DNA of 64,000 nt, from assembly GCA_038741495.1 (NCBI GenBank), contig JAVYKX010000003.1, forward strand, positions 62,001 to 126,000, written 5' to 3'. The translations under genes and the position numbers were made by a program. Positions 1 through 64,000 of the stretch are shown in pieces (the stretch's first letter is position 1; the number at the start of each line of letters is the position of its first letter). Under the pieces are notes generated by a model. It had not been told where the DNA came from. It ran no database searches and was given only the letters and a program-made list of their open reading frames with translations. The stretch is from Thermofilum sp. (GTDB lineage Archaea > Thermoproteota > Thermoprotei > Thermofilales > Thermofilaceae).

Positions 1-281
1 ACTACGAGAGCTACACGTCGTTCATGGAGTTCGTCAACGAGCTGTACTTTAGCGGTATCGTCAGAACGCTAGTCATCATCACGCACGACACGGACTTGGC
101 GATCGAGTACACTGACCGGACTATCGTGCTCTCGAACGGCAAGGTCATCGCGGACGGGCCCACCGCAGAGGTGCTAACAAACCGAGAAGTGCTCGAGCGG
201 GGGAGGATACGGGAAACTAGCCTGGTGAGGTTTTGGAGGGAATCGCTGGAAGGTTCACGTCCTCGAGCACAGCGGAGCTAG
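1..281 (+). CDS. ECF/CbiO-type ABC transporter ATPase, 3' end only
   Basis: The reading frame is open from the window edge, so only the last ~93 residues are present. They include the switch-histidine segment LVIITHDTDLA, a conserved D-loop/H-loop context of ABC ATPases, followed by the typical tail 'VLSNGKVIADGPTAEVL'. The Walker and signature motifs lie upstream of the window. It is followed after 27 bases by a membrane S component and then an EcfT protein, which fixes it as the EcfA ATPase of an energy-coupling-factor importer rather than a classical ABC system. The substrate cannot be read from this fragment. Confidence 0.85.
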   Translation, partial: YESYTSFMEFVNELYFSGIVRTLVIITHDTDLAIEYTDRTIVLSNGKVIADGPTAEVLTNREVLERGRIRETSLVRFWRESLEGSRPRAQRS

Positions 282-308
282 CCGGCCTCGCGTAAAGCAT
301 ATTAGCAG

Positions 309-902
309 TTGCGAAGCTCGTACCGCGTGAGCGGCGGAGTCGCTGCTCGGAAACCGCTATTTTCAACAACATCTATCGTCGCAATGGGCATCGGCACAGC
401 TCTCTACGCCGCTTTCAACGTGTTCTTCAACCTTCTGCAGCTGCCCGGGACGCAGCTAGTAGCGCTTCGGCCGAGCGTAGCGATACCGATGTTCTTCGGC
501 TACGTCTTCGGCCCGGTAGTCGGCTTCGTCTCGGGCTTCCTGGGGAACGTGATCAGCGACGCGATCAGCTGGGGAGGATTCTGGTGGAACTGGGATGTTG
601 GCAACGGGCTACTAGGCCTCATCCCCGGGCTTGCCGTGTACTTCGTGAAAGGTGAGAGCAAGTACTCCAAGCAAGGCCTCCTCATCTGCGCAGTGCTGGC
701 TGTCGTCGCCTCGATCATCGGCATGGGCTTTGCAGCCTTCACTGACTACATTTTCGGCTACGGTATCTCCACGCTAGAGGAGGCTATCTACGCCCTGTTC
801 CTGCCCGCAGCCGTAACCGATGCTGTCAACGGCGCTATCTTGACTCCTATGCTAGTCTCGGCCTACGCGTCCGCGGCTAGAGGCAGGGCTAGGAGAGCCT
901 AG
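309..902 (+). CDS. ECF transporter substrate-binding (S) component
   Basis: A hydrophobic protein of about 197 residues with roughly six membrane segments. The run from residue ~50 to ~85 (PSVAIPMFFGYVFGPVVG, then GFLGNVISD) is characteristic of ECF-type S components, the small membrane proteins that bind a vitamin or metal and hand it to EcfT. The TTG at 309 gives a basic N-terminus before the first membrane helix; an in-frame ATG at 384 would remove 25 residues and is less likely. Its stop abuts the start of ecfT. I cannot assign the substrate: no riboswitch or biosynthetic gene is next to it. Confidence 0.85.
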   Translation: MRSSYRVSGGVAARKPLFSTTSIVAMGIGTALYAAFNVFFNLLQLPGTQLVALRPSVAIPMFFGYVFGPVVGFVSGFLGNVISDAISWGGFWWNWDVGNGLLGLIPGLAVYFVKGESKYSKQGLLICAVLAVVASIIGMGFAAFTDYIFGYGISTLEEAIYALFLPAAVTDAVNGAILTPMLVSAYASAARGRARRA

Positions 903-1682
903 ATGGCGTCCAGGGTCATCCGGTACGTCGAGGGCAGCAGCGTCGTTCACGCGCTGGATCCACGCGCTAAGCTAACCCTGGTTTTTTCCCTTATCTTGAG
1001 CGCGACGCTCGCTTACAGCGTCCCCCTAGTGTTGCCCTTGCTGCTCGCATCTCTAGCCTTCTACCTGGCGGCGAAGCTCCCCTGGAGCAAGGTGAAAGGC
1101 ACCTGGAAAATCGTTGCAACGATAATCCTCTTTCTCTCGCTGCTCAACTACCTCTTCGTAGCCGTCCTATTCCACCCCCCCGAGGCTCCTAGCGCTGTAA
1201 GCTCCGAGATCTTTGTCCGGGTGTTCACCCCGATCCTGAAGCTCCTCACCGTAGCTTTAGCAGCGATCACGCTCGTCTACACTACTCCACCCAACCTATA
1301 CGCTCCCGCCCTAGGTCAGATGGGCCTCAGCTATAAGGCAGCCTACGTGATCCAGCTCGGGTTGAGGTACTTCCCCGAGTACATTGAGGAGATGAGGAGG
1401 ACTCTCGAAGCGCAGATGGCTCGGGGCTACAGGCCCCGGGGAGGTGGGAACTTTATCGCGAGGATACTGAACCTTGCCCCCCTCGTGGTTCCGGTCACGG
1501 TTTCCGCCTCTCTATCGATATACGATGTCGCCGACGCGATGGAGCTCCGAGGGTTCGGCGAGAGCGGCTGCCACACCTGGCTGAGGAAGCTGAAGATGAG
1601 CGCTCGCGATAAAGCCGTGGTCGCTGTTTCGCTCGCCCTGCTAGCAGCGTACGTCGCGCTCTACGTTGCCAGGCCCCTCTAG
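903..1682 (+). CDS. ECF transporter transmembrane protein EcfT
   Basis: This 259-residue membrane protein couples the ECF ATPases to the S component. Two Arg-Gly coupling motifs are visible, MARGYRPRG near residue 176 and ELRGFGESG near residue 215; this pair of short helices contacts the ATPases in known EcfT proteins. There are several hydrophobic helices in the N-terminal half and one at the C-terminus. The ATG directly follows the stop of the S component, so the three genes form one operon (EcfA, S, EcfT). The length is normal for the family. Confidence 0.92.
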   Translation: MASRVIRYVEGSSVVHALDPRAKLTLVFSLILSATLAYSVPLVLPLLLASLAFYLAAKLPWSKVKGTWKIVATIILFLSLLNYLFVAVLFHPPEAPSAVSSEIFVRVFTPILKLLTVALAAITLVYTTPPNLYAPALGQMGLSYKAAYVIQLGLRYFPEYIEEMRRTLEAQMARGYRPRGGGNFIARILNLAPLVVPVTVSASLSIYDVADAMELRGFGESGCHTWLRKLKMSARDKAVVAVSLALLAAYVALYVARPL

Positions 1683-1778
1683 CTGCGGAGTGTTTTCCAC
1701 ACCGGTGCGAAGGGTACCCGCGGTCCTCTCACCAGCAGCCTTCCCGCAGCACCCGGGCCCCCTCCCTCTATCGTGAGG

Positions 1779-1807
1779 GTTTTAAGCCGGGCTTAGTTTG
1801 AGGGGGT
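1779..1807 (+). promoter_or_regulatory. TATA promoter of the CTP synthase gene
   Basis: The TATA-like TTTTAAG around 1779-1786 has its centre about 26 bases before the ATG at 1808. That is the archaeal TATA-to-transcription-start spacing, so the message is probably leaderless or has only a few leader bases. A GAGGGGG stretch lies just before the ATG. Confidence 0.6.
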
Positions 1808-3472
1808 ATGCAGACTCGCTACATCTTCGTGACGGGGGGTGTTGTCAGCGGCCTCGGCAAGGGGGTTGTCGCAGCGTCCATAGGGAAGATCCTCCAGATG
1901 CGCGGCGTTAGAGTTGACATGATCAAGGCTGACCCCTACCTCAACGTGGATCCCGGGACTCTGAACCCTGTGGAGCACGGCGAGGTGTTTGTCTGCGAGG
2001 AAGTGTGGGAGTTCGAGCCCGCACCCGGCTACAAGTTCTCGATCGCGGAGATCGACCAGGACTTCGGGACCTACGAGCGCTTCCTCGACGTGAACATGCA
2101 CCCCTCCAACAACATCACCTCGGGGCAAGTCTACCTCTCGGTGATCCTCAAGGAGAGGGTTGGCGGCTACCTGGGCAGAACGATCCAGGTGATCCCCCAC
2201 ATCACCGAGGAGATCAAGAGGAGGATCAGAGCCGTGGCTCAGAGGAGCAGGCCCGACGTTCTGATCGTGGAGATCGGGGGCACGGTGGGCGACATCGAGG
2301 CGATGCCTTTCCTCGAAGCGGTGAGGCAGTTCCGGCTGGAGGAGCCACCAGGGCACACGCTCCTGGTTCACGTGACGCTACTGCCCTACCTGCCTAGAGT
2401 GGGGCAGGTGAAGACGAAGCCGACTCAGCACAGCGTCAAGGAGCTGCAGAGCATGGGTCTCCAGCCGGACATCATCATAGGTAGAGCGGAGAGCCCGCTC
2501 CCGCGGGACGTGAGAGAGAAGATCGCGCTCTACTGCAGCGTCCCTCCCGAGGCGGTTTTCTCGGACCCCGACCTCGACACGGTCTACCAGCTACCCCTCG
2601 TGCTCGACGAGCAGGGGCTCGGCGACTACATAGCGAGAAAGCTGGGGCTCAGCGCCCAGCTGCAGCCAGAGAAGATGGAGGAGTGGAAGCGCATCGCGGA
2701 CTCTTTCCTGAACGCTAGGGAGGAAGTTCTCGTGGCGATGCCAGGGAAGTACACGATGATCCAGGACAGCTACATCAGCATTAACGAGGCGCTTAACCAC
2801 GCGGGCGCCTACCTGGGAGTTAGAGTCAAGAGGGTTTTCATCGAGGCGGAGGATCTGGAGAAGGAGTCTTCCAGCGTGCGCAGCCTCCTGGACTCCGCGG
2901 ACGGTATACTTCTCACACCCGGCTTCGGCTCGAGGGGGGTGGAAGGCATGATCGAGGCGGCCAGGTACGCTCTAGAGTCCGGGAAGCCCTTCCTCGGGAT
3001 CTGCTTCGGAGCCCAGCTCCTCTTCATCGCTTTCATGCGCTACGTAGTCGGCTTGGAGGAGGCTCACACGACCGAGGTGGATCCCGAGACGCCGCACCCC
3101 GTGGTGGACCTTCTACCCGAGCAGAAAGCAGTGGCGCTGAAGGGCGGCACCATGAGGCTCGGCGCCCACCCCGTTCTGCTAAAGCCCGGGACGAGGCTGC
3201 GCGAAGCGTACGGGGCCGAGCTCATCTACGAGAGGTTCCGGCACCGCTACCACATCAACCCGAGCTACATTCAGCTCGCCGAGAGCAAGGGGCTCGTAGT
3301 ATCCTCGACGGACCCCACGGGGAGGATCGTGAACTCCATCGAGCTGAAAAACAGCGCCTGGATCGTCGGCGTCCAGTTCCACCCCGAGTACAAGAGCAGG
3401 CCGGGCAAGCCCTCACCCGTGTACCGCGAGTTCATCAGGCACGTACTGCTCTCGAAGAAGTCCCGCTCTTAA
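1808..3472 (+). CDS. pyrG: CTP synthase (glutamine-hydrolysing)
   Basis: CTP synthase aminates UTP to CTP using ATP and glutamine. The protein (554 residues) opens with the P-loop-like GGVVSGLGKGVVAASIGK of the synthetase domain, and the EHGEVFV and NPVEHGE region follows. The C-terminal half is a class I glutamine amidotransferase with nucleophile Cys399 in GICFGAQ and the His525/Glu527 pair in QFHPEY. The length matches the family (about 535-555). It stands alone with its own promoter, as expected for a housekeeping pyrimidine gene. No residue looks abnormal. Confidence 0.97.
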   Translation: MQTRYIFVTGGVVSGLGKGVVAASIGKILQMRGVRVDMIKADPYLNVDPGTLNPVEHGEVFVCEEVWEFEPAPGYKFSIAEIDQDFGTYERFLDVNMHPSNNITSGQVYLSVILKERVGGYLGRTIQVIPHITEEIKRRIRAVAQRSRPDVLIVEIGGTVGDIEAMPFLEAVRQFRLEEPPGHTLLVHVTLLPYLPRVGQVKTKPTQHSVKELQSMGLQPDIIIGRAESPLPRDVREKIALYCSVPPEAVFSDPDLDTVYQLPLVLDEQGLGDYIARKLGLSAQLQPEKMEEWKRIADSFLNAREEVLVAMPGKYTMIQDSYISINEALNHAGAYLGVRVKRVFIEAEDLEKESSSVRSLLDSADGILLTPGFGSRGVEGMIEAARYALESGKPFLGICFGAQLLFIAFMRYVVGLEEAHTTEVDPETPHPVVDLLPEQKAVALKGGTMRLGAHPVLLKPGTRLREAYGAELIYERFRHRYHINPSYIQLAESKGLVVSSTDPTGRIVNSIELKNSAWIVGVQFHPEYKSRPGKPSPVYREFIRHVLLSKKSRS

Positions 3473-3526
3473 AAAGCCCTCCGGTAAGCAAGATATAGAG
3501 TTTTACACGCAGCGCTACCGATCCAG

Positions 3527-5695
3527 ATGCGGTTTACTATTCCCGCCGCTCTAGCTAAAGTGAAACCCGGCGAGCTCCAGTACCCGCCCCCAGCAAGCGA
3601 CCACGCCTCACTCGCTATTCTCGCCGCGCTGAAAGGCTACCCTGAGCTCGGTGCCGACAACCTCCTGAACCCTGCGGTTTCGCGCAGCTACTCCACTATC
3701 GTCGGGCAAGTCTGCAGGCAGGCGCACCTCGAGTTTCTGAAGGCCTCGGAGCTGGAGAGCGGCGAGCGGCTCGCCAGGAGAGTCTGGCTCTACAGCCTCC
3801 TCATCGAGGTCGCTATGAATACTGTAGGCCTCGAGGCGGACTGGGCGCGAGTGCCGGAGGCAGAAAGGGAGAAAGCCTTTGCAGCGCTGCTGGAAGAGCT
3901 CACAGCTCTCGAGCGCGAGGAGCTCTCCGAGGCGGGTAGGCTTGAGGCGGCTGAGGCCGCGGTGGCGCTGAAGCTGGAGGATATGCGGAAGGTGATGTCG
4001 AGCAACCCGAAGGTTAAGAGCATGCTCTCCTGGATTGCCGAGAGGGTGGAGCAGAGGCTGGACGAGCAGCACCCGGCTTCGAGCTTCGTGAGGGAGATGG
4101 CGAAGGAAATCTGGGCGAACGCGTACTACCGGATGTCCAAGCTGGGGCTCTGCAGGTTCGGCAACGACTACGCGCTGGGTCTCCGCTGGCTGCGGCACCT
4201 CGGCTTCGTCCAGGTCTCCACCAACCCCGTCCTGGCGGCCGAGGCCTACAAGGACGACCCCTCGCTCTGGGATAAGTTCCGCGACTACCTGCGCAGGAAC
4301 CCTGCGCTCCTCGAGAAGGTGGACTCCGACCCGGATGCTCTCGCCATGGCAGCCACCCTGATAGCTCTGTGGCCCAACATGGAGGTTTTCCGGCCCGTCG
4401 CCTACCTCCTCGACTTCCAGGACGGGATGATCAGCTACCAGCTCAACCCCAACGTAGCTGACAGCGTCGAGGGGAGCCTGAGGGACGCGCTCCGCATCTA
4501 CTCGCTGAGCGAGGAGTACTTCAGGAAGTACGACCAGTACATGCTCTGGGGCTGGCCGGCGCACATGGAGAGAGGCCGCCCCAACATTGTCTTCAAGGTG
4601 GCGGGCAGCAGCGAGGCATCGATCGAGATCACGAGGCGCCTCGAGAGCCTAGGCATAGGCACGAACAACACAGTCACCTTCTCCGTCTCCCAGGAGGTCC
4701 AGCTCATCCTCGCGAAGATCGAGGGGCGGGTCGAGGCAGTGAAGAGGGGTGTGAGGCTCACCAAGGTCTACGAGACTAACATGGGTGGCAGGCTTGAAGC
4801 CCACCTCCGCGAAGCGAAAGCAGCGGAGCTCATCAGGACAGCCCTCAAGCAGCTCGGAGGCAGCGCGGAGCCAGAGCTCGCGCAGCTCGCCGCGAAGCTA
4901 GGGGTTCCCGGCGCCGAGCCGGGGAAAGCCTGGAAAGCGCCCACCGGCTGGGGCTACGACATTGAGGCCAGGACTTTGGAGGAGAAAGTGGAGCTCGTCG
5001 CGAGCCAAGCTTACTTGAAGTCACTCTTGAACAACCACCTCGCCGAGTTCCTCGCGAAAGCGGGCGTCTGCGGCGCTAGCGTAGAGGAGGTTACGAAGTG
5101 CCTTGAGGCGCTCGAGAACGCTATAAGCCTCTCCGGGACGCTCGTGGCGCAGAGGGTTTGGTGGATTTTCTTCAGCCCGGAGAACTACAGCAAGTGGGTT
5201 TCGTACATTGTGAGGAAGTACGGGGTGACGCCGGAGCAAGCTGAGGAGGTTTTAAGCGGTATCGACGTGCTACCTGCTTCTAAGCGGAAGCCGGCGGACA
5301 CCTACCTCACTCTAGCGAGAAGGAACATGACGAACACCGAGTTCCCCAACCACCAGCTCAACGTGCACAGAGAGTACGCTGAGGGCAGAGTTAGGCTCGA
5401 GGACTTCGCGGACGCTGTAAGCAGGGAGCACAGCCGCGACGCTGTGGACCTCCTCTCCACGATAGAGGACTTCAGGAAAGCTTACGAGCTCACTCCGGAG
5501 CTCGCCGCGATCCTAAAGGAGGCCGGTGTGAGCGGCGTCGAAGCGATGGGTACCGGTGGCCTGAGGCCGAGCGAGTGGGCGAGCTTCGGTCCGAGAGTCA
5601 AGACGATGCGCGGCTTCACCAACGCTTACAACGCATTCAGAGAGGCTTGCGTGAAAGTTGCTTTAGAGCTTAGAGCCGCACTGGCGAAGAGCTAG
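3527..5695 (+). CDS. Long transaldolase-like protein
   Basis: The product (722 residues) has a central TIM-barrel section that follows transaldolase. Asp214 is followed 19 residues later by the STNP motif, like Asp17/TTNP of the E. coli enzyme. The Schiff-base lysine fits Lys357 in VFKVAGSSEA, followed by the GIGTNNTVTFS segment equivalent to the family's 'GINVNxTLxFS'. Ordinary transaldolases are 210-330 residues. Here about 200 residues precede the barrel and about 290 follow it, mostly helical. The likely reaction is dihydroxyacetone transfer between sugar phosphates, or an aldolase variant. A TATA element (GATATAG, ~3492) sits about 30 bases before the ATG. The function of the extra domains is unknown. 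Confidence 0.75.
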   Translation: MRFTIPAALAKVKPGELQYPPPASDHASLAILAALKGYPELGADNLLNPAVSRSYSTIVGQVCRQAHLEFLKASELESGERLARRVWLYSLLIEVAMNTVGLEADWARVPEAEREKAFAALLEELTALEREELSEAGRLEAAEAAVALKLEDMRKVMSSNPKVKSMLSWIAERVEQRLDEQHPASSFVREMAKEIWANAYYRMSKLGLCRFGNDYALGLRWLRHLGFVQVSTNPVLAAEAYKDDPSLWDKFRDYLRRNPALLEKVDSDPDALAMAATLIALWPNMEVFRPVAYLLDFQDGMISYQLNPNVADSVEGSLRDALRIYSLSEEYFRKYDQYMLWGWPAHMERGRPNIVFKVAGSSEASIEITRRLESLGIGTNNTVTFSVSQEVQLILAKIEGRVEAVKRGVRLTKVYETNMGGRLEAHLREAKAAELIRTALKQLGGSAEPELAQLAAKLGVPGAEPGKAWKAPTGWGYDIEARTLEEKVELVASQAYLKSLLNNHLAEFLAKAGVCGASVEEVTKCLEALENAISLSGTLVAQRVWWIFFSPENYSKWVSYIVRKYGVTPEQAEEVLSGIDVLPASKRKPADTYLTLARRNMTNTEFPNHQLNVHREYAEGRVRLEDFADAVSREHSRDAVDLLSTIEDFRKAYELTPELAAILKEAGVSGVEAMGTGGLRPSEWASFGPRVKTMRGFTNAYNAFREACVKVALELRAALAKS

Positions 5696-5797
5696 AGCCC
5701 GGCAAGCCCGGAGAGCGGCTGTCGAGAACCTTCAACTTCCCGGAAAGTTCCCCGGCGAGCCGCTGCAAAAAGACCGTTTTCCAGGCTGAGAGTGGTG

Positions 5798-6157
5798 TTA
5801 AGCGGCCTCGTCCTCGAAGTCGAAAGAGCCTTCACCGTAGCCTTTCACAGACATCTGGACTACGATCTTGTGCTTCCCTTTCTCGAAGCTGCCCGGAACG
5901 GTTATCGCGACCTCCGCCCCCAGGGGGACCTCCAGAGGCTTCTCGTCGGAGGGGAGCCAGTCGACCTCTACCCCGTTGACCACGACTTTCAGCCGGGACG
6001 GGTCTGCCTCGACACCGTCTACAGTGATCCTCACCGGCTTGTTTAGGGAAGCGGGGGCTAGGCTGTTCTTAAGCTTGAAGGTCAGCCCCTCGGGAGTCAC
6101 AGCCATGCTGCCTTTCACGTAGAGCCTCCTCAAGAGGGCTTTCGGGATGTAGGCCAT
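5798..6157 (-). CDS. Small conserved archaeal protein, function unknown
   Basis: A soluble 119-residue protein starting MAYIPKALLRRLYVKGS, probably beta-rich (alternating hydrophobic pattern, few helices), with an acidic tail. The N-terminal 'PKxLLxRLYVKGS' looks like a conserved signature I have seen in archaeal and some bacterial small proteins, but I know of no established function. It is divergent from the glycerophosphodiesterase gene. A TATA-like GATATATTCC (minus strand, about 6188-6197) lies upstream of its ATG. No catalytic residues can be named. Confidence 0.75.
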   Translation of the reverse strand: MAYIPKALLRRLYVKGSMAVTPEGLTFKLKNSLAPASLNKPVRITVDGVEADPSRLKVVVNGVEVDWLPSDEKPLEVPLGAEVAITVPGSFEKGKHKIVVQMSVKGYGEGSFDFEDEAA

Positions 6158-6258
6158 GCTTTACCGCTTTAAGCAAGCTGCAAAAGGAATATATCAGTTT
6201 CCCCGAGCGCCTGGGCAGCACTCGGCAAGGATATAAGGGCGGCTGAGCTTTCAACCAG

Positions 6259-6951
6259 GTGCCTCGAAACTTCCTGCTCACAGGGCACCGCGGAGCAGCC
6301 GCGCTAGAAGCTGAGAACACTCTGCCAAGCTTCTACAAAGCAGTCGAGTGCGGAGCGACAGCTGTCGAGCTCGACGTGTACCCTACCCGCGACGGGGTAG
6401 CAGTAGTCGTCCACGATGAGGATCTATCCAGGCTAACGGGGGTCAGCGCGCTGGTCACCCAGCTCACCTACGCGGAGGCTTCCAGGCTTAGAGTACTTGG
6501 GAGGGCTAGGATCCCCACGCTGAGAGAAGTCCTCGCGATGGCTAAGGGGAGGCTGAGCGTAGATATCGAGGTAAAGAAGCCGGGAGTGGAGCGCGAGGTT
6601 GTTGAAGCCGTGAGGGAGCTGGGTATGGCTCAAGACGTGCTCGTCACCTCGTTCATCCCCTCCACGCTGGAGGCCGTGAGGAAGCTGGACCCCAGCATCG
6701 AGGTCGGGGTCCTCCTCGAGGAGTGGGATGACGAGTACCTGGCGATAGCGGAGAGCGTAGGCGCTAGGGTCGTCCTCCCGCACTACTCGGCTATCACCGG
6801 CGAGCTGCTCCAGAAGCTGAGGGGTAGAGGGCTGAGCGCCATCACCTGGACTGTGAACGATGTAGAGCTCGCGAGAAAGCTCCTCGGGATGGGTGTGGAG
6901 GGCGTGATCACCGACAACCCTTGCGCTCTGCGGACAGCCGTAGGGCTCTAG
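6259..6951 (+). CDS. Glycerophosphodiester phosphodiesterase
   Basis: A GDPD-family TIM-barrel of 230 residues that would hydrolyse glycerophosphodiesters to glycerol phosphate and an alcohol. The diagnostic residues are present: GHRGA near residue 9, ENTLPSF near 20, AVELDVYPTRDG near 36, and VVHDE near 50 (metal-binding Glu/Asp/His). A late SFIP segment and the C-terminal TWTVND and GVITDNP motifs complete the fold. GTG at 6259 lies 26 bases after the TATA GGATATAAGG, which points to a leaderless message. It is cytosolic, with no signal peptide. It could act in turnover of archaeal lipid head groups. Confidence 0.93.
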   Translation: MPRNFLLTGHRGAAALEAENTLPSFYKAVECGATAVELDVYPTRDGVAVVVHDEDLSRLTGVSALVTQLTYAEASRLRVLGRARIPTLREVLAMAKGRLSVDIEVKKPGVEREVVEAVRELGMAQDVLVTSFIPSTLEAVRKLDPSIEVGVLLEEWDDEYLAIAESVGARVVLPHYSAITGELLQKLRGRGLSAITWTVNDVELARKLLGMGVEGVITDNPCALRTAVGL

Positions 6952-7075
6952 CGCCCTCGCGGTCCGCGCCGGTGTCTACTCCCTTCAGCTGTTGCCGGCC
7001 TTGGAGCGCCCACTCCCCGGCTCCGAAAGCACTAGCGTTATTACCAGCTTCTGCCCTCTATCGTGCGAGACTGCT

Positions 7076-7459
7076 GTGAAGCTCAGCGTCTTCAGCTTCC
7101 CCGACCTCACCGTCTCCTACGGTATCCTTCAGTTCGACGCGGGCGAAGATCCCTCGAGTAAAGTCCACGAGCTGAGCGAAGAAGGGCTCAAACCGCTGAT
7201 CGAGTCTTCCCTGAAAGCGAAAGTGACCGCGTTGAGCGTCGCCAAAGGGCTCCACGTCTACGGGGCCGTGAAGCTGAGCTTAACCTACCTTCGCGTCGAG
7301 CTAGAGGATGGCAGGGAGTACGCTTTCGAGATCTACGGGGACTCTGCGAGAAGCTACTCGAATACCGGTGCCGAGGACCACTACGAGGTTATCGTCACCC
7401 TGATGAGAGCGCTCGTCCCGGGGCTTAAGCTTCCCCGGCTCAGAGTCGTCGGAATATGA
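7076..7459 (+). CDS. Hypothetical protein
   Basis: I do not recognise this protein. From the GTG at 7076 it has 127 residues, begins MKLSVFSFPDLTVSYG, is soluble and has alternating hydrophobic residues suggesting a beta-rich fold (EDGREYAFEIYGDS in the second half). The frame extends upstream to a TTG at 6992, but the added residues have atypical composition and cover a short motif that is repeated at 7802-7826, so the later start is preferred. Function unknown. Confidence 0.5.
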   Translation: MKLSVFSFPDLTVSYGILQFDAGEDPSSKVHELSEEGLKPLIESSLKAKVTALSVAKGLHVYGAVKLSLTYLRVELEDGREYAFEIYGDSARSYSNTGAEDHYEVIVTLMRALVPGLKLPRLRVVGI

Positions 7460-7489
7460 TGAGAAGCTGGGAGAAGGCTCGAGCCGAAT

Positions 7490-7648
7490 CTAGGAGCAAG
7501 CGCACCCGCTCTCCCCGCCGCTCGGCACCAGCAAGTTCTTCTCGAACAGCTTCTCCCAGCACTTCCTGCAAACCCATACGCCGCCCATCTCCTTATGAAC
7601 TGCCCAGAGCAGGCTGTCGCACTCCCCACCGCAGATAGCGCACTTCAT
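7490..7648 (-). CDS. Small zinc-ribbon protein (52 aa)
   Basis: A short gene read from ATG at 7648 to TAG at 7490. The product begins MKCAICGGEC and contains a second knuckle WVCRKCWEKLF, giving CxxC...CxxC pairs (Cys3, Cys6, Cys27, Cys30) plus Cys10 and two C-terminal Cys. A GAGG ribosome-binding motif sits about eight bases before the ATG, and a TATA-like GTTTAAG lies about 30 bases upstream. The Cys pairing suggests a zinc ribbon for nucleic-acid or protein binding. It ends convergently with the hypothetical gene at 7076-7459. Confidence 0.6.
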   Translation of the reverse strand: MKCAICGGECDSLLWAVHKEMGGVWVCRKCWEKLFEKNLLVPSGGESGCACS

Positions 7649-7721
7649 AGCCCTCGAGAAAATACGCGCGAAGCAGACTTAAACGTAGCGCTTCTCCAGC
7701 TTCTCGCAGGAGTACTGCGAG

Positions 7722-7735
7722 AGGGAAAAAAAGGA
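7722..7735 (-). terminator. T-rich terminator of the candidate RNA
   Basis: On the minus strand the sequence after the closing helix runs CAAGTCC then seven T. This is the usual archaeal oligo-T termination signal. On the plus strand it would be an A-run, so it supports minus-strand transcription of the structured region. Confidence 0.5.
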
Positions 7736-8240
7736 CTTGTTTAAAGGGCGTGCTCAGGGAACATGAACGGCAGTAGCGTAGCCGTTGTTAAGCCATGTTC
7801 CGCGCCGGTGCTCATCTCCCTTCATCGGCTTAGGCCTTGGGGCCCGCCCCCGCGGCCTCCGCGAGGGACGACCGGGGCGGGCGTCATGGGGGTGGCCGCC
7901 TAAGGGCGGCCTGCTCGCGCCTTTCAGCGCCCCGTCGCCGGAGCGCCTCCCGGCTGCTCTCCCCCTCTTCGCGCGCGGCCCCCGGGAGCGCCCCCGGACG
8001 TTAAGCCCGCCCGGCAGGTGTCCCGGGAAGCGGGGCTCTGCGGCTCTGCTCTCGAGCACGGCGGTTGAGCTCTGCGGTTGCCCTCGCTGTGGCTGGGCTT
8101 GTTGCCGTATTTTCTCGCGAGTGCTTTGGGGTGGGCTTTGAGCCACTTTCTCGCCGTTCTCCGTCCACGGGCCGACCAAAGCCAGGGTCCAGTTAACTCC
8201 CCTGAGCACGCTTCCCACGTTAGGGTCCTTGAGCGCTATC
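7735..8240 (-). ncRNA. Candidate large structured RNA (possibly a divergent RNase P RNA)
   Basis: A very GC-rich stretch without a credible protein gene. Its ends pair: GCGTGCTCAGGG at 7748-7759 is the exact reverse complement of 8200-8211, and on the minus strand the helix extends by a G-U and an A-U pair. Inside are further helices: GGCCGCC/GGCGGCC near 7889-7908, a 9-bp GC helix between about 7841 and 7885, and GGAACATG pairing with CATGTTCC around 7758-7801. A T-run at 7725-7732 would end a minus-strand transcript. A TATA-like CTTTAG at ~8264-8269 would start it near 8239. Near the 3' end GGCCTA, GATGAA and GGCTTAA occur in the order of RNase P conserved regions, but no matching P4 5' strand is seen, so the family is unproven. 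Confidence 0.5.
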
Positions 8241-8264
8241 GAGAGGGCTCTCCTGCTCAGTCAG

Positions 8265-8396
8265 CTAAAGCTGCGCACTCGAGCCGGAAGGCGGCTGGAG
8301 GGGCTTCGGCGGGAGAGGAGGGTTCAGAGCGATCACGAGCGCGGAGGCTGCGAAAAGCGCTAGGAGGAGTAGCGCAACCCTACCCTTACCCGCCAC
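8265..8396 (-). CDS. Possible small single-pass membrane or secreted peptide (43 aa)
   Basis: From GTG at 8396 to TAG at 8265 the frame encodes 43 residues: a basic start (MAGKGR), a hydrophobic helix VALLLLALFAASALVIAL, then a Pro-rich tail (NPPLPPKPLQPP). That is the layout of a signal anchor with a short extracellular tail. A TATA-like CTTAAGTA at 8425-8432 lies about 32 bases upstream. It is on the same strand and just downstream of the thioredoxin-like gene. Small size and lack of recognised homologues keep the confidence low. Confidence 0.35.
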   Translation of the reverse strand: MAGKGRVALLLLALFAASALVIALNPPLPPKPLQPPSGSSAQL

Positions 8397-8450
8397 TATT
8401 CCAGAAATTAAGCTTCGCTCCGTACTTAAGTCTTGGCGCTCGCCTGCAGG

Positions 8451-8888
8451 CTAGGGTGTGCTCTCCAGGCTCGCTACGAAGGCGGCATAAGTGACTGCCA
8501 GCCAGCCGGGCGGCATGAGCCCTTCTGCTTTCAGCTTCTTCACAATCTTCCCGTTCTCCCTCCTGAGGAAGACGAGCGTAGGGGAGATGTGCACGTCGAA
8601 CTCCTTGAAGAGCTCTTTCGCGTCCTCCGACGTGCACCTCTTCGCGAACCACTCGCACAGGACGATGACGAACCTCACCCGGCTCTCCGCCGCAGCTCTC
8701 TCGGTGAAGGGGAACCACGTTTCGTCGAACTTGCGGCAAGCACTGCAGCTGGTGTTATCGAAGTAGATCACGTAGGCGCCGTCGGCGAGGATGCTCTCCC
8801 TGCTGGCGCTGACCCACCTCCTAGCCTCGGGGGAGTACACGTAGATCCCGTGCGGCGAGCCACGCCCAACTCTGAGCTGCTCGCTCAT
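8451..8888 (-). CDS. Thioredoxin-fold protein
   Basis: A 145-residue thioredoxin-like protein. The redox motif is Cys48-Ser-Ala-Cys51 in NTSCSACRKFD, preceded by a hydrophobic strand (AYVIYFD), and the cis-proline segment HISPTLVFL follows near residue 105. There is no signal peptide, so it is cytosolic. The likely role is thiol-disulfide exchange. The active-site sequence differs from the CGPC of thioredoxin and is closer to thioredoxin-like domains with large insertions. ATG at 8888 lies about 27 bases after the minus-strand TATA GTTTATTTT, consistent with a leaderless message. Confidence 0.85.
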   Translation of the reverse strand: MSEQLRVGRGSPHGIYVYSPEARRWVSASRESILADGAYVIYFDNTSCSACRKFDETWFPFTERAAAESRVRFVIVLCEWFAKRCTSEDAKELFKEFDVHISPTLVFLRRENGKIVKKLKAEGLMPPGWLAVTYAAFVASLESTP

Positions 8889-8925
8889 CAGGCTGGGGGA
8901 CTGCTGGGAGAAAAATAAACTGTTT

Positions 8926-9687
8926 TTAGACTCTGACCAGCTGGCTAAGCAGCGGCTGGTAAAACGCGTTCGCTACTGTCGCCTTCAGCGCGAAGTCAGC
9001 TGCAATCAGGGCTGCTGACCAAACCAGGAACCTAGCGGCCTCAGGCTCAACGACCACCCTCCTCCTCTCCCAGAGGAGCAGCGAGATCCTCGTCAAAGCG
9101 ACGCCGAGCAAAACGTACCCCACCACCCTGAGGACAGCGTACACCTGCCAGGACAGCAACGCCACCTGGAGCAGCGCACCCGGCTTAGCCGCCAGGAGCA
9201 GGCAGCCCACGTAGTAGTTCATGTAGTTCAGGAGGATGCTTCCCATCAGCAGGCCGAGGAAGCCTGCGGAAGCGAAGGTCGCTGCGGAGAACAGCGCGAT
9301 CTCGCGGAGCTTCGGAACCACGAAGAGCGCGGGATCCCCCTCGGGGCCCGCACCCGTGCGGATCCAAGCGAACATCTCCTCCCTGTACGCTTCGCCGTTG
9401 ATCACGGCTTGCGCAGCGCGAAGCGTGCCCGAGTAGGTCGCGTTAACCATTAGGAGGGATTCCACCGCAGCCCAGAGGAGGACGAGGACAGCTGCGCGCC
9501 AGAGCACGCCCTTGCGCACGAGGTAGAGGTACGCGGGGTAGACTGCCGCTACCTGCAGGAGCGGCAAGGCGAGCGGGTGCGCGTGCTCAGCCAGCGGGAG
9601 GCCGAGGTAGAAGGCTACAGCGCCCGCGGCGAGAGTCGAGACCACGCATAAGAGAAACCCAGCGCAGTAGATACGCGGCGTCTCCAC
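8926..9687 (-). CDS. Polytopic membrane protein, function unknown
   Basis: A 253-residue protein with about six or seven hydrophobic helices (residues ~8-28, 40-56, 65-80, 135-160, 168-188, 190-205, 223-240). The loop between helices 3 and 4 is long (residues ~82-130) and charged. I recognise no family. GTG at 9687 lies about 25 bases after an AT-rich TATA-like element (minus strand, ~9705-9715). It ends 38 bases before the thioredoxin-like gene on the same strand, so the two may be read in tandem although each has promoter-like sequence. Confidence 0.75.
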   Translation of the reverse strand: METPRIYCAGFLLCVVSTLAAGAVAFYLGLPLAEHAHPLALPLLQVAAVYPAYLYLVRKGVLWRAAVLVLLWAAVESLLMVNATYSGTLRAAQAVINGEAYREEMFAWIRTGAGPEGDPALFVVPKLREIALFSAATFASAGFLGLLMGSILLNYMNYYVGCLLLAAKPGALLQVALLSWQVYAVLRVVGYVLLGVALTRISLLLWERRRVVVEPEAARFLVWSAALIAADFALKATVANAFYQPLLSQLVRV

Positions 9688-9896
9688 AGGACTCTACGGA
9701 ATCGGAAGCTATTTTTCTTTTCGCGTAGAGCTTCGCGGGTGTTTTCGCTGTGTAGGCTGCTTGAGGTCTACCGCCATCCTGGATGCTCAGCGCGTGCTTG
9801 TAGAAGCGCGGAGCTTCGCGCGGCTTCCACCGGGAATGCGGGAGGTGGGCGCGCTCTAGGTAAGCTTTTTTACACTTAGCTTCTGCTCTACGCGAA

Positions 9897-10625
9897 ATGC
9901 GCGCGGTTCAAGTTTCCAACCTCGTTAAGGACTTCGGCACTTTCAGAGCACTCAAAGGCGTTAGCTTCGAGGTTGAGGAAGGCGAGGTCTTCGGCTTAAT
10001 AGGGCCGAACGGCGCTGGGAAGACCACCACGTTCCGCATCATTGTCGGCCTGCTCACCCCGACAGCAGGGGAGGTGAAGGTGCTGGGTAGGAAGCCGGGA
10101 GACCTGGAGCTGAAGAAAGTGGTGTCGTACCTTCCCGAGGACGCGGGGACGTACAAGAACATCACGGGGTACGAGCTCCTCAAGATAGTCGCGGAGCTCT
10201 ACTTCGGGAAGAGCCGCGAGGCTGAAGAGGCTCTCGAGCTCGGCTTGAGGATCGCGGGGCTGGGCGGCAAGATTCACGAGAAAATGAAGAACTACAGCAA
10301 GGGGATGAAGAGGCGGGTTCAAATCGCCAGAGCGTTGATGGTGAAGCCTAAGGTGGCGGTTCTCGATGAGCCGACCGCGGGGCTGGACGTCATTCAGGCG
10401 AAAGAAGTGAGAGAAGTTGTCAAAAAGTACTCCGCTGAGCTCGGCACCACGGTGCTGGTATCCAGCCACAACATGCTTGAGGTAGAGGATCTCTGCGGGA
10501 GGGTTGCGATGATTCATGGGGGTGTGGTCGTGAAGGAAGGTTTCGTCAGCGACCTGCTCAAGGAGTACGGCGCGCGGAACCTCGAGGAGGTCTTCTTCCA
10601 GGTCGTGGGAGGTGGTGCTAGGTGA
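9897..10625 (+). CDS. ABC-2 type exporter ATPase
   Basis: A 242-residue ATPase of the drug/sodium/antibiotic exporter class (CcmA/NatA-like). It has Walker A GPNGAGKTT (residues ~36-44), signature NYSKGMKRRVQIARAL, Walker B VAVLDEPTAGLD, and switch His in SSHNM. The message starts from TATA CTTTTTTAC at ~9865 and is probably leaderless, with ATG at 9897. It overlaps the next gene by four bases (GTGA), a sign of translational coupling to its membrane partner. The substrate is unknown. Confidence 0.92.
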   Translation: MRAVQVSNLVKDFGTFRALKGVSFEVEEGEVFGLIGPNGAGKTTTFRIIVGLLTPTAGEVKVLGRKPGDLELKKVVSYLPEDAGTYKNITGYELLKIVAELYFGKSREAEEALELGLRIAGLGGKIHEKMKNYSKGMKRRVQIARALMVKPKVAVLDEPTAGLDVIQAKEVREVVKKYSAELGTTVLVSSHNMLEVEDLCGRVAMIHGGVVVKEGFVSDLLKEYGARNLEEVFFQVVGGGAR

Positions 10626-11965
10626 TCAAGCCTCTCGTCGAGAAGGAGGTTAAAGACCTGCTGAGAGACCCGAGGATTATCGTGCCTTTCATCCTGGGTG
10701 CTCTACTCCTACCCCTGCTCGGCTTCGTCATCAGCATCTCTATGCGCGCAGCCGTTGAGCAGGCTGTTACAGGTACACAGGTTATAGGGCTTCTCGACCT
10801 TGACGGCACGCCCACCTCCGCAGAGCTCGCCGCCTGGCTGGAGCAGCGCGGCGTGAGCGTGGTGCGGCTTGCGGAAGGCTCGCTGGACAGCTTAGCGGAG
10901 GAAGCTGCGGGGAGGGGAGCGGAGGTCGTGGTCATCATACCTAGAGGTTTCGGGGAGGCGATTTCGCAGAGGAGGCCTGTTAACCTGACTTTCCTCAACG
11001 TGGTCGAAGAGCTCTCTCTCCTCGGAGTGTCTAAAGCTGTGGTTTCTGCGAGCCTAATCGAAGAGTACGTGTCCGCGGCTATGCTTCGCGGCACGGGAAT
11101 CAGCCCTTCAGTCGTCAGGAACCCCGTAAGGGTGGCTCAGTACACGTTCCTTACGAGCAAGGGCGTGCAGCTCCCGGGAGATCCCGAGTCTCTCGTCGGT
11201 TTAAGCCTCTCGGTTATGCTCATACCTCTGATAGTCGTCATGCTCGCTCTCACGACGATGCAGATGTCTGCTACCTCGATGGCTGTCGAAAACGAGGAGA
11301 GAACCCTCGAGACGCTTCTCACCCTACCGGTACCCGCCACCCACATCTTACTAGCGAAGCTCCTCGCGATGTTTGTAGTAGCGCTGCTAGGCTCCGTGCT
11401 TCAGCTGGCGGGCATGGTAGCCTACTTCCTGCTCCTCATGTCTCAACTCGTCCAGATGTCGCCCGGGCAGCAGGCACCCGCAACCGGGGTCTCTGATCTC
11501 CTCGCTCCCGGCGCTTCAACATTCCTCGCGGCACCAGCTCAGCTCGTCAGCCCGCAGGGCCTCGGAGCCCTCGCGGTCAGCCTTCTTCTCTCGCTGTTCT
11601 TCTGCGCAGCCCTCGGCGTGGTAGTCGGAGCGCTCAGCAAGGATGTGCGTATCGCAAGTACGATGGTAAGTCCGCTCGCCACGCTCTTCATCGTCCCTAT
11701 ATTCCTGATAGTCTACATGAGCTCTAAAGCTATGAACCCGCTGCTGCGCGCAGCTCTCTACATCCTACCGTTCACTCAACCTGCAATACTCAGCAAGGAG
11801 ATGATAGCCTACACGCTCCCGCCAGAGCTCCCAGTCTACCTGACCGCTTCCCTCGCACTCACGCTGCTTATGGTTTACCTAACTTCGCGCCTACTCTCCA
11901 TAGAGACTCTCTCCAGGCTCCAGAGATCTATATCCACTATAGCACCCTCCCTTAAGCGTAAATAA
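10622..11965 (+). CDS. ABC-2 type exporter membrane protein
   Basis: A 447-residue permease with the ABC-2 (NatB-like) layout: one N-terminal membrane helix (residues ~18-38), an extracellular domain of about 150 residues, then helices in the C-terminal half. The phrase MAVENEERTLETLLTLPVP near residue 222 is typical of the coupling region of this family. A long Pro/Gly/Ala loop near 290-310 separates two helix groups. It forms an exporter with the preceding ATPase. The cargo cannot be read from sequence. Confidence 0.9.
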   Translation: MIKPLVEKEVKDLLRDPRIIVPFILGALLLPLLGFVISISMRAAVEQAVTGTQVIGLLDLDGTPTSAELAAWLEQRGVSVVRLAEGSLDSLAEEAAGRGAEVVVIIPRGFGEAISQRRPVNLTFLNVVEELSLLGVSKAVVSASLIEEYVSAAMLRGTGISPSVVRNPVRVAQYTFLTSKGVQLPGDPESLVGLSLSVMLIPLIVVMLALTTMQMSATSMAVENEERTLETLLTLPVPATHILLAKLLAMFVVALLGSVLQLAGMVAYFLLLMSQLVQMSPGQQAPATGVSDLLAPGASTFLAAPAQLVSPQGLGALAVSLLLSLFFCAALGVVVGALSKDVRIASTMVSPLATLFIVPIFLIVYMSSKAMNPLLRAALYILPFTQPAILSKEMIAYTLPPELPVYLTASLALTLLMVYLTSRLLSIETLSRLQRSISTIAPSLKRK

Positions 11966-12103
11966 TCTATTTTTAATCGGCAGATGATATATAGATTTAT
12001 ATAATACAGAGGCTACCCTTACCTCTAGTTATTTTAAATTAACTTATAAAGTCAAGCAGTAAGCCTTATATGTGGTCATAGAGCTTGTAAAGCCCGACAG
12101 ACT
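11966..12103 (+). promoter_or_regulatory. AT-rich control region of the first carbohydrate ABC operon
   Basis: This 138-base stretch is much richer in A/T than its surroundings. It contains a near-palindrome TATATAGATTTATATA at 11989-12004, TATA-like TTATAAAG near 12045 and TTATATG at ~12066-12072. The last lies about 36 bases before the GTG at 12104, which allows a leader of several bases. The palindrome could be an operator or the exit region of the upstream exporter operon. Confidence 0.5.
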
Positions 12104-13603
12104 GTGTTCAGAAAAAGGCGTGGGCATATCGACAAGATGGTTGCACTGCTCCTCGCAGCCCTCTTCATAGTTGGCCTCGTGGCCGGGTACCTGGTTTCCT
12201 CGGTCACAGCGCCTCCAACAACTGGTGAGGTTGTCCCAAAGAGCGAGTACGACAAGCTTCTGAGAGAGCTGGAAGACCTTAGGAGGCAGATCGGAGCCGG
12301 AGCGGCGCCTGTCGAGATCGTTATCACCGCTTGGACTCAAGGGCCCGAGAGGGAGTCCATATACAGGCAGGCTAACCTGGAGGAGGCTGCGAGAAGGCTT
12401 ACACAGATGTTCAAGGCTGTTGGGGTGCCTGCAACTGTTAGAGTGGAGGGTGAGTTCTCGACTGCGAGCTGGACTGACTACAGGAAGAAGCTGTACCTAG
12501 CTCTTGAGGGCGGCACTGGCCCCTGCATCTTCCTGACAGCTCACATAGACACGGCAACCCTGGCCGATAACGGCTGGATTATCCCCCTCGACGACTACAT
12601 TAAGAAGTACTGGAACTGGACTTACTACGACGTTATCAGCGGATTGTGGAACTCTGTAACCTACAAGGGCAGGATCTGGGCTATCCCGCAGGACACCGAG
12701 GCCAGGCCAGTGTACTACAACAAGCTCCTCCTCAAAAAGCTCGGCTGGACCGACGAGATGATCAACGACCTGCCCAACAAGGTGCTCCGAGGCGAGTTCA
12801 CTCTCTACGACATGCTGAGAGTCGCGAAAGAGGCTGTGGACAAGGGTGTCGTCGAGCCTGGCTACGGTATCTGGCACAGGCCTAACGCGGGCCCCGACTG
12901 GCCGATAGTCTACCTCGCTTTCGGCGGCGAGCTCTACGACCCAGGTACGGGCAAGCTCGTCGCGGACATGAAGGTCTGGAGAAAGTACTTCGAGTGGTTC
13001 TACGAGGCCTCGATGGCGAGAAGCAAGGTGATCAGCGACAAGCTGACCGCGCTGGACTGGAACAGGGACATCCACCCGACGATAGTCGCGGGCAAGGTCC
13101 TCTTCTGGATGGGAGGCACTTGGCACAAGGGCCAGTGGGTCTCCTCCTTCGGTCTCTCCGAGGAGAAATTCTGGGAGATGTTCGGCTTCATGCTCTACCC
13201 GCCGGGCGAGAAGGGAGGTAGGCCGGTCACTCTCTCCCAGCCTATGGCGTACTTTATCTCGAAGACTTGCAAGTACCCTGAGGTGGCTTTCCTCATACTC
13301 ACGCTGGCGACTGACAGCTACCTGAACTCACTCCACGCGGTTCAGAGCGCTCACCTGGCGATCCTGTACAGCCAGCTCTCCGACCCGACGTACACGAAGG
13401 ACAAGTTCCTCGCCGCGACCGGCTACATGGTCGAGTACGCGAAGTACCAGCCTCTCCACCCGAAGTGGGGTGAGTACCAGACTACGATCTTCGAAGTCGT
13501 TAAGGGTATAGAGACGGGAGCCTTCACACCAGATACAGCGCTCGCGACGTTCAGAGACCTGCTCAGGTCGAGGCTGGGAGATGCCGTCATAATAAGAGAG
13601 TGA
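12104..13603 (+). CDS. Carbohydrate ABC transporter substrate-binding protein
   Basis: A 499-residue extracellular solute-binding protein (family 1 type). Residues ~11-31 form one membrane anchor or uncleaved signal (MVALLLAALFIVGLVAGYLV), followed by a short coiled linker (SEYDKLLRELEDLRRQ) and the binding domain from ~65. The body carries typical sugar-binding features: AIPQDTEARPVYYNKLLLKKLG, a Trp/Tyr-rich cleft and WMGGTWHKGQW. It is followed by two permeases and an ATPase in the usual order. It anchors in the cell membrane facing outward. The substrate is probably a sugar or oligosaccharide. Confidence 0.9.
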   Translation: MFRKRRGHIDKMVALLLAALFIVGLVAGYLVSSVTAPPTTGEVVPKSEYDKLLRELEDLRRQIGAGAAPVEIVITAWTQGPERESIYRQANLEEAARRLTQMFKAVGVPATVRVEGEFSTASWTDYRKKLYLALEGGTGPCIFLTAHIDTATLADNGWIIPLDDYIKKYWNWTYYDVISGLWNSVTYKGRIWAIPQDTEARPVYYNKLLLKKLGWTDEMINDLPNKVLRGEFTLYDMLRVAKEAVDKGVVEPGYGIWHRPNAGPDWPIVYLAFGGELYDPGTGKLVADMKVWRKYFEWFYEASMARSKVISDKLTALDWNRDIHPTIVAGKVLFWMGGTWHKGQWVSSFGLSEEKFWEMFGFMLYPPGEKGGRPVTLSQPMAYFISKTCKYPEVAFLILTLATDSYLNSLHAVQSAHLAILYSQLSDPTYTKDKFLAATGYMVEYAKYQPLHPKWGEYQTTIFEVVKGIETGAFTPDTALATFRDLLRSRLGDAVIIRE

Positions 13604-13645
13604 CATTCTCAAAAGGTATTTTCTTTACCTTGAGAGGTGGTAGCT

Positions 13646-14557
13646 GTGGGGTTGTCCCGTGAAGCTTCCAAGAAAATACTAATGCTCGCTATGCTTCTCC
13701 CAGCTGTAGCTGTGATTATTCTCTTCCTAGCGGTGCCGGCAGCTTTGACGCTTCTCATCTCGCTGACAGAGCTTGACTACAGGTTCCAGTGGATATGGTG
13801 CGGGCTGGAGAACTACGCGAGGCTCTTCAGCAGCCCGGTGCTGCAGCTCATCGTGAAGGCGACCGCGATATACGTCGCCGGTACTCTCGCCTTTAACACG
13901 CTCATGGGGCTCGCTATCGCGCTGATCTCGACCCACGTTCACGACGCTCTCGGCACGTTCGTGAGGGCGGTCTGGCTGCTCCCGAGGGTTCTCCCGAGCG
14001 TGATCTGGGCTCTCCTGATGATGTGGATATTCTCGCCCCTCGAGCACGGCTTCCTGAACTCCCTCATCGTCAGAGCGGGAGGGAGCCCTGTTCCTTGGAC
14101 ATTCCTCTACTACTGGCCTTTCCTTTTCATCGTGAACGGTTTCATAGGCTCTAGCCTTTCGGGAATCATCTTCAGCTCTGCGATCAAGTCGATCCCCCAG
14201 GACTACATAATCGCGGCGAAATTGGACGGTGCCTCCGGCTTCACCATAGTGCGGAGGATTATCCTCCCGATGATCAAGTGGCATATAGCGTTCTTCGTAG
14301 CCTACAACACTCTCTCCCTCCTCGCATCCTTCGAGTACATAATGCTCACGCTAAACGGCGGGCCGGGCTTCTACTCGACAGAGGTTATGATCCTCCACGC
14401 TTACCACCTGGCTTTCGGCCAGTACATGGTCGCTATGGACTTCGGCTACGCCGCAACCATCGTGACTATTCTCCTCGTGGTAGGCCTAGCGCTCTCCGTG
14501 ATCTACTGGAGAGTTTTCCGGCTCAGGAGGCTGATGATCGAGCCGAAGCTGGAGTGA
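13646..14557 (+). CDS. Carbohydrate ABC transporter permease (MalF-like)
   Basis: A permease of 303 residues with six membrane helices. The EAA loop that contacts the ATPase reads AAKLDGASGFTIVRRIILP near residue 195. The GTG at 13646 is preferred to the GTG at 13637 because the Shine-Dalgarno GAGGTGG (13634-13640) overlaps the latter and is correctly spaced from the former. It follows the binding-protein gene and precedes the MalG-like partner by ten bases. Confidence 0.92.
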   Translation: MGLSREASKKILMLAMLLPAVAVIILFLAVPAALTLLISLTELDYRFQWIWCGLENYARLFSSPVLQLIVKATAIYVAGTLAFNTLMGLAIALISTHVHDALGTFVRAVWLLPRVLPSVIWALLMMWIFSPLEHGFLNSLIVRAGGSPVPWTFLYYWPFLFIVNGFIGSSLSGIIFSSAIKSIPQDYIIAAKLDGASGFTIVRRIILPMIKWHIAFFVAYNTLSLLASFEYIMLTLNGGPGFYSTEVMILHAYHLAFGQYMVAMDFGYAATIVTILLVVGLALSVIYWRVFRLRRLMIEPKLE

Positions 14558-14567
14558 GGTGGTCGGG

Positions 14568-15407
14568 ATGCTGAAGATCGGGAAAATCCTGCTGTACGCT
14601 GCGGCTGTGGTTCTCGCGCTGCTTCCGGTAGTTCCAGTAGCCTTGCTCTTCCTCCTCGCTTTCAGCGAGCACCCCGTCTTCATCGAGGGCTTCACTCTGA
14701 AGAACTTCGAGTTCCTCAAGACGGGCGTCCTGTTCCCCGAGCACCCTGTCTACAGTAAGCTCTACCCCAACGTGTACACCGTCATGGTCAACACGTTTCT
14801 CCTAGCGCTGGGCAACATGCTTCTCGTAGTCCTCGTCGCATCGATGGCAGCGTACGTGATCTCGAGGTACAGCTTCAAGGGGAGGAGCGCCCTGCTGGGA
14901 GCTTTCCTCGTAATTCACGGCGTGCCCGCCTCCGTCCTTCTCATCGCTCTCTACTACATGCTCAGGGCGATGGGCTTGCTCAACACTCTAGCGGGCGTGA
15001 TCCTGGTTAAGATGTCCGTGGACCTGCCCCTCGGCGTCTGGGTCCTGAAGGGCTTCTACGACGGGATCCCGTGGGACACGGAGATCGCGGCCCTAGTCGA
15101 CGGGACGAGCAGGTTCGGAGCCTTCTTCAGGGTTATGCTCCCGCTAGTCAGCCCGGGCCTCTTCGCAGTCGGCCTCTTCTCGTTCCTCAGCGGGTGGGGC
15201 GAGTACGTCTTCGTCTACACGTTCATCCAGTCCTCTACCAACTGGACTTTCTCGCTCTTGATCCAGAGCTTGTTCGGCGAAATGGGTGGCATTAACTTGG
15301 CTCTTGTCGCCGCGCTCAGCATCGTCTACCTGATCCCGGTGCTCGTGATATTCCTCGTCGGTGAAAAGTACTTAGTTAGGGTCACCATTGGTGGTGTGAA
15401 GGGGTGA
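14568..15407 (+). CDS. Carbohydrate ABC transporter permease (MalG-like)
   Basis: The second permease of the importer, 279 residues. The EAA loop AALVDGTSRFGAFFRVMLP sits near residue 180. ATG at 14568 is chosen over the in-frame GTG at 14559 because GAGGTGG at 14555-14561 is a good ribosome-binding site for the ATG. Compared with most MalG proteins it has a short extra segment after the first helix (VFIEGFTLKNFEFL...). The ATPase gene follows after four bases. Confidence 0.92.
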   Translation: MLKIGKILLYAAAVVLALLPVVPVALLFLLAFSEHPVFIEGFTLKNFEFLKTGVLFPEHPVYSKLYPNVYTVMVNTFLLALGNMLLVVLVASMAAYVISRYSFKGRSALLGAFLVIHGVPASVLLIALYYMLRAMGLLNTLAGVILVKMSVDLPLGVWVLKGFYDGIPWDTEIAALVDGTSRFGAFFRVMLPLVSPGLFAVGLFSFLSGWGEYVFVYTFIQSSTNWTFSLLIQSLFGEMGGINLALVAALSIVYLIPVLVIFLVGEKYLVRVTIGGVKG

Positions 15408-15411
15408 GAGC

Positions 15412-16482
15412 ATGGTTACTGTAAGGCTGGAGAACGTTTCGAAAATCTTTAGAGGCGGGGTCGAAGCCGTAAGGGACCTGAACCTCGAGGTAAAGGACGG
15501 CGAGTTCATGGTCTTGCTGGGACCCAGCGGCTGCGGCAAAACTACCACGCTGCTGATGATTGCCGGCGTCTACAAGCCCAGCAAGGGCTACATCTACTTC
15601 GACGATAAGATCGTGAACGACTTGGAGCCTAAAGACAGGAACATCGGAATGGTCTTCCAGAGCTACGCTCTCTACCCCCACATGACTGTGTACGAGAACA
15701 TCGCGTTCCCCCTGAGGCTGAAGAAGCTCCCCAAGGAGGAGATCGACAGGAGGGTTAGGGAGGCAGCGTCGATGCTACACATCGAGAACCTCCTCGACCG
15801 CAGGCCGAGCCAGCTGAGCGGTGGGCAGCAGCAGAGAGTAGCGCTTGCTAGAGCGATCGTCAAGCGGCCCAGCCTCTTCCTGATGGATGAGCCACTCAGC
15901 AACCTCGACGCGAAGATCAGGGTGGAGGTCAGGGCTGAGCTGAAGAGGCTGCAGAGAGAGCTCGGCATCACCACGATCTACGTCACCCACGACCAGGCGG
16001 AAGCCATGAGCCTCGCTGACCGCATAGCGGTGATGAACGAAGGCAGGCTCCAGCAAGTCGGCACGCCAGACGAGCTCTACTACAAGCCCGCCAACACCTT
16101 CGTAGCAGGCTTCATCGGAGCCCCAGCCGCCAACCTGATCGACGCGGACGTGGTTGAGACGGGTAAGGGGCTCGAGCTGAGCATGCTCGGCGCGAGGTTC
16201 CCGCTTCCCGACGACATCGCTTCAGTAATCCGGGGTGCCACCAGGGTGATTTTCATGGCGAGACCCGAGGACATCAAGATCTCTCCAGGGAGAGGGTTCT
16301 TCGTGTATTCTGCTGAGTGGCTCGGGAGAGAGACTTTCGCGCACATACAGGCGCCCGACGGCACACTCCTCCGAGTCACCCTGCCGCCAGGCCAGCACGT
16401 CTCCGTGGGCGAAGAAGTCTCTATCAGCTTCGACTACAAGAGAGTGCACTTCTACAGGCCCAACGGGGAGCTAATACTCTGA
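15412..16482 (+). CDS. Carbohydrate ABC transporter ATPase (MalK/MsmX/UgpC type)
   Basis: A 356-residue ATPase. Walker A GPSGCGKTT (~residues 37-45), signature LSGGQQQRVALARAI, Walker B SLFLMDEPLSNLD and switch His YVTHDQAEA are intact. The C-terminal ~120 residues form the TOBE/MOP regulatory domain of this class. It closes a four-gene importer operon (12104-16482). Long stretches are identical at DNA level to the paralogue at 50453-51544, including silent sites, which suggests recent exchange between the two copies. Confidence 0.94.
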   Translation: MVTVRLENVSKIFRGGVEAVRDLNLEVKDGEFMVLLGPSGCGKTTTLLMIAGVYKPSKGYIYFDDKIVNDLEPKDRNIGMVFQSYALYPHMTVYENIAFPLRLKKLPKEEIDRRVREAASMLHIENLLDRRPSQLSGGQQQRVALARAIVKRPSLFLMDEPLSNLDAKIRVEVRAELKRLQRELGITTIYVTHDQAEAMSLADRIAVMNEGRLQQVGTPDELYYKPANTFVAGFIGAPAANLIDADVVETGKGLELSMLGARFPLPDDIASVIRGATRVIFMARPEDIKISPGRGFFVYSAEWLGRETFAHIQAPDGTLLRVTLPPGQHVSVGEEVSISFDYKRVHFYRPNGELIL

Positions 16483-16494
16483 AGATCTCGGGTT

Positions 16495-16511
16495 GGTTTT
16501 TTCCCTCCCTT
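16495..16511 (+). terminator. Oligo-T terminator after the first carbohydrate ABC operon
   Basis: Thirteen bases after the ATPase stop the sequence reads TTGGTTTTTTCCCTCCC, a T-run typical of archaeal transcription ends. The next gene is on the opposite strand. Confidence 0.5.
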
Positions 16512-16531
16512 GACTCGAGGTCCCGGGCTTC

Positions 16532-17512
16532 TTAGGGGAAGAAGGGTCTCGTGGCTCTGTGCCCCGATGAGGCGTAGAGCCACGACTTACCGCGCACGCT
16601 CTTCCAAAAGTGCAGCCGGTAGTGCTCGACCTTCTCAGAGATAAGCTCGCCCAGGGGTAGGCGGACTCCAGCCAGCCTCACTACGCTGTACAGCGCTGCT
16701 CGCTGCTTAGCGTCTAGCCGCGCGAAGACGAGGCTACCCCCTCTGTCTACCAGCGCGAACGCGAAGCCGGGGAGCCCCCTCAGAGCCCTCGCAGCAGCGT
16801 GAGCCCTCCAGCCCTCCAAGTAGAAGACTTGGAGCGGCTCCTCGGGATCCAGCGGGAAGGCCCTCACCCCGACCACGTGGGGGAGGATGTGGCGGCGCCA
16901 GTGGTACGCAGCAGCCTGGCGCGACACTTCCGGCAGCCCTCCCCCAGCGGCGAGAGCTCTCCGGTAAGCTTCGCTCAGCCTCAGGAAAGGCGTGTTCAGC
17001 TTGTAGCTAAGCAGAGCGAGGTCGATAGCGTCGGGCGCTCTAGCAGCAGGGGTAACCTCGGCTGGCAGAGCCAGCAGGTCTGGGGAAGCAGGGTTGAGGG
17101 GGCCGCCGCCCGCGAGAGAGCTGGGGGACCAGTAGAGGAGCTCGAGCCCCCTCAAGGCGATTCCTCCCCCCGCATCCTGCTTGAACTTCTCCACGTACCC
17201 CGCAGGGACCAGTCCCACGAAGATACTCATGCTCTCAACCCCGCCTGCAGCTACCTTGAGCGTGGTGAAGGGGGGAGGGCTCGCCTCCGCTCTCGCCAGC
17301 ACAGCGAAGGGCAGCAAGCCCAGCTTCTCAAAGCGGAGCAGGAGCCGGAGAGAGAACATTCCCGAGAGCTCGCGCAGCTTCCGCAGAGCAGTAGCGTAGG
17401 GGAGCTCTGACTCTGTCGCCAGCCTCCTGATCGTCAAGCTCCTCTCCAGCGCGATGAGCACCCTTACGTGCTCGCCGCTAAGACCCAGCCAGTCCACCGA
17501 CCGCGCGCTCAT
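16532..17512 (-). CDS. Probable HTH transcription regulator
   Basis: A 326-residue protein whose N-terminal ~55 residues look like a winged helix-turn-helix (EHVRVLIALERSLTIRR, then ATESELPYATALRKLREL). The remaining ~270 residues have no recognised domain but are conserved-looking and soluble, with Trp/His-rich patches (YHWRRHILPHVVG). ATG at 17512 is preceded by GAGGGGTG. Its convergent position next to a sugar ABC operon makes it a candidate local regulator, but the ligand and target are unknown. Confidence 0.55.
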   Translation of the reverse strand: MSARSVDWLGLSGEHVRVLIALERSLTIRRLATESELPYATALRKLRELSGMFSLRLLLRFEKLGLLPFAVLARAEASPPPFTTLKVAAGGVESMSIFVGLVPAGYVEKFKQDAGGGIALRGLELLYWSPSSLAGGGPLNPASPDLLALPAEVTPAARAPDAIDLALLSYKLNTPFLRLSEAYRRALAAGGGLPEVSRQAAAYHWRRHILPHVVGVRAFPLDPEEPLQVFYLEGWRAHAAARALRGLPGFAFALVDRGGSLVFARLDAKQRAALYSVVRLAGVRLPLGELISEKVEHYRLHFWKSVRGKSWLYASSGHRATRPFFP

Positions 17513-17622
17513 TCACACCCCTCATAGGCTTTTCGCCCGCAGCTCGAGCCTCGCGCCCGCGCCGCCTCTCCCTGCAGCTCCGGATCCGCGGCCCGCCTCC
17601 CCGGTGCCTGTCCCGAAGGCCT

Positions 17623-18219
17623 CTAGGAGGTTCCGAGGCGCGTCAAGTAGTCTTCAACACCGCTCCTAACCATCGAGACCGCGATGACGGCCAGCAGGAG
17701 GAGCAGCACTCTGGAGAGAACGAGCACCGTGTTCCTGCCGACCTTCTCCAGGAGTTTTCCGCTTCCCACGAGTATAGCGTAGGCTGCGAGAGTGTTCAGG
17801 AATATCGAGGCGAGAGTGGGGGTGAGGCCGTACGCGAGCCGCAGGTACATTACCACGTAGATGCTGCCGGGGCCTGCGAGCAGCGGCGTCGCCATGGGGA
17901 CAATCGAGATGTCCTCGCTCCTCAGCTGCTCCGCCTCTATCCTCCCCAGGATCCCCTGAAGCGCGATCAGGAACAGGAGCAGCCCACCGGCGACCTTGAA
18001 GTCCGCGAACGTCACGCCGTAGTACTCTAGGAACTCGTAACCCGCTAGCACGAAGGCGACAAGCAGCGCTGAAGCGACCGCGACGGACTTGGCGAAAACC
18101 CTGCGCCTCTCAGCCTTGCTGAGGTGGCCTGTCAAGGAGTAGAATATCGGGATGTTTCCAACCGAGTCGAGCACGATGAACAGCATGAGGAACGACTCCC
18201 AGAGCTCCCTCACGCGCAC
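17623..18219 (-). CDS. MarC family integral membrane protein
   Basis: A membrane protein of ~198 residues matching the MarC/UPF0056 family: the opening LMLFIVLDSVGNIPIFYSLT and the central KVAGGLLLFLIALQG with a later MATPLLAGPGSI are family hallmarks. Six helices are expected. The frame extends upstream to 18273, but a TATA box (TTATATGC, 18234-18241 on the minus strand) lies inside that extension, so GTG at 18219 (or 18213) is the likely start. The physiological role of MarC proteins is uncertain; despite the name they are not proven drug transporters. Confidence 0.88.
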   Translation of the reverse strand: MRVRELWESFLMLFIVLDSVGNIPIFYSLTGHLSKAERRRVFAKSVAVASALLVAFVLAGYEFLEYYGVTFADFKVAGGLLLFLIALQGILGRIEAEQLRSEDISIVPMATPLLAGPGSIYVVMYLRLAYGLTPTLASIFLNTLAAYAILVGSGKLLEKVGRNTVLVLSRVLLLLLAVIAVSMVRSGVEDYLTRLGTS

Positions 18220-18365
18220 CCCCCTGCTCCCCGCATATAAGACTTTTTCCGCGCCGCCGGCCGCTAGCGCCAAGCGAGGCTGCGGGAGGAGAGCCGCTAT
18301 AAACTCTCAGCACTCTAGAAAAGATTTTAACTAGCTTTCCGGAAAAGAGGCTTGAAAAAGGAAGC

Positions 18366-19025
18366 ATGATAGCGTCAAGATTCGATGTCGGTGAAGCTGC
18401 TTCTCGAAGCTTCGAGTTCATGTCCAAGCTTCTAAAGGATGCTGGAAACCTGATCCTACTCATAGTCCTCAACATCATCCCAATAGTGAACTTCATCGTG
18501 TTAGGCTACTTCGCCCGAGTCGTCAGGCTGGATCTCGACGAGCCCCCCAAGCTCACCAGCTACGCGGACCTGTTCGTCGAGGGGCTGAAGCTCTTCCTAG
18601 CCTTTCTCCTTTACGCTTTCATCCCGCTGATCCTCATCGCTGTAGGGTACGCGGTGAGCTGGCCGCTTGCTGTGATACACCCCTGGTTCTGGCTGTACAG
18701 CCCCCTTGTCCTGCTCGGCTTCTTGCTGCTGCTGGCTTTCCTGTTCGTCGGGCTCTCCGCTCTGGCGATCTACATGAGGACGGGAGACTTCTCGAAAGTC
18801 TTCGCCTTCCAGGAAGCGTGGAGCCTCATCCAGCACGTCGGAATCGAGAACTACCTCATCTTCTTCATCCTCCTAGCGGTCTTCAACCTCGCTGCAGGGT
18901 TCGTCGGGAGCATCATACCCCTTGTGGGAACTGCGATCGTCGGCGTCTTCGCGATGGCTTTCACCTTCAAAGCTCTCTCGCTTTTCGTGAACACAAAGTA
19001 CCCTATTCCGCCACCGCCACCCTAG
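18366..19025 (+). CDS. DUF4013-like membrane protein
   Basis: A 219-residue membrane protein with four or five helices. The N-terminal LILLIVLNIIPIVNFIVLGY and the following PPKLTSYADLFVEGLKLF match what I know of the archaeal DUF4013 family. It ends in a short Pro run. GGAAG lies just before the ATG as a ribosome-binding site, and a TATA-like ATTTTAAC occurs around 18323-18330. Function is unknown; these proteins are predicted to sit in the cytoplasmic membrane. Confidence 0.75.
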   Translation: MIASRFDVGEAASRSFEFMSKLLKDAGNLILLIVLNIIPIVNFIVLGYFARVVRLDLDEPPKLTSYADLFVEGLKLFLAFLLYAFIPLILIAVGYAVSWPLAVIHPWFWLYSPLVLLGFLLLLAFLFVGLSALAIYMRTGDFSKVFAFQEAWSLIQHVGIENYLIFFILLAVFNLAAGFVGSIIPLVGTAIVGVFAMAFTFKALSLFVNTKYPIPPPPP

Positions 19026-19069
19026 CCTGAGCAGCCGCTTTTAAAAGAAAAATCTCTTTTAAAGCGTGC

Positions 19070-19147
19070 TCAACCCTGCTTAGAGCTCTTCTGCTCCTCC
19101 TTCTTTCCCTTCTTCTTGCCGCCGGTTTTCCTAGCTTGGCAGGGCAC
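19070..19147 (-). CDS. Possible leaderless Lys-rich micro-protein (25 aa)
   Basis: GTG at 19147 opens a 25-codon frame encoding a strongly basic peptide (MPCQARKTGGKKKGKK then EEQKSSKQG) that stops with TGA at 19070. A clear TATA box TATTTAA (minus strand, 19172-19178) lies 28 bases before the GTG, the spacing used by leaderless genes elsewhere in this window. The composition resembles tails of nucleic-acid-binding proteins. The frame is also open upstream to 19279, but that part overlaps the promoter. Peptide production is unproven. Confidence 0.35.
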   Translation of the reverse strand: MPCQARKTGGKKKGKKEEQKSSKQG

Positions 19148-19278
19148 GATCAGAACCGAGGAGTTCGAAGTTAAATACCTATCTTTCGGAAACCTCCGCG
19201 AAGAGGCTGGGAAACCTCCCGCGAGCTTTCCCGGAAAACTCTCCAGGCGGTTCAAGAGCAGAGGATGAGGAGCTTTCA

Positions 19279-19638
19279 TTAGAAGATGAACACGATCCTG
19301 GAGCCGAGCACAGCCGCAGCAGCGACGAGGAAGAGGACGAAGAACCAGGGCGCCATGGCGATAGCGTACACTTTAAGCTCCGAGTGCCCCTTATAGGACG
19401 AGTAGAGCACTACCGTCAAGCTCGCGAGCAGCATGTAGAGGAAGAGGTGGAACGAGAGCTTCGCGGCGAACACCGGCGCGAAAGGGGCTAGGTAGGCCAC
19501 CATGAACCCGTCGATGAAAGCTAGAGTTAGGGAAAGACCCAGCTCCACCAGCTCCTCCCGGCTCGGTCTACCGCGCCAAACCCTCAGCAGGGCAGCGGAC
19601 ATCGCGGCCAGCGAGCCAGCTAGCACAGGAATCAGCAT
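19279..19638 (-). CDS. Small membrane protein with four helices
   Basis: A 119-residue hydrophobic protein with helices at about residues 1-18, 33-55, 60-80 and 92-115, and a charged loop WRGRPSREELVELG after the first. No family recognised. ATG at 19638 is preceded by an AT-rich stretch near 19650-19670 that could hold its promoter. It lies between a possible micro-protein on the same strand and a divergent membrane-anchored regulator. Confidence 0.65.
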   Translation of the reverse strand: MLIPVLAGSLAAMSAALLRVWRGRPSREELVELGLSLTLAFIDGFMVAYLAPFAPVFAAKLSFHLFLYMLLASLTVVLYSSYKGHSELKVYAIAMAPWFFVLFLVAAAAVLGSRIVFIF

Positions 19639-19767
19639 ACGTTAAAAGTTGAACGCTGAGCTTTTTAGTCTTTTAGTTCAGAAAACCGGAGCCCTGTGCT
19701 CTCTTCCTCGGCGAAGCTGTCAGCGCTGAATGATAGACTTTATAGGGGTGGCTGCTCTCTCTCTGAC

Positions 19768-20628
19768 GTGCGCTACTGGCACGCTGCCGCTGTGGCTTCC
19801 TTTGCTCTGCTCCTTCTTCTCCTCCTCGCCCAGCGGGAGCCGGCGGTGTCGCAACCATACCTCGTGGTGGTGAGCCCGGCTGCCAAGCTCTTATCGGTGG
19901 AGGGGAACGGGTCAACCTACCTCTTCGAGGTCGAAGTCCCGCCTCTGTCGCTTCTCTCCCGAGAAAAGATCGCCTGCGTTTACGAGGCCGCTGTGGTGCG
20001 CGTCGAGAGCTCAGCCGGTGAGGCGCTCCTAGAGGGTAACTGCATCTTCCTCACCGTCCAGAACCCGGGCTTAGCCCCCCTCACCGTGAAGCTCGAAGTC
20101 GTCTCCCAGCAGGAGAGCTCGAGCGCCGAGCCGCCGGTAGCGGTGATCGCCGCGGCCGCGGCGGTCGCTGCAGCATCCTACTTGACACTGACGGAGAGTG
20201 GGCGCGAGAAGCTTTTCGCCGCTCTCTCCGTGCCCGCCGCCTACTACGTGACCAGGTACGAGGATGTGAAGCGCAGCGCGAAGCGTGTCAAGATCCTCGA
20301 GTACCTGCGCGCGAACCCAGGGGCCACTATGCGCCGCATCTCGAGAGAAGCGGGCATCAGCCTCGGCGAAGTCCAGTGGCACCTCAGCATTCTCGAGAGG
20401 CTCGGCCTGGTGCAGAGCGTGAAGATCGGGAAGTACAGCTGCTACTTCCTCACGGGCACACCTGTCGAGACCTGGCTCTCCAGCTTCGTCGAGAGGGAGC
20501 TAGGCGCCAAGATCGACGCTAGAGAGCTCGAGAAGCTGAAACCAGGGATCGAACCCCTCCTTTCGAGGAGGTCCATACCCCTCGGTGAGCTGCTGAACCT
20601 GCTGAAAGCCGGAGAGCCGAGCCGCTAG
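19768..20628 (+). CDS. Membrane-anchored winged-HTH regulator
   Basis: From GTG at 19768 the protein has 286 residues: a membrane helix (AAAVASFALLLLLLLAQ), an extracellular domain of ~100 residues with two Cys (IACVYEA, EGNCIFL), a second membrane helix (AVIAAAAAVAAASYL), and a cytosolic winged HTH (RVKILEYLRANPGATMRRI, then SLGEVQWHLSILERLGLV). The TATA CTTTATAGG at ~19737-19745 sits 27 bases before this GTG, so the longer frame from 19696 is rejected. The layout suggests a one-component sensor that reads an external signal. The secreted-protein genes downstream are likely targets. Confidence 0.8.
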   Translation: MRYWHAAAVASFALLLLLLLAQREPAVSQPYLVVVSPAAKLLSVEGNGSTYLFEVEVPPLSLLSREKIACVYEAAVVRVESSAGEALLEGNCIFLTVQNPGLAPLTVKLEVVSQQESSSAEPPVAVIAAAAAVAAASYLTLTESGREKLFAALSVPAAYYVTRYEDVKRSAKRVKILEYLRANPGATMRRISREAGISLGEVQWHLSILERLGLVQSVKIGKYSCYFLTGTPVETWLSSFVERELGAKIDARELEKLKPGIEPLLSRRSIPLGELLNLLKAGEPSR

Positions 20629-20905
20629 CAGCCGAGCATCCCGGCTCCACCCACCCTGCTTCCAGTTTGCCTGCCGAACGATTTGATCGAGTACTTCCAG
20701 CGCCCGGCACCGCCCGCAGCTCTCGGTGCTCAGCTGCAGTGACCAGGTGCCGCTGGCTCGAAGGCGCGAAGCCGGGAGGAGCCGTCCAAGGGCTGCGCGA
20801 GCCTGGAGTTCTTAGCGAGCGCCCGTGAAGCTCCACGGCTTCCCTCGAGCTCTCCACCCGGGCTCTAGGCTGCAGGCCCGGCTGCTCTCAGTTTTTTGAA
20901 CTAAA
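20629..20905. other. Intergenic region without recognisable gene
   Basis: About 280 GC-rich bases between the regulator and the first secreted-protein gene. Both strands lack a credible start with coding pattern, and I see no tRNA-like or box C/D element I would defend. A small T-run (20891-20896) precedes the promoter of the next gene. Confidence 0.5.
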
Positions 20906-20939
20906 ACTTTAATAAGAGGGTTACCCCGGCTCCTTCTCA
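20906..20939 (+). promoter_or_regulatory. TATA promoter of the secreted-protein gene
   Basis: CTTTAATAAG at about 20907-20916 has its centre about 28 bases before the GTG at 20940, so transcription should begin at or next to the start codon (leaderless). Confidence 0.6.
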
Positions 20940-21503
20940 GTGAGAAAAATGAACAGAAATGGAAGGAAACTGAGCGGCGCCGTCCTCCTGCTGGCCATAG
21001 CCTTGGCGTCCTTCGCTGCCGCAGCCATCACGATCACCAACATCACCGAGTGGAAAGTCATGGCCAAGCACCCGCCGATCGTCAAGGTCGCTGGAGCAGA
21101 CGCTCAGACCAACTACGTCGACGTCACCACCTACACGGCTGATGACGGGACGAACCGCACCGTGATCACGATCGTCGGCTTCACGGGCGACCCCACCTAC
21201 TACTCTGATCCTTTGAGGATCTGCAACAAAGATAACGTGGCTTACACCGTTAAGCTAAGGTACATGGGTACTACTGACACTGGTAACTGGCAATACGTTA
21301 AGTACCTAAAATTCTGGCTCGGCAGCAATGGTCCATCTCTGGAAGTGAAACAGGGTACGCAAATCGAAACTGAGAGCGGTGAAATCTCGCTTGACGGCGA
21401 CAGCTGCGTTGCCGTACCCGTGGAAGTGCTCGTCACACCGGACGCTCCCACCGACGAAGTCCTCATAACCGTGGAGATCGACGTAGTCTCCACTAGGTCG
21501 TAG
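20940..21503 (+). CDS. Secreted surface protein, TasA/AbpA-like candidate
   Basis: A 187-residue protein with a Sec signal peptide (KLSGAVLLLAIALASFAAAA) and a beta-rich mature part of about 160 residues. Right after the predicted cleavage site comes TITNITEWKVMAKHPPIVKV, a motif repeated at the same place in the 703-residue secreted protein at 22974. Two Cys (RICNKDN, GDSCVAV) could form a disulfide. Size, Sec signal and beta content recall TasA-like pilins, such as the archaeal bundling pilins of Pyrobaculum, but this is inference. No signal peptidase gene is adjacent. An alternative ATG at 20949 is possible. Confidence 0.65.
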   Translation: MRKMNRNGRKLSGAVLLLAIALASFAAAAITITNITEWKVMAKHPPIVKVAGADAQTNYVDVTTYTADDGTNRTVITIVGFTGDPTYYSDPLRICNKDNVAYTVKLRYMGTTDTGNWQYVKYLKFWLGSNGPSLEVKQGTQIETESGEISLDGDSCVAVPVEVLVTPDAPTDEVLITVEIDVVSTRS

Positions 21504-21565
21504 ACTGTTCTCTTCTAACCTCGACACGTTTTTCTCAAGGTTTTTCCCGCACCAGGTGAGGGTAC

Positions 21566-22972
21566 TTGTTCCGCTTAAGAAGGCCGAGAAAGTGGCTGAT
21601 CGGCGCCTTGGCTACCACCTTAGCAGCTTTTCTCGCGCTCCTCCTGCTCTACCCCCTCGGCCTGCAAGCGCTGATCCTTGGGGGGTTGAGGGACCTTGAG
21701 GTGTCTCCCCCGCAGCTCACCCTCTACTTGTCGAACCGCACGGTTTTCTGCTACGAGAAGGTGCTGGAGGTCAAGAACCTCGGCGGCTCCGGCTTAGCGT
21801 ACGAGCTTGCTTTCAGCCTGGAGGGGTCTCCGGAGTTTTTCAGCTTAGCTCTCGGGGACGAGCTTCTCCTCACCTACCGGCAAGGTAACGTTACGCAGCG
21901 AGCGCTCAAGCTGGAGCCGGGCTCTTCAGCCAGCTTGACAGTCTGCGCGAAGGCTCCCTCGCCCGGCAGCTTCATGCTGAGGGTTTTCGACCCGAGGTTC
22001 AGGGAGGCGACGGAGACCCTTATCACGTTTAGAGCGGTTGAAACGGACTGGTGGAGGAAGGAGTTCTCGAGGAGGTTGAGCCTGCTCTACACAGCCTCGG
22101 AGGAGGGTATCGCGCTGTTCGAGGTGACAGGCTTGGGGGAGGTGTATGTGAACGGGAGGCTTGCCGGCAGGGTGCACGAGCTGAGGGGTGTGGACGCTGG
22201 CAGGCTCGCGGTCGTTTACGTGAGGGGTGGGGTGAGCTACCTGCTGCCCTTCCAGGTGGAAGCGTGGGAGCGGCGCGGAGACATGGTGGTCGAGCCGAGG
22301 GGGTTGAGGAGCGGCGCTATCGGCCCCTACGATCGACTCGTCTTCGCAGCCCACGTTTCGAACGAGACCAGGGTCGATATCTACGTTGGCGGCAGGCTTG
22401 AGGAAGCTTTCCCGCCCGCAGGGCAGTTAGAGGTGGAGCGGGGCTTTATCAGCGTTGAAGGGCTGCTAGTCAGGCTCGACAGCTGCGGGTTCGCGGCGCC
22501 GGGGCTCTACGTGAACCTCTCCGGTAGAATCGCGTTCCCGTACCAGGTCCGGCTGGAGTACTACAGCGACTGGGGTGACTGGAGGCCTGTAGCGGTGGGG
22601 CCCGTGCGCGCTATCGCGGCGTTCAACACGAGCGGTCTCTCAGGCTATGCGGTGGAGGCTTTCCTCATGGTTTGGGGGTTGAAGCTGAACGTGACGCAGC
22701 TCGAGGTCTGGCCGAGGACGATCAGGCGGGGCATCGTGCTGGACTGGGCTGCACCCCTCATCGAGGCGGAGAACGCGACCGTGGAGTTGGTCTGCGGTAC
22801 TGCATGCAACTCTCTGCCTTTAAGACTGGAGCCTTGGGGTGTGAAGCTCTGCGAGGACTACTGGCAGCCTGGCGACCACCGGTTCGGCTACTTCACCCTC
22901 CTCTTCAAGTGGAGTGAGCTGGGCAGCGTTAAGAGCGTGAGGAGCAGGCTGTCCAGCTTCCCGGGTGGCTAG
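21566..22972 (+). CDS. Membrane-anchored extracellular protein
   Basis: A 468-residue protein with a basic start (MFRLRRPRKW), one membrane helix (residues ~11-35) and a long extracellular part. The first ~110 extracellular residues look like an Ig-like/COG1470-type domain (LEVKNLGGSGLAYEL; KLEPGSSASLTVCAKAP) with Cys pairs. The rest is beta-rich and unrecognised. TTG at 21566 has GGTGAGGG just upstream. The 3' end touches the start of the next secreted-protein gene, so the two are co-translated. Likely an accessory or anchor subunit for the neighbouring surface proteins. Confidence 0.7.
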   Translation: MFRLRRPRKWLIGALATTLAAFLALLLLYPLGLQALILGGLRDLEVSPPQLTLYLSNRTVFCYEKVLEVKNLGGSGLAYELAFSLEGSPEFFSLALGDELLLTYRQGNVTQRALKLEPGSSASLTVCAKAPSPGSFMLRVFDPRFREATETLITFRAVETDWWRKEFSRRLSLLYTASEEGIALFEVTGLGEVYVNGRLAGRVHELRGVDAGRLAVVYVRGGVSYLLPFQVEAWERRGDMVVEPRGLRSGAIGPYDRLVFAAHVSNETRVDIYVGGRLEEAFPPAGQLEVERGFISVEGLLVRLDSCGFAAPGLYVNLSGRIAFPYQVRLEYYSDWGDWRPVAVGPVRAIAAFNTSGLSGYAVEAFLMVWGLKLNVTQLEVWPRTIRRGIVLDWAAPLIEAENATVELVCGTACNSLPLRLEPWGVKLCEDYWQPGDHRFGYFTLLFKWSELGSVKSVRSRLSSFPGG

Positions 22973-22973
22973 C

Positions 22974-25085
22974 GTGAGGAGGCTTCTGCTGGTCTTGGCT
23001 CTGGCCCTCGCGGCCTCTGCGTGGGCAGCGGTCACGATCATGAACGTTACCGAGTGGAGGATCGTGGCTATGGAGAGCCCCCTCGTTAAGCTGGGGAACT
23101 CCTCTATCTCTCCTGTCTCGGCTTCAGGCTGGTACGTGTACAACGGGTTGAACGTGACGCGCTACAGCTTCTGCTTCATCCCCGGCTGGGAGGAGAGGTA
23201 CGATGTCGGCGCGCTAAGCCGGAGGATTCCCGTTTTGTCGGCGAGCTTGTGCCGCGAGGAGCAGGTGGGCGAGGCGAGCTATAGGATCTACCTCGGCGGC
23301 CAGCTCCAGGTATCCGAGACGCAGGTTTGCGGCCCGCCTGTCCAGCTGCCAGCCGCTCTCTCCTGGTGGACCACTGCTTCGAGCGGGTACTGGGTGCTCG
23401 CCACGGCCCGCTTCACAGTCGATAGCGTGAATGTGAAGCAGTACGTCAACTTCACCGCGAAGCCGATGACTCTGCTGAGCAGCGCGAGCTACAGCTGTAC
23501 TCCATACACGAGGAGCGACGACTTCTCAGGGGCCTGCGTGCCCGTCCAGTACACGTTTGCCGAAAGCATACCCAACAACAGGACGTACGTGACTCCAGGC
23601 GGAAGCGTTGGTATCGATCCTTACTCGGGGAATCCGAGCCCGAGTTTATACACTGAGTCGAAAAACGGCTACGCTTCCTTCTTCATTGACTACTCCTCTC
23701 GGCCGTTCAGCGCCAGCACTGGATTCAGCTTCCAGTACTTCTTCCGAGCATCGCTTCAAGATACCGACTACTTGCAGGTGCACTTCTTCATCGACCTTAA
23801 CGGTGACGGTAGACCTGACGTTGAAGTAATCTACTGGTGGTCGGGCGGCGGCACAAACCCGTACTCGATGGCCCCCGTTATCTACGGGCAGAGCCTACCC
23901 CGGGAGACCCGCCTCATCCCTGGTTTTCAGAATAAAGCTAACGTGTGGTGGACAATCACGATCAGCCAGGTGTACGCTACAGGCTACGTCGTAGGTTTAG
24001 CTTTCACTGCGTACTCCAGCCCTGGTGCCGCGAAAATTTGGTGGGATAACGTCAGCTTCACGAGGTGCGCACCCCCCTCCTACTTGGGTGCGTACGTTAG
24101 AGGGGGTGAGCACACGCTGGTCTACGTGGATCCGGTGCGCAGTCCCTCGTCACCGCCGAGCGTGGCGACGGAGGTTGACGCTTACGGCGGAACGGGCAAC
24201 CCCGCCCAGGACTACGGAGTCGCGGCCGCAGTCTACGATGTGGCAAGCTGGGGTGCTGTTCCTGCGGCAGGCTTCTCCTTCACGGTGCAGGGCCTCTACC
24301 TTAGGAACGCGACGGATGCGAGGAACAACGCAGCTTACGTTTCGGTCGGCGTTGACTCCGACGGCGATGGGTTCGCGGACGTGGAGTACATCTTCTACCG
24401 GTACGATACGGCGGACGCCGCTGGCGTCATCGTCTCGGTGCACGTCAACCGGGGCGGGGTTGTCTGCACGGTGGGAAGCGATGGGTCGTGCACACCTGCA
24501 AGCCCCTCCTTCAAGGTGTACAACCTCGGCTCCATGACCTCGGGAGGGGTGTACACGTGGAGCGGGAGCATTCCCTCAAGCCAGCAGGGAGTGGTGCTGA
24601 CCGTCGCTTTCGCCGCTGCCGATGCCAGCTACAGTGCCTCCTGCACGAGCAACGACTTCTGGGTGTGGTGGGATGATTTCTCCGCCACATACTACGTTTG
24701 CACGCCGTTCCCGGAGGGTTGGAGCGTGAGCGGCGACACGTACTACCGGAGCCTTGTGCCCGGCGCAACTGTGTACGCTGGCAACCTCTCGGGTGATGGG
24801 GGTTTCTACTTCTTCGATGGAGGCTTAAACCCTGTTTTCGGCGTGAGGAGGAGCGGGACTGCGTACTACGCTAGGTGCGGGGGGAGTGAGGTTCTGCTGG
24901 GCAGCTACCCGGGCGCCTACTGGGCTGACTTGAGGCTGCTGAGCGGAGCTTGGGAGGTGATCCTGCGCGACAGCTTCGGTGGTATGCTCGCGCGGTACTC
25001 GTGCGCACCCCTCACTGCTCCGAGCTACGTCGGCTTCAAGGGGGTCCGGAGCTTCGAGTTCAGAGCTTGGGGCTGCAGCGGGTAG
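22974..25085 (+). CDS. Large secreted beta-rich surface protein with two Ca-loop repeats
   Basis: A 703-residue protein with a short signal peptide (MRRLLLVLALALAASAWA) followed by VTIMNVTEWRIVAMESPLV, matching the mature N-terminus of the protein at 20940. Two similar units follow: each has an acidic loop of the DxDGDGxxDVE type (Asp274 region and Asp461 region) and ends with a WWDNVSF or WWDDFSA strand. That indicates an internal duplication of a jelly-roll-like domain that probably binds calcium. The last ~120 residues form another Cys-containing beta region. GTG at 22974 follows GGGTGG with proper spacing. No C-terminal anchor is visible. Confidence 0.75.
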   Translation: MRRLLLVLALALAASAWAAVTIMNVTEWRIVAMESPLVKLGNSSISPVSASGWYVYNGLNVTRYSFCFIPGWEERYDVGALSRRIPVLSASLCREEQVGEASYRIYLGGQLQVSETQVCGPPVQLPAALSWWTTASSGYWVLATARFTVDSVNVKQYVNFTAKPMTLLSSASYSCTPYTRSDDFSGACVPVQYTFAESIPNNRTYVTPGGSVGIDPYSGNPSPSLYTESKNGYASFFIDYSSRPFSASTGFSFQYFFRASLQDTDYLQVHFFIDLNGDGRPDVEVIYWWSGGGTNPYSMAPVIYGQSLPRETRLIPGFQNKANVWWTITISQVYATGYVVGLAFTAYSSPGAAKIWWDNVSFTRCAPPSYLGAYVRGGEHTLVYVDPVRSPSSPPSVATEVDAYGGTGNPAQDYGVAAAVYDVASWGAVPAAGFSFTVQGLYLRNATDARNNAAYVSVGVDSDGDGFADVEYIFYRYDTADAAGVIVSVHVNRGGVVCTVGSDGSCTPASPSFKVYNLGSMTSGGVYTWSGSIPSSQQGVVLTVAFAAADASYSASCTSNDFWVWWDDFSATYYVCTPFPEGWSVSGDTYYRSLVPGATVYAGNLSGDGGFYFFDGGLNPVFGVRRSGTAYYARCGGSEVLLGSYPGAYWADLRLLSGAWEVILRDSFGGMLARYSCAPLTAPSYVGFKGVRSFEFRAWGCSG

Positions 25086-25104
25086 CCCGCCTCAGCTTTA
25101 CACG

Positions 25105-26496
25105 CTAACCGAGCTCGGCGATGCTAGGCTTCTCCGCCTCGAAGTCTCTGGAGAGGTCCTCCAGCGAGTACAGGTGCACGTTCTCCTCGGGCTGGAACGT
25201 GAAGCCGGCTCTGCTGTAGAGCACGTAGACCTCTCTTCTCTCCCCCTTCCTCCAGGCGAACTCCTCGGCCTTCTTCTCCAGCTTGTAGAGTTCGCGCTTA
25301 TCGAGGGGTGTTTTCGACCACTTCGCTTCCCCGAAGTAGGCTGTCGAGCTTCTCTCGTCTAAGGCGACGAGGTCGATCTCCACGTCTCTCATCCACCACC
25401 TCCCGATCCGGGTGAAGCTCACCAGGCCCCTCCTCGCCAGCAGGGTGAAGTGCTGGTGCGCCACTTCTTCGAAGGCTTGCGCTGCCAGCTGGTCGAGGAG
25501 CTGGGGTAGCTGCTGGGAGACGCGGTCGTGGAGGCCTAGCTCCAGTAGGACCCTGCTGGGGTAGACTGCTTTGAACCAGAAGCGGGTGAAGTGGTCTCGG
25601 AGGTGGTAGCGGGCCCTGCCCCTCCTGCCCCCCTCGAGGAGCGGGTACCTCCTCTCGATGAGGTTTAGATCCTCCTCGAGCACTTTCAGGTACTTCGGGA
25701 GCTCCACCACCTTCAACCCCGCTCTGTCGGCGATCTCACCGAACTGGGTCGCCCCCTCTGCGACTGCCCGGAGGATCTCCGCGTACCTGGAGGGGTTGCG
25801 CAGCTCTAGCTTGAGCAGGATGAGCGGCTCCTCCCTTAAGGGTGCTCCCGGCTTGAGCACGAGCTCCTCAACGTTCTCCAGCAGAGCTCGGTTTGGGGAG
25901 AGGCGGGACAGGTAGCCCGGTACTCCGCCGAAGACGGCGTAGCTCCTCACTTTGTCCTCCTCGCTGTAGCTCGGGAGGAAGGCTCTCACGGCCGAGTAGC
26001 TCAGCTCACCCAGCTTCACCACTCTCGTCGCTCTGCCGAAGATGGGTGAGGAGGGCGAGGAAGCGACCCTCTCAGCGACCCCCACCGCTGAGCCCGAGAG
26101 CACGAGGAGCACGTTGCTCCTCGAGAGCTTCGCGTCCCAGGCGTGCTGCAGCTCCGTCAAGCCGCCGGCCTTCAGAAGCCGCTGGAACTCGTCGATGACG
26201 ATGAGCCGGACGTTCAGGGAGGCTAGCACCTCGTAGAGACTCCTGAAGCTCTCCAGCTTCGGGGGGTAGGGTAGCACCGCTTGCGCCGATAGCTGCTCGG
26301 CGAGATCCCTCAACACCAGGTCTCTCTCCTCGTGGTTGACGCACAGGTAGACCCCGCCTTTCTGCTTGAGGAAGAGCGAGAGGAGGAATGTCTTCCCTAT
26401 CCTCCGCCTCCCGTAGATCAACACCAGCTCGCTCCGGCCGCTCGAGTAGGCTTCTTCCAGCACTCGCAGCTCATCCTCCCTATCGATGAACAGCAT
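25105..26496 (-). CDS. Archaeal ATPase with DUF234-type nuclease-like C-terminus
   Basis: A 463-residue P-loop ATPase of the archaeal STAND-like group: Walker A GRRRIGKTFLL (residues ~29-39), Walker B LIVIDEFQRLL, sensor LVLSGSAVG. A winged helix follows, and the C-terminal ~110 residues (DVEIDLVALDERS, then FGEAKWSK) carry the Asp...Glu-x-Lys pattern of DUF234/PD-(D/E)XK folds. Such proteins are common and variable in archaea; defence or mobile-element roles have been proposed but not shown. ATG at 26496 lies about 27 bases after a TATA box that overlaps a palindrome, suggesting autoregulation. Confidence 0.85.
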   Translation of the reverse strand: MLFIDREDELRVLEEAYSSGRSELVLIYGRRRIGKTFLLSLFLKQKGGVYLCVNHEERDLVLRDLAEQLSAQAVLPYPPKLESFRSLYEVLASLNVRLIVIDEFQRLLKAGGLTELQHAWDAKLSRSNVLLVLSGSAVGVAERVASSPSSPIFGRATRVVKLGELSYSAVRAFLPSYSEEDKVRSYAVFGGVPGYLSRLSPNRALLENVEELVLKPGAPLREEPLILLKLELRNPSRYAEILRAVAEGATQFGEIADRAGLKVVELPKYLKVLEEDLNLIERRYPLLEGGRRGRARYHLRDHFTRFWFKAVYPSRVLLELGLHDRVSQQLPQLLDQLAAQAFEEVAHQHFTLLARRGLVSFTRIGRWWMRDVEIDLVALDERSSTAYFGEAKWSKTPLDKRELYKLEKKAEEFAWRKGERREVYVLYSRAGFTFQPEENVHLYSLEDLSRDFEAEKPSIAELG

Positions 26497-26504
26497 ACTA
26501 TGAG

Positions 26505-26528
26505 GTATAATACTCCAGAGTATAAAAC
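26505..26528 (-). promoter_or_regulatory. Promoter with palindromic operator for the archaeal ATPase gene
   Basis: ATACTCCAGAGTAT at 26510-26523 is a perfect inverted repeat (6-base arms, 2-base spacer) overlapping minus-strand TATA sequence (TTTTATACTC, 26518-26527). The TATA centre is about 27 bases before the ATG at 26496. A repressor bound here would block TBP. Confidence 0.6.
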
Positions 26529-26595
26529 TCTAGCTCATAAGAGCTAGAACTGTTCGCCTCGGGCCTGCTTCGACCGCGGCTAAACCATCACTCGC

Positions 26596-26811
26596 GGGGA
26601 CCACCCGCGAGGCTTCATCGCCTACGTGGATCGGCTTCCGAAGCCGGGGCAAGACAGTCTTCGAGGTGCAGCCGGGTGGGAGGAGGCTAGCTAAGCGTTG
26701 GCAGCAGCCCGGTTGGGGCTCAAAGCCGTGGGCTCTCGCTTGGGGCGACCACCGGGGGGAGCGGCGGAGCTGCTGGAGGTGGCGAAGAGGGGTGTGCTTC
26801 AGCTTCCCTGA
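26596..26811 (+). pseudogene. Remnant of a PfkB-family sugar kinase
   Basis: Translation gives GFIAYVDRLPKPGQ (the family's N-terminal D-x-LPKPG motif). After an in-frame TAA at 26692 it continues as ALAAARLGLKAVGSRLG and ELLEVAKRGV, which correspond to the A-x-ALARLG and LLEELKxxGV segments of ribokinase/PfkB proteins in the right order. The intervening glycine-rich substrate segment (FEVQPGG) is readable only in another frame. Stop codon plus frameshift and absence of the ATP-binding half show a decayed 5' fragment. Its end overlaps the 3' end of the membrane-protein gene on the other strand. Confidence 0.55.
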
Positions 26812-27635
26812 TCGACTCCGGCGAGCCTATCCTTCAGCTCTCTGAGCAGGCGAACCTGCTCTAGCTCAGCTCCCAGCGTCTCGCGCAGCCTTGATTCGAT
26901 CACATCCCTTAAGGCCCTCGGCCTCCGGACGCCGTACAAGCACTTCCCGGGGTCTCTGCTGACCTCTTTCAGCGTCCTCGCGTAGGCTACACCAACAGGG
27001 ATCCTACCGGCTCCGGCTCCTACGGCGCGCGTGTAGTACTCTGCTCCCCACTCCGCCGAGCTCACCACGATAATCGTCCCGTAGTCGAAGATCCTGCCCA
27101 GCAGGCTCTGCTCCAAGATGATCCGGCCGATCGAGGTGTAGGGGATTGTCTGCTCCTGCCTCCTCCACACGCCAGACTTTATCGACACACCCGCCTCCGA
27201 AACCTCGTAGCTGATCGACCTCCTCCTCACCTCAACCGCCGCGAGCGTGGCGAGGCTCGCCGTGAGAGCGCCGACCGGGTACTGCTCCAGGAACCTTTCA
27301 GCGAGCGCGCCCACCGCGCTACCCTCGGCGAGCACCAGCGCGAGTGGTATGAGGAGGGAGAGGAGGGAGGAGGCGGCCACCTCCGGGCTCCGCAGAACCC
27401 AGCCCGCAACGAAGGCCGCGGAAGCCAGGAGGGGGGCTAGGGCGGCCAGGAGCAGCTGTGAGGTAGCAGCGACCTGCGAGGCGATGAATGTGGCGAGCCA
27501 GCCCGATAGGAGGAGGGTGTAGAGGGGGGTTAGGGCGAGCGCGTACCTCCTCGCGAAGCCCGCCACCGATGGCTTAACCTTCAAGACTGTAACGACGCTC
27601 ACTTGCACCGAGCTAAGAGTGCTTATGCTCGACAT
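26799..27635 (-). CDS. Membrane protein with bacterial PH-like (bPH2/DUF304) domain
   Basis: A 278-residue protein with about four membrane helices in the first half (LALTPLYTLLLSGWLATFIA and following) and a PH-like domain around residues 140-200 (RRRSISYEVSEAGVSIKSG, then QEQTIPYTSIGRIILEQSLL, GTIIVVSS). This arrangement is that of YdbS/YdbT-type DUF304 proteins, whose function is not established. The C-terminal ~60 residues are charged and helical. The exact start is uncertain: ATG at 27635 is used, but a downstream GTG could also serve. Confidence 0.75.
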   Translation of the reverse strand: MSSISTLSSVQVSVVTVLKVKPSVAGFARRYALALTPLYTLLLSGWLATFIASQVAATSQLLLAALAPLLASAAFVAGWVLRSPEVAASSLLSLLIPLALVLAEGSAVGALAERFLEQYPVGALTASLATLAAVEVRRRSISYEVSEAGVSIKSGVWRRQEQTIPYTSIGRIILEQSLLGRIFDYGTIIVVSSAEWGAEYYTRAVGAGAGRIPVGVAYARTLKEVSRDPGKCLYGVRRPRALRDVIESRLRETLGAELEQVRLLRELKDRLAGVDQGS

Positions 27636-27786
27636 TTACGCCTTTCCGCAGCTCTGGCCCCCCTACCGGTTCCCGATAAACCTTCGAAAACTTTCACCTG
27701 CTGCTCATCTACCCTTCTTTCGGCCTCTAGGGGGCGCGCCGGAGCCCGCCGACAGGCTTTTAGCCTCGACGGCGAGCTCAAGGCTT

Positions 27787-28023
27787 GTGAGGCGTGCTGT
27801 TCTCAAAGTTTCGGGCATCGGATGCGGGAGCTGTGTCGTACCGAGCAAGGGACTGTTCCTCAGAGTGGAGGGTGTCCGCTCTGTCCGCGTGCTCGGCTCT
27901 CTAGTTGAGATCTCCTACGATGAGAGCAAGCTATCTCTCGAAGACCTGATAGAGCGGAGCGGGGTTGAGAAGTACTACTTCGTTTCCGTTGTGAGCGACG
28001 AACCCGGGGAGACTAGCTCGTAG
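27787..28023 (+). CDS. Small heavy-metal-associated (HMA) domain protein
   Basis: From GTG at 27787 the protein has 78 residues with the ferredoxin-like HMA fold: AVLKVSGIGCGSCVVPSKG at the start (metal-binding Cys-Gly-Ser-Cys), then VEGVRSVRVLGSLVEISYD and DLIERSG. It would bind Cu(I) or a similar soft metal and may deliver it to the CopA pump 4 kb downstream. TATA CTTTTAGCC near 27757-27765 lies 27 bases before this GTG, so the longer frame from 27619 is rejected. Compared with classic GMxCxxC the Met is replaced by Gly. Confidence 0.75.
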   Translation: MRRAVLKVSGIGCGSCVVPSKGLFLRVEGVRSVRVLGSLVEISYDESKLSLEDLIERSGVEKYYFVSVVSDEPGETSS

Positions 28024-28154
28024 CGTATCGCTAGCAGCGCTTTCAAAGCTTTGATTCTCTTCCAGTGCTGGCTAAGATTTCTCAGGGCCTTTCCCGGGCG
28101 CAGGCACAAGAAGTTTTGAGTAAGGTTAAAGGCGGAGCCCGAGGGGCTGTTAGC

Positions 28155-28922
28155 GTGTCAAGTGATCTTTTCTACGCAGCGTACTACGATGTTCTCTACT
28201 CCCACCGAGACGTTAAGAGCGAGGTTGATTTCCTCGAAAGGGTTTTCCGGGAGTACTCTCGCGTGCCGGTGGAAAGTGTTCTGGACGTGGGCTGCGGGAC
28301 CGGTATCCACAGCGTAGAGCTCGCGAAGCGCGGGTACCGGGTTCTCGGCGTTGACTCCTCGGAAGCGATGATCGAGCGCGCTAAGGAGAAGTCGCGCGGC
28401 CTAGAGAGCATCTCCTTCCTAGTGACCGACGCGAGGCAGCTGAACCTAAGCGAGGTTTTCGATGCGGCGATCGCGATGTACGGTGTAGTCAGCTACTTCA
28501 CTTCGGAGGACGACCTGCTGAGCTTCCTACGCAGCGTGAGGGGTACGCTCAGGGAGGGCGGCTGCTTCGTCTTCGACACCTGGAACATGCTGGGGGTCCT
28601 CGAGAAGAGAGTGTACTACGAGACGCCGAGCACGCACTTCAGAAAGCTGGGGTCTACGCTCGCAGTGAAAGAGGAGGTCTGGAGGGTTGACGTCCTCAGC
28701 CAGGTGGCTACCGCTGAGATCTCGTGGTCTGTGATCGACTTGAAGACAGGCTTCGTCGACGTGCGCAACTACACGCTCGAGCTCCGGCTGTTCACTCCGA
28801 GAGAGCTTAAGCACTTCCTTTCAGACGCTGGCTACGAAGTGGTAGCAATGTTCGAAGACTATGCCTGCAAGCCACTCGGCGAGGGGAGCTCCGAGCTGGT
28901 GGTCGTCGCGAGGGCAAAGTAG
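28155..28922 (+). CDS. Class I SAM-dependent methyltransferase
   Basis: A 255-residue methyltransferase: motif I SVLDVGCGTGIHSVEL, acidic loop VLGVDSSEAMIERA, motif II VTDARQLNLSE and post-II AIAMYGVVSYF. The C-terminal beta region (SWSVIDLKTGFVDVR) is typical of small-molecule methyltransferases. The target is unknown. GTG at 28155 is about 29 bases after a TATA-like GGTTAAAGG (28123-28131); the frame open from 28065 adds an N-terminus lacking in the family. Confidence 0.85.
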   Translation: MSSDLFYAAYYDVLYSHRDVKSEVDFLERVFREYSRVPVESVLDVGCGTGIHSVELAKRGYRVLGVDSSEAMIERAKEKSRGLESISFLVTDARQLNLSEVFDAAIAMYGVVSYFTSEDDLLSFLRSVRGTLREGGCFVFDTWNMLGVLEKRVYYETPSTHFRKLGSTLAVKEEVWRVDVLSQVATAEISWSVIDLKTGFVDVRNYTLELRLFTPRELKHFLSDAGYEVVAMFEDYACKPLGEGSSELVVVARAK

Positions 28923-28996
28923 CCCGCAGCGGTGTGGGCGCTCGCCTGTCCGGCTACCTGCGCGGAGAGAAAAGGGGGAAGTTTTCGAGCGAACCG

Positions 28997-29473
28997 CTAT
29001 CCTCCCGGCGCGCCGTGGAAGGGGCTATCCCTCCAAACAGCTTCCCAGAACTGCTCCTCAGTGAGCACGCGAGCCTTGGCGAGCTTATCCTTTATATCTG
29101 TGAGGAGCTTGTGGTGCCTCAGCTCATCCTCGTAGATCGCCGCGATTAGAAGCTGCATTCTAGGTTCCTCGATGCTGCCCAGAAGCTTCCTCGACTCTTC
29201 GATCATTCTGCGCTCCGTCTCGATGTGGCGGTTCACCGCTTCCTCCAAAGCTTTCAAGTCGCTCTCGAGAAGCTTCGGCTGCGGCGCTCCAGCGGCGATC
29301 GAATGCAGAGCTTCGTAGAGCTCAGCGTGCTTCTCGGAGTCGCGTGCCACCGCTTCGATGATCGCGGCTAGAGGCGTCAAGTAGCTGAGGGTCTCGGAGA
29401 GCTTTCGCAGCTCCGCGGCGTAGTTTCTCTCCGCTTCCGCCAGCTTCTTCAACCTCTCCGCTAGCGCCTCCAC
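28997..29473 (-). CDS. Ferritin-like four-helix protein next to encapsulin
   Basis: A 158-residue all-helical protein. Candidate di-iron ligands appear in helix pairs: E47/H49 in ARDSEKHAELY, H83-E85 in NRHIETERR, and E117/H120 in YEDELRHHKLL. The order of Glu and His residues suits a ferritin-like or hemerythrin-like fold. It begins four bases after the encapsulin-fusion stop, so it is in the same operon and may be packaged cargo or an iron/peroxide partner. The C-terminal tail WRDSPFHGAPGG is not the usual encapsulin-targeting sequence. Exact activity unknown. Confidence 0.7.
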   Translation of the reverse strand: MEALAERLKKLAEAERNYAAELRKLSETLSYLTPLAAIIEAVARDSEKHAELYEALHSIAAGAPQPKLLESDLKALEEAVNRHIETERRMIEESRKLLGSIEEPRMQLLIAAIYEDELRHHKLLTDIKDKLAKARVLTEEQFWEAVWRDSPFHGAPGG

Positions 29474-29477
29474 GCAG

Positions 29478-30521
29478 CTACACCTGCTTCATCAGCGCGA
29501 CTCCACCGGGATGCCTGATCCTCACGGCGAGCGTCTCCCAGCCGCGGAACGCGTGCTGGCCGTCCTCAGGGCCCAAGTACTCTACCTCGGTGTCAGCACC
29601 CACCACGAGGTCTAGCACTCTCTGCGATGCTGAAACCAGCACCGCTATGCTGTCGGGGAGCACGGGTGTGGAGACAACCTCCGCTAAAGCGCGGACGCGC
29701 GTGAGATCCATTACTCCTGTTTTCTCGTGAACTGCGAGAAGCTTCGCGTACCGTGCAGGGCTCACGAACAGGACGAACGGCTGAGCCGCGTTGTTCCCGA
29801 TGAGCTTAGCAACAGCTCTCGAAACCTCCTCGACCGCGGCGCCCGGAGTAGACCAGTCGGAAATCGAGTGCTCTACAACACCCCTAGCCTCGCTGAGAGC
29901 TTTCAGAACTGCTTTATCCTCAGCTAGCCCCAGCTCCACAGCAGCACGGAGCGCGTCGGAGATCTCGAGAGGCTGCTTGGAAGCGCGGGAGTAGTCGATC
30001 GCGCTCTGGCTAACCCGGAACTTCACCGCTAGCTCTACGAGCGGTAGCATAGCAACCCCCTCGCCAGGCTTCTCCAGCGGCACTGAGAGAACCCCTCGAC
30101 CCACCCGAGTCACTGGGAGAAAGTTCCTGAAAACTCTGACAGAGTTAGCAGCTCTCGCGAACTCTCCCCTGAGGTACCTCCACTCCTCCTCCGAGAACGG
30201 CTCCCCGTTCGCGGGCGGCGGGTCGGGGGCGGCGATACCCGTCAGCTCTTGAACTTCAGCCGCACCAGCCTTGAGCTCCTCCACTTGCTCCGGGTCAAGG
30301 TTCTTCAGGAGCGCGAGGAACTCGCCCACGTGAGTCTTCTCCTCCCTCGCAATATCCTCGAACACTCTCCTAAACCTCTCATCTTCGATAGCGCGAGCAA
30401 GCTGCAAGTACAAGCTGATCGCATCCAGCTCGGCGATAATCGAGAGGCGGAGCGCGTCGGCGACCTCTTCCCTGCTCAGCTTCCTACCGGGAGGAAGCTC
30501 TAAAGGGTGTTTTGAAAGCAT
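29478..30521 (-). CDS. Ferritin-like domain fused to encapsulin shell protein
   Basis: A 347-residue fusion. Residues ~15-95 form a ferritin-like helical hairpin with Glu31 and the Glu61-x-x-His64 motif (REEKTHVGEF). Residues ~110-347 match the HK97-fold encapsulin (linocin M18 family): FSEEEWRYLRGEFARAANSV near the start and YLGPEDGQHAFRGWETLAVRI near the end. Archaeal encapsulins with the same fused ferritin-like cargo are known from Pyrococcus furiosus. The product would assemble a protein shell storing or oxidising iron inside. ATG at 30521 lies ~27 bases after TATA GTTAAATAA (minus strand), supporting the start. Confidence 0.88.
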   Translation of the reverse strand: MLSKHPLELPPGRKLSREEVADALRLSIIAELDAISLYLQLARAIEDERFRRVFEDIAREEKTHVGEFLALLKNLDPEQVEELKAGAAEVQELTGIAAPDPPPANGEPFSEEEWRYLRGEFARAANSVRVFRNFLPVTRVGRGVLSVPLEKPGEGVAMLPLVELAVKFRVSQSAIDYSRASKQPLEISDALRAAVELGLAEDKAVLKALSEARGVVEHSISDWSTPGAAVEEVSRAVAKLIGNNAAQPFVLFVSPARYAKLLAVHEKTGVMDLTRVRALAEVVSTPVLPDSIAVLVSASQRVLDLVVGADTEVEYLGPEDGQHAFRGWETLAVRIRHPGGVALMKQV

Positions 30522-30663
30522 CGAGAATCATATTCGCGCCCCCGTTTATTTAACTCTGACTGCCTACCTCAAAAGTTCGAAATAGCCCGAGCGCTTTCGC
30601 AACCACCGCGGAGCAAAGGCGCTAGCACGCACGGCGCACTTGGAAAAGGAAAAAACAGTGCTT

Positions 30664-31218
30664 TTAAAACCCGCTGTACTTCTCCCTCCTAGCTCCGCAG
30701 ACAGGGCACTTCTCAGGAGGCTCATCGCCGACATAGGTATGACCGCAAACCTGGCAAACCCACACTTTACCTTGAAGAGGCCAGTCCTGGCCCTTATCGA
30801 CGTAGCTTTTCGCTTCCCGGTAGAGCTGAGCGTGTATCTTCTCAGCTTCAAGCGCCCAGTAGAAGCTCCTCTCCGCTCCCCTCTCCTCCTGCATCCTCGC
30901 CACAGCGAGGTAAGCCGGGTACATCTCCTCAACTTCGTACTCTTCACCCATTATCGCGAGCTCTAAGTTCTTCGACGTGTTCCCTGGACCTGCAGGAGCG
31001 CCGGAGAAAACCTTGAAGTCGGACTTGTACTCTCGCAAGTTGTTGTAGTGGTTCCGGGCGTGGACGAGCTCGGCGAACGCGATCGCTCTGAAGAGGCGGG
31101 CAACGTTAGGGAATTTCTCAGCCTCCGCGATATCCGCGAAGATCAAGTACCTCATGTGCGCCATCGATTCCCCTCCAAACGCGCTGAGAAGAAGGTCGGT
31201 GGTCGCAGGCCTCGGCAC
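30664..31218 (-). CDS. Rubrerythrin
   Basis: A 184-residue rubrerythrin: di-iron domain with Glu17, Glu50-x-x-His53, Glu94 and Glu127-x-x-His130, followed by a rubredoxin-like domain with Cys156-x-x-Cys159 and Cys172-x-x-Cys175. It reduces hydrogen peroxide in anaerobes, drawing electrons through the rubredoxin-type iron. GTG at 31218 lies about 26 bases after TATA GGATATAAGG. It is upstream of the encapsulin operon on the same strand and divergent from a ferredoxin gene that could feed it electrons. Confidence 0.94.
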   Translation of the reverse strand: MPRPATTDLLLSAFGGESMAHMRYLIFADIAEAEKFPNVARLFRAIAFAELVHARNHYNNLREYKSDFKVFSGAPAGPGNTSKNLELAIMGEEYEVEEMYPAYLAVARMQEERGAERSFYWALEAEKIHAQLYREAKSYVDKGQDWPLQGKVWVCQVCGHTYVGDEPPEKCPVCGARREKYSGF

Positions 31219-31404
31219 ACTCTACCAGGCCTCTGCCAGCCTTATATCCCTTTCCTACCCTAGCTCAAAAGTTCGCTTTTCAAACGCAGCGCCGGCAAAT
31301 ACTCTCCGAAGCTCTCGAGGCCGAATGCAACTGCGCTCTCCTCGGGAGGGTGGGGACCGCAGGAAGGTATATATTACGGGGCCTCTGAAGGGTTGCGGCT
31401 TCGC

Positions 31405-31635
31405 ATGGCAAAGGTTAGAGTTGATAAAAACCTGTGTATAAGCTGCGGATCTTGCTGGGTCATCGCGCCCCAAGTCTTCGAAGAGGATCCGGACACCTTT
31501 AAGAGCAGGGTCAAGGAGCCTTACCGGACGCTCGATTCTGAGTCGGAGTCTGTCGGCGAGATTCCTTCACAGCTCGTGAACGACGCCAAGTCTGCTGCCG
31601 ACGCTTGCCCCGCGGGGGCCATCACCGTAGGGTAG
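31405..31635 (+). CDS. [4Fe-4S] ferredoxin
   Basis: A 76-residue single-cluster ferredoxin. Cys11, Cys14, Cys17 (CISCGSC) and the distal Cys68 (ACPAGAI) provide four ligands, so a [4Fe-4S] cluster is expected. The extra disulfide Cys pair seen in some thermophilic ferredoxins is absent. TATA GTATATATTAC near 31367-31377 is about 33 bases before the ATG at 31405; a TTG at 31393 is the alternative start. Divergent from rubrerythrin, it may serve that enzyme or general oxidoreductases. Confidence 0.9.
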   Translation: MAKVRVDKNLCISCGSCWVIAPQVFEEDPDTFKSRVKEPYRTLDSESESVGEIPSQLVNDAKSAADACPAGAITVG

Positions 31636-31765
31636 AGCCTCCGCAAGGCTGCTACCCCCGGTAGCTCTTCTCCGTCTTTCTCTCGGGCTTCGGGCTCGGC
31701 TGTGCAGCTGGCTGCGTTTTCCGAGAACCGCTAGGTTTATGACGCAGGAATAGGCAACTATAGCC

Positions 31766-31942
31766 GTGGCTAAGGCTACTGACCCGGTCTGCGGGATGGA
31801 GGTCGACACAGGCAGGACCCCCCACAAGGCGGTCTACAAGGGGAAAGTTTACTACTTCTGCAGTGCCCGCTGCAGAAGGGAGTTTGAAGCAAACCCTGAA
31901 GTCTACATCCGGGAGGGGCCGAGGGGCATGCCGAGCCGGTGA
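31766..31942 (+). CDS. YHS-domain metal-binding protein (58 aa)
   Basis: A short gene from GTG at 31766 to TGA at 31942. The product begins MAKATDPVCGMEVDTGR and continues VYYFCSARCRREFEANPEVY, which is a complete YHS domain (DPVCGM ... YFCS..C). Such domains bind copper or other soft metals and often precede copper ATPases. Its TGA overlaps the GTG of copA by two bases (GTGA), so both are translated together. A TATA-like GGTTTATGAC at ~31733-31742 lies about 28 bases before the GTG. Confidence 0.85.
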   Translation: MAKATDPVCGMEVDTGRTPHKAVYKGKVYYFCSARCRREFEANPEVYIREGPRGMPSR

Positions 31943-34329
31943 ATGCTGTGAAAGTCTCAGAGAGGATCAGAGTCGTCGGGGTGGACTGTCCTTCTTGCGT
32001 CGTCTCCATCCAGAGGGAGCTCGCGCGAGTAGGCGCCGAAGCCGACGTTGACGCTTCGACAGGGTACTCTGTAGTCAGGTACGACCCCTCCAGGGCCAGC
32101 CTCCAGGACGTCGTGAGAGCGATCAGGGACGCAGGGTACGATGTCGAGAAGCGCTCCCTGGTGTTCTCGGCGGAGCTAGGCGAGGAGGAAGCTGCGCGCT
32201 TTGAAAGCGAGGTTGCCTCCCTCCGCGGTGTGATCGAGTGCCGCTTCTCCCCCGTGACGGGCCTCGCCAGGGTTGTCTACAACCCCTTCTCCACATCCGA
32301 GGGCGAGCTTCTCGAAAGCGTCCGGAAGCTGGGGTGGCGCGTAGAGCCCGCTAGCGAGAGTGTAGTGGAGGAGGGTGAGAGGAAGCCGCTCTACGTGCCG
32401 CTCGTATCTTTCGCGCTGGGGCTGCTCGCCGTCGCGTACCACGCGCTCGAGTCCTTTGGGGCTGCTCCGCGCGTCAGTGTGGCTTTCTACGCCCTGCTCG
32501 CAACAGCAACTATCTTGCTGAACCACGACCTCCTAGCGAGAGGTTTCCGGTCGCTAGCCAGGCGCTCGCCAACCATGGAGTCGCTTATCGCTCTCTCGGC
32601 GACAGTATCCTACCTGTTCAGCCTCTACTCCTCAGCTTTCGCCGGCCACGGTAGCACGTTCTTTGAAGCTTCGGCAGGTGTCCTCGGGTTCGTCTCGGCG
32701 GGCAAGTACCTGGAGGAGAGGCTGCGCAGCAGAGCGGTGAAAGCTCTAGGCGAGCTAGCCGCTCTGCAGGGCGGCAAAGCCAGGGTGGTTAGAGGAGGCG
32801 AAGTTATCGAAGTCGACATCAGCTTGCTGAGAATCGGCGACGTCGTCGAGGTCCACGCGGGCGAGAGGATCCCGGTGGACGGCGTCGTCGTCGAGGGGTG
32901 GGGTTATGTCGACGAGTCAACGTTCACGGGCGAACCTCTCCCTAGCTTCAAGTCTTCGGAGCGCAGAGACGCCGTCCTCGCGGGAAGCCTCCTGGTCAGG
33001 GGGTTCCTGAGGGTCAATGCCACCAGAGTTGGGAGGGACACCAGCCTCGCCCACATAATCGAGGTAGTTAGGGAGTCGCAGTTCAGGAAGCCTGGCTTCC
33101 AGAGGGTAGCGGACAGGATCGTGGGCTTCCTCACCTGGATCGTAATCGCGCTCAGCTTAGCATCTTTCGCCTACTGGAGCCTGTCGGGAGCGGACTTCGC
33201 TACAGCTGCGATGTTCGCTGCCGCTGTGCTGGCGGTTACGTGCCCCTGCCCGCTGGGCATCGCCGTGCCGCTGGTAGCGGCGCTCGCGTCGATCAAGGCG
33301 GCGCGGATAGGAGTCCTCGTGAGGGGTGGCGACGTCTTCGAGAGGGCTCTGAAGGTAGACACGGTGGTCTTCGACAAAACGGGCACGCTGACGTCCGGGT
33401 CTCCCAGGCTCAGCGGAGCCTACTCGTTCAACGGGTTCAGCGAAGCTGATCTGCTGAAGCTCGCCGGGTCCGCTGAGGTCAGGAGCGAGCATCCCCTCGC
33501 GAGAGCCGTGCTGGATAAGTGTAGGGAGCTTGGGCTGCAGCTGCGAGAGCCTTCGAGCTACGACCACTTGCCAGGTATGGGTGTTATCGCCGAGGTTGAC
33601 GGCACCACGGTCGCTGTGGGGTCCCAGAAGCTGGTCGAGCAGCTGGGGGTGGTTCTGCAGCCGGAGGCTGCTGAGCTTATCGAGAAGCTTAGAGCGAGTG
33701 GGGCTACAGTCCTACTAGTAGCGGTGAACGGGGTGCTGGCAGGCGCTCTCGAAGTGCGCGACGAGATCAAGCCGGAGGCAGGCGAGGTAGTCTCCTACTT
33801 GAAGCGCGAGAAGCTCAGGACAGTGCTCATGACCGGCGACACCGAGGCGGCTGGAAGGTGGGTTGCCGAGAAGCTGGGCCTCGACGAGGTGCATGCGGAG
33901 CTTAAGCCTGAGGATAAGGCTGAGCGCGTGGAGGAGATGCAGCGGAGCGGTAGGAGAGTCCTGTTCGTGGGGGATGGTGTCAACGACGCGCCAGCGATAG
34001 GGAAAGCTTTCCTGGGGGTGGCTGTCGGGAAGGGTGCGGAAATCGCTAAGGAGGCTGGCGACGCTGTTCTCGTCAGCGGCAGCCTGAGGGCGCTCGTGCT
34101 TCTCCGCGAGCTCGGGAAAGCCGTCAGGAGGAAGGCTTTAGAGAACCTGGCCTGGGCTTTTACCTACAACGCGGCTCTAGTCCCCGTAGCCATGGGCTTG
34201 TTCTACCGTTCTCACGGCCTTCTGCTGAAGCCTGAGATGGCCGCTGCGGCGATGATACTGAGCGATATCTCGGTAGTGGTCAACGCTTTAACTCTCTTAA
34301 GGTTTAACTCCCGGACTTTGGAAGCTTAA
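31939..34329 (+). CDS. copA: Copper-translocating P1B-type ATPase
   Basis: A 796-residue heavy-metal P-type ATPase exporting Cu(I). An N-terminal HMA domain carries Cys17-Pro-Ser-Cys20. A second HMA-like domain (residues ~72-140) has lost both Cys. Membrane helices, the actuator motif TFTGEP, the metal-site CPC motif (435-437, TCPCPLG), phosphorylation Asp479 in DKTGTLTSG and the hinge GDGVNDAPA are all present. The CPC motif with downstream Asn-Tyr and Met-Ser segments (YNAALVPVAMG, MILSDISVV) fits the Cu+/Ag+ class P1B-1. In an operon with the YHS gene. Confidence 0.93.
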   Translation: MNAVKVSERIRVVGVDCPSCVVSIQRELARVGAEADVDASTGYSVVRYDPSRASLQDVVRAIRDAGYDVEKRSLVFSAELGEEEAARFESEVASLRGVIECRFSPVTGLARVVYNPFSTSEGELLESVRKLGWRVEPASESVVEEGERKPLYVPLVSFALGLLAVAYHALESFGAAPRVSVAFYALLATATILLNHDLLARGFRSLARRSPTMESLIALSATVSYLFSLYSSAFAGHGSTFFEASAGVLGFVSAGKYLEERLRSRAVKALGELAALQGGKARVVRGGEVIEVDISLLRIGDVVEVHAGERIPVDGVVVEGWGYVDESTFTGEPLPSFKSSERRDAVLAGSLLVRGFLRVNATRVGRDTSLAHIIEVVRESQFRKPGFQRVADRIVGFLTWIVIALSLASFAYWSLSGADFATAAMFAAAVLAVTCPCPLGIAVPLVAALASIKAARIGVLVRGGDVFERALKVDTVVFDKTGTLTSGSPRLSGAYSFNGFSEADLLKLAGSAEVRSEHPLARAVLDKCRELGLQLREPSSYDHLPGMGVIAEVDGTTVAVGSQKLVEQLGVVLQPEAAELIEKLRASGATVLLVAVNGVLAGALEVRDEIKPEAGEVVSYLKREKLRTVLMTGDTEAAGRWVAEKLGLDEVHAELKPEDKAERVEEMQRSGRRVLFVGDGVNDAPAIGKAFLGVAVGKGAEIAKEAGDAVLVSGSLRALVLLRELGKAVRRKALENLAWAFTYNAALVPVAMGLFYRSHGLLLKPEMAAAAMILSDISVVVNALTLLRFNSRTLEA

Positions 34330-34419
34330 GTTCGCAGGAGTTGACGCGGGGTTCACGCGGGCTGCAGGGGTGAGAGCGGGGAAAAGCTTGTCAGCGGGGA
34401 TCTAGTCTGATCACAGAAA

Positions 34420-34681
34420 ATGTCTGAAACGTTGAAGAGTAAGATTGTGCGTATAGGTCGGAAAAACACTCTGGTAATTCCTAAAAGGATCGCCGAGAAG
34501 CTTGGCATCGGTGAAGGGGACCGCATGCTCCTGATAGTTTCGCGGGGATAGGGTGGAGCTCAAGCCTCTGCCCAACGCTATCACGCTCTCGCTAAAGGGA
34601 AGGAAGGTTGCGAGGATCACTTTAAGAGAACTCGAAGAGGAGAGTGTGCGTGCGCAGGAGGAGTACGTCGAGAAAGCCTAA
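34420..34681 (+). pseudogene. AbrB/SpoVT-type antitoxin gene, frameshifted
   Basis: ATG at 34420 opens a swapped-hairpin AbrB domain (KIVRIGRKNTLVIPKRIAEK, then LGIGEGDRMLLIV) that hits TAG at 34549. Removing one G from the GGGG run at 34544-34547 joins it to a second frame (DRVELKPLPNAITLSLKGRK ... EEYVEKA, stop 34679-34681), giving a normal ~87-residue antitoxin. Either the gene is inactivated by a one-base insertion or the assembly has an error. It sits directly before a VapC-like toxin that is damaged in the same way. Confidence 0.75.
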
Positions 34682-34682
34682 G

Positions 34683-35106
34683 GTGCTGGCGGACAAGTCG
34701 TTCCTCCTGCCCCGCAATAGGAGTTGAGGTGGAGAAAGAAGCTATGGAGGCTATAAAGCTGTTCAGAAAGCTTGACGTGCATTACTTGGAGGTAGGCTTT
34801 CTCGAAGCGATGTGGAAAGTTTTGAAAATTGTGCCTGAAGAGCATCTAGATGTCGTCGCGCTGGGCTTGGATGCTATTAGGAGCACCTATACGAGGCTAG
34901 ATATCCCAAGCGAAGCCTATGTAGAGGCTTACAGGATCTACCGCAGAGGGCACAGGGACTTCATTGACGCCCTCTACTACTCGACGGCGAGCATTCAAAA
35001 GATCCCGCTACTAACTATAGATGTGAGCTTCGTGGAGCTCCTGGAAAAGCACGAGTACGGAGTAGATGGGGTTGTCTACACCCTGAGAATCTTGAAGACC
35101 TCTTAA
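34683..35106 (+). pseudogene. VapC-like PIN toxin gene, frameshifted
   Basis: The first frame, from GTG at 34683, reads VLADKSFLLP (the first PIN strand with its acidic Asp) and stops at 34725. Dropping one C from the CCCC run at 34710-34713 joins it to the long frame that continues GVEVEKEAMEAIKLFRKLD and later HRDFIDALYYSTASI and LLTIDVSFVELL, containing the later acidic PIN residues. The reconstructed protein is ~140 residues. The fragment from 34729 alone would lack the first catalytic Asp. With the preceding antitoxin it formed a VapBC-type pair. Confidence 0.75.
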
Positions 35107-35231
35107 GAAGCGCGCCGCGGTAGCTTCATTTCTAGGAGCTTCTGCTCTGGAAGCTGCAATCACTCACCGAGCTTAACGTAGGATACTATCTACCTGAAAA
35201 TTTTTTACTGCAAGCATGGGGAGTGTGCTCG

Positions 35232-36731
35232 ATGAGCAAAAGCCGGTATGCGAAAGTCTTGCTGGGGCCGGCGGTGTTCCTTATCCTGCTCCTTGCCCCA
35301 CCACTCCCCCTAGTCAGCGAAGCTGCAGCGCTCGCGAAAGCTCCTCACCCTAAAGCTCCCCAGATAGCGCTGGGCGGCCTCTTCTGGGTTGCATCCTGGT
35401 GGGTCCTCGAAGTTGCACCTTTGGGCCTCACCGGCGTGCTCGCCGCGGTGCTCTTCAGCTTCCTTGGCTACGTTTCCTGGGGCGACGCTCTCAGGAGCTT
35501 CACCGACCCGATCATCTGGATCTTCATGGGAGGCTTCGCTCTCGCGAAAGCCTTCCAGGTCTGGGGGCTGGACCGCCGAGCGGCTCTAGCCGTAGCTCGC
35601 CTCTACCGGGGCAGGAACCCGATGCTCGCAGCTTTCTTCGCGTCAAGCCTCCCCGTGTTCCTGCTGACAGTCTCCGGCTCCATCACGGCGTCAACCTCCG
35701 TCGTTTACCCCATCACCCTCTCCTACATCGAGCTGCTGAAGCTCTCACCCAGGCTCGCTGAAGCGATGATGCTCTGCCTCGGCGAGGCAGCGACTGCTGG
35801 AGCGATGTTCCTGCTCGTGAGCACGCCGCCGAACCTGATCGCGAAGCAGGTACTGGAGCAGCAGGTCCCCGGCTTCAAGCTCACCTTCTTCGACTGGCTC
35901 ATCGTGGGTACACCGCAGGCGATCATCGGGCTGCTAGTCACATGGCTCGTAGTTTTCGCCGTGATCCGCCCAGCCGAGCGCGAGATCAAGGCAGCCGAGG
36001 TGGTCGAGAGAGAAGCCCGCACCTTGACCGGGATGAGCAAAGGCGAGAAGCTCGTGCTCCTAATCTTCCTGACGACGCTCCTGCTCTGGCTCACCCCGGG
36101 GCTGCTGATCATCGCGGCCTCCGTCGACCCGGGCTTATCCCCTGCGGCCGAGCTCGCTACCAAGCTCCTGCCTGAGGCGGCTCCAGCGGCTCTAGCGATC
36201 CTGCTCCTCGGCCTCTTGAGAGCGGAGGGCAGGCCCCTCCTGACTTTCGAGGAGATTTCGAGAGGTATAGACTGGAACGTGGTCTTCCTGTTCGGAGGAG
36301 GCCTGGCGATGGGGAAAGCTCTCGAGGGCGGAGGCTTCTCGAGGTGGCTAGCGCTGCTGATCACCAACTCGGGAGTCGAGCTCAACACCTACACGCTCTC
36401 AGCTATAGGAGCTATCCTCGGCTTCGCCATCACCTTCCCAGCTTCGAACACTGCTGCTGCAGTAGTCTCCACACCCCTGGTGGCGGCGATCGCTAAAGGA
36501 GCCGGCATCAACCCCATCGCGCCCGTGCTGGCTACAGCGCTCGCCTGCTCGATCTCGTCCGCGATACCCTCTACGACGCCGCCGATGGCGATCATCTACG
36601 GCTCCGGAAAGGTGAGCATGAAGAACATGTTCAAAGCCGGTATAGTCGCCGACCTGCTGAGGCTAGCGATTCTGATCCTCACGCTACCGTTCTTCGCCGG
36701 ACTCCTCCTCCAGCTGAAAGCCGTCCCGTAG
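35232..36731 (+). CDS. DASS/SLC13 family anion symporter
   Basis: A ~499-residue membrane transporter with about eleven helices. Family hallmarks: TASTSVVYPITLSYIELL after a hairpin, the LVSTPPNLIAKQ motif in the first half, and the pseudo-symmetric ITFPASNTAAAVVSTPLV (Ser-Asn-Thr) with SSAIPSTTPPMAIIYGSG in the second. These transporters import dicarboxylates, sulfate or phosphate-like anions with sodium or protons. ATG at 35232 follows GGGGAG with acceptable spacing; a GTG at 35223 is possible. It stands alone; the substrate is undetermined. Confidence 0.9.
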   Translation: MSKSRYAKVLLGPAVFLILLLAPPLPLVSEAAALAKAPHPKAPQIALGGLFWVASWWVLEVAPLGLTGVLAAVLFSFLGYVSWGDALRSFTDPIIWIFMGGFALAKAFQVWGLDRRAALAVARLYRGRNPMLAAFFASSLPVFLLTVSGSITASTSVVYPITLSYIELLKLSPRLAEAMMLCLGEAATAGAMFLLVSTPPNLIAKQVLEQQVPGFKLTFFDWLIVGTPQAIIGLLVTWLVVFAVIRPAEREIKAAEVVEREARTLTGMSKGEKLVLLIFLTTLLLWLTPGLLIIAASVDPGLSPAAELATKLLPEAAPAALAILLLGLLRAEGRPLLTFEEISRGIDWNVVFLFGGGLAMGKALEGGGFSRWLALLITNSGVELNTYTLSAIGAILGFAITFPASNTAAAVVSTPLVAAIAKGAGINPIAPVLATALACSISSAIPSTTPPMAIIYGSGKVSMKNMFKAGIVADLLRLAILILTLPFFAGLLLQLKAVP

Positions 36732-36744
36732 CCGCCGCACGCTT

Positions 36745-36772
36745 TTTACCTTCCTCAGTAACTTAAGGTAAA
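36745..36772. repeat. Perfect inverted repeat, hairpin-forming
   Basis: TTTACCTT (36745-36752) is repeated inverted as AAGGTAAA (36765-36772) with a 12-base loop, 14 bases after the DASS stop and in the convergent space before the minus-strand gene at 36826. It may mark the transcription end of both genes. Confidence 0.6.
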
Positions 36773-36825
36773 GAAGGTTCTCTCCTAGCTGCGCCGCCAG
36801 CTCCTACCGGCTGGACAAGATACTC

Positions 36826-37143
36826 TTACTGCTGCCGCGAGCCCGGCTTACCTGCTGCTAGAAGCGCTAAAGGAAGGATTATCAGCAGCACAGAGAAGTT
36901 CAGGAGCAGGTTGCCTGTGACGGCTTCGAGGAGCAGAGCTAGGCCGATGCCTGTCAGCAGCCCGCCCCAGACCCCGTAGTACTTCTCCCGCGCAGCTAGG
37001 CCGAAAGCCAGGGTCCACCCTCCCAGCGCGACCAGCGGGATGCTAACCAGCCTGAGAAGGTCGGAGTACCCGAGGCTAACCAGCAGGAGGACTACTCCCA
37101 GCGAGGATGCTGCGAGCGCTACCGCCACGGCGCCGTACTTCAC
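36826..37143 (-). CDS. Small membrane protein of the SPFH operon
   Basis: A 105-residue protein with four predicted membrane helices (residues ~5-25, 33-50, 58-75, 80-97) and a short basic tail (GKPGSRQQ). No family recognised. It begins eight bases after the SPFH/zinc-ribbon gene and is the last of three co-directional genes, so its role is probably tied to that membrane-associated protein. Confidence 0.7.
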   Translation of the reverse strand: MKYGAVAVALAASSLGVVLLLVSLGYSDLLRLVSIPLVALGGWTLAFGLAAREKYYGVWGGLLTGIGLALLLEAVTGNLLLNFSVLLIILPLALLAAGKPGSRQQ

Positions 37144-37151
37144 GCTTCCAC

Positions 37152-38150
37152 CTACTGCAGCCTAGTCCCGCAGTACGGGCAGAAGGCAGCGTCTCCGGGA
37201 ACGTCCCTCCCGCAGCTCGGGCACTTCCTGGAGGGCGGCGGGAAGCGGTAGCCGCAGTACGGGCAGAACAAAGCGTCGATGGGTGCTTGCCTACCGCACT
37301 GCGGGCAAGCTTTCGTCGGTGGAGCTGCGGGCGCGGCGGCAGCTGGCGCGGCTGCCGGCGCAGCGGCTGCAGGGGGCTGGGCTGGGGGTGGTGCGAGCAG
37401 CGGAGGTATCATTACCACGCCGGCGCCGACGGCGGCTCCGGGCGACTTGCCTAGCTCTCTCGCTACTTCCTTCGCGGTGTCCATCTGCAGGACGTAAGCT
37501 GCCGCCCCCGTCTGCCTCAGCCAGAAGAGCCTGTCCCTGTACTCCGGCGTCGTGTCGATACCCTCGAACTTCAAGTCGATGAGCTCCAGCCCGATCCTCC
37601 TTAACTCCTCGAGGACGAACGCCTTCGCCTTAAAGGAGACTTCGTCCACTCTAGTGAAGACTGTGGCGAGGTCGTAGCCCGCGAGGAACTTGATAAGCCT
37701 CTCGTTGATGAACCCTCTAACGAACTCGCTCACCTCCTGGCTCGTGTAGAGACTCTGCCCTCCCACAACCTCCACGACGAAGACCTTCGGGTCCGCTACC
37801 TTGAACCAGTAGCTGCCTCTGAACATCAGCGGTGCGAGCTCCGAGGTCTGCGTCCTGCCGCCGAACATTCCCCGGAACTGCTTCGTCGAGACGAAGATCA
37901 CGGTAGCCTTGAACGGTGTCGTAGGGTAGCCCGCGATCCTCGAAAGAACAGCTGTGAGCAGCGGCAGGTTCGCGGTGGTTAAAGTGTGCCTGCCGGGGCC
38001 GAGCACGTCGTAAGCTTTCCCGTCCCGGAAGAACACCGCTACCTCGTACTCGCGCACGATCAGCTGCGCGCCCCACTCAATGTTCTCGTTAGGGTAGCGC
38101 CACACGATATCCTCGGGGCCCGGGCTCACCCACTCAATAACCTGCGGCAT
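37152..38150 (-). CDS. SPFH-domain protein with C-terminal double zinc ribbon (YdjI-like)
   Basis: A 332-residue protein. Residues ~15-240 form an SPFH/band-7-like domain of the YdjI group (VIEWVSPGPEDIVWRYP at the start; LIVREYEVAVFFRDGKAYDV; ELIDLKFEGIDTTPEY). Then comes an Ala/Pro-rich flexible linker (~255-285) and two zinc ribbons CPQCG...CPYCG and CPSCG...CPYCG. SPFH proteins oligomerise at membranes. This variant lacks an N-terminal membrane helix and may be recruited by its small membrane partner. The start ATG shares a base with the stop of the preceding gene (TGATG). Confidence 0.85.
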   Translation of the reverse strand: MPQVIEWVSPGPEDIVWRYPNENIEWGAQLIVREYEVAVFFRDGKAYDVLGPGRHTLTTANLPLLTAVLSRIAGYPTTPFKATVIFVSTKQFRGMFGGRTQTSELAPLMFRGSYWFKVADPKVFVVEVVGGQSLYTSQEVSEFVRGFINERLIKFLAGYDLATVFTRVDEVSFKAKAFVLEELRRIGLELIDLKFEGIDTTPEYRDRLFWLRQTGAAAYVLQMDTAKEVARELGKSPGAAVGAGVVMIPPLLAPPPAQPPAAAAPAAAPAAAAPAAPPTKACPQCGRQAPIDALFCPYCGYRFPPPSRKCPSCGRDVPGDAAFCPYCGTRLQ

Positions 38151-38674
38151 CAGCTCTCACCCACCACCCCCTTAATAACCTCCTCGCGCTTGATGAGGGT
38201 CTCCTCCAGCTCCAGGAGCTTGCTCCTGAGGCTGGTGAGAGCAGCCGGCAGCTTCGAGGGCTCCGCAGCCGCCACAGACCTCGCCATGGACGCGATCTCC
38301 TCGACGCTCTGCACGAGCCCCCAGTCGTACTCGAGCATCCTGTCGAGCTCCGCTTCCCTGATTTTCACGGCGTCGAAAAACCCGCTGTAGCCGTAGCTCG
38401 CTGTGCGAAGCTTCGCGAGAACTCGGTCGAAGACGGCCTGGACCTGGCTGTAGAGGTTCATGAGGCCCGTGTCTCCCGCAGCTGCTACAGCTATCATCGA
38501 GCCCTTAAAGTCCCTGTACGCGGGCTCCAGCTTCCTCATCAGGTGCTCTCTGATCAGCCGGTCAGCCTCCCTCCTCAGCTCCTTCTCCTTGTAACCCCTG
38601 TAGCCTGGAATATACGAGGCAATCTTCTCGCTTAGAGACTGCTTCCCTTTAATCTTCTCGAGAACCCGGCTCAT
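38150..38674 (-). CDS. Helical partner protein of the SPFH operon
   Basis: A 174-residue, mostly helical, soluble protein. The segment YIPGYRGYKEKELRREADRL near the N-terminus and long amphipathic helices (LEETLIKREEVIKG at the end) suggest a coiled-coil partner. I do not know the family's function. ATG at 38674 is about 25 bases after a TATA-like CTTTTTAGC (minus strand, 38694-38702), so it replaces an upstream GTG at 38683. It is the first gene of the three-gene operon and is translationally coupled to the SPFH gene. Confidence 0.7.
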   Translation of the reverse strand: MSRVLEKIKGKQSLSEKIASYIPGYRGYKEKELRREADRLIREHLMRKLEPAYRDFKGSMIAVAAAGDTGLMNLYSQVQAVFDRVLAKLRTASYGYSGFFDAVKIREAELDRMLEYDWGLVQSVEEIASMARSVAAAEPSKLPAALTSLRSKLLELEETLIKREEVIKGVVGES

Positions 38675-38828
38675 TAACACCACGCCGTTGAAGGTGCTAA
38701 AAAGCGTTGTGCTCGGGCCGATTCTCGCTCACATCACCCCGTTCGCGGAGGGGCTTAGTTCCGCTAACGCGCAGCCGCGCGCACGAGTAAACTTAAAAAT
38801 CCTCACTCCCCTGAAGCGAGGAACGCCT

Positions 38829-39104
38829 ATGACCGCTGCCGGGCGCAAGGCGTACATCCTCAGCTACCAGAGGGGCTGCAAAACCCAGAACGAGCGCTAC
38901 GCGATAGTGGAGGTTGAGGGTGTTTCCAGCAGGAGCGAGGCTTGCGCTTTAATCGGGAGGAAAGTGGTCTGGAAGAACCCGATCAGCGGGGAGCTTTTCA
39001 CAGGCAGGATCGTCGACGTCCACGGCTGCTCAGGCAGGCTGAGAGCACGCTTCGCGAAACCTCTACCAGGTCAAGCCATCGGCAGCGAAGCCAAAGTCTT
39101 CTGA
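38829..39104 (+). CDS. rpl35ae: Large-subunit ribosomal protein L35Ae
   Basis: A 91-residue protein: AYILSYQRGCKTQNERYAIV at the start, then ACALIGRKVVWKNPISGE, FTGRIVDVHGCSGRLRARF and a C-terminal LPGQAIGSEAKVF, which together define the archaeal/eukaryotic L35Ae (eL33) family. It is a component of the 50S subunit and is found in Thermoproteota and Korarchaeota rather than all archaea. ATG at 38829 lies about 30 bases after TATA CTTAAAAATC; the open frame upstream to 38688 is not part of the gene. Confidence 0.93.
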   Translation: MTAAGRKAYILSYQRGCKTQNERYAIVEVEGVSSRSEACALIGRKVVWKNPISGELFTGRIVDVHGCSGRLRARFAKPLPGQAIGSEAKVF

Positions 39105-39196
39105 ACCCCTGGAGGCGAGGCTCCAGCGTTTTCAGCGCGAGGCAGGTGCTCTACGCGTTCAGCAGCCTTATTAGCTAGTGTCCGCTATGCTTGCTG

Positions 39197-39592
39197 ATGA
39201 GCGTTCAGAGATCGGAGCTCATCGGGAAGCGTGTGTACGACCAGCAGGCGAAGCTCATCGGCGAGGTTGTGGATGTCGTTCTGAAGATAGGTGAGAAGGA
39301 GATAAGCCTCTCTGTGCGGACGCCGGGCGGCACTTCGCTCGAAGTACCGTGGGACAAGGTCGCAGCCGTGAAAGATATCATCCTCCTGAAGGAGGCTGTT
39401 GAGCTCCCGCCCGAAGCCATCCAGCCAGCTGCAGCTATCCCGGAGCCAGCCGTATCCGCGCCGAGACCTAAGATAGAGATCCCGTTCCTCAAGAGGAGGG
39501 AGGAGAGGATCTGCCTCTACTGCGGCAAGCCCGCCACCTGGATCCCCCAGTACCAGCGCTGGTACTGCTACAACTGTCAAAGGTACCTCTAG
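39197..39592 (+). CDS. PRC-barrel protein with C-terminal zinc ribbon
   Basis: A 131-residue protein. The N-terminal ~70 residues form a PRC barrel (SELIGKRVYDQQAKLIGEVV, then SLEVPWDKVAAVKDIILL). A Pro/Ala linker leads to a zinc ribbon ICLYCGKPATWIPQYQRWYC with CxxC...CxxC. PRC-barrel proteins in archaea act in RNA processing and cell division (CdpB-like), but this zinc-ribbon variant has no assigned job. ATG at 39197 is chosen because TATA CCTTATTAG (~39163-39171) lies about 29 bases upstream. Confidence 0.82.
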   Translation: MSVQRSELIGKRVYDQQAKLIGEVVDVVLKIGEKEISLSVRTPGGTSLEVPWDKVAAVKDIILLKEAVELPPEAIQPAAAIPEPAVSAPRPKIEIPFLKRREERICLYCGKPATWIPQYQRWYCYNCQRYL

Positions 39593-39697
39593 GAGCACCG
39601 GCTCGCAGCCCCCGACCACTTCAGCTAAGCTCGTTTCTTTTCTCCCACGGCTGCTCGGAGGCGGGCTTCCCCCCTCTTCCACTCGGAGAAAGCCTAA

Positions 39698-41722
39698 ATG
39701 GCGCCCCCTCGAGTGAGGCTCGTGGCAGCTTCGCAGCTAGTGCGGACCGTGTGCCCGAGAGACTGCTACGACACATGCCATGTGGAAGCCTTGGTCTTGA
39801 ACGGCAGGCTTGCCGCAACCCAGCCCTCCCCTACGAACCCCCTCACGCAGGGTTTCCTGTGCGCTAGGGGGCGGGCAGACCCCGCGCGAGTGTACTCGCG
39901 GGAGAGGGTCCTCCACCCTCACGTGCGCGAGGGCCCGAAGCCGGGGAGATTTTTCCGCAGGGTTAGCTGGCAGAAGGCTCTGGACCTCGTCGAGGAGAAG
40001 CTCAGGGAGGTTTTAGAGGAGCATGGCCCTCAGGCTGTCCTCCACGTCGAGTACGCCGGGAACATGGGGCTGCTCACCTGGTACTACCCCCAGCGCTTCT
40101 GGAACGCGGTCGGCGCGGCGAAGACTGACTACAGCATCTGCAGCAAGAGCGGCCACGAGGCAATATCCCTCCACTACGGCCTCTCCTACGGGAGGCTCCC
40201 CTGGGAGGTTCCCGAAGCGAGGCTCCTAGTCTTCTGGGGGTTCAACGCGCCGGTGAGCTCACCGCACTTGTGGCTTCTCGCCAAGAAGGCGCGCGCGTCG
40301 GGCGCGGTGGTCGCTGCTGTGGATGTAAGGAGGAGCGAGGTAGCTGCCCAGAGCGACTTGTGGCTGCGGCCAGCCCCCGGGACGGATGTCGCGCTAGCGT
40401 ACGGGGTGGCGAGGGCGATGATCGTTAACGGCTGGGTTGACGGGGAGTTCATCCGGCAGTGGACCGTGGGGTACGAGCAGTTCAGGGAGGAGGCTCTCCG
40501 CTGGACCCCCGAGAGGGTTGAAAGCTTGACTGGAGTTCCCTGGCGCCTCGTCGAGGAGCTCGCGCGGCTGTACTGCGAGAGGAGGCCCAGCATCACCTTC
40601 ATCGGATTCGGCGTCCAGAAGAGCGCGCACGGCGCGGAAGCTGCGCGCGCGGTCTCCCTGCTCCCGGCGCTCGCGGGGGTTCACAGGGGCTTCTACTACT
40701 CGAACAGCAGGGGGTGGCTTTTCGACGTGAGCGAGATAACCGGGGAGAAGCTGGCGAAGCCGTCGCGGGTAGTGAGCCAGGTGTCTCTCGCGGAGCTCGT
40801 GGAGAAAGGCGAGTTCAAGTTCATCTTCGTCTACAACTCGGATATTGTGCTCACTCTGCCGGGCAGCGGGAAGCTCCGTGAAGGCCTCTCGAGGCCCGAC
40901 GTCTTCGTCGTGGTGCACGATACTCACTGGTGCGCTACCAGCGACTACGCGGACGTCGTCCTGCCGGCTCCGACCTACCTGGAGAAGGACGATGTCGTGA
41001 TCCCCTACAGCCACGACCTCGTGATGCTCTCGAGGAGGGCTGTGGAGCCTCTGGGGGAGAGTAGGAGCGAGGTGTGGCTCGCCTGCGAGCTTGCGCGGAG
41101 GCTGAAGCTACCGGAGTGGGTCTGCGAAGACCCCTTCGACCTGCTGAGGCGCGCGCTCAGTGGGGCGCTCGAAGGGTCTTTCGACGCCTTGCTCCGCGGC
41201 GAGGTGCTCAGGCTCAGGAGGAGGCATTTGGAGGAGTACCAAACCCCTTCGGGCAAGATCGAGCTCTACTCCTCTAAAGCGCTCCAGCTGGGCTTGAACC
41301 CTCTCCCGGAGCAGCCTGAGCCGCCTGGTAGGGAGGGCTTCTTCGTGCTCATCAACACCGCGACCCCCCTCTACACGCACACACAGTTCCGCGACGTGTA
41401 CGGCCCGATACCGGCAATCGTCCACGTTAACCCGGAGGATGCTAGGAGCCTGGGAGTAGCTGACGGGGAGGCTGTGGAGCTCTGCAGCGAGGAAGGGTGC
41501 GTCGCCGTGAAAACCGTTCTAACAGACAGCGTGCCGAGAGGCGTGCTCTGGGCTCCGAGGCAGCACGTAGGGCTCAACGGCGCCCCGCTGAACACGCTGG
41601 TGAGCACAGCTACCCAGAGGATAGGTGGCGGACCTGTGTTTAACTCGACGCTCGTGCGCTTAAGGAGATCGCCCCAGCCCGCTAGCGCGCTCAGCAGCAA
41701 ACCCGGGCTGCTGGCAACCTAG
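39698..41722 (+). CDS. Molybdopterin/tungstopterin oxidoreductase, single subunit
   Basis: A 674-residue DMSO-reductase-family enzyme. It starts with a [4Fe-4S] site of the Cys-x3-Cys-x3-Cys type (CPRDCYDTC, residues ~19-27) and the distal Cys in GFLCARG (~52). The bis-pterin-binding domains follow (FWGFNAPVSSPHL; VDVRRSEVAAQSDLWLRPAPGTD; PAPTYLEKDD) and the C-terminal beta-barrel domain (AIVHVNPEDARSLGVADGE). No TAT signal, so it is cytosolic. No partner subunit or chaperone gene is adjacent. The substrate is unknown; it could oxidise or reduce a sulfur or organic compound. Confidence 0.85.
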   Translation: MAPPRVRLVAASQLVRTVCPRDCYDTCHVEALVLNGRLAATQPSPTNPLTQGFLCARGRADPARVYSRERVLHPHVREGPKPGRFFRRVSWQKALDLVEEKLREVLEEHGPQAVLHVEYAGNMGLLTWYYPQRFWNAVGAAKTDYSICSKSGHEAISLHYGLSYGRLPWEVPEARLLVFWGFNAPVSSPHLWLLAKKARASGAVVAAVDVRRSEVAAQSDLWLRPAPGTDVALAYGVARAMIVNGWVDGEFIRQWTVGYEQFREEALRWTPERVESLTGVPWRLVEELARLYCERRPSITFIGFGVQKSAHGAEAARAVSLLPALAGVHRGFYYSNSRGWLFDVSEITGEKLAKPSRVVSQVSLAELVEKGEFKFIFVYNSDIVLTLPGSGKLREGLSRPDVFVVVHDTHWCATSDYADVVLPAPTYLEKDDVVIPYSHDLVMLSRRAVEPLGESRSEVWLACELARRLKLPEWVCEDPFDLLRRALSGALEGSFDALLRGEVLRLRRRHLEEYQTPSGKIELYSSKALQLGLNPLPEQPEPPGREGFFVLINTATPLYTHTQFRDVYGPIPAIVHVNPEDARSLGVADGEAVELCSEEGCVAVKTVLTDSVPRGVLWAPRQHVGLNGAPLNTLVSTATQRIGGGPVFNSTLVRLRRSPQPASALSSKPGLLAT

Positions 41723-41799
41723 CCGGCTGGCGAGAACCTTCTGGTCCCCGCTCTCCGAACTAAACTCTTTATATCTCTCTTAAGCGCGCTCCCAGCTGT

Positions 41800-42402
41800 A
41801 TGGGGGAAGCTAGCCCAGCCAAAGGCGTGAGGAGGGAGCTTCTGGGCCTCGTCACCTGGATCGCCCTGTACATAGTAGTCTCTGCCCTTATCCTGACGGC
41901 GCTGCCGTCCTACTTCCCGCAGCTAGCCGAACCGATCAAGGACTACTCCTCCTACATCACCATAGGGCTATCGCTGTTCTTCGGCTACATGATCGTGAGC
42001 AGTGTTGCCGGAATCCTCTACTGGTCCCTGCGCCTCCGCTACCCCCACTCCACTGCAGCAGCTGTGCGCAGCATGGTAAAGATCCTCGGTATCGGAGCCC
42101 TAGCGGCTGCTATAGCCGGCGGGGCAGCCGGCGGGGCGGCGGGAGTCGCGCTGGGCGGCTTCATAGGCATGGTGGTAGGCTTCGCTTCGCAGCAGGTGCT
42201 CGGCCAGGCGATAGCGGGCCTCTTCGTCCTCATAGCGAGGCCGATCAGAATAGGCGATAAAGTCACTGTCGCCGGGGAGACAGGAACGGTTCAAGACATC
42301 AGCACCCTCTTCACGACGATCGAGAAGGAGGACGGCACGATCGCGCTGATACCCAACAACATGCTGGTGGGCTCTAAGATCTACATTATCAGAAGGGCTT
42401 AA
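41800..42402 (+). CDS. Short MscS-type mechanosensitive channel
   Basis: A 200-residue channel. After two N-terminal helices comes the Gly/Ala-rich pore helix (AAAIAGGAAGGAAGVALGGF) and the beta domain entry VGFASQQVLGQAIAGLFVLIARP, then RIGDKVTVAGETGTVQDI and ALIPNNML, all MscS signatures. The usual C-terminal cytosolic alpha/beta domain is missing, so the protein is shorter than E. coli MscS (286). TATA CTTTATATC near 41765-41773 is about 30 bases before the ATG. It would release solutes on osmotic downshift. Confidence 0.88.
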   Translation: MGEASPAKGVRRELLGLVTWIALYIVVSALILTALPSYFPQLAEPIKDYSSYITIGLSLFFGYMIVSSVAGILYWSLRLRYPHSTAAAVRSMVKILGIGALAAAIAGGAAGGAAGVALGGFIGMVVGFASQQVLGQAIAGLFVLIARPIRIGDKVTVAGETGTVQDISTLFTTIEKEDGTIALIPNNMLVGSKIYIIRRA

Positions 42403-42745
42403 GCCCCCTGCAGCCGTCAGCCCGGCTGAAGCTGCGCTGCCGGTAAGCGGCTCCCCGCTTCGCTGGAGAAAAGGAGGCGGCGAACCTGCAGCTGATCTCG
42501 AGCGCTGGTACCAGCACTGCTTTTTCCCCGCTTCCTCCAGCCAGCGGCCTTCACCGCTCCCGAGCGTTTCCCTGACCGTTCTTCCCAGCTTTCAGCCCAC
42601 GGGTGCTCTATGACAGCAGGTTTGGGAAACCTCTACGCGGCTTCTCGAGGGGCCTACTCTCGGAGATAGGTCTCCCGGAGAGCAGGTTCGGCGTTTCCCT
42701 CCAATGCTTTAGGTAAGTGCAGTTTGCGGTTTGCCCATCGGAAAG
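42403..42745. other. Intergenic region without recognisable gene
   Basis: About 340 bases between the MscS gene and the ferredoxin promoter. Both strands carry only weak open frames. A T-run followed by C (TTTTTCCCC near 42520) may end the MscS transcript. There are imperfect GC-rich hairpins around 42650-42690, but no tRNA pattern. A TATA-like GCTTTAGG at ~42706 has no good start downstream at the right distance other than the rejected TTG at 42724. Confidence 0.45.
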
Positions 42746-42774
42746 TATTTGTTAGGGTACCTGCACTAAACCCT

Positions 42775-43020
42775 GTGCGGAAAGTGAAAGTTACTGTTGA
42801 CCGCGCAAAGTGCATATCCTGCGGAGCAGCTCCGTCGGTCTGCCCGGATGTGTTCGTCCTGGGAGATGATAACTCGAAGAACAGGGTTGTCGAGAAGTAC
42901 ACTGTCGAGTTTTCAAGCGAAGTATCCGTTGGAGTGATCCCCGAGGAGCTTTTAGAGTGCGCGAAGTTGGGCGCCAGCGCCTGCCCCGTTGAAGCGATCA
43001 AAGTCGAGGTGGTTGAGTAG
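42775..43020 (+). CDS. Ferredoxin with an altered cluster-binding motif
   Basis: An 81-residue protein of the Pyrococcus-type ferredoxin family: AKCISCGAAPSVCPDVFVLG and ELLECAKLGASACPVEAI. Aligning the motif, Cys13, Cys16 and Cys70 remain as ligands and Cys23/Cys62 match the conserved disulfide pair, but the third proximal Cys is Ala19. A normal [4Fe-4S] cluster would lack one ligand; a [3Fe-4S] or alternative ligation is possible. GTG at 42775 is ~26 bases after a TATA-like GTATTTGTT. It begins an operon with a Cys-rich protein and 2-oxoacid oxidoreductase. Confidence 0.85.
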   Translation: MRKVKVTVDRAKCISCGAAPSVCPDVFVLGDDNSKNRVVEKYTVEFSSEVSVGVIPEELLECAKLGASACPVEAIKVEVVE

Positions 43021-43313
43021 TGGGCTGCGAGAAGTGCCGGTACCTCCACCCCTCCCCGGTTCACGAGCACCTGGCTTACTGCGCCAGGTGCTCCACTTTC
43101 GTTTCTTGGCCTTCGGAGAGGTGCGCTAGCATCGAACCCTGGACTCCCAGCGACCTCGCATCCGCGCTCGAGAAGGGAGCTCTCGCCTACTGCCTGGCTT
43201 GCCGGGCAACTCTCACGTCTGGAGAAGTAGAGGAGCACGCGGCGAGAGGGCACCCCATCTCGCTAGCCGTGCTGGGCGAAGAGCTTCTCGAGGAGGTTTA
43301 CGCAGGCGATTAG
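43020..43313 (+). CDS. Cys/His-rich protein of the oxidoreductase operon
   Basis: A 97-residue protein with paired Cys (GCEKCRYL, YCARCST, YCLACRAT) and a final EEHAARGH, suggesting two zinc-binding sites. I do not recognise the family. Its GTG overlaps the ferredoxin stop by one base (TAGTG), and the next gene starts two bases after its stop, so it is embedded in the operon. A role in assembly or regulation of the oxidoreductase is a guess from position only. Confidence 0.65.
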   Translation: MGCEKCRYLHPSPVHEHLAYCARCSTFVSWPSERCASIEPWTPSDLASALEKGALAYCLACRATLTSGEVEEHAARGHPISLAVLGEELLEEVYAGD

Positions 43314-43314
43314 A

Positions 43315-45213
43315 GTGAGGGAGGTTAGGTTCCTCCTCGGTGGGCCGCAGGGGGGCGGCGTAGAGACCGCGATGATGGTTCTCTTGAGGGCTCTTGCAGA
43401 GGCAGGCTACGGCGTGCTCGCGAGCAGAGAGTACTTCTCGAACATCGTTGGTAGGCACAGCTACGTGCTTGCCCGCGCTTGCTCGAGCGGCGCACCCCTC
43501 TCGCTGAGCTACCCAGTGCACGTGGTTGCGGCAATGGACGCTGAGACTGTGTTTACTCACGCTTTCGACTTAGCGCGGAGAGGAGTTCTGGTACTCGACA
43601 GGGATGCTTACGGGAGGAGGTTGAGCGAAATCGCGAGCATGGAGGACTACACGCGCGAGAGAATCAGGAGGAGGCTGACCGCTCTCGGGCTCGGCGAGGA
43701 CCTCCCCTCCCTCCTAAGCCACCTGGTGTCGAACGCCGGCGTGAGAGTCGTCTCCTTCAGCTTCAGGGAAGTCCTCTCGAGAGCGGGCGAGAAAGCTGGG
43801 CTGAGCCCCGCGCTTCTCAGCCGCTACCTGAGCTCGGTCATCGCTGGGGCTGTAGCTAGCTTGCTCGGCCTGAGCCGGGCACATGTCGAGCGCGCGTTCA
43901 GGCAGCAGTTCAGGGGGAGGGAGGACCTCGTGAAGAGCAACCTGGCTGTGCTCGATGAGGTTTCCCGAGAGGTGGAGTCCAGCGGGGTGAAGATCGAGGT
44001 GGATAAGCCGGAGGTGAAGCCGGGAAAGTACCTGCTAGTCTCGGGTAACGACGCGGTCGCCATGGGGAAAGTGGTCGGCGGACTCAGGTTCCAGAGCTAC
44101 TACCCGATCACCCCGGCAGCGGATGAGAGTGTTTTCCTGGAGAGGGTGAGCTACGCCGAGCACGCGGGACCCCTCCTCGGGCCCATTCTCGTACTGCAGA
44201 CAGAGGACGAGATAGCGGCGATAGCTTCTGCGATCGGCGCAGCCCTGGCGGGCGTGAGGAGTGCTACCTCGACGAGCGGGCCTGGGTTCGACCTCATGGT
44301 GGAGGGCCTCTCGTACGCGGGCATGAACGAGGTGCCTGTTGTGATCACCTACTACCAGAGGGGTGGCCCCAGCACTGGCCAGCCGACGAGGGGTGCTCAG
44401 AGCGACTTGCTCAGCGCGGTGTTCGCGGGCCACGGCGAGTTCGCTAGAGTGGTGATTAGCTCGGGGGACCACGAGGAAGCGTTCTACGACGCGGTCGAGG
44501 CGTTCAACATCGCCGAGAAGTTCCAGGTTCCTGTAATCCACCTGCTAGACAAGTTTCTCGCGAACAGCGTCGCTCTCATCCCCCTCCCCGACGTCGAGCT
44601 GGTGAGGATCGATAGAGGTAGCTTGGTGGCCAGCCCGGGACCTGGCTACAAGAGGTTTAGCGCCGAGTCTCCCGTGTCGCCGCGGGCACCTCTGGGCAGC
44701 GCGGTGATGTGGTACACGGGTGATGAGCACGACGAGTACGGGCACATCGTCGAGGACCCTGAGAACCGTGAGAGAATGTACCGGAAGAGGATTGAGAAGA
44801 TGGAGCTCGTTAGGCGGGAGCTTCCTAGAGAGCGGAAGCTCACCTACCACGGGGCTGGAAACCCAGACTTCCTGGTGGTCGGTTGGGGGAGCGTTAAGGG
44901 AGCAGCGGTGGAAGCGCTCAGGGAGCTTGATGCGAGGGGCTTTAGAGGTGGCTACCTGAACCTCAAGCTCCTCTGGCCCCTCCCCTCGGAGGAGGTGAGG
45001 GAGGTTCTCGCGAAAGCTAAGGAGGTGATCGCTGTCGAGCACAGCTACGGGGCTCTCGTGTCGAAGCTCTTGATGATGGAGGCTGGCGTGAAAGTCAGCA
45101 AAGCTGTGGTGAAGTACACGGGGAGGCCGATCACTCTCGGCGAGCTCGTCAGCGCTCTGGAGAGGATACTGGTAGGCGGGGAGGAGAGGGTGGTGCTCAC
45201 CTATGGCGCGTAG
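43315..45213 (+). CDS. 2-oxoacid:ferredoxin oxidoreductase, fused gamma-alpha subunit
   Basis: A 632-residue subunit. Residues ~1-190 are the gamma domain ([18 protein letters not shown], then [16 protein letters not shown]). Residues ~230-632 are the alpha (pyrimidine-binding) domain with [33 protein letters not shown] and [18 protein letters not shown]. It forms a heterodimer with the beta subunit that follows and oxidatively decarboxylates 2-oxoacids to acyl-CoA, reducing ferredoxin. Which 2-oxoacid (pyruvate, 2-oxoglutarate or other) cannot be told from sequence. GTG start at 43315. Confidence 0.93.
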
Positions 45214-46138
45214 CCCGCAGGAGTACAGGTCGAAGATCTGGGCTGACTGGTGCCCTGGCTGCGGCAACTACGGCATCCTCTCAGCCCTAACGCAGGCTCT
45301 AGCCGAGCTCGAGCTCGACCCGAGGACGACTGTCGTGGTCTCGGGCATCGGGTGCTCCGGCAAGATTCCTCACTTCGTTAACGTTGCGGGAGTTCACACT
45401 TTGCACGGCCGCGCGATCCCCTTCGCCACGGGAATCAAGCTCGCCAACCCTAACCTCACGGTCATCGTGCACGGAGGGGACGGGGACCTGCTCGGCATCG
45501 GTGCAGGGCACTTCGTCGCGCTAGGCAGGAGGAACCTGGACTTGACGGTGGTACTCCACGATAACAGGGTGTACGGGCTAACGAAGGGTCAAGCCTCTCC
45601 GACTCTGCCCTATGGTGTGAGGACGAAGGCTCTCGCCAGGCCTAACATCCACTTCGCCGTCAACCCTGTCGCCCTGGCTATCGCTTCCGGCTACACGTTC
45701 GTGGCGAGGAGCTACGCTCTCGACGTGAAGCACTTGAAAGAGATTTTGAAGCGCGCGGTCCGCTTCAGGGGGGCAGCCTTCGTCGACGTGCTGCAGCCCT
45801 GCCCCACCTTCAACGATGTCCACACTCCAGAGTACTACAGGCGGATCACCTACTACCTGGACGAGCGGGGCTGGGACCCGCTCGTCAGAGACCCCGAGGA
45901 GGCGGAAGAGAAGGTTCAGCGCGCGTTCAGGCTTGCTCTCGAGGAGGAGAAGCTAGCTCTCGGAGTCTTCTACGAGAACCCCCACGTGCCCACCTTCGAG
46001 GAAAGAGTATCCTCAGCGGTCCCGGCGTACCGGCATGCTACGCCGGCAAGCTCCCCCGTGGAGCGCGAGGGGAGAACTGTAGTCTCCCGCGAGGCTTTTC
46101 TCCAGCTTTTCAAGGACTACGTCGTGGAAGTCGAGTAG
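45203..46138 (+). CDS. 2-oxoacid:ferredoxin oxidoreductase, beta subunit
   Basis: A 311-residue thiamine-diphosphate-binding subunit. [11 protein letters not shown] and the central [12 protein letters not shown] hold Cys residues for the [4Fe-4S] cluster; the TPP motif is [13 protein letters not shown] ... [12 protein letters not shown]; the last Cys lies in LQPCPTFND. It overlaps the alpha gene by 11 bases, so the two are translated in concert. Length and motifs are standard for the two-subunit archaeal OFOR. Confidence 0.94.
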
Positions 46139-46205
46139 CGTTGGAGCGGCGACCGCGCCCCGGGCTGGTTAAGGTTTTTTAACTGCGAGGCGCCTTGAGC
46201 TCACC

Positions 46206-47576
46206 GTGACCAAGGTTAAGATCAGCGTTATAGGCGCCGGCTCCGTCGCCTGGAGCTCGAAGCTCATCCACGACCTTCTCCACACGCCCGAGCTCTACGG
46301 GAGCAAAGTGTACCTGATGGACATCAACGAGGAGAGGTTGAGGCTGACTAAAGCCCTAGCGGACAGCTACATGGCGGAGGTGGGCGGCCGCTACGACTTC
46401 ATCGCCACGATGGATAGGAGGGAGGCGATCAGAGATGCCGACTTCGTGATTAACACGGCGATGTACGGTGGCCACCTGTACTACGAGAAGATGAGGAGAA
46501 TCTCGGAGAAGCACGGCTACTACCGCGGCGTGAACAGCACCGAGTGGAACATGGTCTCGGACTACCACACGATCTGGGGCTACTACCAGTGGCGGCTCGC
46601 CATGGATATCGCGAGGGATGTTGAAGAGCTCGCGCCCGACGCCTGGCTTATCCAGATGGCCAACCCCGTCTTCGAGCTCACCACCCTCCTCTCCAGGGAG
46701 ACGAAGCTGAAGGTTATCGGGCTGTGCCACGGCCACCTCGGCTACAAGGAGATTGCGAGCGCGCTCGGCCTCAACCCTGCGGAGGTCGAGTTCGAGGCGA
46801 TCGGTTTCAACCACGTGATCTGGCTCACGAAGTTCAAGTACCAGGGGGAAGACGCGTACCCTCTAATCGACCGCTGGATCGAGGAAGAGTCCGCGAAGTA
46901 CTGGGAGAGGTGGAGGCGGGAGCAGTCCAACCCCTTCGACATTCAGATGTCGCCCGCCGCGGTGGACATGTACAGGAGCTACGGGCTCTTCCCAGTCGGC
47001 GACACGGTGCGGGGAGGAACTTGGAAGTATCACTGGAACCTTGAGACGAAGCAGCGCTGGTACGGCCCGACCGGGGGGCCTGACAGCGAGATCGGCTGGG
47101 AGATCTACCTGACCCACGGGGAAGCGTGGCTGGAGGAGATCGCGGAGATCGTAAGGGCTGGAAAGCCGCTCGCACCTCTCTTCCCCAAGGGCAGGACGGA
47201 CGAGAGCGTTGTCCCGCTCATGCGCTCGATAGCGGCTGACGAGCCCGCAGTGTACCAGGTGAACGTGCTGAACAAGGGAGCGGTCGAGGGGTTGCCGCAC
47301 GACATAGCGGTGGAGATCCCGGCGGAGGTGGGGAAGGATGTCAGAAGGCCCGCGGGCCTCAAGCTCCCGGGCAGGATCCTCAAGCTGGTGCTCTGGCCTA
47401 GGATGCTTAGGGCCGAGATGGCGCTCGAGGCTTTCCTCGAGGGAGGCAGGCAGGTGCTCATCGACTGGCTCATGCTCGACCCGCGGACGAAGAGCGAGAA
47501 GCAGGCGGAAGAAGCCTGGGAGGAGATCTTGAAAATGCCCGAGAACAGGGAGATGGCTGACCACTACAGAGGGTGA
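46206..47576 (+). CDS. Family 4 glycoside hydrolase (alpha-glucosidase/galactosidase type)
   Basis: A 456-residue GH4 enzyme. NAD-binding fold VIGAGSVAWSSKLIHDLL, then YLMDINEERL, MANPVFELT and the metal-binding GLCHGHLG (Cys174/His175) and EFEAIGFNHVIW are all typical. GH4 enzymes cleave alpha- or beta-glucosides by a redox mechanism needing NAD and Mn. The gene has GTG at 46206 and a TATA-like GTTTTTTAAC near 46172-46181 about 29 bases upstream. It is cytosolic and would act on sugars brought in by the nearby ABC importers. Confidence 0.93.
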   Translation: MTKVKISVIGAGSVAWSSKLIHDLLHTPELYGSKVYLMDINEERLRLTKALADSYMAEVGGRYDFIATMDRREAIRDADFVINTAMYGGHLYYEKMRRISEKHGYYRGVNSTEWNMVSDYHTIWGYYQWRLAMDIARDVEELAPDAWLIQMANPVFELTTLLSRETKLKVIGLCHGHLGYKEIASALGLNPAEVEFEAIGFNHVIWLTKFKYQGEDAYPLIDRWIEEESAKYWERWRREQSNPFDIQMSPAAVDMYRSYGLFPVGDTVRGGTWKYHWNLETKQRWYGPTGGPDSEIGWEIYLTHGEAWLEEIAEIVRAGKPLAPLFPKGRTDESVVPLMRSIAADEPAVYQVNVLNKGAVEGLPHDIAVEIPAEVGKDVRRPAGLKLPGRILKLVLWPRMLRAEMALEAFLEGGRQVLIDWLMLDPRTKSEKQAEEAWEEILKMPENREMADHYRG

Positions 47577-47783
47577 GATCCACCCTCCGGGTCTCGGCGC
47601 ATTTTCCCGTGGCTCCCGGCCGGCGAAGACGGGCGCAGCTCGAGCGAGCGCCGACTCTAGTAGTCCTGCGCTGGGAGAGCTCCGGAGAAGAGCTGCCCGC
47701 TCGGCGCCTCGATAAATCTCTGAGGTGGTGATGTTTAGAAATAAAAATTAAAGCGTGCTAGTGCTATTTTTATCAGTAATGGG

Positions 47784-49358
47784 ATGATTAGAGGGGTAGC
47801 GCCGCTCGCCGCCTCACTCCTAGTTCTGGCGATCACAGTGGCTGCTGTTCTCATCACGTACCTGTGGGTGAGCAGCTACGCGAGCTCCCAGCGGCAGCCG
47901 GAGCCTCCCCAGATCAGGGAGCTCGCAAAGATAGAGAGTGTTGAGTACGATGGGTCGAAGCTGAAAGTTACGCTGCGCAACATAGGCTCTGCGAAGCTCA
48001 CCATTGATGCTCTCTACGTCATCAAGCCTGGGGGAGTAGCTGTCTTCGCGGAGAGAGGTTTAGCTCTCGAGGTTGAGCCCGGCGCCTCCACAGCTCTCGA
48101 GGTAGAGGTCCAGCTGGCCGCTGAAACCTACGTAGTGAAGCTCGTGACCACTACGGGTGTTGAAGTGACCGCTCTACTCTCCAGAGTTCTAGCGCGGCAG
48201 CCCAGCCAGCCTCAGGAGCCTGGCCAGGAGCCCGCAAACCCCGTTTTCTCTATTACCGATTGGAGTAGAGAGATCGTGGGCGCTGTAGCCTCGACCCGCT
48301 TATTCAACGTGTCTATCGCGAACGGGGGCAGGGGTGCCGGCACAGCAGCTGTGAAAATCTACGATCATAGAGGCTCGCCTGCCGCTGAGGTGAAAGTGAA
48401 TCTTCAACCTGGTGAGATGCGCAACCTGTCTCTCGAGATCAGCTTGCCAAGCGCAAGGGGCGTATACTCGTGGACTGTGAAAGCCGAGAACATCGCGACA
48501 GGCAGGGTTGACGATGAGGAAAGTTTCCGCGTCGAAGCCAGGGACCTGTACCTTAAAAGCCGCAGCGCTCTCTACTTCACCGCTTTCGAGAAAATCACGA
48601 AGGACTGGCACCAGGAGGGTGGCAGCTGGAGTATAGATAACGGTAGCGGCCGCAGCGCGCTCCTAGGGAAGGATAATGATAAAGGGCCAGGTGGGGCCTC
48701 CTTCTTGTACCGCGAGCTGCCACCTGTAAGCTTTTTAGAGGCAGGCGTCCAGATACTGAGGGACTCGCCTCCCCCCACTCGGTACGGGCTAGCTCTTATG
48801 AGTGCCACTCCTTCATCTTCCTCGTATACATTCTACGCAGTCTGCGTCGACTATAAGGGGGGAGATAAAGGGTTCAGAATCGACTACTACGATGGGTCAA
48901 TCTGGAAAACTGTCAACAGCACATCTTTTAACCCTGCTAAAGAGTGGTACACTCTGCTCGTGAAGTGGGGGCCAGCGGGCATAGAGGCCTACATATACGC
49001 TTCCGACGGCAGCCTGAAGGCTTCCCTGAAGCACAGTCCTAGCGGCTTCAACCCGAACCACGTTGCGCTAATCGTGGATGATGGTGAAGCCTACTTCGAC
49101 AACTTCGTTCTGGCGACAGGAGGCGCGGGAAGCGTGAAGGTAGATGGCCTGCAGCAGGGCTGGCGCGTAGAGCTCTACTCCGGTGACAGGCTGGTGGCTA
49201 GCGGTACCGCTGAGGGCAGCCGGGCTATGCTCGACGTGGTTACCGACCTGGTGGTGCTGAACGCTAAGATAGTTGTGAAGGATTCTGCTGGAAGAGAAGT
49301 TATCAGCAGAAACCTGGACACTGTCGTCGGGGGAGACGAGTACTCCTACAGCGTGTAG
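47784..49358 (+). CDS. Pilin-like secreted protein with lectin-fold domain
   Basis: A 524-residue protein. It begins MIRGVAPLAASLLVLAITVA, the class III (type IV pilin-like) signal with basic start and hydrophobic helix seen in archaeal pilins and related adhesins. Two Ig-like beta domains follow (SKLKVTLRNIGSAKLTI; FNVSIANGGRGAGTAAVKI). Residues ~270-440 form a laminin-G/concanavalin-like domain (FTAFEKITKDWHQEGGSW; YDGSIWKTVNS; YFDNFVLATGG). It is likely exposed on the cell surface and may bind glycans. TATA CTATTTTTATC (47763-47773) precedes the ATG. Confidence 0.75.
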   Translation: MIRGVAPLAASLLVLAITVAAVLITYLWVSSYASSQRQPEPPQIRELAKIESVEYDGSKLKVTLRNIGSAKLTIDALYVIKPGGVAVFAERGLALEVEPGASTALEVEVQLAAETYVVKLVTTTGVEVTALLSRVLARQPSQPQEPGQEPANPVFSITDWSREIVGAVASTRLFNVSIANGGRGAGTAAVKIYDHRGSPAAEVKVNLQPGEMRNLSLEISLPSARGVYSWTVKAENIATGRVDDEESFRVEARDLYLKSRSALYFTAFEKITKDWHQEGGSWSIDNGSGRSALLGKDNDKGPGGASFLYRELPPVSFLEAGVQILRDSPPPTRYGLALMSATPSSSSYTFYAVCVDYKGGDKGFRIDYYDGSIWKTVNSTSFNPAKEWYTLLVKWGPAGIEAYIYASDGSLKASLKHSPSGFNPNHVALIVDDGEAYFDNFVLATGGAGSVKVDGLQQGWRVELYSGDRLVASGTAEGSRAMLDVVTDLVVLNAKIVVKDSAGREVISRNLDTVVGGDEYSYSV

Positions 49359-49477
49359 CTCGCTTTTCTTCACGCTCCCACCGCCTCCCAGGCGCCGGCA
49401 GTTTCCCCACCTACGGGTTGCCGAGCAGCGAGAAAGCATTTCCGAGGAGTTTACCGCCTGCTCAACGCGAGACATGT

Positions 49478-50077
49478 TTAAAGCTGTTTTTCAGCTTCCT
49501 TTAAAGCGCTCGAAAGCTCGCCGTAGACTTCTTTCGCGAAGACTTGGATCAGCCTCTCGTAGAGCTTCTCGTCAACGCCGATCGCTCTCTTCCGCACGAC
49601 TTCTCTCACGATGCTGTACGAGTAGAGCATGATGCTCAGGTTCCAGTAAAGGGCTTTAACTACTGCAACAGCTTCAGCTGTATTCGAGGAGAGGCCGGCG
49701 AGCTCTCTAGCGAAAGCTCCCATCGTCTCTACCATAAGCTGTTCCTTCACACCGCTTTTCACGTGAGCGAGGCCGATCTTCGCAACTAAGATCGCGTGCC
49801 TATCGCCGTAGTCACCGCCGAAAACTGCAGCGAGCCAGTACTTAAACAGCTCTGCAGCTCTCTCCAAGGTTAAGCCGGACCTCTGAACGCACTCCCGGCC
49901 CTCAGGATCAGCTAGCAGCGAGCTCGCAGCAGCGCTAACGATAGCGTCTGCAGAGGCCGCGACGCGGCCAGCCATCGCCCGGAGCGCTTGCACATCGTCT
50001 GGAGTTATGTTGAGGAAGCTTCTGCACCGCTTACCCATCTCCACTATACGCGCAGCAAACTCGCTGTTCTCGCTCAC
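49478..50077 (-). CDS. Protoglobin
   Basis: A 199-residue single-domain globin of the protoglobin/globin-sensor family. Pre-helix FLNITPDDVQALRAM, middle LFKYWLAAVFGGDYGDRHA and the proximal histidine His105 in AKIGLAHVKSGV match the family, and a C-terminal helical bundle completes it. No signalling domain is fused. Protoglobins bind O2, CO and NO. GTG at 50077 is preferred to the upstream ATG (50116) because a TATA CGTTATAGG (minus strand, ~50105-50113) sits about 30 bases before it. Confidence 0.88.
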   Translation of the reverse strand: MSENSEFAARIVEMGKRCRSFLNITPDDVQALRAMAGRVAASADAIVSAAASSLLADPEGRECVQRSGLTLERAAELFKYWLAAVFGGDYGDRHAILVAKIGLAHVKSGVKEQLMVETMGAFARELAGLSSNTAEAVAVVKALYWNLSIMLYSYSIVREVVRKRAIGVDEKLYERLIQVFAKEVYGELSSALKEAEKQL

Positions 50078-50116
50078 GGAGCAGGTATTCAGCGCTCTAC
50101 CTATAACGTTAATCAA

Positions 50117-50452
50117 TGCTGCTGTCCAAGCAGCGAATCTGTTTCGCCCTCGACAGCACCGTCAAGCTGGCGAGCCCCGCCGGACGGCATTTCTTAAACC
50201 GCTTCGCCACGCAGTGCACCCTCATCGACAACGCTTAGAGCAGCTCACTGAGCCTAGACCCGCAAGCCTGAGGCAACGCTCTTCCTTGAGTAGCTCGCCT
50301 GCAGCTTCCCACCGCTTAGGCTCCTGGGGTTCGGGCTCTACCGAGCTCCATGGCTGCTCGCGGCGGTTCCGGGCATGGGCCGCGAAAGCAGTTGTAAGCC
50401 GTTTGGGTTAAGGTATTTAAGCACCATCGTGCGCGTCTAAGACGGTGGTGGT
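50117..50452 (+). promoter_or_regulatory. Intergenic region with promoter of the second carbohydrate ABC cluster
   Basis: Mostly GC-rich without a credible gene. At its end TATA GGTATTTAAG (50412-50421) lies about 36 bases before the GTG at 50453. Between them CACCATCGT (50422-50430) and ACGGTGGTG (50442-50450) form an imperfect inverted repeat with one mismatch that could be an operator just after the transcription start. Confidence 0.5.
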
Positions 50453-51544
50453 GTGGCTCGGGTCGAGGTGAAGAATCTTCTAAAGCGGTTTGGAAAAGTG
50501 GTTGCTGTAGACAGGGTTTCGTTCGAGGTGAAGGACGGCGAGTTCATGGTCTTGCTGGGACCCAGCGGCTGCGGTAAGACCACTACGCTCCGCTTGATCG
50601 CCGGCCTGGAGACGCCTGACGACGGTGAGATCTACATCGGCGACCGTCTGGTGAACGACTTGCCCCCCAAGGACAGGGACATCGCGATGGTCTTCCAGAA
50701 CTACGCTCTCTACCCCCACATGAAGGTTTACGACAACATCGCGTTCCCGCTGAAGATCCGGAAGCTCCCAAAGGAGGAGATCGACAAGAGGGTTAGGGAG
50801 GTCGCGAAACTCCTGAGAATCGAGGAGCTCCTCGACAGGTACCCGAGGCAGCTGAGCGGTGGGCAGCAGCAGAGAGTAGCGCTTGGAAGAGCTCTCGTGA
50901 GGAAGCCCCAAGTCTTCCTGATGGATGAGCCGCTCAGCAACCTCGACGCGAAGCTGAGAGTCTACATGAGGGCTGAGCTGAAGAGGCTGCAGAGAGAGCT
51001 CGGCATCACCACGATCTACGTCACCCACGACCAGGCGGAAGCCATGACGATGGCGGACCGCGTCGCGGTGATGAACGAGGGTAAGGTGATGCAGCTCGCC
51101 TCCCCCCACGAGCTTTACTACAAGCCCGCCAACACCTTCGTAGCAGGCTTCATCGGAGCCCCAGCGATGAACTTCATTGACGCGAGCGTGGATGTCAGGG
51201 ATGGTGAAGCTTTCCTGGATACAGGAGTCTTCAGGATAAAGCTGCCTAGAAGCATGTCCGAGGTTCTGCTCAAAGCCGGCCCGCCGAGCGAGGTAATCTT
51301 CGGCATCAGACCTGAGCACATTACCGTCTCGAAGGAGCCGATCCCCGGGGGCTTCAAGGTAGAGGTGTTCGTCACAGAGCCGCTCGGCTCGGAGACAATA
51401 ATCGACTTCCGGCACATGGACCAGCTCGTCAAGGCGAAGTACCCCGGCCCCTTCGAGGCAATGCCAGGCGATACGATCTACGTAGCGTTCCAGCTCGAAA
51501 TGGCGCACATCTTCGACAAGAAGACCGGGAAAGTTATCGCTTAA
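50453..51544 (+). CDS. Carbohydrate ABC transporter ATPase (MalK/MsmX type), second copy
   Basis: A 363-residue ATPase with Walker A GPSGCGKTT, signature LSGGQQQRVALGRAL, Walker B VFLMDEPLSNLD and switch His YVTHDQAEA, plus the C-terminal TOBE regulatory domain (FGIRPEHITVS). It is a close paralogue of the ATPase at 15412. Unlike that one it is the first gene of its cluster, with the binding protein and two permeases following after a new promoter at 51664. The tail ends KKTGKVIA. Confidence 0.94.
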   Translation: MARVEVKNLLKRFGKVVAVDRVSFEVKDGEFMVLLGPSGCGKTTTLRLIAGLETPDDGEIYIGDRLVNDLPPKDRDIAMVFQNYALYPHMKVYDNIAFPLKIRKLPKEEIDKRVREVAKLLRIEELLDRYPRQLSGGQQQRVALGRALVRKPQVFLMDEPLSNLDAKLRVYMRAELKRLQRELGITTIYVTHDQAEAMTMADRVAVMNEGKVMQLASPHELYYKPANTFVAGFIGAPAMNFIDASVDVRDGEAFLDTGVFRIKLPRSMSEVLLKAGPPSEVIFGIRPEHITVSKEPIPGGFKVEVFVTEPLGSETIIDFRHMDQLVKAKYPGPFEAMPGDTIYVAFQLEMAHIFDKKTGKVIA

Positions 51545-51663
51545 CCGCAATCCAATTCTCAAAGTTTTTCTTCAGAAGCGAAGCAGGTCCAGCTTTTAGC
51601 AGAGTCCATCACCTTCTGTCCTGGAAACGTATTTAAATGACCTTTATAAGGTTTTCCAAATTG

Positions 51664-51703
51664 GTTAATATATAGTGTTATGTAGTTCATCTACGGACAT
51701 AAC
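51664..51703 (+). promoter_or_regulatory. TATA promoter and operator-like inverted repeat before the sugar-binding protein
   Basis: TATA TTAATATATAG at 51665-51675 is about 34 bases before the ATG at 51704. Downstream of it GTTATGT (51677-51683) is mirrored by ACATAAC (51697-51703), with 13 bases between, and an inner GTAG/CTAC pair strengthens the symmetry. An inverted repeat covering the transcription start is a classic archaeal repressor site (for instance TrmB-type regulators). Confidence 0.65.
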
Positions 51704-53020
51704 ATGTCCACCACGAGGAGAGATTTCCTCAAGCTGGCTGCAGTAGGGGCAGGAGCGCTTGTCTTAGGGCTTGCTGGAGGTTACCAGTGGGGCGCTTCTA
51801 CAGCTGCGCCTCCTGCTAAACCGCCCGTAACGTACTCCCTATCTGTGCTTGGGCGGGACGCAGAGCACCAGGATATCAACACTGCGGTTATCGACTTCTT
51901 CACTCGCGAGAACCCGAACTTCAAGGTGGAGTACTCCCCGCTAGCATACAGCCCCCTCTACGACAAGATCGTGCTAGCGCTAAAGGAAGGTAGCAGCGCT
52001 TACGACTTAGTGTACATGGACGACCCGTGGCTTCCCCAGTTCGGCGAGATGGGTTGGCTGACAGACCTCGAGGCTCTAGCGAGAGACGCGGGGGTCAAGC
52101 TGGACTTGGGAGACTTCCCGGATGTTCTCGTCGAGGTGGGCAGGCACCCCTACAAGACTGGGAAGCTGATCGCGATGCCTCAGCTGGGTAACGTGCAGAT
52201 CTTCGCGTACCGCAAGGACGTGTTTGACAAGCTAGGTCTTTCCGAGCCCGCAACGTGGACGGACGTGCTTAACGCCTGCAAGAAGATCAAGGACTCGGGG
52301 CTCGTCGAGCACCCGATCGCGTTTAGAGGCGCGAAAGGCAACCCCGTGGCGACCGCGTTCCAGCCGATTCTCTACGCTTTCGGCGGGAAAATCGTTTCCG
52401 ACGACTTGAAGAAGAGCGCGCTCGACTCTAAAGCAGTCGAGGCTATCGAGTTCTTCTTGGAGCTGAAGAAGTACGCCCCTCCGGGTGTGGAGAACTTCGG
52501 CACCCCCGATGTCCGGGACAGGCTGATCGGCGGCAGGATCGCTATGAGCACTGAGGTCTGGCCCGGCTGGATCAAGGACGCGGACAACCCGGCGGTCAGC
52601 AAAGTCCCCGGCCTCCTAGCCTACACCACCACTCCTGGTGAGCGGACTAAGCCTTCACCGCTGCTCGGCGTCTGGTACTGGGGCATCCCGGCAGGTTCCC
52701 AGAACAAGGAGGCCGCTCTCCAGTACATCCTCTACACGACTAGCGCGAGGATGCAGAAGCTCATGGCTATCGTGAAGGGGCTGCCGCCCGTCCGGTCGAG
52801 CGTGGGGGAGGATAAGGAGGTTGTCGGGCTGCGGAGGTGGATTGCCGTCCAGGTTAAAAGCCTCAAGGTTGCGGTGCCACGGCCTAGGACGCCCCTCTGG
52901 TCCAAGGTAGAGGATATCTTCGGCAGCTACCTTAACCAGGTTCTCGCAGGTACTATAAAGCCTGCGGACGCAGTGGCGAAGATGTCCGACGAGATCGATA
53001 AAGTCCTGGCGGGAGGATAG
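51704..53020 (+). CDS. Carbohydrate ABC transporter substrate-binding protein with TAT signal
   Basis: A 438-residue binding protein. The N-terminus STTRRDFLKLAAVGAGALVL is a twin-arginine signal, so the protein is exported folded. The binding domain (FFTRENPNFKVEYSPLAYSP; AFRGAKGNPVATAFQPILYA; GVWYWGIPAGSQNKEAALQY) is of the family 1 carbohydrate-binding type. It is unrelated in signal type to the binding protein at 12104, which uses a membrane anchor. It leads the permease genes at 53039 and 53884. Ligand unknown. Confidence 0.91.
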   Translation: MSTTRRDFLKLAAVGAGALVLGLAGGYQWGASTAAPPAKPPVTYSLSVLGRDAEHQDINTAVIDFFTRENPNFKVEYSPLAYSPLYDKIVLALKEGSSAYDLVYMDDPWLPQFGEMGWLTDLEALARDAGVKLDLGDFPDVLVEVGRHPYKTGKLIAMPQLGNVQIFAYRKDVFDKLGLSEPATWTDVLNACKKIKDSGLVEHPIAFRGAKGNPVATAFQPILYAFGGKIVSDDLKKSALDSKAVEAIEFFLELKKYAPPGVENFGTPDVRDRLIGGRIAMSTEVWPGWIKDADNPAVSKVPGLLAYTTTPGERTKPSPLLGVWYWGIPAGSQNKEAALQYILYTTSARMQKLMAIVKGLPPVRSSVGEDKEVVGLRRWIAVQVKSLKVAVPRPRTPLWSKVEDIFGSYLNQVLAGTIKPADAVAKMSDEIDKVLAGG

Positions 53021-53038
53021 GGAAGGGCGGTAGCGGGT

Positions 53039-53887
53039 ATGAAAAAAGTTTCTTTTTTACTCCTCTTGCCAGCGCTCACGATGCTTCTTTTTGTAACAGT
53101 TTACCCAATCCTGAGCACTTTTTACTACTCGCTTCATCGCTACAACCTGCTAACAGGCGAGTTTAAGTTCACGGGCCTCCAAGAGTACATAGAGCTCCTG
53201 AACGACGAGGTCTTCAGGATCAGCATCTTTAACACTCTGGTGTTCTCTTTGACGGCAACGCTCACTCAAACGTTTCTCGGACTCGCGATAGCAGTTCTCG
53301 TGAACCAGGAGATCGCCGGGAAGCGGTGGATCATTCCTCTCATCGTCTTGCCGAACATGTTCTCCGTCGTCGTGGTCAGCTCCATGTGGAAGCTAATGCT
53401 CGACTACGATACTGGCCTCGTCAACTACATCCTAAGAGCGCTAGGGCTACCGCCCCAAGCTTGGCTGACCAGCCTGAGCCTCGCTCTCCCGAGCATTGTT
53501 CTCATCGACACGTGGCAGTGGACCCCCATCTGCTTCCTCATCTTCCTCGCCGGGCTGCAGTCCATACCCAAGGAGCTCTACGAGGCTGCGGTCGTGGACG
53601 GTGCCTCTCCTCTGAGGACTTTCCGGAGCATCACGCTCCCGCTTCTCAAGCCTTACATCGCTCTAGTCCTACTGCTGAGGAGCATTGACACGTTCCGGCT
53701 CTTCGACAAAGTCTACCTCCTTACGGGTGGCGGGCCGGCTCACGCCACGGAGACAATCTCTCTCTACATCTTCAAGGCGGGGCTCGTATTCTGGGAGATA
53801 GGGAAGGCCTCGGCAGCCTCTTTCACAATGCTGCTCATAATACTCGCCGTTAGTGCCTTGTACGTGAAGAGGGTGATTTTCCAGTGA
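53039..53887 (+). CDS. Carbohydrate ABC transporter permease (MalF/UgpA-like)
   Basis: A 282-residue permease with six helices, starting with MKKVSFLLLLPALTMLLF. The EAA loop EAAVVDGASPLRTFRSITLP near residue 180 is intact. It overlaps the next permease by four bases (GTGA). It works with the TAT-exported binding protein and the ATPase at 50453. Confidence 0.93.
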   Translation: MKKVSFLLLLPALTMLLFVTVYPILSTFYYSLHRYNLLTGEFKFTGLQEYIELLNDEVFRISIFNTLVFSLTATLTQTFLGLAIAVLVNQEIAGKRWIIPLIVLPNMFSVVVVSSMWKLMLDYDTGLVNYILRALGLPPQAWLTSLSLALPSIVLIDTWQWTPICFLIFLAGLQSIPKELYEAAVVDGASPLRTFRSITLPLLKPYIALVLLLRSIDTFRLFDKVYLLTGGGPAHATETISLYIFKAGLVFWEIGKASAASFTMLLIILAVSALYVKRVIFQ

Positions 53888-54687
53888 GGACTTGGGAGAG
53901 AATCCTCCTCTACGCAGCCATCGGGATAGTGCTAGCCTGGACTCTGATCCCCATCTACTGGACTGTCAACGTCTCCCTCAAGACAGGCTTAGAAGTCTAC
54001 GAAGTCTTCTCGGCAAGCTTCAAGCTCGATAACTACATCAAGCTGCTCAACGAAGGCTTCCTAAGATACCTCTGGAACACGATATACCTTGCCTCCCTCA
54101 CCACGGCTCTTTCCCTTCTCCTCGCGGTCCCAGCCTCCTACAGCCTCTCGAAGCTCCCGATGAGCGAGCAGCTCCGGATGGGCTTCCTCGCGTGGACGCT
54201 CTTCTCGAGAACTATCCCTCCCATAGTCCTGATAATCCCCATCTACACCATGTACGCCCAGCTGAAGCTTCTAGACAGCTTAAACTCGGTAGCTATCGCC
54301 TACCAGGTCTACACGCTCCCCTTCTCGATCTGGATGATGCTCGGCTTCTTCAGGGCCACCCCCCGGGAAGTGGAGGAAGCTGCGAAAGTCGACGGCGCCG
54401 GCCCGCTCACCATCATGGCCAGGATCCTACTACCCATAGTCGCCCCCGGGATAGTGGCCACCGCTATCTTCTGCTTGCTCATGTCGTGGAACGAGTTCCT
54501 CTACGCAGTGATCCTCCTGCACAGCCCGAGGAACTACGTGGTCCCCCTCGTGATCGCGGGCTACATTTCGGAGTGGGGAGTCAAGTGGGGTGAGATGGCC
54601 GCCGCAGGCATAGTTTCATCGCTCCCCATGCTGCTCTTCACAGGCTACGTCCAGCGCCACCTCATCCTCGGCTTCATGCGCCGCTAG
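53884..54687 (+). CDS. Carbohydrate ABC transporter permease (MalG/UgpE-like)
   Basis: A 267-residue permease with six helices; EAA loop EAAKVDGAGPLTIMARILLP near residue 160. Its GTG overlaps the stop of the previous permease. A short T/C-rich stretch (GCTTTTCTCC, ~54697-54706) after the stop may end the transcript. Completes the second importer. Confidence 0.93.
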   Translation: MRTWERILLYAAIGIVLAWTLIPIYWTVNVSLKTGLEVYEVFSASFKLDNYIKLLNEGFLRYLWNTIYLASLTTALSLLLAVPASYSLSKLPMSEQLRMGFLAWTLFSRTIPPIVLIIPIYTMYAQLKLLDSLNSVAIAYQVYTLPFSIWMMLGFFRATPREVEEAAKVDGAGPLTIMARILLPIVAPGIVATAIFCLLMSWNEFLYAVILLHSPRNYVVPLVIAGYISEWGVKWGEMAAAGIVSSLPMLLFTGYVQRHLILGFMRR

Positions 54688-54816
54688 CAAAACCGTTGCT
54701 TTTCTCCTCCTGCTCTAAGGCGGCTAGCGCGGGGTCCAGAAGCTGAAATCCTGCCGAAGCCTCGAGCAGCAGCGGCAAAGCACAGCCGTGGGGCTTGCGC
54801 GGCGAGAGCCCTGCTG

Positions 54817-56178
54817 CTACCGCGTAATACCCAGCTCCGAGAGCTCGCGGGATACGCGGTGCACTACCTCGACCCACTCCCCGCGGGGGGCGGCTGTCTT
54901 CTTGTCGTAAAGCTCCCAGAACGGCTTGCCGGGGCTCGGGCTCTGCAGCTTGCTCTCGTAGCGCTTGTAGAGCTCCCATGCCACGTCGCACGCCGACTCC
55001 ACGCTTAGACCCGCGGAGGCTACAGCCTTGCCCACCTCAGCCATGAACTGGGCTTCTAGACCCCCGCCGTTCGGCGCGGTCCCGTTGGCGGGGACGGGGC
55101 CGAGCAGGTGGAGGCCGGCTGCCACTACCGCTATAGTGTTCGCAGCGATCTCGTAGAGGTACTCGGCTGTGCCGAGGCCGCAAGCAGGCCACACGTCCGC
55201 GACTAGCGGCAGCTTAAGGTGCTCGTTCGCTAAGCCGACCGCGACCTGCACCCACATGCACTCGGCTGAAGATGTTGCCTTCTTGACGATGTGCGTCGGG
55301 TGCACCAGCACGTAGCCAGCCCTGTAGGCGGCCAGGGACAGGATGATCTCGGCGACTGAGACGATCGCGGAGCCGGCAGGCCCCCTGGCGAAGCCTCCGA
55401 CAACCGGGTCTACGAGCGCCGCGCCGATCACCCCCTTCTCGAGCCCAACCTGCGCTTTCGCCAGCTGGCTGTAGTCTGTTTTCAGCTCGTTGAGCACGGG
55501 CAGAAGCTGCGCGTCACCCTCCACCAGGAGCCCCAGCGACATCGCTGCCAGGCTGCCCACGCTCGAGACGCTGCTCTCCCCAGCTAGCAGGTGCATGCCG
55601 GGCCTACCCGCGTCGGCTAGAGCCCTCCTCAGGTAGGCGAGCTCCCGGATGCCCGCGGCCGCCTCGCTGGCCGCGCCAGCCCTCACCGCGACTCCGGAAA
55701 CCTCCTGCAGGCTGCCGTGGTCCAGGGCGTCTACGAGCGGCTGCTGCGCGTACGACAGGGCGGTGGCGTAGAAGTACTCCTCCGGAACGGGGGTCCCGGC
55801 GAGCCCGCCGAAGACGAAAGGCCTCCTCCGGTCCCCGGGCAGGCGCGCCCACAGCGTCCTCGAGTCGAGGCCCCTCCCCAAGGTGAGCTCGCGCCGAGCG
55901 CTCTCCAGAGCTTCCCGAAGCTCCTCCTCGGCGAACTTTGCTACCCTGCTCTCCTCGAGGACGTACAGCCCCGTCTCCAGCGCGAGCGCGAACCCCGCCT
56001 CGTAGACCGCCTTCCCGACGCCCCTGTCGAGGGGGAAGGGGTGTGCCGCGTCGTAAGCTACGCCGTACTCTTTCTCGAGCTCGGCAACGCGCTTGGAGAC
56101 GTGCTCGAGGTCGAACTTCCTCTGCTCCACGTACACTCCTCTGCGGGCACGCTCCTCGACGAGCAGCGGGGTAAGCAT
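54817..56178 (-). CDS. MtmB-family methyltransferase lacking pyrrolysine
   Basis: A 453-residue homologue of monomethylamine:corrinoid methyltransferase MtmB. Conserved blocks: VYEAGFALALETGLYVLEES, ELTLGRGLDSRT, FVFGGLAGTPVPEEYFYATA, DAGRPGM and the C-terminal PGKPFWELYDKKTAAP. In MtmB the segment after GRPGM holds pyrrolysine encoded by TAG. Here the aligned position is Leu198 encoded by CTA (55585-55587), and no in-frame TAG occurs. The preceding gene encodes the corrinoid protein. The enzyme therefore probably transfers a methyl group from a different donor, by analogy with non-pyrrolysine MttB proteins. Substrate unknown. Confidence 0.82.
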   Translation of the reverse strand: MLTPLLVEERARRGVYVEQRKFDLEHVSKRVAELEKEYGVAYDAAHPFPLDRGVGKAVYEAGFALALETGLYVLEESRVAKFAEEELREALESARRELTLGRGLDSRTLWARLPGDRRRPFVFGGLAGTPVPEEYFYATALSYAQQPLVDALDHGSLQEVSGVAVRAGAASEAAAGIRELAYLRRALADAGRPGMHLLAGESSVSSVGSLAAMSLGLLVEGDAQLLPVLNELKTDYSQLAKAQVGLEKGVIGAALVDPVVGGFARGPAGSAIVSVAEIILSLAAYRAGYVLVHPTHIVKKATSSAECMWVQVAVGLANEHLKLPLVADVWPACGLGTAEYLYEIAANTIAVVAAGLHLLGPVPANGTAPNGGGLEAQFMAEVGKAVASAGLSVESACDVAWELYKRYESKLQSPSPGKPFWELYDKKTAAPRGEWVEVVHRVSRELSELGITR

Positions 56179-56216
56179 ACCGGCCCAACCACCGCTACGC
56201 GCTCATATCTTGTGCG

Positions 56217-56867
56217 CTAGGTGCGAGACACAAGCTTCCGGCACTTCTCCACAGCTTCCACGGCGTCCTTCGCGTACGCGTCAGCCCCCACTTCTCTAGC
56301 GAACTCCTCGGTGACCGGCGCCCCGCCTACTATCACTCTCACTCGGTCCCTCAGGCCAGCCGACTTGAGAGCGTCGATCACGTTCCTCATCTCGATCATT
56401 GTCGTCGTGAGCAGAGCGCTCATTCCGACGATGTCTGGCTCGTACCTCTCCACCGCTTCCACGAACTTCTCAGGAGGTACGTCCACGCCGAGGTCGATCA
56501 CCTCGAAACCATCCACCCGCAGCATAGTCGCCACGAGGTTCTTCCCCAGGTCGTGGATATCCCCTTTCACAGTGCCGATGACCACGCGCCCCCTCCTCGC
56601 CTGCGCGGCCCCCCTCTCGAGGAGAGGCTGCAGGAGGCTCACAGCTCTAGTGAAGATGTCCGCCGAGATCATGAGCTCCGGGAGGAAGTACTCCCCCCTC
56701 TCGAACTTCTCGCCAACCTCCCGCATGCCCGGCGTCAAGCCCCCCTCGATGACCTCCAGAGCGCTGCACCCGGCTTCTAAAGCCTCCCTCACGAGCTCCA
56801 GGACAGCGCCCTCCTCTAGCGCCGAGAGAGCGGCTCTAACCTTAGCCAGAGCCTCCGGGCAGCCCAC
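56217..56867 (-). CDS. Corrinoid (B12-binding) methyltransfer protein
   Basis: A 216-residue corrinoid protein of the MtmC/MtbC/MttC group. The N-terminal helical cap domain (residues ~10-85, with GLTPGMREVGEKFERGEYFL) is followed by a B12-binding Rossmann domain with Asp103-x-His105-x-x-Gly108 (GDIHDLGKN), VIDLGVDVPPEKFV, and MSALLTTTM. His105 would coordinate cobalt. GTG at 56867 lies about 27 bases after TATA GAATATCGG. It heads a two-gene operon with the MtmB-like methyltransferase. No reactivase (RamA-like) or second methyltransferase is in the window. Confidence 0.92.
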   Translation of the reverse strand: MGCPEALAKVRAALSALEEGAVLELVREALEAGCSALEVIEGGLTPGMREVGEKFERGEYFLPELMISADIFTRAVSLLQPLLERGAAQARRGRVVIGTVKGDIHDLGKNLVATMLRVDGFEVIDLGVDVPPEKFVEAVERYEPDIVGMSALLTTTMIEMRNVIDALKSAGLRDRVRVIVGGAPVTEEFAREVGADAYAKDAVEAVEKCRKLVSRT

Positions 56868-56970
56868 AAGCCCCTAACAGCGCTCCCCCGATATTCTTTT
56901 CCCCGGCGCGGCTCCGGGAGCCGCTGGCCTCCCGCCGGGTCACCGGAGAAGAAAAAAGCTTCGCTTACGG

Positions 56971-58059
56971 CTAGTCTTCCGGCTCGTCAGCCACGTACCG
57001 CTTCACGAGAGCCAGGTAAGAAGCGAGGATGAACACCGCCATAGACGCAGCGAGGAAAGCGAGGATGACGCCGACCAGGGGGACGGGGATCTCCAGGTAC
57101 AGGTTGGCGAAAGCTCTCGCCGGGAGAGCCTCGTAGCCGGCGTAGACGAGGTTCGGGTACTTGACACCGCTGTTGAGAGTTTCGCCCGCCAGCGCGGTCA
57201 GGACCGCCAGCGCTGCGAGAGGCTTCACGCTGGGCGCCGAGCCCCGGTTCAACCTCCTCAGAGCCCTCAACGAGAGCGCAGCCAGAGCAGCTACAGCCGC
57301 CACCTTCGCGGCTAGCAGCGGGTTGAAGGTAACGACCTCGAAGAACAGCGGAGAGTACTGGGAGAGGCCTAGCCAGTAGGCTGGGCCGAGAGCGAGCTGC
57401 GCGAAGAGAGGGTAGGCTCCGAGCTTCAGCGCGAAGCTCAAGCCTCTCGCGTCCCTTCCCAGCTCGGCTACCCAAGCGGAGGCGAAGCCCCCCACCGAGA
57501 TCACCGCAGCGACCGTGTGGAGGTAGAGGAGCCAAAAGAGAGGGTTCCCGTAGGCTAGGAGGCCCGGGTGGCCGCCTCCCTGAAGGTAGTGGCCGATAGC
57601 TAGGGGGTAGTGCATTTCCGCGAACACTGCTCTGAAGCCGAAGGGGATGCCGAACCCGGAGAGCGCCATCACCCACATGATCAAGGCGTGCGCGCGCGGG
57701 CTGATCCTCCCCCACGTGTACCAGGAGGCAGCTATAGCGGGGATCCTCACCATGATCGAAGAGACCGCTACGGCAAGGGGGATGAAGAGAGTGTTCGTCG
57801 CGAGCGTGAGGAGGGGCGTGAAGAAGCCTGCCAGGAAGACGGTGATCACTGTGCCCCAGACACCGCTGTAGAGCTCAGTGACGAGGAGCAGCTTGAGGAA
57901 CCTGCGCGAAGCGAGCTCGAGCTCCCGGTCGCCCCTCTTGTAGGCGAGCCAGCGGGTCCACGCTGCCGCAAGCCCGGTGCCGAGCGTGATCGAGACGAAA
58001 GCTATGTGGATCAGGAGGGCGAGGCCGAGCCCCGCGAACCCGAGGAAGACCGTGTCCAC
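56971..58059 (-). CDS. Cytochrome bd-type oxidase subunit CydA' (CydA-like second subunit)
   Basis: A 362-residue polytopic protein related to CydA: LGLALLIHIAFVSITLG holds the histidine equivalent to the CydA heme ligand, and about eight helices follow. It lacks the Q-loop and the GRxPW signature of CydA. This pairs with the known archaeal CydAA' arrangement, where a CydA-like protein replaces CydB. GTG at 58059 is the likely start: GAGGTGAG overlaps the stop of cydA six bases upstream, whereas the longer open frame reads through the cydA gene. It is the second gene of the operon. Confidence 0.82.
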   Translation of the reverse strand: MDTVFLGFAGLGLALLIHIAFVSITLGTGLAAAWTRWLAYKRGDRELELASRRFLKLLLVTELYSGVWGTVITVFLAGFFTPLLTLATNTLFIPLAVAVSSIMVRIPAIAASWYTWGRISPRAHALIMWVMALSGFGIPFGFRAVFAEMHYPLAIGHYLQGGGHPGLLAYGNPLFWLLYLHTVAAVISVGGFASAWVAELGRDARGLSFALKLGAYPLFAQLALGPAYWLGLSQYSPLFFEVVTFNPLLAAKVAAVAALAALSLRALRRLNRGSAPSVKPLAALAVLTALAGETLNSGVKYPNLVYAGYEALPARAFANLYLEIPVPLVGVILAFLAASMAVFILASYLALVKRYVADEPED

Positions 58060-58064
58060 GGCTC

Positions 58065-59630
58065 TCACCTCTTCTCGAGAACCCCGACGCTCTTCGAGGC
58101 TACTAGGTACATGGCGCAAACCCCGGCTAAGCCCACCGCGGCTATGAATAGAGCTGCCCAAGCGATGAAGGCGGGGTTCTGCGCTAGAGGCACAGGCGTG
58201 GCCAGCTCCTCCGGCGTCAGCAGCCCGTAGACGGTCCAAGGCTTCCGGCCCACCTCCCTCACAGCCCAGCCGAGCGCGGACGGCGTCACCGTCCCCGCTA
58301 CAGCTAAAGCTGAGAGGATGAGGATGCGGCGCCTCTCACCGCCCAGGAGCGAGGTGACCTTCACCGCGAGGGGTGAGAGCAGGGGGATCCTGACGAACGA
58401 GAGGAGGAGCGCAGCCACAGCTAAGCCGCCGACCACCGCTGCCGCCACTTTCGCGTAGTAAGCGTAGTGGACTAGCTCGAGGAGGCGCTCCGCCCTCCTG
58501 AGGTCGGCTACGCACAAGTCTCTCAGCTTCACTTCTTCGAGCTTCTGCACGCTGGCCGAGTCCAGCGCCGCCAGGTAGGGGTACAGGTCGAGCTTTCTCG
58601 CCAGCTCGCCCAGCGTCAACCCTCCCAGCTTCTCGCAGGACTCGTAGAAAGCGTCAAAGCCCTGGATCGGCTTGGAGGGGTCTCCGTACGCGATGAGCGC
58701 CACTACAGGGTTGTGGTAGGTCTCCCTCGCGCCCTCCATCATGGCGAACTTCGTCGGGTTGAACTTCACCACCGCCTCGCCCATGAAGTGGGCGAACACC
58801 GGTGCCTGAAGGACGAAGAGCACCGCCAGCATCAGCACGAGGGGCTTCAAGACGCTCAAGTACTCCGGCGCCCCCGTCCTGTAGTACCTGTACGCCCAAG
58901 CCGCCACGACGAGAGACAGGGCGATCAAAACCCCTGCGAGAATGTTGTGAAGCGCGGAGATCGCAGCGTAAGGGTTGTAGAGGGCGGCTAGCGGGTCCTC
59001 GAGTACCACGCCCAGCTTCTCCGAGAGCCCCGGCCTCTCCAGGAGCACGGAGACCGGCACGCCCTCAGCCAGCGCGGAAACCTTCAAGGCGACGAGCTTA
59101 GCCTCGTCGACAGCGTCCGGCCCGAACTCCGGCATGAAGGGGTAGAGAGCCTGAGCGAGAGCACCCGTACCCCAGGGAGCCTGCATCCAGCTGTTCACGG
59201 CAGTGATCAGGAAAGCCGAGAAGAACGCGAAAACCGTGTAAAGCGCAATAACAGCGATGCTGACCAGGGCCTTAACCCTCCCGAGAGTCACGTAGAAGAG
59301 GACTAGCAGCGCGATCTCTAGAGTGAAAGCGATCAGCTCGAGCGCTAGCGGGGCGAGCGCCGCGGTAGCTATAGCCAGGTTCACGCCGGGCCAAACCTGC
59401 ACGAGCCCGAACTCCACCAGAGTGCCTGTGATCGCCCCTAAAGCGAAGTTCAGCACAAGCACTCGAGTCATCAGCTTAGCAGCCCTCATGTAGACCCCGC
59501 CCCCCTCCCGCCGGCTCATCCACAGCATGGCGGCAATCGCGAAAGGCAAGCCCAGCGTGAGAGAGACGAAGAACGCGTGGAAGTAGATCCCTAGAGCGCT
59601 CAGGTGGAGCAGAGGGGCAACGCTCGACAT
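58065..59630 (-). CDS. cydA: Cytochrome bd-type quinol oxidase subunit I
   Basis: A 521-residue CydA. His18 (IYFHAFFVSLTLG) matches the heme b595 ligand, SWMQAPWGTGAL is the conserved loop after helix 4, HNILAG holds another heme His, KFNPTKFAMMEGA begins the quinol region and EVGRKPWTVYGLL is the family signature. The Q-loop has an unusual insert (DPSKPIQGFDAFYESCEKLG). It would reduce O2 with quinol electrons, most likely for oxygen removal in an anaerobe. ATG at 59630 lies about 29 bases after TATA GTTTAAGTT (minus strand). Confidence 0.92.
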   Translation of the reverse strand: MSSVAPLLHLSALGIYFHAFFVSLTLGLPFAIAAMLWMSRREGGGVYMRAAKLMTRVLVLNFALGAITGTLVEFGLVQVWPGVNLAIATAALAPLALELIAFTLEIALLVLFYVTLGRVKALVSIAVIALYTVFAFFSAFLITAVNSWMQAPWGTGALAQALYPFMPEFGPDAVDEAKLVALKVSALAEGVPVSVLLERPGLSEKLGVVLEDPLAALYNPYAAISALHNILAGVLIALSLVVAAWAYRYYRTGAPEYLSVLKPLVLMLAVLFVLQAPVFAHFMGEAVVKFNPTKFAMMEGARETYHNPVVALIAYGDPSKPIQGFDAFYESCEKLGGLTLGELARKLDLYPYLAALDSASVQKLEEVKLRDLCVADLRRAERLLELVHYAYYAKVAAAVVGGLAVAALLLSFVRIPLLSPLAVKVTSLLGGERRRILILSALAVAGTVTPSALGWAVREVGRKPWTVYGLLTPEELATPVPLAQNPAFIAWAALFIAAVGLAGVCAMYLVASKSVGVLEKR

Positions 59631-59738
59631 ACGCTTTCAAAAGCCAACCCATCAAACTTAAACTTTTTCCATAGCATTAGATATTCGAACCACAGAGCAG
59701 CCCGCAACGCTTTAACCGTTAGAAGCGCTTAGCGCTCG

Positions 59739-60122
59739 ATGGCCTCGGCAGGCAGAAAGCCGCTCCTCGCCAACGGGAGCGTAGTGCAAGACTACGAGCC
59801 GCTCTACCGCTACTGGGAAGCCGCCAGGAGGAGAGGACTCGAGGAAGTCACCATCGGAGCGGAAGAGCTGGAGCACATAGAGAGGAGAGTCCGCGAAGGA
59901 GGCAGAATACCCCTCCTCCAGCTACGGCAAGAGCTCGCCGCCCAGCTACTCCGTAAAGTCGACGAGAACGCAGCGGAAGAAGCCTACAAGTCCCTAGGAG
60001 TCGAGATCCCGCGGACCGCAGCCAGGCAGCGGATCGCCGAGATCCTAGCCGGCTGGGCGCTCGAAGCAGCGAAAACCCTGGGAATCATCGAGTTCAAAGG
60101 CTGGCTCTCGAGCAAGAACTAA
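59739..60122 (+). CDS. Hypothetical helical protein
   Basis: A 127-residue soluble, highly charged helical protein (DYEPLYRYWEAARRRGLEEV; ELEHIERRVREGGRIPLL; IAEILAGWALEAAKTLG). I do not recognise it. ATG at 59739 lies about 26 bases after TATA CTTTAACC (~59709-59716), so it is leaderless and well supported as a gene. It is divergent from cydA with back-to-back promoters. Confidence 0.7.
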   Translation: MASAGRKPLLANGSVVQDYEPLYRYWEAARRRGLEEVTIGAEELEHIERRVREGGRIPLLQLRQELAAQLLRKVDENAAEEAYKSLGVEIPRTAARQRIAEILAGWALEAAKTLGIIEFKGWLSSKN

Positions 60123-60292
60123 ATCCTGAAGCCGCCAACCTCTCTACCTATCAGGCGAGGGCCACGCGCCAGTTGCGCTGCACCGAGTGTCTCCGGGCTG
60201 CTGGCGTCGAGGCTTTAAAAGCCGAGAGGGCTCTCCGGCCGGCTTCGAGGAGAGAGCTGTTGCCTGGTGAGGGCTGGCGCGCTCCAAGGATC

Positions 60293-61159
60293 CTACTTCA
60301 AAACCGCTCTCTTCAGCTCGGCTACGTCTCGATGAAGCTCCGTGAGCGTTTTCAGCATCTCAAGCATGGTGCTCTGCATACCTGCCAGAGTCTTTTGCAG
60401 ATCGCCTATAACTACGTATACACCGTCGATCCTCTTGCTCATTTCATCTATCCTCTTGTTTGTCTCAGAGATCCTGGCGCTGAGCTCGGCTGCCATGGCG
60501 TCGACTCTTTTATTCGTCTCGTCTATTCTCTTGTTTGTCTCGGATATCCTGGCGCCCAGCTCCGCTATCGCAGCGTCTATTCTCTTGTTTGTTTCATCTA
60601 TCCTCTTGTTTGTCTCAGAGATCCTGGCGCTGAGCTCGGCTGCCATGGCATCTATTCTCTTGTTTGTCTCGGATATCCTGGTGCCGAGCTCCGCCGCCAC
60701 GGTGTCTATTCTCTTGTTCGCCTCGTCGATCCTCTTGCCGAGCTCGGCTGCCACAGCGTCTATTCTCTTGTTTGTCTCGGATATCCTGGCGCTGAGCTCG
60801 GCTGCCATGGCGTCAACTCTTTTATTCGTCTCGTCGATCCTCTTGTTCGTCTCGTCTATTCTCTTGTTGAGCTCCGCCGCCACGGCATCGATCCTCTTGT
60901 TTGTCTCAGAGATTCTGGCGCCGAGCTCCGCCGCCACCGTGTCAATCTTCTCGCTCAGCCTGTCGACTCTCAAGTGGATGTTCGCGACCGCGCGGTCAAC
61001 AGACTCCCTCAGCTTTCCCAGCTCGCTCTGAGTATCCCTCACCGTCGCAATCATCAAGACGACCAGGTCCTCAACCTTCAGCCGCTCACCCTTCTCCAGC
61101 TTCCTCCAAACAGCTTCAACCGCCTTGTCGACCGCCACGGAGAGCAGCTGCTCAGCCAC
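60293..61159 (-). CDS. Coiled-coil protein with tandem ETNKRID repeats
   Basis: A 288-residue protein. Residues 1-60 form a helical head (AVDKAVEAVWRKLEKGERLK, then DLVVLMIATVRDTQ). From ~75 to ~245 the sequence is built of seven-residue units (ETNKRID, AVAAELG and RISETNK alternating), a long regular coiled coil. The C-terminus is another helix (MLEMLKTLTELHRDVAELKR). Such heptad arrays make rods for oligomerisation or attachment. No membrane anchor is visible. It lies between a hypothetical gene and cas6 on the opposite strand. Confidence 0.75.
   Translation of the reverse strand: MAEQLLSVAVDKAVEAVWRKLEKGERLKVEDLVVLMIATVRDTQSELGKLRESVDRAVANIHLRVDRLSEKIDTVAAELGARISETNKRIDAVAAELNKRIDETNKRIDETNKRVDAMAAELSARISETNKRIDAVAAELGKRIDEANKRIDTVAAELGTRISETNKRIDAMAAELSARISETNKRIDETNKRIDAAIAELGARISETNKRIDETNKRVDAMAAELSARISETNKRIDEMSKRIDGVYVVIGDLQKTLAGMQSTMLEMLKTLTELHRDVAELKRAVLK
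60440..60940. repeat. Coding minisatellite (coiled-coil repeats)
   Basis: On the plus strand blocks such as CTCTTGTTTGTCTC followed by AGAGATCCTGGCGCTGAG or GGATATCCTGGCGC recur near 60450, 60530, 60600, 60655, 60765 and 60895. Copies of 60 or more bases differ at only a few positions. Unit spacing is a multiple of 21 bases, so copy-number changes keep the reading frame of the coiled-coil gene. Confidence 0.8.
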
Positions 61160-61376
61160 GAGAAAGCGGCGCAGGCCCAGTAGATACGCTTTTCGCCCCG
61201 CCCGGCAGCCGGGGCCGAGCCCCAGGAGTCGAGCGCCCAGCGGAGCCCGCAGCCCAGCTGGAGGCCGCGAGGGTAGAGCCCGCCGGGCGGGGAACGCCCC
61301 GCGCAGGCAGGAGCCAGCTGAAACCCAGCCGAGGCCCGGCGGTTAACGTTTTAGGGTGTTGCCGCGAGTATACCTG

Positions 61377-62219
61377 GTGCCCGCCTCGGTCTACACCTTC
61401 ACGGTCGAGCTCGTGCCGCTCGAGCGGTTCATCGTCACAGCTTGGAGCGGCAGCTTCGCCGTCCGAGTGCTCTACGACGTGCTGAAGAGGAGGGGCATCG
61501 AGTTCGGGAAGAAGGAGAGGAAGCCTTTCACCGCCGAGCCCCTCCTGGTGGATGGAGAGTACCTACTCTCAGGCTTCTACGTGAACCTGAAGGGAGAGCC
61601 CCACCCCCAGCTCGGGTGGAGAACGGTGGAGGCTGGGCAGCGGCTCACGTTCCGCTACCACTTCCTTGACGAAGCTCTCTCGAGGACCTTCCTGGAGGCG
61701 CTCGCCAGCGAGCCCATGCTCGACGAGCCAGCCACCCGGCTCGAGCTCGTCGAGATCTCCTTCGAGCAGGTGGAGATCCCGAAGCCCAGCCCCCCTCCAT
61801 CCAGAGTCGTGGTGGAGAGGCTGGTGTTCACCGCGCCCACCTGCGTCCAGTTCTACGGCTACGACGTCCTCTACCCCTCACCAGTCAGGATCATGCTCAG
61901 CGCGCTGAAGAAGTACGCAGCCCTCTCGGGCGTGGACACGAAGACCGCGGCGGAGCGCGTACACAAATCCGTCGAGATCGCCGGGACGCCGCGCGTCAAG
62001 CGAGTCTACGTCGACATCGGCGAGGGGAGGATCGTGCCGGCCTTCATGGGCGAGGCAACCCTAGTGATGAGGGGAAGCGAGGATCTACCACTACTCCTCG
62101 CAGCCCTCAAGCTTGCGGAGCGGCTCGGCGTGGGAGTATCCACCTCGATCGGCTTCGGCAGGTTCAAGGTAGCCGGGCCCCCAGCCGCCCCCCAGCCCGC
62201 CGAGCCCCGCGGCACCTAG
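61377..62219 (+). CDS. cas6: CRISPR-associated endoribonuclease Cas6
   Basis: A 280-residue Cas6, which cuts the repeat RNA to make guides. The N-terminal ferredoxin-like fold begins VYTFTVELVPL, and the C-terminal glycine-rich loop GVGVSTSIGFGRFKV is the diagnostic RAMP motif. GTG at 61377 is preferred: TATA CGTTTTAGG (61348-61356) lies about 26 bases upstream and overlaps the alternative GTG at 61356. A Pro/Ala tail ends the protein. It has its own promoter, separate from cas4-cas1. Confidence 0.88.
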   Translation: MPASVYTFTVELVPLERFIVTAWSGSFAVRVLYDVLKRRGIEFGKKERKPFTAEPLLVDGEYLLSGFYVNLKGEPHPQLGWRTVEAGQRLTFRYHFLDEALSRTFLEALASEPMLDEPATRLELVEISFEQVEIPKPSPPPSRVVVERLVFTAPTCVQFYGYDVLYPSPVRIMLSALKKYAALSGVDTKTAAERVHKSVEIAGTPRVKRVYVDIGEGRIVPAFMGEATLVMRGSEDLPLLLAALKLAERLGVGVSTSIGFGRFKVAGPPAAPQPAEPRGT

Positions 62220-62405
62220 GCCCTCGCCCGGCCGCGGAGACCCCGCCCGAGCGGCTCCAGCCAGCCTACAGGAGCAGCAGGACAGGTGTCCGTCACCGCT
62301 CCGGAGCCTGGCGTGGGAGGGGGGTGCGGCGCTCGAGCTCCTCGAGCTCTTCCGGGTAGCGACCCTGAAGGCTTCGGTTAACACTTCGAGTGGAAGCCGG
62401 GGTAG

Positions 62406-62444
62406 AAATGTATATATACGGGAAATGCATTTCTTTTTAGAAGT
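62406..62444 (+). promoter_or_regulatory. TATA promoter of cas4-cas1
   Basis: TGTATATATAC at 62409-62419 is followed by the ATG of cas4 at 62445, about 31 bases from the TATA centre. The sequence is strikingly AT-rich against the GC-rich surroundings and gives the adaptation genes their own start point. Confidence 0.65.
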
Positions 62445-63239
62445 ATGTTTCCAGACAGCATCTGGGAGAAAGTGCGTGCGCTGGCGGCGGGAGACCTGAT
62501 AGCGGAGCTCAGGGGGTGGAGGGCGGAGCTTGTGGGGCCGAGGCATTCCTTCATGCCGACGGCCTCGGAGCTCAGCTCCCCGTGCCCCACCAAGAGGGAC
62601 GTCTACCTTTCGAGAGTTCTGAGGGCGAAGCCTCCCGACGATCGCGCCATGAAGGCAGGCGCCCAGCTCCACTCAGCCTTCCTGGAACCCTTCCGTGTCG
62701 CGTTGAGGAGAGGGCGCGTTGTCGAGTCGCTCGCCCACGCTAAGGCGAAGCTGCTGCGGGGCTTGAGCAGTGAGCTGAGAGCCAGGGCTGCCGAGTGCTT
62801 CGACCTCGGCGCGTCGCTGGCCTCAGCCTGGCTGTACAGTGGGAGGCGCCTTCCCCTCGCAGTTGAGCCGGAGCTGCCCGGCAGCCCGATAGGGCTCTCG
62901 GGCGTGGTGAAGCCGGACCTGGTCGTAGGGGTGATACCTCTGGACTTCGTGCTCGGGGATGGGGAGAGGAAGGACGTCGGGGTGGCGGCCTACGCGATGG
63001 CTCTCGAGGCTAGCACCTTCACGCCCGTGAACTTCGGCATCGTGGTGAGCTTCCAGTGGAGCGGGTCGGTCTCCTGGCGCGTGGTGATAGTGGACGACGA
63101 GCTTAGGCGCAGAGCGCTAGAGCTGAGGGACGACCTCGCGGGCATCGTGGAGCGGGGGGAGGATCCCGGGAGGGCGGAGCGCTGCCCCCAGCTTTGCGCG
63201 TGGAGGGGTGTCTGCTTTGAGGGCCTTGTTCGTGTCTAA
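62445..63239 (+). CDS. cas4: CRISPR-associated Cas4 (Csa1 type)
   Basis: A 264-residue Cas4 of the Csa1 kind, acting in spacer acquisition. Four Cys for an iron-sulfur cluster are at 47 (SSPCPTKRDVYL) and 247, 251, 257 (CPQLCAWRGVC). The nuclease core shows His76 (AQLHSAF) and Pro157-Asp158, but the expected Glu-x-Lys motif reads Asp167-Phe-Val169, so the catalytic lysine seems to be missing. YAMALEAS is the last RecB motif. It overlaps the start of cas1 by 23 bases. Confidence 0.85.
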   Translation: MFPDSIWEKVRALAAGDLIAELRGWRAELVGPRHSFMPTASELSSPCPTKRDVYLSRVLRAKPPDDRAMKAGAQLHSAFLEPFRVALRRGRVVESLAHAKAKLLRGLSSELRARAAECFDLGASLASAWLYSGRRLPLAVEPELPGSPIGLSGVVKPDLVVGVIPLDFVLGDGERKDVGVAAYAMALEASTFTPVNFGIVVSFQWSGSVSWRVVIVDDELRRRALELRDDLAGIVERGEDPGRAERCPQLCAWRGVCFEGLVRV

Positions 63240-64000
63240 GCCGTGCAGGGTGTACGCTAGGAAGGGGGTCGTGGAGGTCAGAACAGCGGACGGCGAGAGG
63301 GTTGAAGTGAGCCCTGCGCTCTACGACTCTCTAGTGCTCGCGACTCGCGCAGCGCAGGTGACGAGCGCCGCCCTCTCGCTGATGGCGCAGCAGGGTGTGG
63401 ACCTGGTCGTGCTGGGGCACAGAGGGGACCCGGTGGCCAGACTCTACCCGTGCGTGATCAACAAGACTGTAGCGACCCGCGTAGCGCAGTACAGAGCCAT
63501 GCTCGACGGGAGAGGGCTCGAAGCGGTGAAGAGCATAGTCGAAGCAAAAGTGAGGAACCAGGCAGCGGTGCTGAGGTACGCGGCGAAGTCCAGGAGGGAG
63601 GAGTGGCCCGCGCTGGAAGCCGAGAGGATCGCGGTGATCGCCGACGAGGTGAGGGCCTGCAAGCCGGACGCGGCAAAGCTCATGGAGCTGGAGGCGAAGG
63701 CCGCGAGGATCTACTGGCAAGCTGTCGCGAAGCTTCTACCCCCAGAGCTGGGGTTCGAGGGGAGGGACCCTATGGCGAGCGACCCGTTCAACCTCGCGCT
63801 GAACTACGGCTACGCCATCCTCTACCACAGGTGCGAGCGGGCCCTCCTCCTCGTCGGCCTCGACCCCTACGGCGGCTTCATGCACGTGCCGAGGAGCGGC
63901 AGCCAGTCGCTGGTCTACGACTTCGCGGAGCAGTTCCGGCCCGTTGCGGTGGACAAGCCCCTCATCTTCGCGGGCGCGAGGCTCGAGGTCGTGAACGGAG
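63217..64000 (+). CDS. cas1: CRISPR-associated integrase Cas1, 5' part
   Basis: The frame is open to the window end, giving the first 261 residues. It starts (TTG at 63217, with GGAGGGG eight bases upstream; GTG at 63208 is possible) MRALFVSKPCRVYARKGVVE, the N-terminal beta domain. The helical domain holds the three metal-binding residues: Glu159 (LEAKAARIYW), His223 (GGFMHVPRSGS) and the Asp235/Asp246 pair (YDFAEQFRPVAVD). Cas1 inserts new spacers into the array together with Cas2, which is presumably beyond the window. Confidence 0.93.
   Translation, partial: MRALFVSKPCRVYARKGVVEVRTADGERVEVSPALYDSLVLATRAAQVTSAALSLMAQQGVDLVVLGHRGDPVARLYPCVINKTVATRVAQYRAMLDGRGLEAVKSIVEAKVRNQAAVLRYAAKSRREEWPALEAERIAVIADEVRACKPDAAKLMELEAKAARIYWQAVAKLLPPELGFEGRDPMASDPFNLALNYGYAILYHRCERALLLVGLDPYGGFMHVPRSGSQSLVYDFAEQFRPVAVDKPLIFAGARLEVVNG

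Follow-up and report, generated by a model that had tools for sequence, protein, structure and literature searches.

FimH and PapG are the two-domain tip adhesins of chaperone-usher pili; FimH carries its lectin domain at the N-terminus and has a groove but lacks a strand. In the TasA class of fibres, the mature N-terminus acts as the donor strand (PMC9674648; the ABP case is cited in PMC9715654). The threads of Sulfolobus acidocaldarius are fibres of Saci_0406, and the neighbouring protein Saci_0405, which has a strand without an acceptor site, was proposed as a cap; no chaperone or usher could be assigned in the thread study (PMC9715654).

A gene cluster in a 64,000-nucleotide stretch (the window) of the 1.6 Mb genome of Thermofilum sp., a thermophilic archaeon, was analysed. 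The features were as follows.

19279..19638, minus strand: smTM, a polytopic small membrane protein of 119 aa (hydrophobic segments), divergent from the operon
19663..19679, minus strand: promoter element GAACTAAAAGACTAAAA of smTM, in the gap that separates smTM from the HTH gene (genome scan)
19696..20628, plus strand: HTHm, a membrane one-component regulator (HTH_24, E 1.2e-10; TM segments), start uncertain
20898..20914, plus strand: promoter element GAACTAAAACTTTAATA ahead of the pilin gene, at a distance that suits a leaderless GTG start
20940..21503, plus strand: AbpA-type major pilin by homology, 187 aa with signal peptide
21024..21092, plus strand: residues 29-51 of the pilin, AITITNITEWKVMAKHPPIVKVA, putative donor strand (alignment), equivalent by homology to the AbpA N-terminal strand
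21529..21545, plus strand: two T5 runs between the pilin and ANC genes (sequence)
21566..22972, plus strand: ANC, a membrane-anchored extracellular protein of 468 aa, TTG start (conservation, distant homology, fold)
22965..25085, plus strand: BIG, a secreted protein of 706 aa with a putative donor strand, candidate tip adhesin or cap (AF2 model, homologues)
23028..23096, plus strand: residues 22-44 of BIG, putative donor strand; 12/25 positions are identical in the pilin segment
23097..23525, plus strand: BIG D1, probable diverged pilin-like domain, residues 45-187 (linked through the variant proteins of L032-L034)
23526..24704, plus strand: BIG D2 and D3, tandem beta-sandwiches like carbohydrate-binding or cleaved-adhesin domains (Foldseek, VIA, duplication)
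24705..25085, plus strand: BIG D4, C-terminal beta domain (AF2 model)

The open reading frames lay where the first-pass annotation had placed them, and two starts differed. For the HTH gene, 19768 was an internal start; the frame opens at 19696 and the true start is uncertain. For the large protein, 22974 was an in-frame GTG in a frame that opens at 22965 and overlaps the ANC gene by 8 bases. The membrane-anchored extracellular protein described between the two secreted ones was recovered as ANC, with one N-terminal membrane helix (10-28) and no obvious cleavage site. The upstream membrane HTH sensor corresponded to HTHm, in which a TM segment, an extracellular beta region and a second TM segment are followed by a winged HTH (195-253). 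A phage origin of the cluster was considered and set aside; the phage records searched gave no match.

The pilin matched 7ueg_A (AbpA of P. calidifontis) over residues 14-183 of 187 with an E-value of 2.8e-20 (phmmer, PDB); the next PDB matches were nanobodies at 0.017 or worse. Its sequence places the pilin in the AbpA family, as a new member homologous to a solved archaeal bundling pilin. This nearly full-length homology supported the earlier reading of a TasA/AbpA-type filament, and neither homologues of unrelated function nor folds lacking an exchangeable strand were found. The Peptidase_M73/camelysin Pfam model (PF12389) gave no match in the genome, despite the clear AbpA homology of the pilin. 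Homologues of the pilin occurred in 22 of 61 related genomes. A profile search of the phylum matched 37/397 genomes, and strong matches were confined to families f1 and f9, the latter of which includes Pyrobaculum. C95, C156, N34-x-T36 and N72-x-T74 were conserved in the alignment. The hydrophobic signal segment (residues 14-32) is followed by AAITITNITEWKVMAKHPPIVKVAG; a Sec-type signal thus leads straight into a strand segment that aligns with AbpA. From this homology we infer that the pilin polymerises by donor-strand exchange like AbpA. Several Pyrobaculum genomes (loci L041, L042, L047 and L050) carried two adjoining, diverged pilin paralogues, some of them divergently transcribed. In family f13 (L055 5612-6004, L127, L128, L129, L133 and L134), frames of 112-148 aa matched only the pilin core (about positions 75-172) and had no N-terminal strand.

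The pilin and BIG have in common the segment A-A-[IV]-T-I-x-N-[IV]-T-E-W-[KR] ... P-[IL]-V-K. In BIG, a hydrophobic signal segment (residues 7-25) is followed by AAVTIMNVTEWRIVAMESPLVKLGN, and the motif that the first-pass annotation had noticed directly after both signal peptides was borne out. Among 52,455 25-mers, drawn from stop-free stretches of at least 60 aa in all six frames of the window, the BIG segment scored 76 against the pilin segment and the runner-up 24. Shuffled versions of the BIG segment (20,000 shuffles) scored at most 33. With the pilin as query, a search of the complete genome found only the pilin and BIG (BIG E=1.5e-7). The strand shared by the two proteins is not a product of chance. 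Across 17 genomes the two strands were identical at 7-14 of 25 residues (28-56%); N and K were identical between pilin and BIG in 17/17 genomes, and P in 16/17. Since the strand was kept while the cores of D1 and the pilin almost lost their similarity, it appears to be under its own constraint, and these sequences suggest that it was retained to fit the pilin groove. Within a clade, pilin-BIG strand pairs from one genome were hardly better matched than cross-genome pairs (permutation p=0.05), and at this value such matching was dropped as proof of co-evolution. Residues 24-37 of BIG, within the putative donor strand, had a pLDDT below 50 in the AF2 monomer model.

The whole BIG model had a mean pLDDT of 86. 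D2 and D3 are duplicates of each other (hhalign 2.6e-40). Together they matched a CBM22 tandem (Foldseek 8.6e-8); the VIA structure comparison gave matches with Z of 11-13, and their folds resemble CBM22 tandems, CBM11/16/30, MAM and gingipain cleaved-adhesin domains. BIG had no match to a Pfam or NCBIfam family and no sequence match to a CBM family; the likeness to CBMs is one of fold only. The tandem carries DxNGDGxxD-type loops, in which D464, G469, D472 and E474 were invariant in 13 sequences; the loop sequence suggests calcium binding. The 7ueg/TasA fold was absent from the listed Foldseek and VIA matches of whole BIG, a list filled by matches of D2/D3. The nature of D1 was approached through L032-L034, where proteins of 454, 528 and 656 aa at the BIG position had the same head and different C-terminal modules, one carrying DUF2341. 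Without strand and signal, these variant heads matched the BIG head at 4.3e-9 and the pilin cores at 1.8e-6, against 0.13 or worse for D2-D4 decoys (hhalign; single-pair E-values from thin alignments). The direct comparison of D1 with the pilin, without the strand, was weak (E 0.003, probability 10%; hhalign). Because the variant heads match both pilin cores and the BIG head, the head of BIG is most likely a pilin domain that has diverged. The C-terminal modules are swapped in three Thermofilum species behind a constant pilin-like head, as is expected of adhesins. In G003, a free-standing 128-aa ORF equivalent to D4 (G003:C2:1474176-1474556, downstream of L033 6476-8062) adjoined a variant tip protein that is without D4.

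These observations bear on what BIG does. Rather than a second bulk pilin, the large protein is probably a terminal subunit with adhesin-like domains. It is highly improbable that the shared motif is merely an N-glycosylation sequon (N-x-T) after the signal peptide, serving glycosylation or peptidase recognition without strand exchange. N34-x-T36 is indeed nearly invariant among pilins, but the likeness runs on through TEW and P-x-V-K, several BIG proteins lack the sequon (NIA in L034, NVV in L042, NPV in L050) and keep N, P and K, and the pilin is an AbpA homologue. A pilin-like D1 also raises the question of the acceptor side: TasA-type subunits normally have a strand plus a groove, and if D1 has such a groove, BIG could sit inside the fibre. 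Incorporation of BIG along the length of the fibre, as a minor or alternative pilin and not as its terminal cap, is nevertheless unlikely. The D1 core, unlike the strand, has become almost unrecognisable as pilin; a low copy number is suggested by the position of BIG as a single gene downstream of T-runs; and tightly bundled fibres would leave little room for its large C-terminal domains. The CBM-like domains, together with the BIG-like frames of about 1175-1224 aa at other Pyrobaculum loci, would also suit a surface protein, binding polysaccharide or associated with the S-layer, that stems from a duplicated pilin and stands outside the pilus, its strand being a relic or serving self-complementation. 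This explanation is less probable still, since conservation of the strand exceeds that of the remaining pilin-like domain, and BIG and pilin are co-located, co-occur and have the same promoter element.

The main reading, to which we give a probability of about 0.6, is that the cluster makes an AbpA-type (TasA-superfamily) bundling pilus, with BIG as terminal cap or adhesin, ANC at the membrane and HTHm in control. After Sec export and trimming by the general signal peptidase, pilins would join as the mature N-terminal strand of each enters the groove of the subunit that follows. At the end of the chain that gives a strand, BIG would fill the empty groove of the first pilin; there it may nucleate or cap the fibre, as proposed for TapA or Saci_0405, and display its CBM-like domains as an adhesin. 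ANC is placed at the membrane end because it is the sole extracellular component with a membrane anchor; it would accept the last free strand or hold subunits before assembly. BIG is placed at the distal tip, and not at the base, only because the anchored part is ANC. HTHm would sense an extracellular signal and control the cluster, probably via the TGAACTAAAA element beside the TATA box. A promoter of its own and the T-runs behind its gene would hold the pilin in excess over ANC and BIG. A SipW-like signal peptidase, proposed earlier as something to look for, was absent from the cluster; the whole genome gave one TIGR02228 match, a general archaeal signal peptidase on another contig (G000:C1:1072-1419).

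The cluster promoter element is TGAACTAAAA-nn-TTTATA. With at most one mismatch, element plus TATA had three sites genome-wide: before the pilin gene, smTM and an MscS-like gene at 41800. The last of these, GAACTAAA..TTTATA at 41757-41773, precedes the gene 41800-42402 for an MscS-like small membrane protein (named from sequence only). In the relatives G001 and G006, the sole three perfect genomic copies of the element precede the pilin, ANC and BIG. Upstream of 30 cluster genes in seven loci, 17 hits were found against about 1.3 expected from the frequency of the core in the same loci. The pilin promoters of Pyrobaculum (L045, L041 and L051) had a different element, an AACGTT palindrome (CAACGTTG) that directly precedes the TATA box (AATATTTAA). 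The winged HTH of HTHm is probably cytoplasmic because it comes after the second hydrophobic segment, and homologues of HTHm occurred in the pilus clusters of both families (cross-family hhalign 2.1e-19). As a guess, HTHm reads the TGAACTAAAA element. Beside the cluster, smTM was kept in L032 (60%) and L035 (56%), and it has the promoter element in Thermofilum sp., L032 and L035. Its match to the small TM protein of the Pyrobaculum cluster was weak (hhalign E 0.014), and smTM is a candidate membrane component of the pilus. Runs of T5 or longer were present in the pilin-ANC gap of 7/7 Thermofilaceae loci; from their sequence, they may act as a leaky archaeal terminator that gives excess pilin and lowers the expression of ANC and BIG.

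The gene order was HTHm-pilin-ANC-large protein in Thermofilaceae; at L033 no HTHm was detected upstream. The typical order in Pyrobaculum was pilin, a 410-aa anchored protein, small TM proteins, HTHm and the large protein. G031 was taken as P. calidifontis because it encodes the 204-aa protein of PDB 7ueg; at its locus (L045), the HTHm and large-protein genes overlap by four bases. The pilin, ANC, BIG and HTHm thus recur together in Thermofilum relatives and are rearranged at the P. calidifontis abpA locus. BIG-type large proteins were found in 22/81 genomes of the class, some mainly through the N-terminal segment, and also in a Calditenuaceae genome; BIG was almost confined to genomes that also have the pilin. 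Pyrobaculum BIG-like proteins, open frames of 1175-1224 aa, also lay at other loci away from the pilin (G034:C1:1276379, G028:C1:1176887, G056:C1:1485681 and G031:C1:1255824).

ANC was conserved in 7 Thermofilaceae genomes. It matched the 410-aa protein after P. calidifontis abpA by profile comparison only (hhalign E 1.5e-7, 94% probability). In the structure model, residues 41-160 form an Ig domain of PapD/ASH/MSP-like fold with a pLDDT of about 90, and residues 281-450 were mostly without a reliable model. The Ig domain matched the pilus chaperones YadV (Z 9.5, rmsd 2.6, 95 aligned), CFA/I chaperone (Z 9.2, rmsd 2.4, 94 aligned), CfaA (Z 8.8, rmsd 2.6, 94 aligned) and PapD (Z 8.4, rmsd 2.8, 96 aligned). 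These matches would fit a role for ANC not as pilus anchor but as a membrane-tethered PapD-like chaperone that lends pilins a strand ahead of their assembly. Such a role is rather doubtful: ASH/SPD-2/hydin domains matched better (Z 10-11.5), so that the fold is generic; the PapD likeness covers the first domain and none was seen for the second; and TasA is published as assembling without an usher-type pathway. ANC had no Pfam match, and its likeness to PapD stands at fold level for one domain only. A wider proposal, put forward only tentatively, is that the cluster is a complete assembly kit, with a FimH-like tip adhesin of reversed polarity and exchangeable modules, a PapD-fold chaperone or anchor, and a regulator with its own element. 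If true, a chaperone-assisted donor-strand system would have evolved here independently of the bacterial chaperone-usher pathway. Under the preferred reading of a capped AbpA-type pilus, the cluster gives testable candidates for the tip, base and regulator of archaeal donor-strand fibres, and the exchange of adhesin modules would account for the way in which such archaea adjust their binding to surfaces or polysaccharides.

The pilin is of a known kind, and the tip and base components appear undescribed in the literature found, as does their combination with such a pilin and a membrane regulator; the AbpA paper (PNAS 2022, doi 10.1073/pnas.2207037119) may note some of the neighbourhood. Like Bacillus subtilis TasA/TapA, the Thermofilum cluster would combine a donor-strand fibre with a minor protein that has the donor-strand sequence in common with the main subunit (TapA; PMC9674648, PMC10151520). 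It differs in that it has no SipW and includes a regulator in the membrane and a partner anchored there; unlike TapA, BIG is large and has CBM-like domains. The Saci_0406 threads are likewise archaeal donor-strand fibres with a neighbouring strand-bearing cap candidate, but the thread pilin is described as independently evolved (PMC9715654), and Saci_0405 consists of the pilin fold alone, without adhesin-like domains or a predicted Sec signal. As in FimH/PapG, a pilin-like domain is fused to sugar-binding-type domains, presumably at the end of a donor-strand fibre. In contrast to FimH, BIG has a strand and C-terminal adhesin-like domains, and no usher-like gene was recognised in the cluster. 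The closest system is that of P. calidifontis AbpA, which has a homologous pilin (residues 14-183) with the same donor-strand segment. The order there is abpA-410 aa-small TM-HTHm-BIG, compared with HTHm-pilin-ANC-BIG in Thermofilum; the promoter element is another one, and the Thermofilum fibre is predicted from its genes. In both, homologues of HTHm, ANC (distant) and BIG stand beside the pilin gene, and P. calidifontis, where these genes adjoin abpA, is a cultured species with solved fibres.

What the first reader, a model, noticed from the sequence alone, without database searches (positions are those of the whole stretch)
54817..56867. Non-pyrrolysine MtmB-like methyltransferase paired with a corrinoid protein in a sugar-using archaeon
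The 453-residue protein follows monomethylamine methyltransferase MtmB along its length, including GRPGM and the C-terminal FxxxYDxKT block. The pyrrolysine position is Leu198 (CTA at 55585-55587), and there is no in-frame TAG. The partner carries the DxHxxG corrinoid site. Non-pyrrolysine members of the trimethylamine (MttB) family are known to use betaines; a matching non-pyrrolysine MtmB family is, to my knowledge, uncharacterised. No methanogenesis, reactivase or acceptor methyltransferase genes are in the window, so both methyl donor and acceptor are open.
Basis: partly seen in the sequence, partly recalled or inferred. Interest (0 to 1): 0.85.

Follow-up and report, generated by a model that had tools for sequence, protein, structure and literature searches.

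The report
Pyrrolysine-free MtmB-type methyltransferase, corrinoid partner
A heat-loving archaeon that is not a methanogen carries a vitamin-B12-dependent demethylating enzyme from the monomethylamine methyltransferase family but without its special 22nd amino acid, and the neighbours of its closest relatives suggest it strips methyl groups from methylated purine-like molecules, a substrate class I know of no report of for such enzymes.

Summary
Window 54817-56178 (-) encodes a full-length MtmB-family protein (PF05369, 5.6e-74; model TM-score 0.95 to MtmB). Leu198 (CTA) sits at the pyrrolysine site. A cognate corrinoid protein (TIGR02370 above cut-off) lies 38 bp upstream.

'Uncharacterised' is out of date: MtqB of Methanococcoides methylutens Q3c, a non-Pyl MtmB homolog, was shown in March 2026 to demethylate tetramethylammonium and choline.

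New here: the protein belongs to a distinct clade (Thermofilaceae, Methanomethylicia, Desulfurococcales, Ca. Formimonas; support 100/100) whose barrel-mouth residues replace the Pyl-site ones (E229L, E259L, Q333D, Y335W, G297H). Clade neighbours are BMP/PnrA-type ABC importers, nucleobase permeases, adenine deaminase, a PucR regulator and an adenine phosphoribosyltransferase. Sister non-Pyl MtmBs sit beside xanthine permease and selenium-dependent xanthine dehydrogenase.

Best mechanism: Co(I) attack on an N-methylated purine or nucleoside-like compound, reactivation by the genome's single RACo protein, and methyl transfer probably to homocysteine by a MesA-like core methionine synthase (MtrH and pterin-binding methyltransferases not detected).

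Substrate and acceptor are inferences, and the window genus itself shows no purine neighbours. Choline-type amines are the main rival. New variant of a known kind.

The parts
54817..56178 (-). mtmB-like gene, 453 aa, non-pyrrolysine MtmB family (a-type clade)
   Evidence: PF05369 250 bits; PDB 1l2q 1.3e-53; model TM 0.95 to MtmB; tree
56217..56867 (-). mtmC-like gene, 216 aa, cognate corrinoid (B12-binding) protein, GTG start, 38 bp upstream of mtmB
   Evidence: TIGR02370 229.3 bits against cut-off 215.3; B12-binding and B12-binding_2; pair kept in six of seven genomes of the genus
55585..55587 (-). codon 198 CTA (Leu), the position of pyrrolysine 202 in MtmB1
55594..55608 (-). GRPGM motif, residues 191-195, just before the strand that carries residue 198
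   Evidence: sequence; strand E196-199 in the model
56544..56561 (-). DxHxxG corrinoid-binding motif (DIHDLG, residues 103-108 of the corrinoid protein)
   Evidence: sequence; B12-binding domain
55189..55197 (-). D328-V329-W330: replaces Q333-Y-Y335 of the Pyl enzyme; D328 in 29 of 31 and W330 in 30 of 31 a-type enzymes
   Evidence: strand E325-328 in the model
55291..55302 (-). H293-P-x-H296 motif: H293 replaces G297 of MtmB1 and is invariant in the a-type clade
55408..55416 (-). L255-V256-D257: replaces E259-Q260-M261 of MtmB1

Best explanation
The two genes form a substrate-specific corrinoid methyltransferase unit. The MtmB-like TIM barrel binds a small N-methylated compound at the mouth of the barrel, and the Co(I) form of the corrinoid protein takes its methyl group as CH3-Co(III). 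There is no pyrrolysine to hold a methylammonium adduct; the site has Leu198, a conserved D328-W330, H293/H296, H154 and D257, which suits a cationic or heteroaromatic N-methyl donor bound directly. The most likely donor class is a methylated purine or nucleoside-like compound. Oxidised Co(II) corrinoid is reactivated by the genome's single RACo ASKHA/2Fe-2S activator. The methyl group most likely passes to homocysteine through the MesA-like core methionine synthase, because the genus shows no MtrH and no PF00809 methyltransferase. This would be an anabolic or salvage system (free base plus methionine) in an archaeon whose relative T. pendens lacks purine synthesis, and not a methanogenic one. 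Shown here: family, fold, pairing, missing Pyl residue, clade, signature residues, presence of RACo and a core-MetE-like protein. Inferred: substrate class, acceptor, direction of transfer. The confidence below is for the whole statement; that it is a corrinoid methyltransferase unit with a non-monomethylamine donor I hold at about 0.9, the purine/nucleoside donor at about 0.4, the homocysteine acceptor at about 0.45.
For: Family and fold. Clade 100/100: Thermofilaceae, Formimonas, Desulfurococcales MAGs and Methanomethylicia copy a, apart from the Pyl enzymes. Shared signature: E229L, E259L, Q260V, M261D, G297H, Q333D, Y335W by MtmB1 numbering, at the C-terminal ends of barrel strands in the model. 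Purine/nucleoside context of the same clade: Formimonas (40% identical) in an island with two NCS1 permeases, PbuX-type xanthine permease, adenine deaminase above cut-off, 8-oxoguanine-deaminase-like enzyme, PucR regulator and MtrH/MtgA; Methanomethylicia and Desulfurococcales copies beside a BMP/PnrA-type ABC importer; Thermofilaceae G015: ECF transporter overlapping MtmB, divergent from an adenine-phosphoribosyltransferase-like gene (PRK08558 180.2 against 184). Sister non-Pyl MtmBs: Se-dependent xanthine dehydrogenase 1389 bits, YgeY, SsnA-like, BMP, PbuX. Control: 4 of 6 independent non-Pyl loci in Formimonas have a nucleobase/nucleoside transporter or adenine deaminase, against 1 of 40 evenly spaced windows, p = 4e-4; the Pyl-MtmB locus has none. 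Activator. Acceptor: MetE-like 331 aa with HxC...E...C spacing close to MesA; MtrH not found, PF00809 not found. T. pendens lacks purine synthesis (PMC3261824).
Against: In the window's own genus no BMP importer was found, and no purine gene or ECF unit lies near the pair, so the substrate is carried over from orthologs at 40-59% identity. The marker genes of the control were picked after seeing the loci, so its p value is optimistic. BMP, ECF and NCS1 importers also carry other compounds: the BMP and NCS1 genes score best, below cut-off, against putative B6 and hydroxymethylpyrimidine transporters. Five sister-genus loci have a split galactarate/altronate-dehydratase-like pair beside MtmB. 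The core MetE match is weak (28 bits, cut-off 21). Other corrinoid pairs of the genome (MttB-like, UroD-like) could feed the same acceptor. MtqB, the only characterised non-Pyl MtmB, uses choline and tetramethylammonium.
Confidence: 0.42

Rival explanations
1. A choline/tetramethylammonium/betaine-type quaternary amine methyltransferase working like MtqB, with methyl transfer into anabolism.
For: MtqB is the only characterised non-Pyl MtmB homolog and uses QMA and choline. Leu198 and conserved acidic/aromatic residues at the barrel mouth would also suit a quaternary ammonium.
Against: The paper places MtqB in a branch near Pyl-MtmB, whereas the a-type clade is separate from Pyl-MtmB here; MtqB's own sequence could not be fetched, so this is indirect. 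No betaine/choline transporter or choline gene was seen beside any a-type locus examined.
Confidence: 0.25
2. An N-methylpyridinium demethylase (N-methylnicotinamide, trigonelline or a B6-like compound) feeding NAD or vitamin salvage.
For: The BMP importer scores best, below cut-off, against a putative B6 importer. ECF transporters and an isochorismatase-family (nicotinamidase-superfamily) gene flank MtmB in G015. An NAD-synthetase-like gene lies three genes away in five sister-genus loci (my reading of the sequence).
Against: The NAD-synthetase-like gene stays with the UxaA pair where MtmB is elsewhere (G015), so it is not tied to MtmB. The isochorismatase gene scores best against biuret hydrolase/RutB and poorly against nicotinamidase. 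Formimonas loci carry purine genes.
Confidence: 0.12
3. An O-demethylase for methylated sugar acids or sugars in a sugar-using archaeon.
For: Convergent CUT1 sugar-type ABC transporter at 50453-54687 in the window. MtmB precedes a split galactarate/altronate-dehydratase-like pair in five sister genomes.
Against: The transporter is convergent and beside the pair only in this genome among those examined. The dehydratase pair occurs without MtmB in G011, G020 and G015 and was not detected in the window's genus. No MtmB homolog is known to me to act on ethers.
Confidence: 0.07
4. A true monomethylamine methyltransferase, by ordinary pyrrolysine coding or by a Leu-containing enzyme.
For: Overall fold and length equal to MtmB. 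MtqB keeps a little monomethylamine activity.
Against: Codon 198 is CTA and the frame is open. E229, E259 and Q333, conserved in the Pyl enzymes examined, are all replaced. TAG is an ordinary stop in neighbouring genes.
Confidence: 0.03

Closest known systems
MtmB, monomethylamine:corrinoid methyltransferase (Methanosarcina barkeri; PF05369; PDB 1l2q, 1nth, 1tv2)
   Same: Full-length homology, 29% identity, TM-score 0.95, corrinoid partner of the same family
   Different: Leu198 in place of Pyl202; E229, E259, Q260, M261, G297, Q333 and Y335 all changed; separate clade
MtqB/MtqC, tetramethylammonium and choline methyltransferase of Methanococcoides methylutens Q3c (PMC13044021)
   Same: Non-Pyl MtmB homolog paired with a corrinoid protein
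Non-Pyl MtmB of Ca. Formimonas warabiya DCMF (L160) and Methanomethylicia copy a
   Same: Same clade, 40-43% identity, same signature residues, corrinoid gene directly upstream
   Different: They lie beside nucleobase permeases/adenine deaminase/PucR/MtrH (Formimonas) or a BMP importer and a second MtmB (Methanomethylicia); the Thermofilum pair has none of these. No function reported in the papers read
Non-Pyl MttB family (MtgB, MtpB, MtcB, MtyB)
   Same: Same logic: Pyl residue lost, new donor, corrinoid partner; the genome also has an MttB-like/corrinoid pair
   Different: Different family: MttB structures give TM 0.52-0.59 only
MesA core methionine synthase (PMC7857596), for the candidate acceptor
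   Same: The candidate acceptor enzyme in this genome has the HxC...E...C zinc pattern and no folate domain
   Different: Weak match (62 bits against a PRK00957 cut-off of 258); the paper found MesA in methanogens and split MetE in Thermoprotei

Membership tests
MtmB family (PF05369), broad sense | Full-length profile match above the curated cut-off | tested here: met
   250 bits against 25, residues 9-451
MtmB family (PF05369), broad sense | MtmB-type TIM-barrel fold | tested here: met
   pLDDT 94, TM 0.95 to 1nth
MtmB, monomethylamine methyltransferase (narrow sense) | In-frame UAG encoding pyrrolysine 202 | tested here: not met
   CTA = Leu198, no internal stop
MtmB, monomethylamine methyltransferase (narrow sense) | Pyl-site residues E229, E259, Q333 (conserved in the Pyl enzymes of the alignment) | tested here: not met
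   L225, L255, D328
MtmB, monomethylamine methyltransferase (narrow sense) | Activity with monomethylamine | not testable with these tools
   Needs an assay
Methyltransferase cognate corrinoid protein (TIGR02370) | Score above the curated cut-off; two B12-binding domains with DxHxxG | tested here: met
   229.3 against 215.3; motif at 103-108
MtqB (QMA/choline methyltransferase) | Same clade as MtqB and its conserved Met/Cys near the ligand | not tested
   MtqB sequence not obtainable; the paper gives the signature only by position in a logo
MtqB (QMA/choline methyltransferase) | MtbA-type methylcorrinoid:CoM methyltransferase in the genome | tested here: inconclusive
   One URO-D family protein, paired with its own corrinoid protein, 31-33 bits against MtaA/CmuA-type models with cut-offs of 235-244
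Methylated-purine/nucleoside methyltransferase clade (proposed) | Member of the a-type clade with its barrel-mouth signature | tested here: met
Methylated-purine/nucleoside methyltransferase clade (proposed) | Linked nucleobase/nucleoside transport or salvage genes at the locus itself | tested here: not met
   None near the pair in the window's genus; present in G015 of the same family and in other lineages
Core methionine synthase (MesA-like) as acceptor | Zinc residues His-x-Cys, Glu, Cys and no folate-binding domain | tested here: met
   H209, C211, E234, C297 in 331 aa; spacing from C211 to E234 is 23, against 22 in MesA. Assigned by eye from one sequence
Core methionine synthase (MesA-like) as acceptor | Takes methyl from this corrinoid protein | not testable with these tools
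   Needs an assay

The most novel reading that the evidence does not exclude
A large part of the pyrrolysine-free MtmB family consists of corrinoid-dependent demethylases of methylated purines, nucleobases or nucleosides, spread over Thermoproteota (methanogenic Methanomethylicia included) and anaerobic bacteria. In Methanomethylicia this would make imported methylated nucleosides a methanogenic methyl source; in Thermofilum it would recover both a purine and the methyl group of methionine.
Probability: 0.4. Interest if true: 0.85.

Novelty: new variant of a known kind. Interest (0 to 1): 0.62.

Why it matters
Only one non-Pyl MtmB has a known substrate. If the clade acts on methylated purines or nucleosides, corrinoid methyltransferases would reach a new donor class that every cell releases when it turns over RNA. 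It would give a testable methyl source for Methanomethylicia methanogens, an anaerobic route for methylxanthines in bacteria such as Formimonas, and a possible role in salvage for a purine-auxotrophic hyperthermophile. It would also show what replaces pyrrolysine in this fold.

Tried and rejected
Ordinary Pyl system: rejected, CTA codon and changed site. Unrelated TIM barrel: rejected. Link to the UxaA-like dehydratase as the defining context: weakened, because the pair stands without MtmB in G011, G020 and G015 and was not detected in the window's genus. BMP importer as a genus-wide partner: not found in the genus. CUT1 transporter as partner: convergent and in this genome only. MtrH and pterin-binding methyltransferases as acceptors: not found in the genus. 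Plasmid collection and viral contigs: no relatives. A first genome-contig query with a wide alignment failed for lack of conserved stretches. MtqB's sequence could not be reached, so its place in the tree is open. Whether Ga0180325_111810, the most DCM-induced protein of strain DCMF (PMC9768040), is one of the two MtmBs in the purine island could not be settled; gene order suggests it lies near there, and DCM induction would not be explained by the purine reading.

Full report
OBSERVATION. The window holds two co-directional genes on the minus strand: a 216-residue corrinoid protein (56217-56867, GTG start) and, 38 bp downstream, a 453-residue MtmB-family protein (54817-56178). The larger protein matches Pfam MtmB from end to end (250 bits, cut-off 25). 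By sequence its only PDB matches are M. barkeri MtmB1, and its AlphaFold2 model (mean pLDDT 94) superposes on MtmB with TM-score 0.95; the next fold is MttB at 0.52-0.59. The smaller protein passes the cut-off of TIGR02370, methyltransferase cognate corrinoid protein, and has DxHxxG at residues 103-108. Leu198 (CTA, 55585-55587) aligns with Pyl202. The gene ends in TAG, but so do five of the nine genes checked here (the pair included), and orthologs end at the same place with any of the three stops.

WHO HAS IT. In its own genome the family occurs once. It is in all seven sampled genomes of the genus and in most of the family (14 of 61 relatives, all in one family); named relatives are Thermofilum and Thermofilaceae MAGs. 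In six of seven genomes of the genus the corrinoid gene directly precedes mtmB. A maximum-likelihood tree of 75 sequences puts the Thermofilaceae proteins (13 rows, 100/100) in a clade (100/100, 35 rows) with one MtmB of Ca. Formimonas warabiya, Desulfurococcales and other Thermoproteota MAGs, and copy a of a tandem MtmB pair in Methanomethylicia. Copy b is the next clade and the Pyl enzymes stand apart. Some deep branches of the tree are weak or long.

THE ACTIVE SITE. Against MtmB1 the whole clade replaces E229, E259, Q260, M261, G297, Q333 and Y335 by L, L, V, D, H, D and W, with a few exceptions (Formimonas has F at 330 and N at 257), and keeps the GRPGM loop, E205 and H300. In the model these positions fall at the C-terminal ends of the barrel strands (strands 151-153, 196-199, 251-256, 289-292, 325-328). 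I infer a pocket that binds its donor directly and without a Pyl adduct. No coordinates were available, so no distances were measured.

SUBSTRATE EVIDENCE. The window itself gives little. The neighbours are a convergent CUT1-type ABC transporter (50453-54687) and two cytochrome-bd-subunit-I-like genes, and neither is a constant neighbour. The clade gives more. In Formimonas the ortholog (L160, 40% identity) sits in an island with two NCS1 permeases, a PbuX-type xanthine permease (507 bits, cut-off 414), adenine deaminase (625, cut-off 472), an 8-oxoguanine-deaminase-like enzyme (531.6, cut-off 532), a PucR-domain regulator, a second corrinoid/MtmB pair, an MtrH/MtgA-like protein and a methyl-THF:corrinoid methyltransferase. 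In Methanomethylicia and Desulfurococcales the corrinoid-MtmBa-MtmBb unit faces or adjoins a BMP/PnrA-type ABC importer, sometimes with RACo. In the Thermofilaceae genome G015 an ECF transporter overlaps the start of mtmB and is divergent from an adenine-phosphoribosyltransferase-like gene (180.2 bits, cut-off 184) and an isochorismatase-family gene. An ECF unit with a related S component (24% identity, E 5e-17) adjoins corrinoid-MtmB in another Thermoproteota family.

WIDER FAMILY. Other non-Pyl MtmBs of Formimonas sit beside selenium-dependent xanthine dehydrogenase (1389 bits, cut-off 830) with PbuX (L187), beside a BMP importer, a molybdenum hydroxylase, SsnA-like and YgeY genes (L185), and beside PbuX (L183). 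A separate archaeal clade (L190, L192) again has RACo, corrinoid, MtmB, MtaB and a BMP importer. As a control, four of six independent non-Pyl loci of Formimonas carry a nucleobase/nucleoside transporter or adenine deaminase, against one of 40 evenly spaced 20-kb windows (Fisher p = 4e-4; with deaminases and dehydrogenases counted, 4 of 6 against 5 of 40, p = 0.009). The Pyl-MtmB locus has none. The markers were chosen after the loci were seen, so these values are optimistic.

LIMITS OF THE CARRY-OVER. In the window's genus no BMP importer was found at all, and no purine gene or ECF unit lies near the pair. The purine reading for this particular protein therefore rests on clade membership, the shared site, one member of the same family (G015), and the fact that T. 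pendens lacks purine synthesis and depends on salvage (PMC3261824). I put it at about 0.4. The main rival is a choline/tetramethylammonium donor as for MtqB (PMC13044021).

ACTIVATION AND ACCEPTOR. The genome has one RACo-family activator (608 aa with Fer2, linker, middle and C-terminal domains). It has no detectable MtrH or PF00809 protein. Its single URO-D protein is paired with its own corrinoid protein. A 331-residue MetE-like protein without a folate domain carries H209-x-C211, E234 and C297, close to the zinc pattern of MesA (PMC7857596). I infer that homocysteine is the most likely acceptor. The genome also has a non-Pyl MttB-like/corrinoid pair, which could share RACo and the acceptor; an MttB homolog in Thermofilum was noted in 2010 (PMC2933860).

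COMPARISON AND VERDICT. It is a member of the MtmB family in the broad sense and fails two defining features of monomethylamine methyltransferase (Pyl residue and Pyl-site residues). It works like non-Pyl MttB enzymes and MtqB: the Pyl-dependent donor is given up for another. Non-Pyl MtmBs as such are known; this clade, its site signature and its purine/nucleoside link I have not found in the papers available, with the caution that the searches covered open-access papers only.

Noticed in passing
window 56971-59630 (-): Two cytochrome bd subunit I-like genes (PF01654) directly upstream of the corrinoid gene in an apparently anaerobic hyperthermophile; one of them is divergent.
   Followed up: no
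window 49478-50116 (-): Protoglobin-domain protein (PF11563).
   Followed up: no
L072:6167-8241 (own genome C1): Non-Pyl MttB-like methyltransferase with its own corrinoid protein; conserved in the genus.
   Followed up: partly
L073:7709-9617 (own genome C4): URO-D family protein of 429 aa overlapping its own corrinoid gene; in G004 the same pair lies beside RACo.
   Followed up: partly
L182, L183, L185, L187 (Ca. Formimonas warabiya): Several corrinoid/non-Pyl MtmB units inside purine-transport and xanthine-dehydrogenase clusters, which suggests anaerobic methylxanthine or methylpurine use.
   Followed up: partly
L190:5634-13760, L192: Thermoproteota operon corrinoid - MtmB - MtaB (methanol methyltransferase, PF12176) with RACo and a BMP importer alongside.
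   Followed up: no
L018:6490-8361 and relatives: Split galactarate/altronate-dehydratase-like pair (197 aa + 424 aa) after MtmB in five sister genomes; the small subunit has no Pfam match.
   Followed up: partly
L028:1620-2420 and L195:2819-3418: An ECF S component without Pfam or NCBIfam match (G015), related to the one beside MtmB in another family; its substrate may be the MtmB donor.
   Followed up: partly
L028:4924-6218 (G015): The MtmB frame is interrupted by a run of N and read as two pieces; probably an assembly gap.
   Followed up: no
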